Below are positions 1-39,206 of a DNA stretch of 39,206 nt, one piece after another. Made by a program: the position numbers and the translations under genes. Source of the DNA: Aquihabitans sp. (lineage in GTDB: Bacteria; Actinomycetota; Acidimicrobiia; Acidimicrobiales; Iamiaceae); assembly GCA_025353965.1 (NCBI GenBank), contig JANXNS010000136.1, positions 1 through 39,206 on the forward strand, read 5' to 3'. The notes below the pieces were generated by a model. It was not told where the DNA came from and searched no databases. It saw only the letters and a list, made by a program, of their open reading frames with translations. The stretch's first letter is position 1. Every line of letters begins with the position of its first letter.

Positions 1-1
1 T

Positions 2-997
2 GTCGAGGACGGAAAGGTTGCAGCGCCGGCGCGTTTGAGGAGTGGCTGGAGCTCCCGGAACTTGCTCGACCTCTTCATCCGCAATGGGTGCTCACCGATC
101 GATGATGCAGATGGTCGTAGTACGTGGTTCGAACTGCGTGATACCGGCGCGATCTACATGATGAAACGTCGTGCGGAAGACCAGGGGCATGTGCTGTCGG
201 TTCTCCGAAACCTGGGCACAACCAAGCAAAACAGCTCCCTCCTCGCATCCTGGGGGCTCACCTTCTCTTACCCTAAACCCCTAGGCCTGATTGAATATCT
301 CGTGACGGTGTTCACGCGTCCCGACGAGGACGCATTGGTGCTGGACTTCTTCTCAGGCTCGGCCACCACAGCACATGCGGTGATGTCAGCGAACCTGCGA
401 GACGCAGGTAACCGCCGCCACATGCAGATTCAGCTGCCGGAGCCCGTAGCAGATCCCAACGGATCAACGATTGCCGATCTCGCTCGCCTTCGCATCGACA
501 AAGCGGGCGAATCTCTCGCGGGAACCTTGAAGAACCAACTCCAAGTCTCAGGAGCGCCATCCCTCGACATCGGCTTCCGCGCGTACCGACTCGTCGATAC
601 CAACTTCACGAAGTGGCACGTTTCGAGTGAGGCCGAGCCTGACAAGCTGGCACAGCACCTCCTGGACCTACGCGACAGTGCGACCGACGATGCAACCGCA
701 GACGAGCTACTGACGGAGATCCTGCTCAAGCAGGGCTACTCCCTTACCGAAACAGTCTCTACCGCCGAAGTGGCCGACCTCGACGTCAGGCTCGTTCGTG
801 ACCGTGACGGTGACACCGGCGTGCTCGCCTACCTGAATGAGCATATGAAGCCGACGCTGGAGCAGCTCCGTGCATTCGCCGATGAGTCGCCAACGCGCAT
901 CATCGTTCTAGAGGATGCCTTCCAGGGTGACGACGAGCTGAAGACCAACCTTGCCCAGCTCGCCAAGAGCAAGGGCATCGAACTGTGGACGGCATAG
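2..997 (+). CDS. mod: Type III restriction-modification methyltransferase (Mod), C-terminal part
   Basis: This is the C-terminal half of an adenine-specific DNA methyltransferase of a type III restriction-modification system. It recognises the target site and methylates it, and it also serves as the specificity subunit for Res. The reading frame is open to the left edge, so about 330 residues are visible where full Mod proteins usually have 550-650. The beta-class order (catalytic DPPY first, AdoMet motif I late) fits: only the late motif I, DFFSGSATTAHAV, is seen (codons near 343-380), preceded by YPKPLGLIEYL. The C-terminal stretches FRAYRLVDTNFTKW, ELLTEILLKQGYSL and IIVLEDAFQGDDELKTNLAQ are typical of type III Mod. 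The stop lies 4 bases before the res start. The catalytic DPPY motif and the start are outside the window, so activity cannot be judged. Confidence 0.93.
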   Translation, partial: VEDGKVAAPARLRSGWSSRNLLDLFIRNGCSPIDDADGRSTWFELRDTGAIYMMKRRAEDQGHVLSVLRNLGTTKQNSSLLASWGLTFSYPKPLGLIEYLVTVFTRPDEDALVLDFFSGSATTAHAVMSANLRDAGNRRHMQIQLPEPVADPNGSTIADLARLRIDKAGESLAGTLKNQLQVSGAPSLDIGFRAYRLVDTNFTKWHVSSEAEPDKLAQHLLDLRDSATDDATADELLTEILLKQGYSLTETVSTAEVADLDVRLVRDRDGDTGVLAYLNEHMKPTLEQLRAFADESPTRIIVLEDAFQGDDELKTNLAQLAKSKGIELWTA

Positions 998-1001
998 CGA
1001 C

Positions 1002-3968
1002 ATGAGCGACGAGTTCAAGTTCGATCCGAAGCAGAAACACCAGCTCGATGCCATCAGCTCAGTCGTCGATCTCTTTGAAGGACAGCCGAAGGATGCCGAC
1101 GCGCTCGTCACCAAGCTGCGGGGAATGGTCCCAAGAGCAGAGGGAGACCAGATTGCCATGGCCTACGACCTCACCCAGGAGGTGGGCGCAGTGGGCAATA
1201 ACCTTGTACTGGACCAGGAGGCGGTCCTACAGAACCTTCGTGCCGTACAGGATCGCAATGGCCTCGAGGTGCGGGACAACCTCGCCGGGAACGCGTTCGA
1301 CTTTGACGTCGAGATGGAGACCGGGACCGGCAAGACCTACGTCTACCTGCGGAGCCTCTTCGAGCTAGCCGAGAAGTACAACTTCAAGAAGTTCGTCATC
1401 CTCGTACCAAGTGTGGCCATCCGTGAAGGTGTCTCGACCAGCATCCGGCAGATGAAGCAGCACTTCCGAGACATGTACCCCGCGCAGCCGTTTGACAGCG
1501 GCGTCTACTCGGGCTCCTCGGCGGAGGAGGTACAGGGTTTCGCCACGTCCACGAACGTGCAGATCTTGATCATGACCATCGACTCGATCCGTGGGGACAA
1601 GAACACCCGAATTATCCACCAGACACGGGACAAGTTGAACGGTCTGCGACCTATCGACTATCTGAAGGCCACACACCCTGTGGTGATCATGGACGAGCCA
1701 CAGAACATGGAATCCGAGCTATCAACGTCAGCCATCGCGGAGCTCGAACCGCTGGCGACGTTGCGCTACTCCGCGACGCACCGCAAGCAGCGTAACGTCG
1801 TATACCGACTTGACCCAGTCGATGCCCACGACCTCGGGCTGGTCAAGCAGATTGTGATCGCCGAAGTTGCCCAACAGGGCGCCGATGCTGCCCCTTACAT
1901 CAAGGTGGTGGATGTCAAGCGTGACCCGTGGGTCGCCAAGCTTGAACTGTCTGTCCGAGCGAAGGACGGAACGCTGAGCCGCAAAGTGATCAACGTTAAG
2001 CAGGGCCAGGATCTTGCGACGCTGACGGACAACCCGGCCTACGCCAACAACTGGCGCATTCTTGGACTCAGCATCGACCCTGCCTACATCGAGCTCACCA
2101 ACCACGGCATCCTCCATCTTGGCGAGGAGATCGGCGGCAACACGCAGTCGATCTACCGCGAGATGATCCGCGAGACCATCCGCGAGCACCTGCGCAAGGA
2201 GCAGATGCTGCGACCCAAGGGCATAAAGGTCCTCAGCCTGTTCTTCGTCGACAAGGTAGCGAGCTTCCTAGGTGAAGGTGCGAGCAACGCTGACGCTGAC
2301 GGCGACTTCGTGCAATGGTTCGACGAGCTATTCAAGGAGGAGCGCGCCAAGTCGGCCGCGTGGCAAGAACTCCTGCCGCAGGAACCAATCGAGCTTCGCC
2401 GCGCCTACTTCTCGCAGCTCAAGCGTGGCAAGGCCAGTTCGTTTGCCGACACCTCAGGAAGCACCAAGGCCGACGACGACTCCTATGACCTGATCATGCG
2501 CGACAAGGAGCGCCTGCTGGACCAGGCGACGCCTGTTCGATTCATCTTCAGCCACTCCGCCCTGCGCGAGGGTTGGGACAACCCAAACGTGTTCCAAATC
2601 TGCACCCTTCGCGAGATGGGTGCAGAGGTCGAACGTCGCCAAACCATTGGCCGTGGGCTTCGGCTCCCTGTCACAAAGACTGACGAGGGCTACGAGCGCG
2701 TAGGTGATCGTGGCGTCGCGCAACTGACGGTGATCGCCAACGAGTCGTACCAGCAGTTCGCCAAGAACCTGCAGAGTGATTACGAGAAAGCCGGAGTGGA
2801 GATTGGCCGCATCCGAGTGCAGGAGTTCTCCAGAATTGTCCTGTTCGAGGATGACCAAGCGGAGTACGAGACTGAGTACTTCGGATGGGAGCGGTCGAAG
2901 GAACTGTACGAGTTCCTGGATCAGCAAGGCTTCATCAAGGACGGCAAGATCACGGCGAAGTACCAGCCAGACCAGGAAAGCTTCTCTCTCGGACTACCGG
3001 GCTTTTTCTCTCCGTACGAGGACACCGTCGTTGAGTACATCGGGCGCTCCAGCATGGAGAGGTACGTCAAGGCCGCAAGCAAGCGCCAGCCGAGACGGCT
3101 CAACAAGGAGCTTTTCGACGATCCGGTGTTCGAGGAGTTCTGGCGTGCCATCAGCCGGAAGACGACATACCGGGTCGCGGTGGACCGTGACGACCTCATC
3201 AAGGATGCCGTCAAGCAGATCAGTGAGTCGCCAGCCATCGACCCGCTTCGGATCCAGATCACCAAGGCCGGGGTGAAAATCCTACGCGGTGGAGCGAAGG
3301 CGTCTGAGACCAGCACCCGCTCGGCTGAGCTCAAGGGCAACTACGACCTGCCGGACATCATCACGGAGCTACAGGACGCGACCTCCCTCACCCGCAAGAC
3401 CATCATCGACATCCTGGTCGGCTCCGAACGCCTTGCCGAGTTCATTGGCAACCCCAATGACTTCATCCAGATGGTGAAGCGCAACGTTCAGAACGTGCTT
3501 GCCGAGATCGTCATCAAGGGCATCCAGTACGAGCAGATCGGCGGCTACGTGTACGAGCTGCGCGAGCTGCAGAAGGACGGGCTGGAGGAGAAGGATCGAT
3601 TCATCGACCAGCCCTACAAGGTGCAGAACCAGCAGAAGACTGATTTCGATTATCTCGTGCTCGACTCCGATCCTGAGCGGAAATTTGCCGAGCTTCTTGA
3701 TGACCGATCCGACATCAAGCTCTTCATGAAACTGCCCTCCAAGTTCAGGATCTCCACCCCCGTAGGGGACTACAACCCCGACTGGGCAATCCTCAAGCAA
3801 GAGGACGGGGAAGACCGGATCTACATGATTCGCGAGACCAAGAGCACCGAGGACGAGGTCAAGCGACGCCCGACCGAGAACGCCAAGATCAAGGCTGCCA
3901 AGAAGCACTTCGAGGCCATCGGCGTCGGCGACTATGCCGTCTCGACACCCGCCAACTGGAGAATTTAG
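1002..3968 (+). CDS. res: Type III restriction enzyme, helicase/endonuclease subunit (Res)
   Basis: Res is the ATP-dependent translocating and cleaving subunit that acts in complex with Mod on unmodified DNA. The 988 residues match the family length. Superfamily 2 helicase motifs are intact: ETGTGKT at residues 106-112, DEPQ at 231-234, SAT at 257-259, SALREGWDNPNVFQ near 518-531, and QTIGRGLRLP near 547. A C-terminal PD-(D/E)XK nuclease site is visible as NPDW (Asp927) followed by RETK (Glu945, Lys947). I chose the ATG at 1002, 4 bases after the mod stop, because the protein then begins with the conserved MSDEFKFDPKQKHQLDAI; an in-frame start at 951 would overlap mod by 47 bases. The stop is directly followed by the GTG of the next gene, so the three genes form one operon. 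The enzyme looks functional. Confidence 0.95.
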   Translation: MSDEFKFDPKQKHQLDAISSVVDLFEGQPKDADALVTKLRGMVPRAEGDQIAMAYDLTQEVGAVGNNLVLDQEAVLQNLRAVQDRNGLEVRDNLAGNAFDFDVEMETGTGKTYVYLRSLFELAEKYNFKKFVILVPSVAIREGVSTSIRQMKQHFRDMYPAQPFDSGVYSGSSAEEVQGFATSTNVQILIMTIDSIRGDKNTRIIHQTRDKLNGLRPIDYLKATHPVVIMDEPQNMESELSTSAIAELEPLATLRYSATHRKQRNVVYRLDPVDAHDLGLVKQIVIAEVAQQGADAAPYIKVVDVKRDPWVAKLELSVRAKDGTLSRKVINVKQGQDLATLTDNPAYANNWRILGLSIDPAYIELTNHGILHLGEEIGGNTQSIYREMIRETIREHLRKEQMLRPKGIKVLSLFFVDKVASFLGEGASNADADGDFVQWFDELFKEERAKSAAWQELLPQEPIELRRAYFSQLKRGKASSFADTSGSTKADDDSYDLIMRDKERLLDQATPVRFIFSHSALREGWDNPNVFQICTLREMGAEVERRQTIGRGLRLPVTKTDEGYERVGDRGVAQLTVIANESYQQFAKNLQSDYEKAGVEIGRIRVQEFSRIVLFEDDQAEYETEYFGWERSKELYEFLDQQGFIKDGKITAKYQPDQESFSLGLPGFFSPYEDTVVEYIGRSSMERYVKAASKRQPRRLNKELFDDPVFEEFWRAISRKTTYRVAVDRDDLIKDAVKQISESPAIDPLRIQITKAGVKILRGGAKASETSTRSAELKGNYDLPDIITELQDATSLTRKTIIDILVGSERLAEFIGNPNDFIQMVKRNVQNVLAEIVIKGIQYEQIGGYVYELRELQKDGLEEKDRFIDQPYKVQNQQKTDFDYLVLDSDPERKFAELLDDRSDIKLFMKLPSKFRISTPVGDYNPDWAILKQEDGEDRIYMIRETKSTEDEVKRRPTENAKIKAAKKHFEAIGVGDYAVSTPANWRI

Positions 3969-5918
3969 GTGCGGCTTGCTAAGGCAGAGTTCAGTGGCTT
4001 CGGGCGCCTAGCAGACGCTCAGGTCAACCTCGATCACAAGGTCGTCGCCATCGTTGGTCCAAACGAGGCGGGCAAGACGACCCTGCTGAGAGCGCTCGCC
4101 TACATCGACAATGGCGAGTCCCTCACCGTTGCACAACGGTCGCGCGGGCTTCCAAGCGACATTGCTGATGATCAAGTTGTGGTTCGAGTTCAGTACCGGT
4201 TGAGCGAGGAGGATCAAGCCGCTGTCGATCATCTTGACTTGAACGATATACCGACCGAATTCTGGCTCTCCAGGACTGCAGGGCCGGGCGACGCCGTCAG
4301 GAGTATCACTCCGGTCCCACGCAAGAATCTCGCCTCCCTCACGACCGCTCTGGGGGCGGTCAGCGCCGCCGCGACGGACGCCGAGTTCGCTACATTCGAG
4401 CCCACAGAACCTCAGGAGCGCGAGGAGGGTGACGAGGACCACGAGGTTGATGAGGCGCGCGCATCGTTCGCCGACCGCCTCAGGGAGTCGCTGCGAGGGC
4501 TCGAGCCCGATGCCGGCTCCGACGTCGAAACGCAGGCAAGCGAACTCGACCCAGCGACATGGATCGCGGAGTTCGAGGAGCACGGCCTAGGTGGGGACAT
4601 CCGCACGGCGCTTGAACAGGTGCGGGCGTGGATCGACATGGCCGATCCCACTGATGAGGTCGCTCGGATCCTCTACGAGCGCTCCCCGGACATCCTGTTG
4701 TTCTCGGATGGGGACAGGCTTCTGTCATCTAGCTACGAACTGACCGAGGATAGTGTTCAGGCCCCGCCTGCAGCGCTGCAGAACCTCGCCACGATGGCAG
4801 GTATCGCGCTCAATGAGCTCTGGAAGGTGATCAACAACGGCGACGAGGGTGCTCGCGAGACTCTCGTCGAACAGGCGAATCAGACGCTGCAGACCAAGTT
4901 CACCCAGGTTTGGAATCAGTCGAGTATCTCCGCTCATTTGAAGATCAACGGCACGAGTCTCGAAATTCGCATCAAGCAGGACGGACGCACGATCACGCAG
5001 TTTCACGAGCGCAGCGCAGGCGTCCAGATGTTCGTGGCTCTGGTTGCGTTCCTCGCCGTCAAGGGTCAGGCGGTGCCGCCGATCCTCCTCATCGACGAGG
5101 CAGAAACCCACCTACACATCGATGCCCAGGCGGACCTCGTGAACGAGTTCATGACCCAGACCCGGGCCGCGAAGATCATTTACACGACCCACTCGCCAGC
5201 CTGCTTGCCACCCGACCTCGGGACCAACATCCGTGCGGTTGTGCCAGATCCTGATAACGGGCAGCGCAGCCTCGTCGAAGGCAGCTTCTGGACGAAGGGC
5301 GTCGGCTACTCGCCCTTGATGCTCGCCATGGGCGCCGGTGCCGCTGCCTTCTCTGCAGCCCGCAAGGTCGTGCTCGCTGAGGGCGCGACCGAGATGCTGA
5401 TGTTGCCTTCGCTGATCAAGAAGGCACTCGAAGTTGAGGATCTCGACTATCAGGTCGCCCCTGGGCTGTCGGAAGTCCCCATTGCCATGTATCCGGAACT
5501 CGACCTCGAAGGCGCCCGAGTCGCCTTCTTGGTGGACGGCGACCAGGGCGGCAAGCAACTGCACGATGCACTCGTCGGAGCTGGCGTTCCCGAGAACCGC
5601 ATCATCACCCTTGGGGCCCTGACCCTCGAGAATCTGCTTGACCCGGACGCCTACAAACAAGTCGTCGTAGAACTGATCAACGAATCATCCTCCGGTGAGG
5701 GAATCTCGCCGGAGGATTTGCCGGATCTGCCAGTGGATGGCCTTTGGCCGACTGTGATCCGAGACTGGGCTAAGCAGAATGGCCACCCGTTACCCGGGAA
5801 GCGCGTAATTGCCAGCCGTCTTGTTGAGGATGGCCTTGCTGTTCCGAGCGACGACGGGAGCCAAGTGCTCAAGACGCTGCACCGAGCAATAACGGGGGCA
5901 CTCGGCAGTGGAGATTGA
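3969..5918 (+). CDS. OLD-family ATP-dependent endonuclease (AAA ATPase + TOPRIM)
   Basis: This 649-residue protein has the two-domain plan of OLD (overcoming lysogenization defect) nucleases. The N-terminal ABC-type ATPase shows GPNEAGKT at residues 30-37, Walker B LLIDEAETHLH (Asp376, Glu377) and the sensor His408 in TTHSP. The C-terminal TOPRIM domain shows the metal-binding Glu471 in LAEGATEMLMLPSL and Asp523/Asp525 in VDGDQGG. OLD proteins nick or cut DNA, and several act in phage defence (GajA of Gabija is one). The GTG start follows the res stop with no gap, so it is translated with the type III genes. Its 3' end overlaps the start of a broken helicase-like frame by 11 bases, which recalls the OLD-UvrD pairs of class 2 systems. 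Whether it assists the restriction enzyme or acts alone is not visible in the sequence. Confidence 0.88.
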   Translation: MRLAKAEFSGFGRLADAQVNLDHKVVAIVGPNEAGKTTLLRALAYIDNGESLTVAQRSRGLPSDIADDQVVVRVQYRLSEEDQAAVDHLDLNDIPTEFWLSRTAGPGDAVRSITPVPRKNLASLTTALGAVSAAATDAEFATFEPTEPQEREEGDEDHEVDEARASFADRLRESLRGLEPDAGSDVETQASELDPATWIAEFEEHGLGGDIRTALEQVRAWIDMADPTDEVARILYERSPDILLFSDGDRLLSSSYELTEDSVQAPPAALQNLATMAGIALNELWKVINNGDEGARETLVEQANQTLQTKFTQVWNQSSISAHLKINGTSLEIRIKQDGRTITQFHERSAGVQMFVALVAFLAVKGQAVPPILLIDEAETHLHIDAQADLVNEFMTQTRAAKIIYTTHSPACLPPDLGTNIRAVVPDPDNGQRSLVEGSFWTKGVGYSPLMLAMGAGAAAFSAARKVVLAEGATEMLMLPSLIKKALEVEDLDYQVAPGLSEVPIAMYPELDLEGARVAFLVDGDQGGKQLHDALVGAGVPENRIITLGALTLENLLDPDAYKQVVVELINESSSGEGISPEDLPDLPVDGLWPTVIRDWAKQNGHPLPGKRVIASRLVEDGLAVPSDDGSQVLKTLHRAITGALGSGD

Positions 5919-6027
5919 CCAGAATCGCCGGGCCTACGTCTCCGGCCAGGAGAAGTTGGCCTCCCTCTTGCTGACAGCATGGTCTCCCGGAAGTGGGCGT
6001 TCGCGAGCGAGGTCCCCTCGATGCTGA
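5908..6027 (+). pseudogene. 5' stub of a UvrD-like helicase gene, truncated at the P-loop
   Basis: A GTG at 5908 overlaps the end of the OLD gene and opens a 39-codon frame. It begins with VEIDQNRRAYVS and continues to LASLLLTA near residues 17-24. UvrD/Rep-like helicases, including those paired with OLD nucleases, start this way and go straight into the Walker A loop after such a hydrophobic strand. Here the next residues are WSPGSGRS, and the frame stops at 6025-6027, so the helicase body is missing. Minus-strand coding-like sequence starts at about the same point (near 5977), which suggests a rearrangement junction there. The call rests on a short match in a suggestive position, so it is tentative. 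Confidence 0.45.
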
Positions 6028-6378
6028 CATCGCACGGGTCGATGCTCACGTCGTCGGGGATCGCAGCGGTGAAATTGTCTGCCGCCGCTACTGGGCAGTC
6101 GGGGACTTGACATCGAACACGTGTTTGGGGAAAATGAAGGAGTTCTCGTTGCTCCCCCGTTGTCGCGGCATCAGGAGCTGGGCTGCCCGGTCCAACCGCC
6201 GTTTTTGGGCGACGTCGTGTCGGCGGGCGACCAACGTCGTAGTCGTCGCTACCCCAGGGCAAACGAAGTTGGGCGCTCATGAGACGCGAGCCAGCACATC
6301 CGCCACAGCCCGTGACCATGTCAGCCAGGGTCGACGATCTCGACTGCTTGGTGGGCAGTCGGCTACCTTCAATGACAT
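5977..6378 (-). pseudogene. Unrecognised degraded gene, minus strand
   Basis: Reading the minus strand from an ATG at 6378 gives a protein-like frame interrupted by one TGA (6277-6279). It continues through KRRLDRAAQLLMPRQRG and SFIFPKHVFDVKSPTA to a stop at 6088-6090. A neighbouring frame then carries DNFTAAIPDDVSIDPCDVSI and SLANAHFRETML, down to about 5977. One nonsense change and one frameshift would join these into a single product of about 130 residues. A purine-rich stretch lies just upstream of the ATG. I do not recognise the family. The strand is opposite to the defence genes and its left end coincides with the break in the helicase stub. Confidence 0.3.
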
Positions 6379-6440
6379 CACAATCTGGGTCCCTTTCTCT
6401 CCTCCGTAACGTGGTGTGGGCCAAGGGATCCAACCGAACC

Positions 6441-6462
6441 CCCCGAGACTGCTATCTCGGGG
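6441..6462. other. Perfect 8-bp inverted repeat (hairpin)
   Basis: CCCCGAGA at 6441-6448 and TCTCGGGG at 6455-6462 are exact complements around a 6-base loop. On the plus strand TATTCT follows, a weak T-rich run. It may be a decayed terminator or an end of a mobile element. It lies in a gene-free stretch between the degraded region and the large STAND gene. Confidence 0.35.
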
Positions 6463-6705
6463 TATTCTCTACGTCTGCCATCGGATCGCCTGGCGGTCGT
6501 CGCCCTTCTTACCATTGATGGAATTACAACCGTGGGATTCCGAAGGCTACGTCAGTATCCTCGGCGCGGCAAGGGTGATCTGCTAAGGCGCTGAGTGAGC
6601 GCGTCAGAACTGACCCTCGAGCGCTGTCGGTGTCCACTCGACCAGGCGACCCTCGAACTCCAATGCCTCCTGGAGGCACCCCGACATCGACCCAGCTCGC
6701 TATCT

Positions 6706-6930
6706 ATGGGGATCGCCTCAGCCCGCCTCGACCGGCACCTCACATACAAGTCGGCGATTCAGTCTGGTGCCGCCTGGGCGCGGGAAATCATGGCGGGCGG
6801 TGGTTCTTACATCATCCTGATTAACGCGGCGCTACCCGCCAAGTTGCTGAAGGCTCGCCACAAGGCGCTCCTCGCCAAGGCTGTGGGGCTTGGACTTCTT
6901 CCCGAAACTGAGCCGGACCGTTCGGATGGC
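6706..6930 (+). pseudogene. Coding-like fragment upstream of the STAND gene
   Basis: This segment is in frame with the downstream 1530-residue gene, but its sequence does not look like part of it. From an ATG at 6706 it reads as folded-protein-like sequence, including GGGSYIILINAALPAKLLKA and LAKAVGLGLLPE. After about 6930 the frame turns into low-quality Arg/Ser/Pro-rich sequence. I read it as a fragment of another gene, possibly a nuclease-type domain of a related defence protein, left by rearrangement. The rest of 6379-7077 holds nothing else I can support. Confidence 0.25.
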
Positions 6931-7077
6931 CGGCAGCACGGGAACGTTTGTTCGACAATCTCACCATCCATGAGACAATGGGCTCATGCAGCTACTCAGA
7001 GACATCCCCGACGTGAACGGACGAGCTGGCGAGAGCCAGGTTCTGTTGGTGCGGGTCAGCGCCATGGGACACCGCTG

Positions 7078-10000
7078 ATGGCCGTGGACAAGCTGAACTC
7101 GGGCTTCGACGCGATACGGCCGTGGCGTGGCTCGGTCGATCGCGGATTTGAGGAGCTTTGCTATCAGCTGTTCAAGGGAGACGCCCCCGTCGGCACTCGG
7201 CCGGTGCGTACGGGGAACCCGGATGGTGGAGTCGAGTGGTACACAGTGCTGCCGGATGGTTCTGAGCACGGGTGGCAAGCCAAGCATGTCCACGATGTCG
7301 ATTCACTTCTCGGGGCGATGACCGAGAGTGTCCGAGCAGTAGTGAAGGACCGGCCCAACCTCGCCCGACTGACGTTCCTGATCTCGTCGAACCTCTCGGC
7401 TGGCACCAGTGGCAAGCGGCGAAAGTCTCAACGCCAGAAGTACAACGACAAGGTCGAGTTCTGGCGAACCAAGATCGCCGGCGCTGATGCGATCGAGTTC
7501 GTGCTGATCCAGGAGAGCGACATCTTGGACCGGCTAGCGCTACCTGAACACCAAGGTCGGAAGTGGTTCTGGTGGGCGGACCCAGAGCTCACGGATGGCT
7601 GGCTGGCCCAAAAGCTAGCAGCTCAGGTTCAGGTCGCTGGCGAGAAATACCGCCCCGACTTGCAGGTCGACCTCCCCATCGAGGGGGACCTGGCCGCCCT
7701 CGGCTTCGACGATTCGGCGCTCCATGAGGTGGACCGGTTACGCCGAGCGATCGTTTCAGAGGCGGCAGATATGTGGCTCACCAAGAAGGGCCCGGGGAAT
7801 CTCATCCAGGCGTACGACGCCATCCTGGCTGCAGCCGAGGTGCTCAAGACGGCCGCCAAGAGCTTCTACTTCGAGCCCTCGACCATCGAGTCGGACCTCC
7901 TCCCACTCCGTGGAGCCACAGAGGCTTACGACAAGGCCATCGCTGACGCGACTGACATTGAGCACGAGATTGAGGAGACGTGGCGCACCGAACATCCCGA
8001 TCAAGCTCACTACGCCGTTCAGTCCAACACACCGCATGAGGCTCGCGGATCTCGCGCTCGTCGCCTCGCGAATGGCGCAAGAGAGCTCGTCCGGTGGTTC
8101 GACTCGACGCCGGGTCGGGCCTTGTGCAGCGGCACGTACTTCCTCGAAGGTGTAGCCGGCTCAGGCAAGACGCACTTGCTCCTCGAGGGCACCCAGCGTG
8201 CGTTAGACGGCGGGCGACCAGCCGTCTTCCTAACGGCGGCACAGTTTGGTCGAGGTGATCTTTGGGCCAGCGTCTGTGATCAGCTCGGACTCCCGACTAT
8301 CGGGAGCGACGTCCTGCTCGGGGCAATGAACGCAGCAGGCGAGGCCGCCGGTCCGAACGGACGCCGCTTCGTGATCTCAGTCGATGCTCTCAACGAGACC
8401 ACGGACACAACGTTTTGGCGTACACACCTCCCGTCGCTACGGGCAGCGGTGGCCGGCTGGCCCCACGTCGGGCTGGCGGTGTCGTGCCGGGATACCTACG
8501 TCCGAGTCGTTTGCGAGGAAGAGGAGCAGTCCCGCTTTGTGCGTCGTTCTCATCCAGGCTTCGCTGGCCACGAGGTCGACGCCACACAGAAGTTCTTTGC
8601 GTTCCATGGATTACAGGCTCCGAGGATTCCCTTGCTCGTGCCCGAGTTCAGCTTGCCGTTGTTTCTCAAGCTGTTCTGTGAAGGATTGAAGGACTCTGGC
8701 GAGACGGCCTACGGTGGGCACGAAGGTCGTGTTGCGATCTTCCAGCGGTACCTGGATGGCAAGCTTCGCCGGGTTGCGGAGCGGTTCCGCCCCGAGGCTG
8801 CCTCTGAAATCGAGCGGTCGGTGGCGTTGCGGGAGGTGACCGGCGTTCTCGACGCGCTACTCGACGAGATGGCCCTGACTGGCACTGAGGGTGTGTCGCT
8901 CGATCGGGCCGAGGTGCTCGCGGGCGAAGCCCTCGGTTCGCATGCGGCCAAGTGGCCGGTCGTCCTAGGCGCCATGGACAGTGAGGGGATCCTCAATCAA
9001 GAGCTGCTGTACCTGAGTGGCGACAGCGAACAAGGGGTGCGCGTTCTGTTCCAGGCTCTCGCCGACTACATGATCCTCCGGCGCCGACTTGACTCATCGG
9101 GTGATCCGACGACCGACGAAACCCTCCACAACTGGCTCCGAGACCAGTGCAGCTGGGGCATCGTGGACGCAGCCGCCGTGGCTCTCCCCGAGCTCTACGC
9201 CCTTGAACTCCCTGACCTGGTCCGTCTCGATCTCCAGCACCTGCACGAGCCAGACCGAGACGACCGTGAGGCGTATAGACGCTTTCACCGCGACAAGCAC
9301 CTCTTGTTGGCGGTGGTCGAGACGCTGCCGTATCGAGATAGCGCTGCGGTTACCAAGCGAACGGTCGACTTGTTGAATGAGAGTCGCCGCTTCATGCGGA
9401 GCGAAGAAGTGTTCCGGATCATGTTCCTGATCGCACCGCAGCCGGGGAACCGCCTCAACGGGGACTGCCTCCACCGACACCTAGCACAGCTCTCTATGCC
9501 GAGCAGAGACGAATACTTCGGCTTTCCGACCTACCACGAGCTGACGGATGAAACCACCGCCGCCTCAGTGCTCGCTCGATGGGCGAGCCGAGGGCCCTAC
9601 CCAGACCACGATTCTGAGGTCATCGAGCTTGCCTGCATTCCACTGATGTGGCTACTGCTCTCGCCGAACCGCTACATGCGTGATTGGGTCACTAAGGCGC
9701 TCGTCCAGCTACTCCGCGGCCATCTCGCCGCTATGGAGCGACTCCTCGTCCGATTCTGGCCGATCAATGATCCGTACGTCGTCCAGCGAGTCCTGGTAAT
9801 CGCCTATGGCGCAGTCATGCGATCCGATCCCTCACAGCAGGATGAAGCGAAGAAGCTCGTCGCGACTGTGCGCAAGCTCGTGTTCACACCGCCTGTCCGA
9901 CCCGACGAGCTCATGCTCGATGCAGCGCGAGGGATTGTCGAGTGGGGGCTTGCCAACGGGCTCGCGCCCCTCACTTATCGCAAGGCCATCACCCGTCCGT

Positions 10001-11670
10001 ATGGGCTGCCGAAGCCCGGCCCTGTTCCGAGTGAGGAAACGCTGGAGGCGAAATTCGGCTGGAAGGATGGGCAGCCCGACGACGTGCGCTATTCGACCAT
10101 CCTCCACTCGTTGATCGGCCTCGGCGATTTCGGCCGCTATGTCGTTCAGCCAGGGATCCACACCTTCTCTAGGTACCCACTAAGCAAGCCTTACCCCGAA
10201 TCGGACCCCGCACCCGATCCAGGGAACCAGATTCTCAAGGGCCGGTGGACCAAGTTCGAGAAGTCGCTGTCAGCCGATCAGCTGACTCAGCTCGCGGACT
10301 TCATGACCGAGAACCCCAACGGGCCAGACGTCCTCGATACGTACCGCACAGCCTTCTTCAATGGTCTTGCACCAGAGCAATCGCGCCTTCTGCACGAATC
10401 CTTCCGGCAGGGTCGGCGGCGACGGTTTCGTGACGACAACTATCCAGCTGACCGAGCAAGCCGATGGGTGTTCGTTCAGACGCTCAGACTCGGGTGGACC
10501 CCACAACGCTTCGGCACAGAGGACCGCAGGGTGGGGCTGAATCGCAGTGGCCGAGACTCCCATAAGGCTGAGCGATGGGGAAAGAAGTATCAGTGGATGG
10601 CCTACCACGAGATCCTCGCGAGAATTGCTGACAACTTCCACAGCGCTCGTCAGTGGTCCGACCACGTCGACTACACCAGCCTTAGCCAGATCACTGGCGA
10701 CCGGGAGATCGACCCGAGCCTCCCTCCAGTGCCCTTCCACCAACTGCTGGAACCAGAGTCCGGTAACGACACATGGCGACCCCCTCCCATAGCGGTCGCC
10801 CCGTGGCCGCCCGTCCCGATCGACTTTCAACGAGTCGGCGGGGATCTTCTGCGATTCATCAATGGCGGGATCAGCGAGAGTGACCTCGACCAGGTCGTAC
10901 TGCTGCAAGACATCGCTGGCACAGCCTGGGTTCTCCTCGACGCATGCATCACCGAATGCGATCCCAAAGCCGACAAGTCCTGGCTGGGACTTCAGCAGAC
11001 CTTTTACTTGAATAGCTGGTTTGTGCCGTCAGGTGAGGCCGATGCCCTGCTCCCTCGTGTCTCTTCGATAATCCGCCGTGATCACCACGATCTCATCGAC
11101 AGCCACGGACACATTGACTGCTGCTACGTAGGAGAAGTCGGGTGGACACCGCACGACTGTGCACACCAGCAACTCGACTTCTCAACCGTTGGGTCGGAAG
11201 TTGACTCGTTCCGGGTTGCACCCACTGTCGAGAACTATTGCTGGGAAGGGAGCCTGCAGGACTGCTCCATCAATGACACGGTATCGGCCAGCCTGCCATC
11301 GGCCTTTATTCGATCGCGCTCAAAACTGGAGTTTGACGAGCGTGGGCCGTCGTGGACGGAGGTCGGTGAGGTGGCATTCGTCAACCTTGGGCACAGTGAG
11401 GAAGAACGTCAGCGAGGGTTCCTTGTCCGGGGCGACTGGTTGTCTCGCTTCATGAAAGACCACAATCTCGACCTCGTCGTCGGGGCATCGACCCTCCGGT
11501 GGAAGTTGACCGGTGATCATCCGCACCGAGAACCACCAAACCCAGCCGAGGACAGCCGTCGTGACGTGTATTCCGCCGCCCGGATCGACTCCAATCTGGC
11601 GATACACCTTGGAACCCAGATCGTCGTGCATGATTACGATCGAATCGAGATCCAGGCGCAACCTGACTGA
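7078..11670 (+). CDS. Avs-like STAND NTPase with N-terminal PD-(D/E)XK nuclease
   Basis: This 1530-residue protein has three parts. Residues 1-100 carry a restriction-endonuclease-like domain: GFEELCYQLF (Glu25/26), NPDGGVEWY (Asp49, Glu53) and WQAKH (Gln67, Lys69), the E, D and QxK pattern of Mrr-like nucleases. A STAND-type NTPase follows, with GVAGSGKT at 358-365 and a Walker B-like strand VISVDALNE (Asp436). The remaining 1000 residues or so are a helical, repeat-like C-terminal region with no motif I recognise. In Avs (antiviral STAND) proteins such a C-terminal part senses a phage protein, and oligomerisation switches on the N-terminal nuclease. I chose the ATG at 7078 because the nuclease domain begins immediately; the frame is open further upstream, to about 6595, but that sequence is unlike this family. 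The protein stands alone, in keeping with single-gene Avs systems. The Avs subtype and the target are unknown. Confidence 0.75.
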   Translation: MAVDKLNSGFDAIRPWRGSVDRGFEELCYQLFKGDAPVGTRPVRTGNPDGGVEWYTVLPDGSEHGWQAKHVHDVDSLLGAMTESVRAVVKDRPNLARLTFLISSNLSAGTSGKRRKSQRQKYNDKVEFWRTKIAGADAIEFVLIQESDILDRLALPEHQGRKWFWWADPELTDGWLAQKLAAQVQVAGEKYRPDLQVDLPIEGDLAALGFDDSALHEVDRLRRAIVSEAADMWLTKKGPGNLIQAYDAILAAAEVLKTAAKSFYFEPSTIESDLLPLRGATEAYDKAIADATDIEHEIEETWRTEHPDQAHYAVQSNTPHEARGSRARRLANGARELVRWFDSTPGRALCSGTYFLEGVAGSGKTHLLLEGTQRALDGGRPAVFLTAAQFGRGDLWASVCDQLGLPTIGSDVLLGAMNAAGEAAGPNGRRFVISVDALNETTDTTFWRTHLPSLRAAVAGWPHVGLAVSCRDTYVRVVCEEEEQSRFVRRSHPGFAGHEVDATQKFFAFHGLQAPRIPLLVPEFSLPLFLKLFCEGLKDSGETAYGGHEGRVAIFQRYLDGKLRRVAERFRPEAASEIERSVALREVTGVLDALLDEMALTGTEGVSLDRAEVLAGEALGSHAAKWPVVLGAMDSEGILNQELLYLSGDSEQGVRVLFQALADYMILRRRLDSSGDPTTDETLHNWLRDQCSWGIVDAAAVALPELYALELPDLVRLDLQHLHEPDRDDREAYRRFHRDKHLLLAVVETLPYRDSAAVTKRTVDLLNESRRFMRSEEVFRIMFLIAPQPGNRLNGDCLHRHLAQLSMPSRDEYFGFPTYHELTDETTAASVLARWASRGPYPDHDSEVIELACIPLMWLLLSPNRYMRDWVTKALVQLLRGHLAAMERLLVRFWPINDPYVVQRVLVIAYGAVMRSDPSQQDEAKKLVATVRKLVFTPPVRPDELMLDAARGIVEWGLANGLAPLTYRKAITRPYGLPKPGPVPSEETLEAKFGWKDGQPDDVRYSTILHSLIGLGDFGRYVVQPGIHTFSRYPLSKPYPESDPAPDPGNQILKGRWTKFEKSLSADQLTQLADFMTENPNGPDVLDTYRTAFFNGLAPEQSRLLHESFRQGRRRRFRDDNYPADRASRWVFVQTLRLGWTPQRFGTEDRRVGLNRSGRDSHKAERWGKKYQWMAYHEILARIADNFHSARQWSDHVDYTSLSQITGDREIDPSLPPVPFHQLLEPESGNDTWRPPPIAVAPWPPVPIDFQRVGGDLLRFINGGISESDLDQVVLLQDIAGTAWVLLDACITECDPKADKSWLGLQQTFYLNSWFVPSGEADALLPRVSSIIRRDHHDLIDSHGHIDCCYVGEVGWTPHDCAHQQLDFSTVGSEVDSFRVAPTVENYCWEGSLQDCSINDTVSASLPSAFIRSRSKLEFDERGPSWTEVGEVAFVNLGHSEEERQRGFLVRGDWLSRFMKDHNLDLVVGASTLRWKLTGDHPHREPPNPAEDSRRDVYSAARIDSNLAIHLGTQIVVHDYDRIEIQAQPD

Positions 11671-11707
11671 CGGCGCTGGCTCGGCCTCTCCCGCCCGGAT
11701 GGCGTGG

Positions 11708-11965
11708 TTACGACCTCGGACTGAACGGCACCAACGGGTTGTCAGTTCGCACGTACAGCGGGTGCCGAGGCATCCCCTTCGTGGTCGTGCCCAGGCATCG
11801 CACATCATCGAGGGTGGCCAAGACATTCGCACCTCTGCCGAGAAGGGAGCCGTGGCTTCCCCAGGCCGCAACGACGCACGTCGCATCCTCAGCGGCCTCC
11901 GCGATCGCCTGATCCCCCTCCGGTACGATCCCGGGACCAACCGGCGGCCCAGTCCGGAGGTCTCG
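11708..11965 (-). pseudogene. DUF1643 protein, C-terminal remnant
   Basis: The minus strand encodes the conserved end of a DUF1643 protein. GPPVGPGIVPEGDQAIAEA is followed by CVVAAWGSHG and then by CLGTTTKGMPRHPLYV near the stop at 11708-11710. These match the family's PVGPxND, VxAWGxHG and GxPRHPLY blocks. The N-terminal half is absent: upstream of about 11965 the frame runs into sequence that on the plus strand encodes the DnaB-like protein. DUF1643 genes are frequent cargo of mobile elements and their function is unknown. This copy is truncated and should be inactive. Confidence 0.6.
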
Positions 11966-11986
11966 TATGGCCCTTTGCGGAAACCG

Positions 11987-12766
11987 ATGACGCACGACCG
12001 TCGGCATGACTCTGCGGGCAACGGCTGGTGGCGGTCGGACCGATCGGTGTCGCTCCTCGACAGCATCGACGCACTTCTCGACGACATCGAACGGCTCGTC
12101 GGCCAAGACGAGCAAAAGGAGGCCCTCGACGATGCCTACCCGATCGTTACCGGGCTCCACGCCCTCGACGAGCTCTGCGGCGGGGTTCGCTCGGCACGTC
12201 TAACCCTCATCGAAGCTGACCATCTGGCCCAGGCCAACGCACTGGTCTGCACGATTGCCCGCACGATCGAATATCCGACGCTTGTCGCTGTCCAGGTGGT
12301 CCAGGACGCGACCACCTGGATACTGGCTGGCGAAACGGGTATTCCAGCCGTCCTGATTGCCCACAGCCTCCTGACGAAAGACCACTGGTCGGATATTGCC
12401 AGTGCGATCGGACGCCTCGGAGAGCAAGGGGTTCGGCTCACCGAGACCGCCACCATCAAGGGCATCAGCTACCTCTGCCAGGTCAAGCTGCCCGTCGTGC
12501 TTGTCGTTCAGGGCATCGAACGCTTCGGACCAGTTGAATCAGTTGCGCCGGCGCTCATGCACCTGGCCGAGAACACCGGGATGGCCGTTCTGGCGACCTG
12601 CCAGCCGATTGCCCACACGCCGGACTGGGGCCTCCAGGGCTGCACGCACATCTCCATGCACACCCATGGGCTTACCGGGCGTGCGACCCTTGTGACCTCC
12701 AACGAGCTTGATCCGTTGAACGTCTACCAGGCTGCGATTGAGCCTCTCGTGGCTGACTTCCGCTGA
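11987..12766 (+). CDS. DnaB-like RecA-fold protein lacking Walker motifs
   Basis: This 259-residue protein resembles the C-terminal ATPase domain of replicative helicase DnaB in outline. Residues 45-60 (PIVTGLHALDELCGGV) correspond to the TGxxxLDxxxGGL strand-turn. GETGIPAVLIAHSLLTKDHW followed by IGRLGEQGVRL parallels the DnaB segment between Walker A and Walker B, and VVLVVQGIERFG sits where VVDYLQLM would be. The P-loop position reads EADHLAQAN, with no GKT, and the Walker B acidic residue is missing, so ATP hydrolysis is unlikely. The ATG at 11987 is preferred; the frame is open upstream but overlaps the DUF1643 remnant. Its place at the island end, after the Avs-like gene, may mean a defence or element-maintenance role, but none is established. 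Confidence 0.55.
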   Translation: MTHDRRHDSAGNGWWRSDRSVSLLDSIDALLDDIERLVGQDEQKEALDDAYPIVTGLHALDELCGGVRSARLTLIEADHLAQANALVCTIARTIEYPTLVAVQVVQDATTWILAGETGIPAVLIAHSLLTKDHWSDIASAIGRLGEQGVRLTETATIKGISYLCQVKLPVVLVVQGIERFGPVESVAPALMHLAENTGMAVLATCQPIAHTPDWGLQGCTHISMHTHGLTGRATLVTSNELDPLNVYQAAIEPLVADFR

Positions 12767-12964
12767 GCGGTGCGGCCCATTCGTTGCTCACCGGTACAAC
12801 CAACCCATGCAGGGCTCGACACAGTTCGCGCTCTGTGAGAAGTCGGAGACAAACGCAAGCGACGTGAACCCAGCGCCGCCGAGGGTGGACGAGAGCTGGA
12901 GCTGTGAAGGGCCGGGCCGAAATGGCGTCGATAGGTCTAGAACACCGAGAGAGACGTGAACATG
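12767..12964. other. Gene-free stretch at the island's right end
   Basis: From here to 13569 there is no intact gene. This first part holds no frame with convincing protein-like sequence and no tmRNA body: no 5' tmRNA signature with GGGGCTG and the TTTCGAC loop was found. The remainder of the gap carries the ssrA-like 3' end, a terminator and a recombinase remnant. The last 120 bases (13447-13569) are the upstream region of the tadE-like gene, in which I see nothing specific. Confidence 0.4.
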
Positions 12965-12998
12965 TCGGGGTTTGAATAGACTCTCAACAGCTCCACCA
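12965..12998 (+). other. ssrA: tmRNA (ssrA) 3'-end fragment, probable island attachment junction
   Basis: CAGCTCCACCA at 12988-12998 is the invariant 3' acceptor strand and CCA end of bacterial tmRNA. It is preceded by GGGGTTTGAAT, which resembles a T-arm but has 10 rather than 5 bases before the acceptor strand and does not pair into a normal T-stem. It is followed after 14 bases by a very strong terminator. No tmRNA body precedes it. This is what remains on the far side when an element integrates into the 3' part of ssrA. Which bases belong to the chromosomal half and which to the element cannot be fixed from one junction. Confidence 0.5.
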
Positions 12999-13012
12999 AA
13001 GGACCCGTAAAC

Positions 13013-13045
13013 GAACCCTGACCGGAATCATTCCGGTCGGGGTTC
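13013..13045 (+). terminator. Rho-independent terminator, probably that of ssrA
   Basis: GAACCCTGACCGGAA (13013-13027) pairs with TTCCGGTCGGGGTTC (13031-13045) across a 3-base loop, giving a 15-bp stem with one T-G wobble. CTTTGTTTCTT follows on the plus strand. It is the strongest hairpin in the window and lies 14 bases after the tmRNA-like CCA end. No intact plus-strand gene ends just before it, which supports its origin as the terminator of the displaced tmRNA end. Confidence 0.75.
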
Positions 13046-13053
13046 TTTGTTTC

Positions 13054-13242
13054 TTGATCCAGGGCGACGAGCAGATCGTCGGCCAGGAGGTGGGCAAACG
13101 GCTCGGCGAGGCGTGGGTAGGGGACCGCCTCGGGGTCGACGTGCAGCCGTTCGAAGATGGACTGGTTGAGCAGCCGGTTCCTTCTTGGCCGCGCTTGCCG
13201 ATATGCGTCCTCGAATCGGGAGGCGAGTTCGATTGCCGCGCC
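13054..13242 (-). pseudogene. Serine recombinase (integrase) C-terminal remnant
   Basis: The minus strand carries the C-terminal end of a resolvase-type site-specific recombinase: AAIELASRFEDAYRQA, then RRNRLLNQSIFERLHVD, then LAEPFAHLL. The (R/L)RLLNQxxFExxxV...LAEPF pattern is characteristic of the end of large serine recombinases. Neither the catalytic serine domain nor the recombinase domain is present. The frame enters unrelated sequence upstream and reads through the terminator downstream without its own stop. It lies outside the tmRNA-like junction, so it may belong to an older, decayed element next to the current island. Confidence 0.6.
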
Positions 13243-13569
13243 TCGCTCGGTCACAGAAGTAGACGGGTACGACGCTGGCTTGGCTGAACTCGTGGTGGCG
13301 GGCCATCTCAATGCCTTGATCCCAACGTCAAGGACCGTCGCAGCTCGGCCGGCAGCACCGTCTGGGGCATATATGGCCTGGCAGATCGTCTCGTGACAGC
13401 CATGTATCTCAGGGCGCTGCGGGTACTCCCTCGAAGATAACTCCATTCCTCAACTTTCGCGGCCGCTAGTCGATTGTGAACCGGGACAAACCTGTTCTTG
13501 CGAGGCCGGGACGGTCACCGCACCCACAAAGCCCACCGCACTCAGGTCCAAACGCAGGGGAAAGAGCTC

Positions 13570-14088
13570 ATGACCTACAACCGGAAAGGTCGATCGTCGA
13601 CCCACCCCAATGAGCGAGGCGCAGCCCTGATCGAGTTCGCGCTCATCTTTCCATTGCTGGCAATGCTGCTGTTCGGGACGCTGACCGGCGGACTGGTACT
13701 GAATCGCAGGATGGCGATCTCCGAAGCGAGCCGCGAAGGAGCCCGGTACGGAGCAACCGTCCCCTCGGACCAGTGCACTCCCGTGACGGTCTGTTCCGGC
13801 CGCACCTGGGCCCAGCAGGTCCAGAACGTCGCTGTCAGCCGAGCCGGTGGAGCTGTCACCGCATCGAACGTGTGTGTTGCACTGGTTGCCGGACCCGGTA
13901 GTGCGCCGGTGCCACTGTCACTGGCCCACACCACCAAATCCACGTTGAGTCCCTGCTACGTCGACAACAGCGCCGACAGCGACAATCGAGTGCAAGTGGT
14001 CATCACCTTCAACGACCGGATCCAGGCGATCATCACCGACATCCCCGTCTCGGTGACCGCCAAGTCGACGGCAAAGCTCGAGCAATGA
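13570..14088 (+). CDS. TadE-like pilus assembly/pseudopilin-type membrane protein
   Basis: This 172-residue protein has the TadE plan: a short basic leader, the RGAALIEFALIFPLLAMLLF segment (Glu at the start of a single membrane helix, near residues 17-36), then ISEASREGARYGA and an extracytoplasmic domain with several cysteines. TadE-like proteins are minor pseudopilins of tight-adherence (Flp) pili or related secreted assemblies. The ATG at 13570 is preceded by AGGGGAAAG; upstream in-frame codons are not protein-like. Its stop overlaps the next gene's start in ATGA, so the two are translationally coupled. No TadA ATPase, TadB/C platform or prepilin peptidase is nearby, so the machinery must lie elsewhere if this is a pilus component. 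Confidence 0.8.
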   Translation: MTYNRKGRSSTHPNERGAALIEFALIFPLLAMLLFGTLTGGLVLNRRMAISEASREGARYGATVPSDQCTPVTVCSGRTWAQQVQNVAVSRAGGAVTASNVCVALVAGPGSAPVPLSLAHTTKSTLSPCYVDNSADSDNRVQVVITFNDRIQAIITDIPVSVTAKSTAKLEQ

Positions 14089-15851
14089 TCGGCCATCAGC
14101 CGAGCCCGGGCGCTCCCGGTGCACGCAAGGAGCGAGGGGTGACATTGATCATCGTTTGCCTGGCGCTCGTCTCGATTCTTTTCGTCGTCGCCATCGTCAT
14201 CGACCTCGGCTACGCCCGCGGTGGGGCCAGCTTCAATCAATCCTCTGCCGATCTCGCCGCGCTCGCCGGGGGCAAAGACCTGACAAATCGACAATACGTG
14301 GCTGCGTGCAGCGACATCATCACGTACATCAACACAAATGCCAACGGAATTCCGGCGATCAACGCGACGACCTTCTGCTCCGGGTTCGCCTCGACCGTTT
14401 GCAGCAGTGGAGTCGTCGGCCAGGTCACGCCGTCGATCACCTCGGGGAGATACACGGTCAGCATCCGCTTCCCGGTGCCCGACAGCGAGATCGCGGATAA
14501 GACCTTTGGCGCCGGCAAACTTGACGGGCTGCCTTGCGAACGGATGCGGGTATCGATCACCTCGCGTGAACCCTCGTTCTTCGGAGGTATTGGTGGAAAG
14601 GGGAGCTACTCGATCACCCGCACCGCGACCGTCCGTGGAGGCGCGGGCCAAACTCGTGTCGTCCCCGCACTTTGGCTGTTGGACCCCGTTGGCTGCGGTG
14701 TCTTGAGCGTGCAAGGCGGGTCGAAGGTCTATGCCGGCGACGTCAGCAATCCAGCGAACATCACCCCCGGGGTCATCACGCTCGACTCCGACGGCTCCGG
14801 AGGGTGCAGCCAGACCAGTCCGACCCTGGTCACCGGTGGTTCGGGCACGGAGGTCCGAGCCCTACCAATCACCGGGGCACCGGGGGTCATCGGGGAGATC
14901 AACTTGCGGGCGCTGCCCTTCGGTGCCACGTCCTGCTCGGGGACTACGGCCTGTGATCCGAGCGCGGTGGGAACCCAGGTGTTCCCTCAGCCAACACCTG
15001 CTGCGGAACGAGCTACGCGAGGGCCGGTCGACTGGGCTTGGAACTGTAAGGCGTCCTATCCGGCCTACAAGGGCATCGCTATCGAAGGCTGCCCGAACAC
15101 TGATATCCGTGGGCCCTACATCGACCGCCTGATCGCCGGCGCCGGTTCGAGTGGCCTTCCCGCCGGTTACCAAAAATGGTCGAGCCTCTACAGCTGCAGT
15201 CCGAACGGAACGATCACGGTTTCGGGCAACTGGTGGGTCGACTGTGGCACGCCCAATGGTCTCGCCATCGCAAACGGGACCACCGTTACCTTCGCGGGCG
15301 GCAACGTCGTCTTCGATGGCGGCATCAAACTCAACTCAGGCGGCGCGCTCAACATCAACACCAACAACCCGACCGCCACGCTGGCGTCCGGTTGTTTGCC
15401 GCCACAGCTGGCCCTGCCTTGCATGACATCATCGAGTGCGGCGGCTGCATTCGCCTACGTTCGCAACGGCGACTGGACCCTTGGCGGCGGTACGTTTACC
15501 GGCAAGGCCACCATGCTCTACCTATCGCCGAACTCCGTCATAAAGGGAACCGCCGGGTCGCCGCCGAACTTGACGGCCCCGACGGAGGGACCGTTCAAGG
15601 GCCTCGCGCTCTGGGCCGAAGCCCCCAGCGCCTTCACCGTCTCCGGTGGGGCCGGGGTCTCGCTAACAGGCACCTTCTTCACCCCGTTCGCCGATGAACT
15701 CACCTTGACCGGCGGTGGAAACTGGGGCCAACAGAACGCTCAGTTCATCTCCTACCGCCTCAAGGTGTCGGGCGGTAGCAGCCTGACGATGGCACCGAAC
15801 CCGACCTCCGCGGTCGTCCTACCCCCGAAATCAGCGTCACTTATCCGCTGA
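14085..15851 (+). CDS. TadG-like protein (pilus assembly N-terminal domain) with large extracellular part
   Basis: This 588-residue protein begins with the Tad_N/TadG signature RGVTLIIVCLALVSILFVVA (membrane helix near residues 18-40). IDLGYARGGASFNQSSADLA and ALAGG follow, the conserved start of the extracytoplasmic region. The rest is Gly/Ser/Thr-rich with scattered cysteines and repeated short hydrophobic strands around residues 370-560, which suggests a beta-rich, perhaps beta-helical, surface domain. It overlaps the tadE-like gene by 4 bases. TadG proteins are thought to help assemble or anchor Flp-type pili at the envelope. A hairpin at 15878-15902 follows the stop and may end the two-gene transcript. 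Confidence 0.75.
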   Translation: MIGHQPSPGAPGARKERGVTLIIVCLALVSILFVVAIVIDLGYARGGASFNQSSADLAALAGGKDLTNRQYVAACSDIITYINTNANGIPAINATTFCSGFASTVCSSGVVGQVTPSITSGRYTVSIRFPVPDSEIADKTFGAGKLDGLPCERMRVSITSREPSFFGGIGGKGSYSITRTATVRGGAGQTRVVPALWLLDPVGCGVLSVQGGSKVYAGDVSNPANITPGVITLDSDGSGGCSQTSPTLVTGGSGTEVRALPITGAPGVIGEINLRALPFGATSCSGTTACDPSAVGTQVFPQPTPAAERATRGPVDWAWNCKASYPAYKGIAIEGCPNTDIRGPYIDRLIAGAGSSGLPAGYQKWSSLYSCSPNGTITVSGNWWVDCGTPNGLAIANGTTVTFAGGNVVFDGGIKLNSGGALNINTNNPTATLASGCLPPQLALPCMTSSSAAAAFAYVRNGDWTLGGGTFTGKATMLYLSPNSVIKGTAGSPPNLTAPTEGPFKGLALWAEAPSAFTVSGGAGVSLTGTFFTPFADELTLTGGGNWGQQNAQFISYRLKVSGGSSLTMAPNPTSAVVLPPKSASLIR

Positions 15852-15877
15852 TGAAGCTGACGGGTGCGGTGGAGCTC

Positions 15878-15902
15878 GGCCAGGGACAGAGGTCCCCTGG
15901 CC
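15878..15902 (+). terminator. Hairpin after the tadE/tadG pair
   Basis: GGCCAGGG (15878-15885) pairs with CCCTGGCC (15895-15902) around a 9-base loop, 26 bases after the tadG-like stop. There is no clear T-run, so a factor-assisted or weak terminator is more likely than a classical one. Confidence 0.4.
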
Positions 15903-15959
15903 TCAAGCAGACAAATTTGACCTGAATGGTCTTTTCCTCTAATCTCCCCTAACCTGATA

Positions 15960-15983
15960 GGAATAGACGGAATAACCGGAATA
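15960..15983. promoter_or_regulatory. Three GGAATA direct repeats upstream of the sulfate transporter
   Basis: GGAATA occurs at 15960-15965, 15969-15974 and 15978-15983, an exact 9-base period; the last two are part of a 9-bp tandem CGGAATAAC. The array lies 42 bases before the binding-protein start. Regular spacing just ahead of a transporter operon suggests a regulator binding array, presumably sulfur-responsive. The regulator is not identifiable. Confidence 0.45.
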
Positions 15984-16024
15984 ACCGGTGCGCCCGATCG
16001 GGTGCTCGACGAAAAGGACGAATC

Positions 16025-17077
16025 ATGACCAGGAATCCGATACGAACGGCCGTCGGCCTCGCCGTGGTGAGCGCCCTGATCCTGGGCGCATGCGGTGGTG
16101 GGTCCGTCCGTGATGGTGCCAGTGGGGGATCGGACGGCACCATCGGTGCTGGACCCGCCACCCTGTCGATCGTGGGCTTCGCCGTGCCCAAGTCGGCCAA
16201 CGATGCTGCTGAGAAGGCGTGGGCCAAAACTTCCGACGGTAAGGGCGTCACGTGGAGGAGCTCCTACGGGCCCTCCGGCGATCAGAGCCGTGCCGTGATG
16301 GACGGCCTCGACGCCGATTACGTGCATTTCTCACTCGAGGGCGACGTGACCCGCCTGGTGGACGAGGGGCTGGTGGCCGATGACTGGAACTCAGATGAGC
16401 ACAAGGGCATCGTTTCGCAGTCTGTTGTGGTCATCGTGGTCCGCAAGGGCAACCCCAAGAACATCACCGGCTGGGACGATCTGGTGAAGCCCGGCATCGG
16501 GATTGTGACCCCCAACCCCGGCTCCTCTGGCTCGGCCCGATGGAACATTTTGGCCGCCTACGGCCACGTGCTGGCCAACGGTGGGAGCGAGGGTGACGCC
16601 AAGGCGTACCTCACCAAGTTCTTCGAGAACGTGGCCGCGCTGCCCGGCGGCGGGCGTGATGCCACCACGGCGTTCACCAGCGGAACGGGCGACGTGCTCA
16701 TCTCGTATGAAAACGAGGCGATCCTGGCCCGCCAGAGCGGGGCCGACTTCGACTACGTCGTACCGGCCGAGACGATCCTCATCGAGAACCCTGGTGCGGT
16801 CCTCAAGACTGCTGACCCCCGGGCGGAGAGCTACCGCCAATTCGTGGTGAGCAAGGCCGGGCAGACCATCTTCGCCGAGAAGGGTTTCCGGCCGTTGGTG
16901 GACGGCATCGACGTGAAGGTCGACGGAGCCAACGATCCGTCTGACTCGTTCCCGACGCCAAAGAAGCTGCTGACTATCGCCGATGACTTTGGTGGCTGGC
17001 CAGCAGCCGCCAAAAAATTCTTCGACGAGAAGGACGGCCTGGTCACCAAGATCCAGCAGGACACCGGCAAATCGTGA
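16025..17077 (+). CDS. Sulfate/thiosulfate ABC transporter substrate-binding lipoprotein
   Basis: This 350-residue exported lipoprotein captures sulfate (or thiosulfate) outside the membrane for the permeases encoded next. It has a basic N-terminus, a hydrophobic stretch and the lipobox LGAC with Cys23. The mature part has the Sbp/CysP pattern: ATLSIVGFAVPKSANDAA at the start, SYGPSGDQSRAV, DADYVHFSLEGDVTRLVDEG, KPGIGIVTPNPGSSGSARWN and SYENEA, which are the sulfate-binding loops of this family. The ATG at 16025 follows AAAAGGACG. The stop overlaps the cysT start in GTGA. Phylogenetically it could be annotated either sbp or cysP; ligand preference cannot be read from sequence. Confidence 0.9.
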   Translation: MTRNPIRTAVGLAVVSALILGACGGGSVRDGASGGSDGTIGAGPATLSIVGFAVPKSANDAAEKAWAKTSDGKGVTWRSSYGPSGDQSRAVMDGLDADYVHFSLEGDVTRLVDEGLVADDWNSDEHKGIVSQSVVVIVVRKGNPKNITGWDDLVKPGIGIVTPNPGSSGSARWNILAAYGHVLANGGSEGDAKAYLTKFFENVAALPGGGRDATTAFTSGTGDVLISYENEAILARQSGADFDYVVPAETILIENPGAVLKTADPRAESYRQFVVSKAGQTIFAEKGFRPLVDGIDVKVDGANDPSDSFPTPKKLLTIADDFGGWPAAAKKFFDEKDGLVTKIQQDTGKS

Positions 17078-17931
17078 CAATGGTGGAGACAGTTGCCCCG
17101 TCGCAGGCGGCGCGGCGTCATCGTCGCATCCGCTCGGGCGGGGCAACTGGCCTGTCGGCGTCGTCGGGGATTGGGCTTGGCGTTGCCGTGATCTGGTTCA
17201 GCGTGCTGGCACTGATCCCGCTCATTGCGGTCCTGGTGGAGACCTCGACTGGCGGGTGGTCGGCATTTTGGGCCACCCTCACCGACGTCCAGACGGCGGC
17301 GGCGATCCGCCTCACCATCACGCAGGCGCTGCTGGTGACCGGAGTGAACGTGGTCATGGGCACGTTGATCGCCTGGGTGCTCGTGCGCGACCACTTCTTC
17401 GGCAAGCGGGCGCTTGAGGTCATCATCGACATCCCGTTTGCCTTGCCCACGATCGTGGCCGGGCTTGTGCTGCTCTCGCTCTATGGCCCCCGCAGCCCGG
17501 TAGGCGTCAACGTCGCCAACACGCGAGCCGCGGTCTTCATGGCGTTCTTGTTCGTGACGCTCCCGTTCGTTGTGCGCACGGTACAACCGGTGCTCGCCGA
17601 GCTGGACCGCGACGTGGAAGAAGCCGCTGCATCGCTCGGTGCGAGCCGCCCGGTGATCTTTCGACGGGTGATCCTGCCGGCGCTCTTCCCGGCCATTTGC
17701 GCCGGCGCCGCGTTGTCGTTCGCCCGGGCGATCAGCGAGTACGGGTCGCTGGTGCTGTTGTCGGGCAACCTCCCGCTGCGCACAGAGGTCACGTCGGTCC
17801 GCATTCTCACCTACCTGGAGAACGGCAACACGGCGTCGGCCGCCGCGGTGGCCACGGTGCTCCTCGGCGTGTCTCTCCTGGTGATCGTTGCGCTCGACTT
17901 GGTCCAGCGACGGGTTGCCCGTCGTGGGTGA
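17074..17931 (+). CDS. cysT: Sulfate ABC transporter permease CysT
   Basis: This is a 285-residue inner-membrane permease, one half of the sulfate channel with CysW. About six membrane helices are visible, the first near residues 33-55. The cytoplasmic EAA loop that docks onto the ATPase reads EEAAASLGASRPVIFRRVIL, around residues 186-205. ISEYGSLVLLSGNLP near 225-239 is typical of CysT/CysU. The GTG start overlaps the binding-protein stop; an ATG two codons later is the alternative. Its 3' end overlaps cysW by 8 bases. Gene order (binding protein, T, W, A) is the standard one. Confidence 0.9.
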   Translation: MTMVETVAPSQAARRHRRIRSGGATGLSASSGIGLGVAVIWFSVLALIPLIAVLVETSTGGWSAFWATLTDVQTAAAIRLTITQALLVTGVNVVMGTLIAWVLVRDHFFGKRALEVIIDIPFALPTIVAGLVLLSLYGPRSPVGVNVANTRAAVFMAFLFVTLPFVVRTVQPVLAELDRDVEEAAASLGASRPVIFRRVILPALFPAICAGAALSFARAISEYGSLVLLSGNLPLRTEVTSVRILTYLENGNTASAAAVATVLLGVSLLVIVALDLVQRRVARRG

Positions 17932-18772
17932 GCCCGTCGCTGCTCCCGGTCGGAGTCGGTCCCGGCGGAGGGGCCCGCTCACCTATGTTTTCCGACTGCT
18001 GGTCATCACCTACCTCGTCCTGTTGGTGGCCTGGCCAGTGAGCCTCGTGGCCAAGGAGACGTTTGCCAACGGCCTCGAGTCGTTACGCACCACACTCTCG
18101 GACCCATCGGTCACCTTTGCCTTGAAGCTCACGGTGATCATCGCGGTGCAGGCCGTGGTCATCAACACAGTGTTTGGCGTGGGCATGTCATTGCTGCTGG
18201 TGCGCTACCGGTTCCCCGGGCGGCGACTTCTCAGTGCCCTCATCGACCTACCGCTATCGGTCTCGCCGGTGGTGGTGGGCTTGGCCTTGGTGCTCGTATA
18301 CGGCGGGCGCGGTGGCTGGTTCGGGCCGACCCTGGAGGACCATGGGTTCCAGGTCATCTTCGCCACGCCTGGCATGGTGATGGCCACCGCGTTCGTCTCG
18401 CTCCCGCTGGTGATCCGGGAGTTGGTGCCCGTCCTCGAGGAGGTGGGCACAGACCAGGAGCAGGCGGCCAAGAGCCTGGGCGCCAACGCGGTGCAGACGT
18501 TTCGCCGAATCACCTTGCCCGCCATCAAGTGGGCGCTGGTGTACGGAGTGGTTCTGAGTTTGGCCCGCTCGCTCGGCGAGTTCGGCGCCGTGAAAATCGT
18601 GTCCGGCAACTTCGAGGGTCAGACGCAGACCGCGACCTTGTCGGTCGAGCAGAAGTATCAGGACTTCCAGCAGGCGACGGCGTACGCCACCTCGTTCCTG
18701 TTGGCATCGGTGTCGGTGGCCTGCATTGTGGTGGTCTCGCTCCTGCGGCCACGGACTGAGGAGAAGCGATGA
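17924..18772 (+). CDS. cysW: Sulfate ABC transporter permease CysW
   Basis: This is the second sulfate permease subunit, about 282 residues. After a basic leader it shows membrane helices, the loop motif [20 protein letters not shown] that contacts CysA, and [18 protein letters not shown], typical of CysW. I chose the GTG at 17924, which overlaps the cysT stop by 8 bases; TTG codons at 17915 and 17888 are in frame but would lengthen the overlap without adding conserved sequence. The stop overlaps the cysA start in ATGA. Confidence 0.88.
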
Positions 18773-19749
18773 GCATCGAGGTCACTGGTGTCGGCAAGCG
18801 GTTCGGCGATTTCGTTGCGCTCGACGACGTGTCGGTCAGCATCCCCACCGGGCAGCTCACTGCGCTGCTTGGCCCGAGCGGCGGAGGCAAGAGCACGCTG
18901 CTGCGAATCATCGCTGGGCTCGAGGATGCCGATACCGGCCGCATCGAGATCGAAGGCCGAGACGCCACGGACCTCTCGCCGCAGAAGCGCAACGTGGGTT
19001 TCGTGTTCCAGCACTACGCCGCGTTCAAGCACCTGAGCGTGGCCCGCAACGTGGCCTTCGGCCTGGAGATCCGCAAGCGGCCCAAAGACGAGATCAAGGC
19101 TCGGGTCCACGAGTTGCTCGAGCTCGTGCACTTGGAGCAGTTCGCTGATCGGCGCCCGGGCCAGCTCTCGGGTGGCCAACGCCAGCGCATGGCGCTGGCC
19201 CGCGCTCTAGCGGTGAAGCCAACCGTTCTGTTGCTCGACGAGCCATTCGGTGCGCTCGATGCCAAGGTGCGCAAAGAACTGCGCGATTGGCTTCGCCGCC
19301 TGCATGACGAGATCCCGGTCACCACTGTTTTCGTCACCCACGACCAGGAGGAAGCGCTGGAGGTGGCCGATGAAATCGTGGTCATCAACGAGGGACGGAT
19401 CGAGCAGGTCGGCACCCCCGATCAGCTTTACGACGAGCCAGCCAACGACTTCGTCATGAGCTTCCTTGGCCCGGTCACCTCGCTCGGGGGAGTTTCGGTG
19501 CGCCCGCACGATCTCGAAATCAGTACCGAGGACCCCGGTGGGGGCGTGGCCGGAACGGTGGTCCGGTCCGTGCGGGTCGGGTTCGAGGTACGTCTCGAGG
19601 TGCGGACCTCGACTGAATCAGTGCAAGCGGTGCTGACCCGCACCGAGGCGCGGGGCCTGGGCGTCGTCGATGGGACCACGGTGTGGCTGCGGCCGATGCT
19701 CGGCGCGCCGACGGTCCGTCCTACCGGCCTTTTGGTCCCCGCCGTCTGA
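18769..19749 (+). CDS. cysA: Sulfate ABC transporter ATP-binding protein CysA
   Basis: This 326-residue ATPase energises sulfate import through CysT/CysW. It has all ABC motifs: GPSGGGKST at residues 35-43, Q-loop FVFQHY, signature LSGGQ at 133-137, Walker [12 protein letters not shown] and switch His in VTHDQ. The C-terminal 90 residues form a short regulatory region (RPHDLEI...) of the TOBE type. It is the last gene of the operon and ends 10 bases before the stop of a convergent small gene, leaving no room for a separate terminator. Confidence 0.93.
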
Positions 19750-19759
19750 CCAGGATGGG

Positions 19760-20014
19760 TCAGGCTTCCGGCGTGGCTGGGTCTGGCTGGGCTAGGCGGT
19801 AGACGCCACGGCGGCGGTCTACTTGGAGGCCGGCACCGGCCAGCGCTACTACCCAGGGACCGAGGCAGCGCACGATGGTGTCCGGGGACGGACGGTCCTC
19901 GTGGTTGGCGGCCCACTCCCGATACGAGCCGTACCGGAGCGGCTCACCCTTCTCGGCGGCCGCGCCGCGAAGAAAGTCGGCCAGTTGTTCATCGGTCCAA
20001 AAGCGACGTGCCAC
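19760..20014 (-). CDS. Small protein with an HNH-associated helical repeat
   Basis: This 84-residue protein starts at a GTG (20014) with MARRFWTDEQLADFLRGAA. It contains one copy of the repeat found beside HNH and homing endonucleases: an N-terminal helix, GSYREWAANHEDRPSPDTIV, then LGPWVVALAGAGL, matching the family's PSxxTVxxxFGSWxxALxxAGL. In that family the repeat is thought to bind DNA, so this may be a small DNA-binding regulator. It is convergent with cysA and divergent from the LLM oxidoreductase gene, with a palindrome in the shared upstream region. The repeat assignment is by pattern; the role is inference. Confidence 0.6.
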   Translation of the reverse strand: MARRFWTDEQLADFLRGAAAEKGEPLRYGSYREWAANHEDRPSPDTIVRCLGPWVVALAGAGLQVDRRRGVYRLAQPDPATPEA

Positions 20015-20127
20015 GAAAGACTTCTAGCGCGTATTGGACCCCGGCAAGCAGTTGTGCGGACAAATTTCTTTGGCCTCCCCGGAATTGGGGACCCGATCCC
20101 AGAAGAACTGATCGGTTCGGCGCGGCA

Positions 20128-20144
20128 TCTGACGGTGCGTCAGA
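20128..20144. promoter_or_regulatory. Palindromic operator-like site upstream of the acyl-CoA gene run
   Basis: TCTGACG (20128-20134) and CGTCAGA (20138-20144) are perfect inverted repeats around GTG. The site ends 8 bases before the GTG start of the LLM oxidoreductase gene and lies in the divergent region shared with the small minus-strand gene. Sites of this form are typical of TetR-type repressors in actinobacteria; the protein that binds here is unknown. Confidence 0.5.
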
Positions 20145-20152
20145 CTCAAGCG

Positions 20153-21040
20153 GTGAAGTTCACTCTCGCCCTCGCCATGACCCCACCCGAGCGGATCTTG
20201 CCCCTAGCGCGGATCGCCGATGAATCGGGGTGGGACGCCGTGGCCGTGCCGGACTCGGTCTTCTTCCCCGAGTCCGTTTCGGCCAAGTACCCCTTCTCGC
20301 CTGACGGTGATCGGTTCTGGCCGGCCGATGCGCCGTTCGTGGATCCGCTGGTCGCCATCCCGGCCATGGCCGCGGCCACCGAGCACCTGACCTTCGTGAC
20401 CAACGTGTTGAAGACGCCGCTGCGGGAACCGCTGCTGGTGGCCAAGTCCGTTGGGTCGATGGCGTCGATGTTCCCGGGCCGTATCGGGCTCGGGGTCGGC
20501 CTCAGTTGGATGCCCGAGGAATTCACTTGGCTCGGCCAGGAAATGAAGACGCGCGGCAAGCGTCTGGATGAGCAGATTGTGGTCATTCGCAAACTTCTCA
20601 ACGGTGGCTGGGTCGAACATCACGGGACCCATTACGACTTTGATCGCCTCCGCATGGAACCGGCGCCCGGGCCTGGCGTGCCCATCCACGTCGGCGGCCA
20701 CAGCGACGCCGGCTTGCGCCGAGCGGCCCGCTTGGCCGATGGGTGGATCGGTGCCCAAGCTGGCCACGAGGAACTGGCCGCGCTCATTGCCCGGCTGTGG
20801 GTAGAACTCGACAAGGCGGAGAAGCCCGTGGAGGGCTACGAGGTGCAGGCCACCCCGCTGGTGCCGGCCACGGTTGAGGCCATGGACGGTTTGGCGGAAA
20901 TTGGGCTCACCGGGGTGATCACCGTGCCCTGGTATTTCATGGGTGGCGGCGATCCCAACGACGAAGCGTTCCAGGACGAGAGTGTCCGAGCGTTTGCTGC
21001 GACCGTGATCGAACCCATGCGCCGGGAGGCCAACTCGTGA
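20153..21040 (+). CDS. LLM-class F420-dependent oxidoreductase
   Basis: This 295-residue protein is a luciferase-like monooxygenase-fold enzyme of the F420-dependent subgroup. Diagnostic stretches are ILPLARIADESGWDAVAVPD near the start, LTFVTNVLKTPLREPLLVAK, RIGLGVGLSWMPEEF, and PIHVGGHSDAGLRRAARLAD, followed by GWIGAQ. Such enzymes oxidise or reduce substrates with a hydride from coenzyme F420. I chose the GTG at 20153 (VKFTLALAM) because the family begins right there; the frame is open back to 19823 but only through the opposite-strand gene. It is first in a tight run, overlapping the next gene in GTGA, and sits just behind the palindrome. The substrate is unknown; the neighbours suggest a lipid or steroid-like acyl-CoA. 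Confidence 0.85.
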   Translation: MKFTLALAMTPPERILPLARIADESGWDAVAVPDSVFFPESVSAKYPFSPDGDRFWPADAPFVDPLVAIPAMAAATEHLTFVTNVLKTPLREPLLVAKSVGSMASMFPGRIGLGVGLSWMPEEFTWLGQEMKTRGKRLDEQIVVIRKLLNGGWVEHHGTHYDFDRLRMEPAPGPGVPIHVGGHSDAGLRRAARLADGWIGAQAGHEELAALIARLWVELDKAEKPVEGYEVQATPLVPATVEAMDGLAEIGLTGVITVPWYFMGGGDPNDEAFQDESVRAFAATVIEPMRREANS

Positions 21041-21477
21041 CTGAACCACTTGCGATCGCCATGCCCGCGCCAACCGATCGCTCGGCTCGGGCCGCCTCAC
21101 TGCGTTCTCGGGCGGCGGTAGAAGCGGGGGACCGAGACGGCTGGCTCGGGCTCTTCGCCGCTCACGGGTTCGTGCAGGATCCGGTTGGCATATCGGCGCT
21201 TGATCCCGTTGGAGAGGGGCATCGTGGAGCAGAAGCCCGAGCCGCCTTTTGGGACAACGTGATCGGCCCCAACCCGATCACCATGGATGTGTACGCGTCC
21301 CATGGCGGAGGCGATGAGGTGGCCAATGTGGTCACCATCACCACGTCGTTCCCTGACGGGTCCAAAGCCATGGTGGACATCGTTGCCGTCTACCGGGTGG
21401 ACGACAACGGAGACATCTTGAGCCTCCGGGCCTTCTGGGAATTCGACCAACTCCGGTTCGAACCCGCACCCGCCTAG
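21037..21477 (+). CDS. SnoaL-like / ketosteroid-isomerase-fold protein
   Basis: This 146-residue protein has the NTF2-like cone fold pattern: helix RAAVEAGDRDGWLGLFAAHG, FVQDPVG, a central AEARAAFWDNVIGPN, and strands ending in AVYRVDDNGDILSLRAFWEF. Members include steroid delta-isomerases and polyketide cyclases, and many have no known substrate. The GTG start overlaps the LLM gene by 4 bases and the stop lies 2 bases before the thioesterase start, so it belongs to the same transcript. It may isomerise or bind an intermediate of the acyl-CoA route. Confidence 0.75.
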   Translation: MTEPLAIAMPAPTDRSARAASLRSRAAVEAGDRDGWLGLFAAHGFVQDPVGISALDPVGEGHRGAEARAAFWDNVIGPNPITMDVYASHGGGDEVANVVTITTSFPDGSKAMVDIVAVYRVDDNGDILSLRAFWEFDQLRFEPAPA

Positions 21478-21479
21478 CC

Positions 21480-22229
21480 GTGGCCGAGGCGAGTGGCACC
21501 GATCCCGAGTTCGTTCCTGCCCCCACCAGGGGGCGGACCTACACCGTTGAGCGCCGCGTCCGGTGGGGAGACACCGATGAGCAGCGGCGCCTGCGGCTGG
21601 ACGCAACGGCGCGGTACCTCCAAGACGTGGCCAACGACGACACGCGCGATGGCGGACACGATCCCTTCGCTCCGTGGGTCGTGCGCCGCACCGCCATCAC
21701 CATCGTGGAGCCGGTGGTCCTGGGCGAACTGGTTTCGGTCACCACGTTCAGTGGGGGCCTCGGGCCCCGGTGGGGTGAACGCCGAACCTCGATTGTCGGG
21801 GCCGATGGTGGTCGGGTGGAAGCGGCATCGTTGTGGGTTTTTGTCGACGCGGTCTCGGGTCGCCCCGCCAAGCTCACCGAGGCCTTCCACGCAACCTATG
21901 ACGAAGCCGCCGGCGGTCGGTCGGTGTCGGCCCGCCTCCGTCACCGGGCACCGCCGGCCGGTATATCGGGCCGCCCTTGGCCGTTGCGCTCGACCGACAT
22001 GGACGGGCTGGGCCACGTGAACAACGCAGCCGCCTGGGCCGCAGTCGAAGACGAACTGAGCCGACGCGGCATCATCGCGGTCCATGCCGAGATCGAATAC
22101 CCCAATGCCATCGCCCCTGACGACGAGGTCGAGTTGATGGCCGATCAGGATGCGGACGGGGTGCTGTCGCTATGGCTCACAGCCGGTGGGACCGTTCGAG
22201 TGTCGGCCCAAGTCACCTCCGTGTTCTAG
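21480..22229 (+). CDS. Acyl-ACP/acyl-CoA thioesterase-like, double hotdog
   Basis: This 249-residue protein shows two hotdog halves. The first has YTVERRVRWGDTDEQRRLRL and TARYLQDVANDDTRD; the second has WPLRSTDMDGLGHVNNAAAW, the classic hotdog helix with the Asp/His/Asn pattern. The layout matches acyl-ACP thioesterases, which release fatty acids from acyl carrier protein or CoA. The GTG start follows the previous stop by 2 bases. The 86-base gap to the next gene is the largest within this part of the run. The true substrate is not evident. Confidence 0.75.
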   Translation: MAEASGTDPEFVPAPTRGRTYTVERRVRWGDTDEQRRLRLDATARYLQDVANDDTRDGGHDPFAPWVVRRTAITIVEPVVLGELVSVTTFSGGLGPRWGERRTSIVGADGGRVEAASLWVFVDAVSGRPAKLTEAFHATYDEAAGGRSVSARLRHRAPPAGISGRPWPLRSTDMDGLGHVNNAAAWAAVEDELSRRGIIAVHAEIEYPNAIAPDDEVELMADQDADGVLSLWLTAGGTVRVSAQVTSVF

Positions 22230-22315
22230 GACCGGCCTGGGCTGAACGGCTAGATGGATGCCTTGGAGGATGACGCGTTTGGGACGGTACTGGCGGTTGA
22301 GGGCAGGATTTCGCC

Positions 22316-23725
22316 ATGTTCTCTCCACTCCTGGAGGAGTGGGACTCGGACCTGCGGAGCCGTGACCCTCTTTCTTTCCCCGGCTACGGCGCCAAACTTG
22401 CTGCATTGGACCATGAATCGGTGCGGACCGGGCGAGCCGATGGGTTCGTGTTGATCGAGGGCGACTTCTCCGTGATCGGGGGGTCGATGGGTGTGGTCCA
22501 CGGCGAAAAAGTGGTGCGCGCCTTCGACCGGGCCACTGCGGAACGGCTCCCGGTCGTGGTCGTCACCCGTTCCGGCGGGGCGCGAATGCAGGAGGGCATG
22601 GTCGCTTTGGTGCAACTGGCTCGGACTGCTGCCGCCGCGGAACGCCACCGTGCCGCGGGCCTCCTATCGGTGTCGGTTCACCGCTCGCCCACAACAGGCG
22701 GCGTCTTTGCTTCGTACGGGTCGCTCACCGACCTGGCCGTGGTGGAGGCGGGGGCGACCATCGGGTTCGCCGGACCGCGGGTTTTGGCCCAGACAACGGG
22801 CGCCGACCCCGACGGCCGATCACACACCGCTGAATCCGCCCTAGCCGCCCATCTGGTGGACGCACTGGCGGCGCCGGAGGACTTGGCCGCCTGGGTCGAC
22901 GGGGCGCTGGGCCGCACCGAGGTGGCGCTGCACACCCATTCCGCCCCGAACCCCGTCCGTTCGGCGCCGGCGCCGGCCGCCGAAACCACGGCAGCGTGGC
23001 GGGAAGTCCAGGCCGCTCGCCGCATGGGGCGACCTACCGGTCTCCACGTAGCCGCTGCCGCCACGACATCTTGGACTGAACTGGGAACGGGTACTGACCC
23101 GGCGTTACGCACCGCACTGGCCACCATCGGGGGCAACCGTGTGGTGGTCCTCGCCTGCGACCGCTACGCCGGTGGGGGCCAACCTGGCCCCGACGGGTTC
23201 CGCTTGGCCCAGCGAGGGATTGCCCTGGCGGGGCGACTCGGTATCCCCATCGTCACCTTCGTCGATACGCCGGGGGCCGCGGCTGGCCCCGATGCCGAGA
23301 ATGGCGGCATTGCCGGCGAGATAGCTCGAACGTTTGGGGCGTTCGCGGCCGTGGCGAGCCCGACGGTTGCGGTGTGCGTGGGCGAAGGGGGGAGCGGTGG
23401 CGCCTTGGCGTTGGCCGCCGTCGATCAGTTCCTGGTGCAGGAACACGCCATCTTCTCGGTGATCGGCCCGGAGGGCGCGGCGGCGATCCTTGAACGGGAT
23501 GGCACGAAGGCCCCGCAGGTTGCCCCCCTACTCAAGCTCACTAGCGCAGACCTGTTCGCCATGGGCATCGTGGACCAGGTCGTGCCCGACGATGTTGCCG
23601 AGACGGTGGCCGCGTTGATTGAGGCGCTGGGCGCAGAGCGGATATCTGCCGCAGTGGGCGGTCGTCGCGCTCGCGCCGATCGGGTGTCTCATTCCTGGCT
23701 AGAAGCAGCAACAGGCGCTTCTTGA
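22316..23725 (+). CDS. Fused acetyl-CoA carboxylase carboxyltransferase (AccD-AccA type)
   Basis: This 469-residue protein joins both carboxyltransferase halves. The N-terminal half resembles the AccD beta subunit: DGFVLIEGDFSVIGGSMGVV, TRSGGARMQEGMVAL, and TTGGVFASYGSLTDL with IGFAGPRV. The C-terminal half resembles AccA: NRVVVLACDRYAGGG, PIVTFVDTPGAAAGPDAENG, VGEGGSGGALALA, SVIGPEGAAAILERDGTKAP. Together these transfer carboxyl from biotin to acetyl-CoA or a related acyl-CoA. The zinc ribbon of bacterial AccD is missing: the protein starts directly in the crotonase fold. No biotin carboxylase or BCCP gene lies near, so those must come from elsewhere. The stop codon lies inside the palindrome at 23722-23737. 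Confidence 0.82.
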   Translation: MFSPLLEEWDSDLRSRDPLSFPGYGAKLAALDHESVRTGRADGFVLIEGDFSVIGGSMGVVHGEKVVRAFDRATAERLPVVVVTRSGGARMQEGMVALVQLARTAAAAERHRAAGLLSVSVHRSPTTGGVFASYGSLTDLAVVEAGATIGFAGPRVLAQTTGADPDGRSHTAESALAAHLVDALAAPEDLAAWVDGALGRTEVALHTHSAPNPVRSAPAPAAETTAAWREVQAARRMGRPTGLHVAAAATTSWTELGTGTDPALRTALATIGGNRVVVLACDRYAGGGQPGPDGFRLAQRGIALAGRLGIPIVTFVDTPGAAAGPDAENGGIAGEIARTFGAFAAVASPTVAVCVGEGGSGGALALAAVDQFLVQEHAIFSVIGPEGAAAILERDGTKAPQVAPLLKLTSADLFAMGIVDQVVPDDVAETVAALIEALGAERISAAVGGRRARADRVSHSWLEAATGAS

Positions 23726-23737
23726 CCGGTCGGTCAA
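23722..23737. promoter_or_regulatory. Palindrome overlapping the carboxyltransferase stop
   Basis: TTGACCG (23722-23728) and CGGTCAA (23731-23737) are perfect inverted repeats around GT. The form (GACCGGTCGGTC core) is typical of TetR-family operators, and TTGACC could also serve as a -35 element for the alpha/beta hydrolase gene that starts shortly after. It differs in sequence from the palindrome at 20128-20144, so a second regulator is likely. Confidence 0.5.
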
Positions 23738-23754
23738 TGTGGCACGATGACCAG

Positions 23755-24633
23755 GTGCCAACCGCAGCAGCGAACGGAATTGAGCTCACCTACGAGACGT
23801 TCGGCGATCCCGCCGCAGAGACCGTCTTGCTCATCATGGGCCTTGGTGCTCAGCTCACCGGCTGGGACGATGGCTTCTGCGCACTGCTCGTTGCCCGCGG
23901 CTACCACGTGGTGCGGTTCGACAATCGGGACATCGGAATGTCCACCTGGATCGACACGCCCGGGCTGGACGTGCCCACCGCCGTCCTGGCCGCTCTGGGT
24001 GGGGACGCGTCGGTTGCGCCCTATCTCCTGGCTGACATGGCCAAGGATGTGGTGGGTCTGCTCGACCACCTAGATGTGGAACGAGCGCATGTGGTCGGCG
24101 CCTCCATGGGCGGGATGATCGCGCAGACGGTCGCCATCAACCACCCGACACGAGTCCGCACCCTTACCTCGATCATGTCCACCACTGGCGAGTCGACGGT
24201 GGGCGCCGCCTCGCCAGATCTGCTCCCACAGCTGCTGGGTGAACGACCGGAAGGCCGCGCCGAGTCGATCGATTTCCTGGTGAACACCGTGCGAGCCATC
24301 AGCTGCCCGGAGCATTTCGACGAAGAACGGGCGCGTGCTCGGGCGATGGTGGATTTCGAGCGTGGTCTCAACCCGCTCGGCGTTCCCCGTCAACTGCTGG
24401 CCATCCTCTGTTCCGGCTCGCGCGCCGATGATCTCTCCACGCTGGACCTCCCCGCGCTGGTGATCCACGGCCGCCAGGACCGTCTGGTGGATTTCAGCGG
24501 CGGGCAACGCACGGCCGAACTTGTGGCCGGAGCAGACTTTCTGGCCATCGACGACATGGCTCACGATCTTCCTAGCGTGCACTGGACCCGGATCACCGAC
24601 GCCATTGCGGCGCTCGCTACCCGGGTTGCCTAG
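23755..24633 (+). CDS. Alpha/beta-hydrolase fold protein
   Basis: This protein of about 292 residues has the alpha/beta-hydrolase pattern: ANGIELTYETFGDP at the start, LLIMGLGAQLTGWDDGF (oxyanion region), VVRFDNRDIGMS, the nucleophile elbow GASMGG, LVIHGRQDRLVDF (catalytic Asp region) and DDMAHDLP with the catalytic His. It hydrolyses an ester, lactone or similar bond; the substrate is open. I chose the GTG at 23755; an in-frame ATG at 23737 would add six residues and begin on the palindrome. There is no strong ribosome site for either. It sits between the carboxyltransferase and the CoA transferase genes. Confidence 0.82.
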   Translation: MPTAAANGIELTYETFGDPAAETVLLIMGLGAQLTGWDDGFCALLVARGYHVVRFDNRDIGMSTWIDTPGLDVPTAVLAALGGDASVAPYLLADMAKDVVGLLDHLDVERAHVVGASMGGMIAQTVAINHPTRVRTLTSIMSTTGESTVGAASPDLLPQLLGERPEGRAESIDFLVNTVRAISCPEHFDEERARARAMVDFERGLNPLGVPRQLLAILCSGSRADDLSTLDLPALVIHGRQDRLVDFSGGQRTAELVAGADFLAIDDMAHDLPSVHWTRITDAIAALATRVA

Positions 24634-24682
24634 CCCGCACCTTGCTTCAGCCCAACACCGACAACCTCGACCAGGAGTTCCC

Positions 24683-25825
24683 ATGGGACCATTGACCGGA
24701 ATCAAGATCATCGAGATCGCCGGAATCGGCCCGGCGCCGTTCGGGGCGATGATGCTCGCCGACATGGGCGCCGACGTCATCCGCGTCGACCGCTCCGGCA
24801 ACGTCATGGGCGGAGACCCGGCCACCCCGCCCGGAGATCTCCTGGCCCGAGGCCGCCGTTCGGTTGGCGTCGACCTCAAGAACACCGACGGGGTGGCCAC
24901 AGTTCTTGAACTTGTCGCCGGCGCCGACGCCATCATCGAGGGCTTCCGGCCCGGCGTGATGGAACGGCTCGGGCTGGGCCCCGATGTCTGCATGGCGCGC
25001 AATCCAAAGCTTGTGTACGCCCGCATGACTGGTTGGGGTCAAGACGGCCCCTATGCGCCCACCGCCGGTCACGACATCAATTACATCGCCTTGGCCGGGG
25101 CGCTCGAACCCATGGGCCGGGCCGGACAGCAGCCCACCCCGCCCATCAACCTCATCGGCGACTTCGGTGGTGGCGGAATGCTCCTGGCCCTCGGTGTTTG
25201 TGCGGCCCTACTGGAGACCACCCGGTCCGGCGAGGGTCAGGTCATCGATGTGGCCATGGTCGACGGAGCCGCCAGCTTGATGACCATGATTTGGTCATTC
25301 CGAGAGATGGGCATGTGGCGCGAGGAACGCGGGACGAACATGCTCGATACCGGCGCCCATTTTTACGACACCTACGAAACCTCGGACGGGAAATACGTCT
25401 CCATCGGCTCCATCGAGCCGCAGTTCTACGCCGAACTGCTTCGTCTTACCGGCATGGCTCAGGAGGTCCTGCCGCCGCAGCACGACCGGAGCCAATGGCC
25501 AGCTCTCAAGGAGCGTTTCGCCGATCTTTTCCGGCAGAAGACCCGCGACGAGTGGTGTGAACTGATGGAAGGGACCGATGTCTGTTTCGCCCCGGTGCTC
25601 TCCATGACCGAGGCGCCTCATCATCCTCACATTGCGCAGCGCGGGACTTTCACCGAGGTAGCCGGGGTCACGCAGCCGGCACCGGCGCCCCGTTTCGGGC
25701 GGACCCCGAGCAGCATCGAACGCCCGCCGCCCCATGCCGGGCAACACACCGACGAGATCCTGGCCGAGTGGGGTATCAGCGCCAGCCGGATCGCCGAACT
25801 GCGTGAGGCCAAGGCCATCGCCTGA
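24683..25825 (+). CDS. Alpha-methylacyl-CoA racemase / family III CoA transferase
   Basis: This 380-residue CaiB/BaiF-family protein most resembles alpha-methylacyl-CoA racemase, which interconverts 2R- and 2S-methylacyl-CoA in branched-chain and sterol side-chain breakdown. It begins with TGIKIIEIAGIGPAPFGAMM. The motif GHDINYIALAG places His130 at the racemase catalytic His, and NLIGDFGGGG places Asp160 at the catalytic Asp. GEGQVIDVAMVDGAASL and DGKYVSIGSIEPQFY are also typical. The absence of the CoA-transferase nucleophile Asp pattern favours racemase. The ATG at 24683 has CAGGAG 7 bases upstream; the frame is open further upstream inside the hydrolase gene. Confidence 0.87.
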   Translation: MGPLTGIKIIEIAGIGPAPFGAMMLADMGADVIRVDRSGNVMGGDPATPPGDLLARGRRSVGVDLKNTDGVATVLELVAGADAIIEGFRPGVMERLGLGPDVCMARNPKLVYARMTGWGQDGPYAPTAGHDINYIALAGALEPMGRAGQQPTPPINLIGDFGGGGMLLALGVCAALLETTRSGEGQVIDVAMVDGAASLMTMIWSFREMGMWREERGTNMLDTGAHFYDTYETSDGKYVSIGSIEPQFYAELLRLTGMAQEVLPPQHDRSQWPALKERFADLFRQKTRDEWCELMEGTDVCFAPVLSMTEAPHHPHIAQRGTFTEVAGVTQPAPAPRFGRTPSSIERPPPHAGQHTDEILAEWGISASRIAELREAKAIA

Positions 25826-25865
25826 CCGCTTCACTCGGGTGGCGGTGGCCGATAGCGTGCTGCGG

Positions 25866-26717
25866 ATGGGAACCATCGTCAGCTTCCACGCCCACCCCGA
25901 CGACGAGTCGATCGCCACTGGCGGGACGCTGTCGCGGGCCGCCGACGCTGGGCATCGGGTGGTCTTGGTTTTCGCCACGCGAGGCGAGCTTGGCGAGCCG
26001 GTGCCCGGTGTGTTGGCTGAGGGCGAGCAACTTTCGCTGCGTCGCACCGCCGAGGTGTACGAATCAGCCGCCGTGCTGGGCGTCCACCGTGTGGAGTTCC
26101 TTGGCTACACCGATTCCGGCATGATCGGCGAGGCAACCAACGACGTGCCGTGGTGCTTCTGGCAGGCGGATGTGGAGCAGGCGTCGAACCGCCTCGCCGC
26201 CATCCTCCTCGAGGAGAAGCCAGACGTCATCACCATCTACGACGACCATGGGGGCTACGGCCACCCGGACCACATCCAAGTTCACCGGGTGGGCAAGCGG
26301 GCCGCCGAACTGGCTGGCGTGCCCGTGGTCGCCCAAGGCACCATGAACCGAGATCTCATGGGTCGGGCCATGGCCATGGCCAATGAACTGGGCATGGCCA
26401 TTCCTGAGGGAATGGCCGATGAACTGAGCGAGGAGCGCCCGAAGGCGCCGGAGCCGCCGGTCATTGATCGATCTAGCTTCGGAAAGCCGGAAGCGGAATT
26501 GACTCACATGGTGGACGCCTCCTCTGTCCTGGAACGCAAGCGGGCATCCATGCTGGCTCACGGCAGCCAAATCGGCCCGGACCATTTCATGGCATCCATG
26601 CCGCTTGATGCCTTTGCCTTTGTGTTCGGCTCGGAATGGTTCATCGTCGACGGACCGTCTGGCCCCGATGCCCCAGAGTTGTTTACGCAGCTCTTTGCCA
26701 GCACGGCGGTGCAGTAA
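25866..26717 (+). CDS. PIG-L family deacetylase
   Basis: This 283-residue protein is a zinc-dependent deacetylase of the PIG-L/MshB/Mca type. The N-terminal metal site HAHPDDE (His10, Asp12, Asp13) and the second site GYGHPDHIQVHR are intact. In actinobacteria relatives deacetylate N-acetylglucosaminyl-inositol in mycothiol synthesis or cleave mycothiol conjugates. The middle insert (MAMANELGMAIPEGMADELS) and C-terminal HMVDASSVLERKRASMLAHG resemble Mca-like members. The ATG at 25866 puts the metal site at its usual place; an upstream in-frame GTG would add VAVADSVLR. Exact substrate unproven. Confidence 0.85.
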   Translation: MGTIVSFHAHPDDESIATGGTLSRAADAGHRVVLVFATRGELGEPVPGVLAEGEQLSLRRTAEVYESAAVLGVHRVEFLGYTDSGMIGEATNDVPWCFWQADVEQASNRLAAILLEEKPDVITIYDDHGGYGHPDHIQVHRVGKRAAELAGVPVVAQGTMNRDLMGRAMAMANELGMAIPEGMADELSEERPKAPEPPVIDRSSFGKPEAELTHMVDASSVLERKRASMLAHGSQIGPDHFMASMPLDAFAFVFGSEWFIVDGPSGPDAPELFTQLFASTAVQ

Positions 26718-26719
26718 CC

Positions 26720-28000
26720 GTGCGCTGGGATCGGGTCATAGGTGCAGGTGCAGCCTTGGTACTGACCGCGGGGCTTGCGTCGGCCCCGCTGTTGGCCAGC
26801 GCCGCGCTACCCAAGGTCCAGGCCCCCGATGACGACGTGCACCTGAACGAGATCCAGACGGTGGGCAGCCACAACAGTTACCACCTGCTTCCGTCGGCGC
26901 CAGAGGTGAAACTCCGCAACTCGTTCCTCGGTGATGCGGACCACGGGCTGGAGTACCGCCACGCCCCGCTTCCGGTGCAGTTCCAAAGCCAGAAGGTTCG
27001 CCAAGTTGAGCTGGATGTGTTCCTGGACGCGGCGGGCGGCAAATATGCCAACCCCCTCCTGCGTTCTGCGGCCGGGGTCGGCGCCTACGACCCCGTCATG
27101 AGCCAGCCCGGTATCAAGGTCTTGCACGTCCAAGACGTCGACTACGCCAGCACCTGCCTCACGCTCAAGGCGTGCCTCACCCAGATCAAGGGTTGGAGCG
27201 ACGCCAACCCGACTCATGCGCCCCTGGCCATCCTGTTGGAACTCAAAGATGACGATGTGCCGTTCCCCGGCTTCACGTTTGTCCATCCCGAGCCGTTCAA
27301 CACCGCCGCCATGGACACGCTCGACGCAGAGATTCGCGCCGTGATGAGCCCCGATGAACTCATCACCCCGGACGACATTCGCGGCGTCCACCCAACACTC
27401 CAGGAGGCCGTCACGACCGACGGTTGGCCCACCCTCGGCGCCAGCCGAGGCAAGGTCATGTTCCTCATGGACAATCGGGGTGCTTACCGAACCAGGTACC
27501 TGACCGGGCACCCCAACCTGGAAGGCCGGGTGCTGTTCACCAACGCCACCGCTGGCGCCCCCGACGCAGCTTTTGTGGAACACAACAACTCCGGAGATGT
27601 GGCGCTCATCCAAGATCTTGTGCAGCAGGGCTACGTCGTGCGGACCCGGGCCGACGGAGATACCAAGGAAGCTCGAGCCAACGACACCACTGCTCGAGAC
27701 AACGCGTTCCTCAGTGGTGCTCAGTGGGTGAGCACGGACTACCCCGTGCCCGGCTGGGCCATCGGCTTTACCAGCCCGTATTTCGTCGAGATCCCGGGCG
27801 GGACCGTCGCCCGTTGTAATCCGGTAAACGCACCAACGTCCTGTGTCTCCGCGGAGATCGACACGATTTATGACCCGGTGGTCCCGCCCACCCCCCCCAC
27901 CACCACAACGGTTCCGGTCACCAGCACGACTGTTCCCGGCAAAGTGGACGATGCCACGGAGGCCACCCCCGTAGCCGGCAACGCCGGCTACACCGGCTGA
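26720..28000 (+). CDS. Secreted Ca-dependent phosphatidylinositol phospholipase C-like protein
   Basis: This 426-residue protein has a signal peptide (VRWDRVIGAGAALVLTAGLA, cleavage near ASA-ALP). It then shows the phospholipase C TIM-barrel pattern: VGSHNSYH with His51, VELDVF with Glu98 and Asp99, KVLHVQDVD with His136, and LELKDD. This matches the calcium-dependent PI-PLC-like group of secreted bacterial proteins. The C-terminus is a Pro/Thr-rich linker (residues about 388-412) ending in a short tail, with no clear membrane anchor. The GTG start is 2 bases after the PIG-L stop. It probably cleaves a phosphoester in an extracellular lipid; inositol specificity is not certain. Confidence 0.8.
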   Translation: MRWDRVIGAGAALVLTAGLASAPLLASAALPKVQAPDDDVHLNEIQTVGSHNSYHLLPSAPEVKLRNSFLGDADHGLEYRHAPLPVQFQSQKVRQVELDVFLDAAGGKYANPLLRSAAGVGAYDPVMSQPGIKVLHVQDVDYASTCLTLKACLTQIKGWSDANPTHAPLAILLELKDDDVPFPGFTFVHPEPFNTAAMDTLDAEIRAVMSPDELITPDDIRGVHPTLQEAVTTDGWPTLGASRGKVMFLMDNRGAYRTRYLTGHPNLEGRVLFTNATAGAPDAAFVEHNNSGDVALIQDLVQQGYVVRTRADGDTKEARANDTTARDNAFLSGAQWVSTDYPVPGWAIGFTSPYFVEIPGGTVARCNPVNAPTSCVSAEIDTIYDPVVPPTPPTTTTVPVTSTTVPGKVDDATEATPVAGNAGYTG

Positions 28001-28005
28001 CGTTC

Positions 28006-28392
28006 TTGAACCTGCTCGCGATCAACCAGACCATTCGGACCATCCACGTGGATTGGGCCTGGGTAGTCATCGTGACCAACGGAATCGCCGGGGCGTGGGC
28101 CTTGGCCGCGCACCGGTGGGAACCGGCGCGGGTCAAGGCCCTTTGGTGGTTGACCGCCGGTGCCGAAACTGCCGTGTTCGTCCAAGTGATTCTGGGGGTG
28201 ATCCTGGTCCAGGGACGCAACAAGGCGCCCTACCAGTTCCACATGCTCTATGGCTTCAGCGCTGCGTTCACCGTGGCCATCATCTATAGCTACCGTGCCC
28301 AATTGAAGCCGCATCTGTATCTGCTCTACGGCTTTGGCGGTCTCTTCCTGATGGGCCTCGCCCTTCGGGCCATGGCCGTTGGACCCACGTAA
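28006..28392 (+). CDS. Small four-helix membrane protein
   Basis: This 128-residue protein has four hydrophobic segments near residues 16-36, 46-68, 76-94 and 102-122, with few charges between. WVVIVTNGIAGAWALAA and YQFHMLYGFSAAFTVAIIYS contain conserved-looking polar residues (Asn, His), but I do not recognise a family with confidence. The start is a TTG 5 bases after the phospholipase-like stop; no better start codon exists in frame. Likely co-transcribed with the upstream gene. Confidence 0.65.
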   Translation: MNLLAINQTIRTIHVDWAWVVIVTNGIAGAWALAAHRWEPARVKALWWLTAGAETAVFVQVILGVILVQGRNKAPYQFHMLYGFSAAFTVAIIYSYRAQLKPHLYLLYGFGGLFLMGLALRAMAVGPT

Positions 28393-28415
28393 GTCAGTGC
28401 TGGCCGTGGGGCCTA

Positions 28416-28437
28416 CGATGATTCCGAGCGATCATCG
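28416..28437. other. 7-bp inverted repeat before the Lrp-type gene
   Basis: CGATGAT (28416-28422) and ATCATCG (28431-28437) are exact complements around 8 bases. It lies 15 bases before the ATG of the small ligand-binding protein. It could be an operator for that gene or the terminator of the upstream run; no T-run favours the operator. Confidence 0.35.
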
Positions 28438-28452
28438 ACCAAGGGACATGCC

Positions 28453-28689
28453 ATGACCGTTTCGGCCTACATCCTCATCCAAACAGAGGTAGGCAAGGCC
28501 GCAGCGGTGGCCACTGAGGTTCGTCAGATTCCGGGGGTCATCGGGGCCGACGACGTAACGGGCCCCTACGACTGTGTGGTCCGCGTGGAAGCGCCGTCTA
28601 TGGACGACCTGGGTCGACTGGTGGTGAGCCGGGTACAAATGTTGGATGGCATTACCAAGACCACCACCATGCCGGTAGTGAACCTCTAG
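28453..28689 (+). CDS. Stand-alone Lrp/AsnC ligand-binding (RAM) domain protein
   Basis: This 78-residue protein is the C-terminal effector domain of Lrp/AsnC regulators without the DNA-binding helix-turn-helix. The pattern [20 protein letters not shown], then [17 protein letters not shown], then [16 protein letters not shown] fits the alpha-beta RAM fold. Such single-domain members form oligomers and are thought to sense amino acids or modulate full-length Lrp proteins. The ATG has AAGGGA upstream. Its stop shares the palindrome CTAG with the stop of the convergent pckG. Confidence 0.85.
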
Positions 28690-30491
28690 TTTGCGAGGCG
28701 CTTCTCGAGCTCGCGGAGCTCATCGGCCAGTTCGGTGGGGAGGCGCTCGCCGATAGAGGCAAAGTGCTCTTCGATCAAGGGGATCTCGCCGCGCCAGGCC
28801 TCGTTGTCAACCGCCAACAGCTCGGCCAGCGTTGCGGCCGGGAGGTCCAGTCCGTCCAGGTCAATCCCGTTGGCGGTGGGGATCCGGCCAATGGCGGTAT
28901 CGATGGCATCAGCGGTGCCCTCGACGCGCTCGAAGACCCACTTGAGGACTCGGCTGTTCTCGCCGAAGCCGGGCCAGAGGAACGAGCCATCGTCGCCTTT
29001 ACGGAACCAGTTGACCCAGAACAGCTTGGGGAGATTGGCCGCGTCAGTCGCCTGGCCAATAGTCAACCAATGCTTCATGTAATCGCCGGCGTTGTAGCCC
29101 ATGAACGGGATCATGGCGAAGGGATCGAACCGGACCTCGCCGATGGTGCCGGCGGCGGCCGCAGTCTTTTCGGAACTCATGATCGAGCCCAGGAACGTGC
29201 CGTGCTGCCAGTCGAATGATTCGGTCACCAGCGGGACGTTGGTGGCTCGCCGACCGCCGAAGAGAATGGCCGAGATCGGTACGCCCTTGGGGTTTTCCCA
29301 TTCGGCGGCGATGGATGGGCACTGTGACGCAGGTGCGGTGAACCGGGCGTTGGGGTGGGCGGCGGGAGTCGGCGACTCAGGCGTCCACTCGTTGCCCTTC
29401 CAATCGATGAGGTGATCGGGCACGTCTTCGGTGAGGCCCTCCCACCAGATGTCTCCGTCGTCGGTCTTGGCGACGTTGGTAAAAATGGAGTTGTTGTCGA
29501 AGGTGCGCAGGGCATTGGGGTTGGTCTTCTCGCCGGTGCCGGGGGCGACGCCGAAGAAGCCGGCCTCAGGGTTGATGGCGTAGAGACGGCCGTCCTCGCC
29601 GAACTTCATCCAAGCGATGTCGTCGCCGACCGTCTCGACCTTCCAACCCGGAAGGGAGGGGATGAGCATGGCCATGTTGGTCTTGCCGCAGGCTGACGGG
29701 AAGGCGGCGGCCACGTACTTCTTGACCCCAGCCGGGTTGGTGACCCCGATGATGAGCATGTGCTCGGCCATCCAGCCTTCGTCCCGCGCCATGGTGGAGG
29801 CAATCCGGAGGGCGAAGCACTTCTTGCCGAGGAGGGCGTTTCCGCCGTACCCGGAGCCGTAGCTCCAAATCTCACGGGTTTCGGGGAAGTGGGAGATGTA
29901 CTTGTTGTCGGCGTCGCAGGGCCACGCAACATCGGCGCGGGCCGCGCCGTTGGCATCGACCAGCGGAAAGCCCACGGAATGAAGGCAGGGGACCCAGTCC
30001 CCATCGGCCAAGACGTCCAGTGCGCCCTGACCCATGCGGGTCATGATGCGCATGGAAGCCGCGACATAGGGCGAATCGGTGAGTTGTACGCCGATGTGGG
30101 CGATGGAGGAGCCGAGCGGGCCCATGGAGAAGGGCACCACATACATGGTCCGGCCCTTCATTGCTCCCCGGTAATGACCGAGAAGGACGTCTTTCATCTC
30201 GGCCGGTTCGCGCCAGTTGTTGGTGGTGCCAGCATCGATCGGTTCTGTGGAACAGATGTAGGTGCGGTCCTCTACCCGGGCGACATCGCCGGGATCGGAG
30301 AGGGCGAGGTAGCTGTTGGGGCGCTTGGCGTCGCTGAGGCGCTCGAACGTGCCCCCGTCGACCAGGCCCTGACACAGCGTGTCGTATTCCTCGGCTGAGC
30401 CGTCACACCAGTGGATGGAGTCCGGCTGGAAGATCTTCGCCCACTCCTTCACCCAGGCCTCGAGCTTTGCGTTGCTGGTAATCGCAGTCAT
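28686..30491 (-). CDS. pckG: Phosphoenolpyruvate carboxykinase (GTP)
   Basis: This 601-residue enzyme converts oxaloacetate and GTP to PEP, CO2 and GDP, the entry step of gluconeogenesis. The length and motifs fit the GTP class: the P-loop [11 protein letters not shown] around residues 266-275 with the reactive cysteine, [20 protein letters not shown] near 211-230 (PEP/metal site), [10 protein letters not shown] at 288-297 (metal-binding Asp) and [12 protein letters not shown] (guanine and oxaloacetate region). The ATG at 30491 gives [10 protein letters not shown]. It is monocistronic, convergent with the Lrp-type gene, with stops overlapping in CTAG. Confidence 0.97.
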
Positions 30492-30520
30492 GGTGTCTCC
30501 GATGCTGAGAAAAGGCGCGT

Positions 30521-30760
30521 TTAGACCTCGGGCGGTGGGCCGAAGCCCGGGGTGCCCATGTCGACCTCGGACCCGAGGCTGAGCGAAGTTGCTCGGCCGG
30601 AGTCATCAAGGACGAAGATGACCCGCTGCCCTTGGCGGAGCATGCGGAATGGTGAACCGGCGAGCGACCCGGGAGCCAGGTCGTAGTCGGCCAGGTCGGT
30701 ATCGCACATGATGATCCCATCGCCCGTTCCTGGGTCATATGACTTGATCACACCTTGCAC
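30521..30760 (-). CDS. Cold-shock-like small domain protein
   Basis: This protein of about 79 residues starts [20 protein letters not shown] and continues to [17 protein letters not shown] and a Gly/Pro tail. The order of strands resembles a cold-shock OB-fold domain, with [15 protein letters not shown] in place of the usual GxVKWFNxxKGFGFI, so the aromatic RNA-contact residues are mostly absent. The GTG at 30760 is preferred because GGAGG lies 8 bases before it; a longer in-frame start at 30826 adds unconserved sequence. It lies 29 bases upstream of pckG on the same strand and could share its transcript. RNA or DNA binding is an inference. Confidence 0.6.
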
Positions 30761-30969
30761 AACAACATCCTCCACCTGTCCACGCGGTGTGAACACCCTA
30801 GTTTGCGCTCCGGGGCCGCTCCACATGAGAGGTGACCATTGCCATACGAGCTAGGAATATGGCCGATCTCTGAATGTGATCCGGGAGCGACCTGTGATCG
30901 GGTTTACTGATTTCTAGCGACGCTGAAAAGCTGCCCCAAGGGCAGGCTCCAGGATGACAGATTGTCTCC

Positions 30970-30990
30970 GGCCGTCGGTTTCCGACGGCC
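30970..30990 (-). terminator. Hairpin after rpmB
   Basis: GGCCGTCGG (30970-30978) pairs with CCGACGGCC (30982-30990) around TTT, 6 bases beyond the rpmB stop on the minus strand. The stem is 9 bp and all but two pairs are G-C. There is no T-run afterwards, so it is terminator-like rather than classical. Confidence 0.5.
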
Positions 30991-30996
30991 CGGAAG

Positions 30997-31197
30997 TTAG
31001 ACCCGGGTGGCCTTCTGGACCTTGCCGGCCTTGAGGCAGCCGGTGCACACGTCTACCCGGCGGATGGTTCCGGGCGACACGATGGCCCGAACCCGCTGGA
31101 TGTTCGGGTTCCAGCGACGCTTGGTCCGACGATGTGAGTGGCTCACGCTCATGCCGAAAGACGGCTTCTTGCCGCACACTTCACACGTCGAGGCCAT
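30997..31197 (-). CDS. rpmB: 50S ribosomal protein L28
   Basis: This 66-residue protein is L28 of the large ribosomal subunit. It has the zinc-binding (C+) form: CEVCGKK at Cys5/Cys8 and CTGC at Cys51/Cys54. [18 protein letters not shown] is the conserved rRNA-binding core. The ATG at 31197 is preceded by GGAG; a GTG one codon upstream is the only close alternative. It is divergent from the fakA-like gene, a common actinobacterial arrangement. A paralogue without cysteines may exist elsewhere, as in zinc-responsive species. Confidence 0.96.
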
Positions 31198-31364
31198 CAC
31201 TGCACTCCATTAGCTCGTCAAACATCTCTGCCCGGTAGGGCCGAGGGGCAAAGCTAGAGGTTCCGGGGGTGGTCTCACAAGCTGACCGTCCGGCCTCGGG
31301 CGGTGGGGTGGCCACTCCTGTCGTCGCCGAACTGCGAGGCGCTCTGTCAGTAGGCTGCGCCGCC

Positions 31365-33029
31365 ATGACGACGCTCGACCGGCTTGGGGCCGCTGACCTC
31401 CGACTGGTGGTGTCCGGTTTCCGTGATTCCTTACGGGCGCACCAGGACGGGATCAACCGCCTCAACGTGTACCCCGTGCCCGATGGCGATACCGGCACGA
31501 ACATGGCCTTGACCATGGAATCGGTTATGGCCGAGATCGAGGGAGTGGCGGATCTCGACCCCGCAGACATGGCCGCGATCTGCCACGCCATCGGCCACGG
31601 TTCGCTCATGGGGGCGCGGGGCAACAGCGGCGTGATCCTCTCGCAAATTTTGAGACGGTTCACCCAAGTCCTGGCCAAAGCCAACGTGGTGGACGGCACG
31701 GTTTTTGCCGCTGGTCTCACGGCGGCGACCGAGGGGGCCTATGAGGCGGTCGGCAACCCGGTAGAGGGCACCATTCTCACCGTCGTCCGCGAGGCGGCGG
31801 AGGGGGCAACCGCCAAGGCCGCCACCACCAGCGAGCTCCTGGCGGTGGTAGAAGCGGCGCTCGATTCGGGTGCCGATGCGCTGGCGCGTACGCCGGAGAT
31901 GCTCCAGGTTCTGGCCGACGCGGGCGTGGTGGATTCTGGCGGAACGGGGTTGTTGCTCCTCATTCATTCCGCCCTGCACGTGATCGACGGCCGCCCCGTC
32001 CCTGAGGCATCGGTGACGGAGGCCGCGGCTGATGCGGGCAGCGTCAAGGCCATCCGGGAGCTTGCCCACGGCGGCGATCACGGAGGCCTGGCCGACCTCC
32101 GCTACGAGGTCATGTACTTCCTCGAAGCACCGGATGTCGCTATCCCAGCGTTCAAGGACGTTTGGGCCGGCATCGGCGATTCCATCGTGGTGGTCGGAGG
32201 TGACGGCATCTACAACTGCCATATCCACACCGACGACATTGGGGCCTCGATCGAGGCGGCGATTGAGATCGGTCGGCCATCCAAGATCCGCGTCACTGAT
32301 CTGCTCGAAGAGGTCGAAGAAGAACGATGGGTGCGTGAGGCAGACGCGGAGCCCGCCCCTGTCGCCGAGCCGGTCACCACGGCGGTGGTGGCCATCGCCA
32401 CGGGCGAAGGAATCCGACGCATCTTTCATGCGCTTGGCGTACAGCAGGTGATCACTGGCGGGCAGTCCATGAATCCGTCGACGGCGCAGATCCGCGAGGC
32501 CGTCGAGGCCGCCAATGCGCAAGAAGTGGTGATCCTGCCCAACAACAAGAACATCATTGCGGTGGCCGAGCAGGTAAACGCCACCACCTCCAAGACGGTG
32601 CGTGTTGTGCCCACCCGGGGCATCCCCGAGGGATTCGCCGCGCTCATTGCGTACGACCCTGAGGCGCCCAGCGAGCAGAACGCCAACGAGATGGCCAGCG
32701 CCGCCAGCAACGTTGTGGCGGGGGAGGTAACCAGGGCGGTGCGAGATTCCACCTGCGACGTCGGCCCCATCGCCGAGGGAGATTTTCTTGGTATTGCCCG
32801 CGCTGGCATTCGAGCCGTGTCACCCTCAGCGGCCGAGGCGGCCATCGTGTTGCTCAGCGAGTTGCTAAACGATGACCACGAAATCCTGACCCTGATCGAG
32901 GGCGAAGGGGCAACTGTCGGCGAGACCCGGCGCATCACCGAGTGGCTGAAGGAGACCCATCCTGAGGTCTCCGCGGAGGTTCATCATGGCGGCCAACCGC
33001 TGTACCCCTACTTCCTTGGCGTGGAGTAG
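31365..33029 (+). CDS. fakA: DAK phosphatase / fatty acid kinase FakA-like protein
   Basis: This 554-residue protein has an N-terminal DhaL-type kinase domain with NVYPVPDGDTGTNM (residues 34-47), the ADP-metal site, and the GARGNSGVILSQ segment. A middle domain follows, and a C-terminal region carries GQSMNPSTAQIREAVEAANA and VVILPNNKNI. This is the architecture of FakA (YloV), which phosphorylates fatty acids bound to FakB. No fakB is nearby. The ATG at 31365 gives MTTLDRLGAADLR; the frame is open to 31269 without conserved sequence. Gene order fakA before recG, rsmD and coaD is typical, but here another gene lies between fakA and recG. Confidence 0.88.
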   Translation: MTTLDRLGAADLRLVVSGFRDSLRAHQDGINRLNVYPVPDGDTGTNMALTMESVMAEIEGVADLDPADMAAICHAIGHGSLMGARGNSGVILSQILRRFTQVLAKANVVDGTVFAAGLTAATEGAYEAVGNPVEGTILTVVREAAEGATAKAATTSELLAVVEAALDSGADALARTPEMLQVLADAGVVDSGGTGLLLLIHSALHVIDGRPVPEASVTEAAADAGSVKAIRELAHGGDHGGLADLRYEVMYFLEAPDVAIPAFKDVWAGIGDSIVVVGGDGIYNCHIHTDDIGASIEAAIEIGRPSKIRVTDLLEEVEEERWVREADAEPAPVAEPVTTAVVAIATGEGIRRIFHALGVQQVITGGQSMNPSTAQIREAVEAANAQEVVILPNNKNIIAVAEQVNATTSKTVRVVPTRGIPEGFAALIAYDPEAPSEQNANEMASAASNVVAGEVTRAVRDSTCDVGPIAEGDFLGIARAGIRAVSPSAAEAAIVLLSELLNDDHEILTLIEGEGATVGETRRITEWLKETHPEVSAEVHHGGQPLYPYFLGVE

Positions 33030-33038
33030 CTCACGGTA

Positions 33039-34358
33039 ATGGTGGGTCCGTCAGGCGACGGGGTAGATCGCCGCCCCCTACTGCTCCTCGTCCGGACCTG
33101 GAGCTGGGCCCCGTGGGTTATCGGTGCCATGTTCGTGTTGCGTTTCGTGGCCGTTGCCGGGTTGCGTGCCTACGTCTACGTGGACTCGGGCGAGTACGAC
33201 CGATTGGACTTCACCGGGCACGGGCGTCGGCCCTGGGGCACTCCGTTCCTGTATGGGTTGGTGCCGGGTGGACCAAACCGGATCGTGGTGGCCCAGGCCC
33301 TTCTCGGCGCCGTGTGCTGGGGTGTTCTGGCCCTGAGCGCGGCGGCCTGGTTTCGTACGAATGCGTTTCGGATCGGGGTGTCGGTGACCCTGCTGGCTCT
33401 CGGGGCAACAACCTCGATTACCAATTGGGACGCCGCGAAGCTGTCGGAGTCCTTGGCGCTTTCGCTGACGGCACTGGTGGTAGCGGCTTGGTTGAATTTG
33501 GTCCGCCGACCCGTACGTGCCACCGCGCTGCTGGTTGTATTGGCCACGTTCCCGTGGATGTTTGTCCGCCAGAGTCTCATGCCCACCGCATGGATGATCG
33601 TGCTCGTCTCGGCGGGGGCGGCGATCCTCGTTTGGCGCCGCGGTGGCCCCGCCAAGCTGTTGGCTGCGCTGTCGTTGTCGCTGTTGATGTTGGCCGCGCT
33701 GGCCTCCTTTTCGTACGCCAGAAACCAGGAGGTCGTGCGGGAAAACCTCACGGTGATCGTCGCCAACCGCGTTGCCTCAGACCCGACCCGCCTGGCCTGG
33801 TTCCAGGCCCACGGGATGCCCACGCCAGCGTCTGGAGATCTCGGCCCAGATGCCCTGCGCTCGGACTCTGCGTTTGCCCATTGGGTGGGCCACGTTGGGC
33901 GCAGCACCTATGCGCGTTACCTGCTCACCCATCCTTGGTACAGCGCTACTGAACCACTGAGTGATCTAGCCGGGGTCCGGCGTTCGTACGGAGATGAGCC
34001 CGCCCCCCAATCCACCATGTTGTCGCCCGCCGACGCCTACGGCTCATCTCGGGCGGTCATCCCCGAGCTCGTAGAGCAGGCCCTCTTCGATCCGGGTGGG
34101 ACTGGCGCCATGATCAGCGGGATCGGGCTGGCCGTGGCGTGGACGGTGGCTCGTTGGGATCGACGGCAGCGGCGCTGGATCGTGCCGTTGGCCATGATCG
34201 CCATCTCGTTCTTGTCGCTCATCGTGGCCTGGCACGGTGCCACTCCGGAGCTTGGCCGCTTGGCCATTGTGGGTGCCGTCGTGTTGCGGTTTGGTCTGTT
34301 TTTGCAGCTCGCTGCCTTGGCCGAGCAAGAGTTCCTGGCCCGGCGTCGGTCGCCATGA
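33039..34358 (+). CDS. Multi-spanning membrane protein, GT-C glycosyltransferase-like
   Basis: This 439-residue protein has about nine hydrophobic segments across its length. The first loop after helix 1 reads YVDSGEYDRLDFTGHGRR, an acidic loop like that of GT-C glycosyltransferases, which use lipid-linked sugars. NWDAAKLSESLALSLTALVV and the later extracytoplasmic part (residues about 240-340) also fit that group. No single family is certain. It sits 9 bases after fakA and overlaps recG by ATGA, so it is embedded in this operon. In most actinobacteria recG directly follows the kinase gene, so this gene looks like an insertion. Confidence 0.6.
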   Translation: MVGPSGDGVDRRPLLLLVRTWSWAPWVIGAMFVLRFVAVAGLRAYVYVDSGEYDRLDFTGHGRRPWGTPFLYGLVPGGPNRIVVAQALLGAVCWGVLALSAAAWFRTNAFRIGVSVTLLALGATTSITNWDAAKLSESLALSLTALVVAAWLNLVRRPVRATALLVVLATFPWMFVRQSLMPTAWMIVLVSAGAAILVWRRGGPAKLLAALSLSLLMLAALASFSYARNQEVVRENLTVIVANRVASDPTRLAWFQAHGMPTPASGDLGPDALRSDSAFAHWVGHVGRSTYARYLLTHPWYSATEPLSDLAGVRRSYGDEPAPQSTMLSPADAYGSSRAVIPELVEQALFDPGGTGAMISGIGLAVAWTVARWDRRQRRWIVPLAMIAISFLSLIVAWHGATPELGRLAIVGAVVLRFGLFLQLAALAEQEFLARRRSP

Positions 34359-36532
34359 ACGACGGTCCAATCACCTACGCCGAACTCGCCGATTACGACC
34401 TCTCGGTGATCGGTGCGCTGAAGTCGCACCCCAAAAAGATCGACCGGCTGGCGGAACTTGGTATCGAGACGGTGCTCGATCTCCTGACCACCTACCCGCG
34501 CCGCCACATTGATCGATCGCGCCAGGAGCTCATCCGCGATCTTCTCCCCGGCGATCAGGCCATGGTGCTGGGCAAGGTGGCCCGCATCTCTGGCCGCCGG
34601 ACCAAAGGCCGCCCGCCCAAGACCCTCGTGACCGCAGAAATTGGGGACGGTTCGGGCTACCTGCGCATCACGTTCTTCAACCAGGGTTGGCGGGAACATC
34701 AGCTCCCGGCGGGGACCGAGGCCGTGTTCTTCGGCAAGGTCGACACCTTCCAGGGTCGCAAACAGATGGCCAACCCGGTGGTCGATTTCATCGGCGATAA
34801 GACCGGTCGAATCATCCCGCTCTACCCGCAAAGCGAGAAGCCGAGAATCACCAGCGACGATGTTGCGTCGTGGGTCCAAGCGGCCATCGCCAAGACGGAG
34901 AAGCGAGGCCTGGCCGAGCCTTTGCCAGAGACGTATCGCCGCCAGTACGACTTCGTCGACCGCACCGACGCGTTGAAGGGGATGCATTCGCCCGACTCCA
35001 TGGGCGATGTCTCGGCGGCCCGCAAGCGCCTCGTTTTCGATGAACTCCTTCGGGTACAGCTGGCGCTGGTCCTGCGGAAGCGTGCGCTCGAACGGACCGC
35101 CAAAGGGATCGTGCACGACACCTCGGGGGAGCTGGTGCGCCGGTTCTACGAGGCGTTGCCGTTTCCTTTGACCAGTGCCCAACAACGAGTGATTGCCGAC
35201 ATCACCAAGGACCTGGGCAGTACCTATCCCATGCATCGTCTCCTCCAGGGAGACGTGGGCTCGGGCAAAACGGTGGTAGCCGTGTCCGCTTTGCTCGCCG
35301 CCATTCAGGGGGGCCATCAGGGCGCGCTCATGGCCCCCACCGAGGTGCTGGCCGAGCAACATTTTCTTGGCATTCGCGACCTCCTGACCGACCTCCGGGT
35401 GACTGGCGACGAGCAGGAGGGGTCGCTGTTCGAGGGCCTTGCCGCCGATCGGCCGGTACGGGTGGAGCTCCTGACCAACCGCACCACGGCGGCCAATCGT
35501 CGGAAACTGGCCGAGGCTCTCACCGATGGCGCTGTTGATTTACTCATCGGAACTCATGCGCTGATCGAGGACAAGGTCGCGTTCCGATCCCTGGGGGTCG
35601 TGGTCATCGATGAGCAGCACCGCTTTGGGGTCGAGCAGCGAGACGCCCTTCGCCAAAAAGGCGCCGAGGGGGCAACACCCGATGTACTGGTGATGACCGC
35701 CACGCCCATTCCCCGCACCGCCGCCATGACGGTCTACGGGGATCTCGACGTGTCCGTCCTGGACGAGCTCCCGCCAGGCCGCACGCCCATCGTCACCACT
35801 TGGGTGCGCGCCGCCTCGGCGGCCGAGGAGGCCCAACAACCGGTTTGGGCGCATGTGAAGGAACAGGTCGGCCAAGGTCGCCAGGCCTACGTGGTCTGTC
35901 CGTTGGTGGAGGAGTCCGAGAAGCTCGAGGCCTCCTCGGCGGAGGAGACGTTCGAACGGCTGGGCGCGGTGGAACTGGCGGACCTGCGCCTTGGGTTGTT
36001 GCATGGCCGCATGGCCAGTGTCGACAAGGAAGCGGCGATGCGGGAGTTCCGTGAGGGCCGAACCGATGTGCTGGTGGCAACCACGGTCATTGAGGTTGGG
36101 GTCGACGTACCCAATGCCACGGTGATGGTGATTCTCGACGCCGACCGGTTCGGCATTGCACAGCTGCACCAGCTCCGGGGCCGCGTTGGTCGAGGCGCCG
36201 ATGCGTCGACCTGCTGGCTGATCGGTGCCGGGATCACGCCCGACGGCGAGGCTCGGCTGGAGGCGATGGTCGAGACCACCGACGGTTTCGTGCTGGCGGA
36301 AGTGGACCTCGAGTTGCGGGGCGAAGGCACGTTGATGGGGGAGCGACAAAAGGGCCGCAACGACCTCAAGCTGGCATCACTGCGCCGAGACAAAGAGTGG
36401 GTGGTGCGGGCCCGGGAGGTCGCCTTTGAGCTGGTCGACGCCGACCCAGACCTCAGCGATCACCAAGCCCTCCAAGCCGAGATAGGGCTGTTTCTGGGCG
36501 ACGAAGAAGCAGACTTCCTCCTCAAGTCGTAG
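34355..36532 (+). CDS. recG: ATP-dependent DNA helicase RecG
   Basis: This 725-residue enzyme reverses stalled replication forks and processes branched recombination intermediates. An N-terminal wedge/OB-fold domain (LGIETVLDLLTTYPRRHIDR, then QLPAGTEAVFFGKVDTFQGR) is followed by the SF2 helicase core: GDVGSGKT at residues 299-306, DEQH at 419-422, TATPIPRTAAMTVYGDLDVS, and QLHQLRGRVGRG. The ATG at 34355 overlaps the stop of the membrane-protein gene; the longer frame upstream lies inside that gene. All motifs are intact. Confidence 0.96.
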   Translation: MNDGPITYAELADYDLSVIGALKSHPKKIDRLAELGIETVLDLLTTYPRRHIDRSRQELIRDLLPGDQAMVLGKVARISGRRTKGRPPKTLVTAEIGDGSGYLRITFFNQGWREHQLPAGTEAVFFGKVDTFQGRKQMANPVVDFIGDKTGRIIPLYPQSEKPRITSDDVASWVQAAIAKTEKRGLAEPLPETYRRQYDFVDRTDALKGMHSPDSMGDVSAARKRLVFDELLRVQLALVLRKRALERTAKGIVHDTSGELVRRFYEALPFPLTSAQQRVIADITKDLGSTYPMHRLLQGDVGSGKTVVAVSALLAAIQGGHQGALMAPTEVLAEQHFLGIRDLLTDLRVTGDEQEGSLFEGLAADRPVRVELLTNRTTAANRRKLAEALTDGAVDLLIGTHALIEDKVAFRSLGVVVIDEQHRFGVEQRDALRQKGAEGATPDVLVMTATPIPRTAAMTVYGDLDVSVLDELPPGRTPIVTTWVRAASAAEEAQQPVWAHVKEQVGQGRQAYVVCPLVEESEKLEASSAEETFERLGAVELADLRLGLLHGRMASVDKEAAMREFREGRTDVLVATTVIEVGVDVPNATVMVILDADRFGIAQLHQLRGRVGRGADASTCWLIGAGITPDGEARLEAMVETTDGFVLAEVDLELRGEGTLMGERQKGRNDLKLASLRRDKEWVVRAREVAFELVDADPDLSDHQALQAEIGLFLGDEEADFLLKS

Positions 36533-36645
36533 GGCAACGCTGGATCTAGCCCGGCGACTTGTATCGCCTCAGGTCGAGTGACCTTTGACATCGTTTTCAG
36601 CGCCGTCCTACGTGAAGTAGCAAGATCGGCAACGGGGCAATGCGA

Positions 36646-36870
36646 CTACCAGTCCGCTCGGCCGTCGTTGCCTTCTTCTTCGTCCGGCACGATGAGGTCC
36701 CAGCGGTCCATGCAGTCTTCGCAGCGGTAGACCACCAGGTCGCCGGGCCAGAACCGCCCGGTGTCGTCCGGACGGCTCAACAGATGCGCGATACCGCCAC
36801 AGTCGATGCAGGTGATTCGCGCCGTCACGAGGGGGGCGCCGGAGGCATCGGTCGGCTGCTGGTCGCTCAT
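36646..36870 (-). CDS. Small zinc-ribbon protein
   Basis: This 74-residue protein contains CIDCGGIAHLL and CEDCMDRWDL, two CxxC knuckles about 25 residues apart, as in a zinc ribbon. An acidic tail ends in RADW. There is no catalytic motif. It is convergent with recG (113 bases between stops) and divergent from rsmD. The family is unknown to me; a nucleic-acid or protein-binding role is the usual one for such ribbons. Confidence 0.7.
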   Translation of the reverse strand: MSDQQPTDASGAPLVTARITCIDCGGIAHLLSRPDDTGRFWPGDLVVYRCEDCMDRWDLIVPDEEEGNDGRADW

Positions 36871-37027
36871 CGGTGCCGAACTTACTGCCCTCGGCTGCGA
36901 GACTGTCCGCTTGTCACGTCGCAGGAAACCGGACCTCCCCGGCAAGGCCAGCAGCAGACCACCGGCCGGGCGGCCCCGGAAACGGGCGGGCGCCGCCCCC
37001 GGACCGCCCACCCGCGGCGCTCTACGC

Positions 37028-37564
37028 GTGGTAGCCGGGGAGGCGAGAGGCCTGCGCCTGGATGTTCCCGATGGGGCTTCCACCCGCCCCACGTCTGATC
37101 GAGTTCGCGAGGCCGTCTTCAACGCGCTCGAAAGTCTCGGCGCGATCGAGGGCGCCCGAGTGCTTGATGCGTTCGCCGGCAGCGGGGCGCTCGGAATCGA
37201 GGCGCTCTCCCGGGGGGCCGACCATGCAACCTTTGTGGAGACCGAGGCCACCGCGCGGACGACCATCATCGCCAACCTGGCCTCGACCGGGCTGACCGAT
37301 CAAGCGACCGTGATTGGCGGCGACGGCGCCCGGCACGTTTCCGGGTCTGGCCTTTGGGGTTTGGTGTTGCTCGACCCGCCCTACACCTACGAGCATTGGG
37401 ACTCGTTGCTGCCAGAAGTGGCCAAGGGCCTAGCTCTAACCGGGGTGGTCGTGGTGGAATCTGACCGTGAGGTCGCGTTGCCGCCGAGCCTGGTTGGCAT
37501 CAGGACGAAGCATTACGGCGGTACGGTGGTCACGTTCGCGACCCCCGCCGGAGCAACCGCGTGA
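37028..37564 (+). CDS. rsmD: 16S rRNA (guanine966-N2)-methyltransferase RsmD
   Basis: The enzyme methylates G966 of 16S rRNA during small-subunit assembly. It shows the family signature RPTSDRVREAVFNALESLG, AdoMet motif I DAFAGSGALGIEALSRGA and the catalytic DPPY at residues 116-119. The start is uncertain: the GTG at 37028 gives 178 residues beginning VVAGEARG, but the family usually has an Arg before this. An in-frame TTG at 36911 would add 39 Arg/Pro/Gly-rich residues, plausible as an RNA-binding leader. The stop overlaps coaD in GTGA. Confidence 0.9.
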   Translation: MVAGEARGLRLDVPDGASTRPTSDRVREAVFNALESLGAIEGARVLDAFAGSGALGIEALSRGADHATFVETEATARTTIIANLASTGLTDQATVIGGDGARHVSGSGLWGLVLLDPPYTYEHWDSLLPEVAKGLALTGVVVVESDREVALPPSLVGIRTKHYGGTVVTFATPAGATA

Positions 37565-38040
37565 CCCGAGTCCTGTATCCCGGATCTTTCGACCCCATCC
37601 ACAATGGACATGTCGAGCTCATCGAAGTGGCAGCGCGACTGTTCGATGAGGTCGTGGTGGCCGCGATCAGTAACCCGCAGAAGGGGGCTGGGCTCTTCGA
37701 TCTCGAGGAGCGCAAGGCCTTGGTGGCCGCTTCTGTGGCTCACCTGCCCAACGTGTCGATCACGAGCTTCTCCAGCTTGGTGGTTGATCTGGCTCGAGAC
37801 ATCGAAGCAGATTTCATCGTCAAGGGACTCCGTGCCGTCTCGGATTTTGAGTCTGAACTTCAGCAGGGACAAATGAACCTGGCTATCTCGGGGGTACACA
37901 CCGTGTTTCTTCCGTCGGCTACCACCCACTCCTTCGTTGCCTCGAAACTGATCCGGGAGATCTCACGATTCGGTGGCGATGTGAGCTCGATGGTGCCAGA
38001 ACCCGTCAACGCCAAGCTGACCGAACGGTTCCCCCGATGA
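37561..38040 (+). CDS. coaD: Pantetheine-phosphate adenylyltransferase
   Basis: CoaD transfers AMP from ATP to 4'-phosphopantetheine, the fourth step of coenzyme A synthesis. The 159-residue length is normal. The nucleotidyltransferase motif HNGH (His14, His17) follows YPGSFDP. KGLRAVSDFESELQQGQMN and SFVASKLIREISRFGGDV are the substrate and ATP-binding segments. The GTG start overlaps the rsmD stop. CoA supply suits the many acyl-CoA genes in the window, although this gene is housekeeping. Confidence 0.97.
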   Translation: MTRVLYPGSFDPIHNGHVELIEVAARLFDEVVVAAISNPQKGAGLFDLEERKALVAASVAHLPNVSITSFSSLVVDLARDIEADFIVKGLRAVSDFESELQQGQMNLAISGVHTVFLPSATTHSFVASKLIREISRFGGDVSSMVPEPVNAKLTERFPR

Positions 38041-38080
38041 CCATCACCGAACCAGCCCGGGCGGACCAGGAGCGATCACG

Positions 38081-38695
38081 ATGACCTATGACGATTTCCC
38101 GTACGACGCCGATGGCGAGGGGGCCGAGCAGCCCGCCGAACCGCGGGGTCGCCAACTCCTCCGTGGCCGCAATCAGCCGGTTGATGCGGAGGAACTCCTG
38201 CGGCGGGTGTCAGATCTCATCTCCGGCGGGCGGCCGATGCCGTTGTCGGCGTCGGTCATGATCAACAAGGAAGAGGTTTCCGAGTTGCTCCAGGAAGCCA
38301 TTGAGCGCTTGCCCGACGAACTCCGAGAAGCCCGGTGGCTGCGCAAAGAGCGTGAGGAATATCTCACCAAGATGCGCGACGACGGGGACGAGATTTTGGA
38401 TGCGGCCCGTGCTCATGCCGAGCGCATGGTCCAGCGGGCCGAGGTCGTAAAATCAGCCGAACACCGTGCTCGGCGCATCATCGACGGTGCTGACGCAGAG
38501 GCCCGGCGCCTTCGGCTGGAATGCGAAGATTTTTGCGATCAGAAGCTGGCTGGCTTCGAGATCGTGCTCGAACGGACCCTCAAGGTCGTTGGGGCTGGCC
38601 GGGAGAAACTCCAAGCCACCAACCTGGCCCGGGGCGAGCCCGAAGAGCTGGAGTCGGCTGCCGCTGATCAGTACTTCGACCAACCGCGGTCATGA
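38081..38695 (+). CDS. DivIVA-like coiled-coil protein
   Basis: This 204-residue protein has an acidic N-terminal segment, then a short conserved region DAEELLRRVSDLISGGRPMP, and a long charged helix from about residue 80 to 180 rich in Ala, Glu and Arg. AHAERMVQRAEVVKSAEHRA with EARRLRLECEDFCDQKL is coiled-coil-like. Such proteins between coaD and yceD in actinobacteria are annotated as DivIVA-like or cell-division-initiation proteins. The ATG at 38081 has AGGAG 12 bases upstream. The stop overlaps the next gene's start in ATGA. Function is inferred from position and helix pattern only. Confidence 0.7.
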   Translation: MTYDDFPYDADGEGAEQPAEPRGRQLLRGRNQPVDAEELLRRVSDLISGGRPMPLSASVMINKEEVSELLQEAIERLPDELREARWLRKEREEYLTKMRDDGDEILDAARAHAERMVQRAEVVKSAEHRARRIIDGADAEARRLRLECEDFCDQKLAGFEIVLERTLKVVGAGREKLQATNLARGEPEELESAAADQYFDQPRS

Positions 38696-39206
38696 CGCCA
38701 GAAGGTCACCCACCGCGCCTGCTGGTCTCCGTCACACAAATTCGTCGTCGCCTGGGCACGCGGATGCCGGTCAAGGCGGCCCTTCTGACCGATGGCATGG
38801 CCCTCTCAGATGTTCACGTGCCAGAGGGTGCGGAGTTGATTTTTGAGGGGGAGGCGGAATCCATCTCAGAGGGTGTGGTGCTCACGGGCGCAGCATCCGT
38901 TCCATGGGTGGGGTCGTGTCGTCGTTGTCTTACGGACGTTGCCGGCGTTGCTTCGGTCGATGTGCGCGAGATCTATGAGATCACCCCGGTAGACGGTGAG
39001 ACCTGGCCGCTGGTCGGCGACCAAATCGATCTCGGCCCGCTCCTGCACGACACCGCGTTGCTGGCGCTCCCGTTGGCGCCGCTTTGTGGGGAACATTGCC
39101 TGGGTCCGGCACCGGATCGCTTCCCGGCCCGGCCAGAGCTCGACATCGAGGAGCCCGACGATGGGAAGGACGCCGGCCCTCCGCTAGACCCCCGCTGGGC
39201 CGCGCT
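38692..39206 (+). CDS. yceD: DUF177 / YceD family protein, 3' end outside the window
   Basis: An ATG at 38692, overlapping the previous stop, opens a frame that runs to the right edge with 171 codons visible. It encodes the YceD (DUF177) pattern: VPWVGSCRRCLTDVAG with Cys76/Cys79, VREIYEI, QIDLGPLLHDTALLALPLAP, then LCGEHC with Cys132/Cys136, a likely zinc site. The visible sequence ends at LDPRWAA, close to the usual C-terminus, so little is missing. In bacteria this gene precedes rpmF (L32) and is linked to 23S rRNA or ribosome assembly. rpmF and rnc would be expected just right of the window. Confidence 0.9.
   Translation, partial: MTPEGHPPRLLVSVTQIRRRLGTRMPVKAALLTDGMALSDVHVPEGAELIFEGEAESISEGVVLTGAASVPWVGSCRRCLTDVAGVASVDVREIYEITPVDGETWPLVGDQIDLGPLLHDTALLALPLAPLCGEHCLGPAPDRFPARPELDIEEPDDGKDAGPPLDPRWAA

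Follow-up and report, generated by a model that had tools for sequence, protein, structure and literature searches.

The start of the contig carries an actinobacterial defense island in which, probably, a type III restriction-modification operon (mod-res) gained a complete, solitary OLD-family nuclease gene directly behind res, read from the same transcript and followed by an independent Avs2 gene. This arrangement would be a modular stacking of defense genes and not a new machine. We favor this explanation because the motifs of the OLD protein are conserved at 27–73% identity, the genomic surroundings of those relatives are varied and mobile and never include mod-res, relatives of res carry different downstream genes, and tight spacing is common in the window.

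The window, the whole stretch analyzed here, comprises bases 1–39,206 of contig C86 in an assembly of 264 contigs and 3.18 Mb. The mod gene (2–997, forward strand), encoding a type III DNA methyltransferase, is truncated by the contig start, so that the last 331 residues are present and the 5' part lies beyond the edge (PADLOC MTase_III, 2.5e-47; Pfam N6_N4_Mtase, 1.8e-7). We searched the rest of the assembly for the N-terminal half of mod and did not find it on other contigs. The res gene (1002–3968) is complete and encodes a restriction/helicase subunit of 988 amino acids with both a ResIII domain and a C-terminal endonuclease domain (PADLOC REase_III, 1.2e-266; Pfam ResIII and RE_endonuc, 7.7e-33). 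A mod gene adjoining a res gene with helicase and endonuclease domains identifies the pair as a type III restriction-modification system. The OLD gene (3969–5918, 649 amino acids; AAA_15/AAA_21) and the Avs2 gene downstream have the same orientation.

First, the gene behind res is, by its motifs, an intact OLD-family nuclease gene, with DNA cleavage as its predicted activity. ABC-ATPase motifs and Toprim acidic residues occur in one chain, with Walker A (GPNEAGKT, residues 30–37), Walker B (LLIDE, residues 373–377, within the string LLIDEAETH), and H-loop (TTHS) sequences as well as Toprim residues E471xxxE475, D523xD525, and T552xE554. All of these catalytic motifs are invariant or conservatively kept in an alignment of nine sequences. 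Within it, E471, D523, D525, and E554 do not vary even at 27% identity, and either E or D occupies position 475. The order of the Toprim ligands is that of the T. scotoductus and B. pseudomallei OLD proteins (PMC7049728). The GTG start of the window gene aligns with the ATG of its relatives. In one close relative (L033), the OLD-like_TOPRIM model matched with an E-value of 0.00079, below the curated cut-off, and a structure prediction for the window protein from only four sequences had a mean pLDDT of 45.8, too low for a comparison with the TsOLD fold, which lacks the Class 2 helical insert. A UvrD gene was immediately downstream in none of nine OLD loci, which places the window gene with the single-gene Class 1 enzymes; no UvrD-like GajB gene adjoins it, as would be the case in Gabija.

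Second, mod, res, and OLD look co-transcribed. The initial annotation gave their spacing as 4 and 0 bases, which the coordinates bear out; the GTG start of OLD directly abuts the TAG stop of res. Tight spacing alone means little, because 8 of 22 same-strand neighbor pairs in the window are equally close (–12 to +10 bases). This frequency, together with the varied neighbors of OLD relatives elsewhere, would suit a fortuitous adjacency in which OLD is expressed independently of the mod-res promoter, but neither a promoter nor a leader would fit into the zero-base junction of res and OLD. Read-through from res into OLD is therefore almost certain unless res contains an internal promoter, and we regard fortuitous adjacency as very improbable. 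One transcript for the three genes is thus the probable arrangement, and the suggestion that two adjacent systems share a promoter fits mod-res plus OLD well. So close a junction would also permit translational coupling and might have been selected because the genes are then expressed jointly, a point that counts against simple stacking.

The operon had been proposed to contain a fourth member, a helicase-like stub overlapping OLD by 11 bases and marking the loss of a helicase gene. The forward-strand frame (5908–6027, 39 codons, GTG start) and its 11-base overlap with the end of OLD exist, but it is a chance open frame and not a gene. It had no Pfam, PADLOC, or NCBIfam match, and none in Pfam even at an E-value of 10. 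When the frame was aligned with UvrD proteins of its own genome, between 6 and 98% of its shuffled versions scored as well, varying with the protein; for two further UvrD proteins, the shares were 17 and 36%. A tblastn search with seven UvrD proteins against all six frames of positions 5881–6600 found nothing better than an E-value of 0.1. These searches gave no sign of a helicase remnant, and no UvrD gene followed OLD in any of eight relatives, those 70–74% identical included. A decayed Gabija-like pair, in which OLD once had a UvrD partner now reduced to the 5908–6027 stub and the pair had joined the type III operon, could draw on OLD-UvrD pairs that do lie behind mod-res elsewhere (see below) and on the short string PGSGRS within the frame, which has Walker-A-like letters but lacks the lysine. 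Given the failure of every helicase search and the UvrD-free relatives, this scenario is largely refuted and its likelihood is minimal. There is no evidence for a lost helicase gene at this locus, which gives a clean negative for a decayed Gabija pair; of the proposed four-gene operon, mod, res, and OLD stand.

Third, there is no conserved link between this OLD subfamily and type III genes. Few genomes have the subfamily (3 of 396 others in the order; 3 of 395 sampled across the phylum), and only eight relatives, some on short contigs, were inspected, three at 70–74% identity and five at 27–35%. None was beside mod-res. In Mycolicibacterium neoaurum (L033), OLD is flanked by a Mutator-family (IS256-type) transposase on one side and an IS21 element on the other; other relatives adjoin an integrase and an excisionase-like gene (L035), precede a C5 methylase (L036; read from the sequences), lie near a TrwC relaxase (L040), follow an HsdR-SLFN gene (L041), or stand alone on a short contig (L034). 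In L032, OLD is followed by a TrlF-like gene (read from the sequence; Pfam shows AAA_23), and an excisionase-like HTH gene is also present. This TrlF-like PHP/AAA gene (L032:2463-4172), directly behind a 74% identical OLD in Actinomycetota UBA10799, may represent a further type of neighbor. Scans of viral_contigs with the OLD protein or its alignment found no full-length relative. The initial annotation had named OLD homologs away from type III genes as the finding that would speak against a composite system, and this is what we observed for the window subfamily, although the general gene order still exists elsewhere with a different OLD subfamily.

That order, mod-res-OLD-UvrD, which was to be sought in other genomes, occurs tightly in one locus and loosely in another, without recurrence for the window OLD. 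In L201:5822-13491, from an IMG/VR contig of 79,962 bases that also carries two serine recombinase genes and a phage portal-like gene, mod (645 amino acids), res (996), an OLD gene with an OLD-like_TOPRIM match (544), and a short UvrD-like gene (375) overlap successively by 14, 4, and 4 bases. The OLD protein of this locus belongs to a different subfamily from that of the window (E-value of 2.4e-9 to the A1 profile). On plasmid pCmarinum2 of Corynebacterium marinum (L210:2301-8666 and L216), an OLD-UvrD pair of the L201 type lies about 150 bases behind mod-res; its UvrD match falls immediately beyond the start point of the circular record and is absent from the gene table, probably because it crosses that start. 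The mod-res pairs of L201 and pCmarinum2 are only distantly related. Counting the window, an OLD-type gene has ended up behind a type III operon on at least three occasions, and the existence of the other two loci counts against stacking.

Could mod-res and OLD then be one functional unit, with OLD an effector dependent on Mod-Res and fired, for example, when Res translocates, when it produces DNA ends, or when a phage inhibits it? The zero-base res-OLD junction, the overlapping genes of L201, and other nuclease-type genes placed tightly behind res (GmrSD in L155 and L163; AAA_13 in L060) would agree with such a unit. Against it, none of the eight relatives of the window OLD adjoins type III genes, and the window subfamily was downstream of res in 0 of 85 loci by blastp and profile search. 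The L201-type OLD-UvrD pair, moreover, is common on plasmids, among which 2,199 records have an OLD match, and in the loci read usually adjoins unrelated genes or, in Rhodococcus, a type I system. We consider a single unit unlikely, as dependence of OLD on Mod-Res finds no support in the comparison of sequences, and retain modular stacking as the better account.

Fourth, relatives of res carry diverse genes at the position that OLD occupies in the window. The 85 relatives with a readable downstream side comprise 30 actinobacterial loci and 55 from viral_contigs. Behind the closest relative (L060, 72% identity), an AAA_13 gene (PADLOC PDC-S06) overlaps res by 4 bases; a PD-(D/E)XK gene and a UvrD/PD-(D/E)XK gene lie 167 bases behind res in L100 (65%), and unrelated genes lie 963 bases away in L061 (62%). 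A same-strand gene was within 10 bases of res in 7 of 30 actinobacterial loci and within 20 bases in 16 of 55 viral_contigs loci, with products that include AAA_21, SIR2-like, a CBASS 2TM effector with its cyclase, Abi_C, GmrSD (twice), EVE/AAA_5, and SNF2 proteins. The slot behind res might be a docking place used again and again by diverse nuclease or suicide effectors (OLD, OLD-UvrD, GmrSD, AAA_13/PrrC-like, SIR2, and CBASS 2TM-cyclase) that are translationally coupled to the restriction complex, expressed with it, and perhaps triggered by its failure, with the window as one instance. We hold this idea only tentatively and think it rather doubtful; the counts cover genes behind type III res alone. 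If it holds, many orphan effectors would be linked to type III restriction, and defense islands could be read by a testable rule.

The upstream side of these loci has a pattern of its own. In 15 of 30 actinobacterial res loci and about 25 of 60 from the viral collection, roughly half, the gene for an SNF2-type or related helicase lies ahead of mod, and a DUF4391 gene often comes after the helicase gene. Such loci include L061, L062, L070, L100, L105, L147-L149, L155, L156, and others as well as plasmid loci L130, L131, and L133-L136. Judged by title and abstract, the openly licensed papers searched contained no description of the helicase-mod-res order or of type III systems with OLD, DUF4391, or SNF2 partners. 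An SNF2 gene that might belong upstream of the window mod was sought on the other contigs of the assembly and not found.

How might the stacked genes work? Mod and Res would form the usual EcoP15I-like complex, marking one strand of an asymmetric site and cutting unmarked DNA between two inversely oriented sites. OLD would assemble through its ABC-ATPase part into a dimer or a larger oligomer and act as an ATP-controlled nuclease, with the Toprim metal site cleaving or degrading DNA. It would constitute a second layer beside the restriction enzyme and may finish DNA opened by Res or act alone; DNA ends left by Res cleavage could naturally serve as substrates for exonuclease action by OLD. Physical contact between OLD and Mod-Res is neither needed nor suggested. 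On this model, the locus illustrates how a restriction operon acquires a second nuclease gene that is expressed from the same message.

Avs2 is a separate, independent defense gene beyond OLD. It encodes an Avs2-type (AVAST type 2) STAND NTPase (7078–11670, forward strand; PADLOC Avs2, 1.9e-253; NCBIfam Avs2, 3.3e-165, below the model cut-off). The PADLOC match begins at residue 170 of an open frame that runs from 6595, and the ATG at 7078 is the likely start, 1,159 bases (1.16 kb) beyond the end of OLD. Finding this type of NTPase in an actinobacterium is an observation in its own right, as is the 161-codon in-frame open extension ahead of the likely start. Between OLD and Avs2 lie promoter-like matches at 6107 and 6952 and a terminator-like hairpin at 6441–6462 (forward strand, CCCCGAGACTGCTATCTCGGGG), all of them weak evidence; the pattern scan found three such hairpins where 0.9 would be expected by chance. 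Positions 5919–6594 form a stretch of 676 bases without a recognizable gene, whose minus strand can be read as NSFIFPKHVFDVKSP or, in another frame, as AADNFTAAIPDDVSIDP, perhaps the remnant of a frame-shifted gene. As a DNA query in 61 genomes, the OLD-Avs2 gap produced matches of 29–65 bases only, and a protein follow-up gave nothing convincing. Beyond Avs2, a 417-codon frame (11513–12766) with no Pfam match starts 158 bases before the Avs2 end; part of it is vaguely RecA/DnaB-like but lacks a Walker A motif. The genes scanned beyond ~14 kb have housekeeping or transport functions, and the defense island therefore seems to end before that point.

Comparison with known systems helps to place these genes. 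Like EcoP15I and related type III systems, the operon has mod and then res, with a ResIII helicase and C-terminal endonuclease domain in the latter, but it differs in having OLD joined at its 3' end; an SNF2-helicase gene, found ahead of mod in many relatives, would fall in a position hidden by the contig edge. The best profile and PDB matches of OLD are to the ATPases of PARIS (AriA), Septu (PtuA), and retrons (PtuA), which share the common ABC-ATPase core, whereas the window OLD has its own Toprim domain and no AriB, PtuB, or retron partner was found nearby. Gabija (Class 2 OLD GajA with GajB) likewise places an OLD-type nuclease within a defense island, but the window has no GajB/UvrD gene or remnant, and matches to GajA models are weak and partial. 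The window OLD also resembles the solitary Class 1 enzymes, such as P2 Old and Thermus scotoductus OLD (PDB 6P74), which combine ABC-ATPase and Toprim parts, have metal ligands in the order E, E/D, D, D, T/S, and E, and have no UvrD partner. Similarity to the window OLD is weak (profile E-value of 1.2e-7 over the Walker A region), and Class 1 genes, unlike this one, usually do not occur in defense islands (PMC10568477). Because P2 Old is the sole Class 1 enzyme for which defense has been shown (PMC10568477), a solitary OLD gene within a defense island is worth testing.
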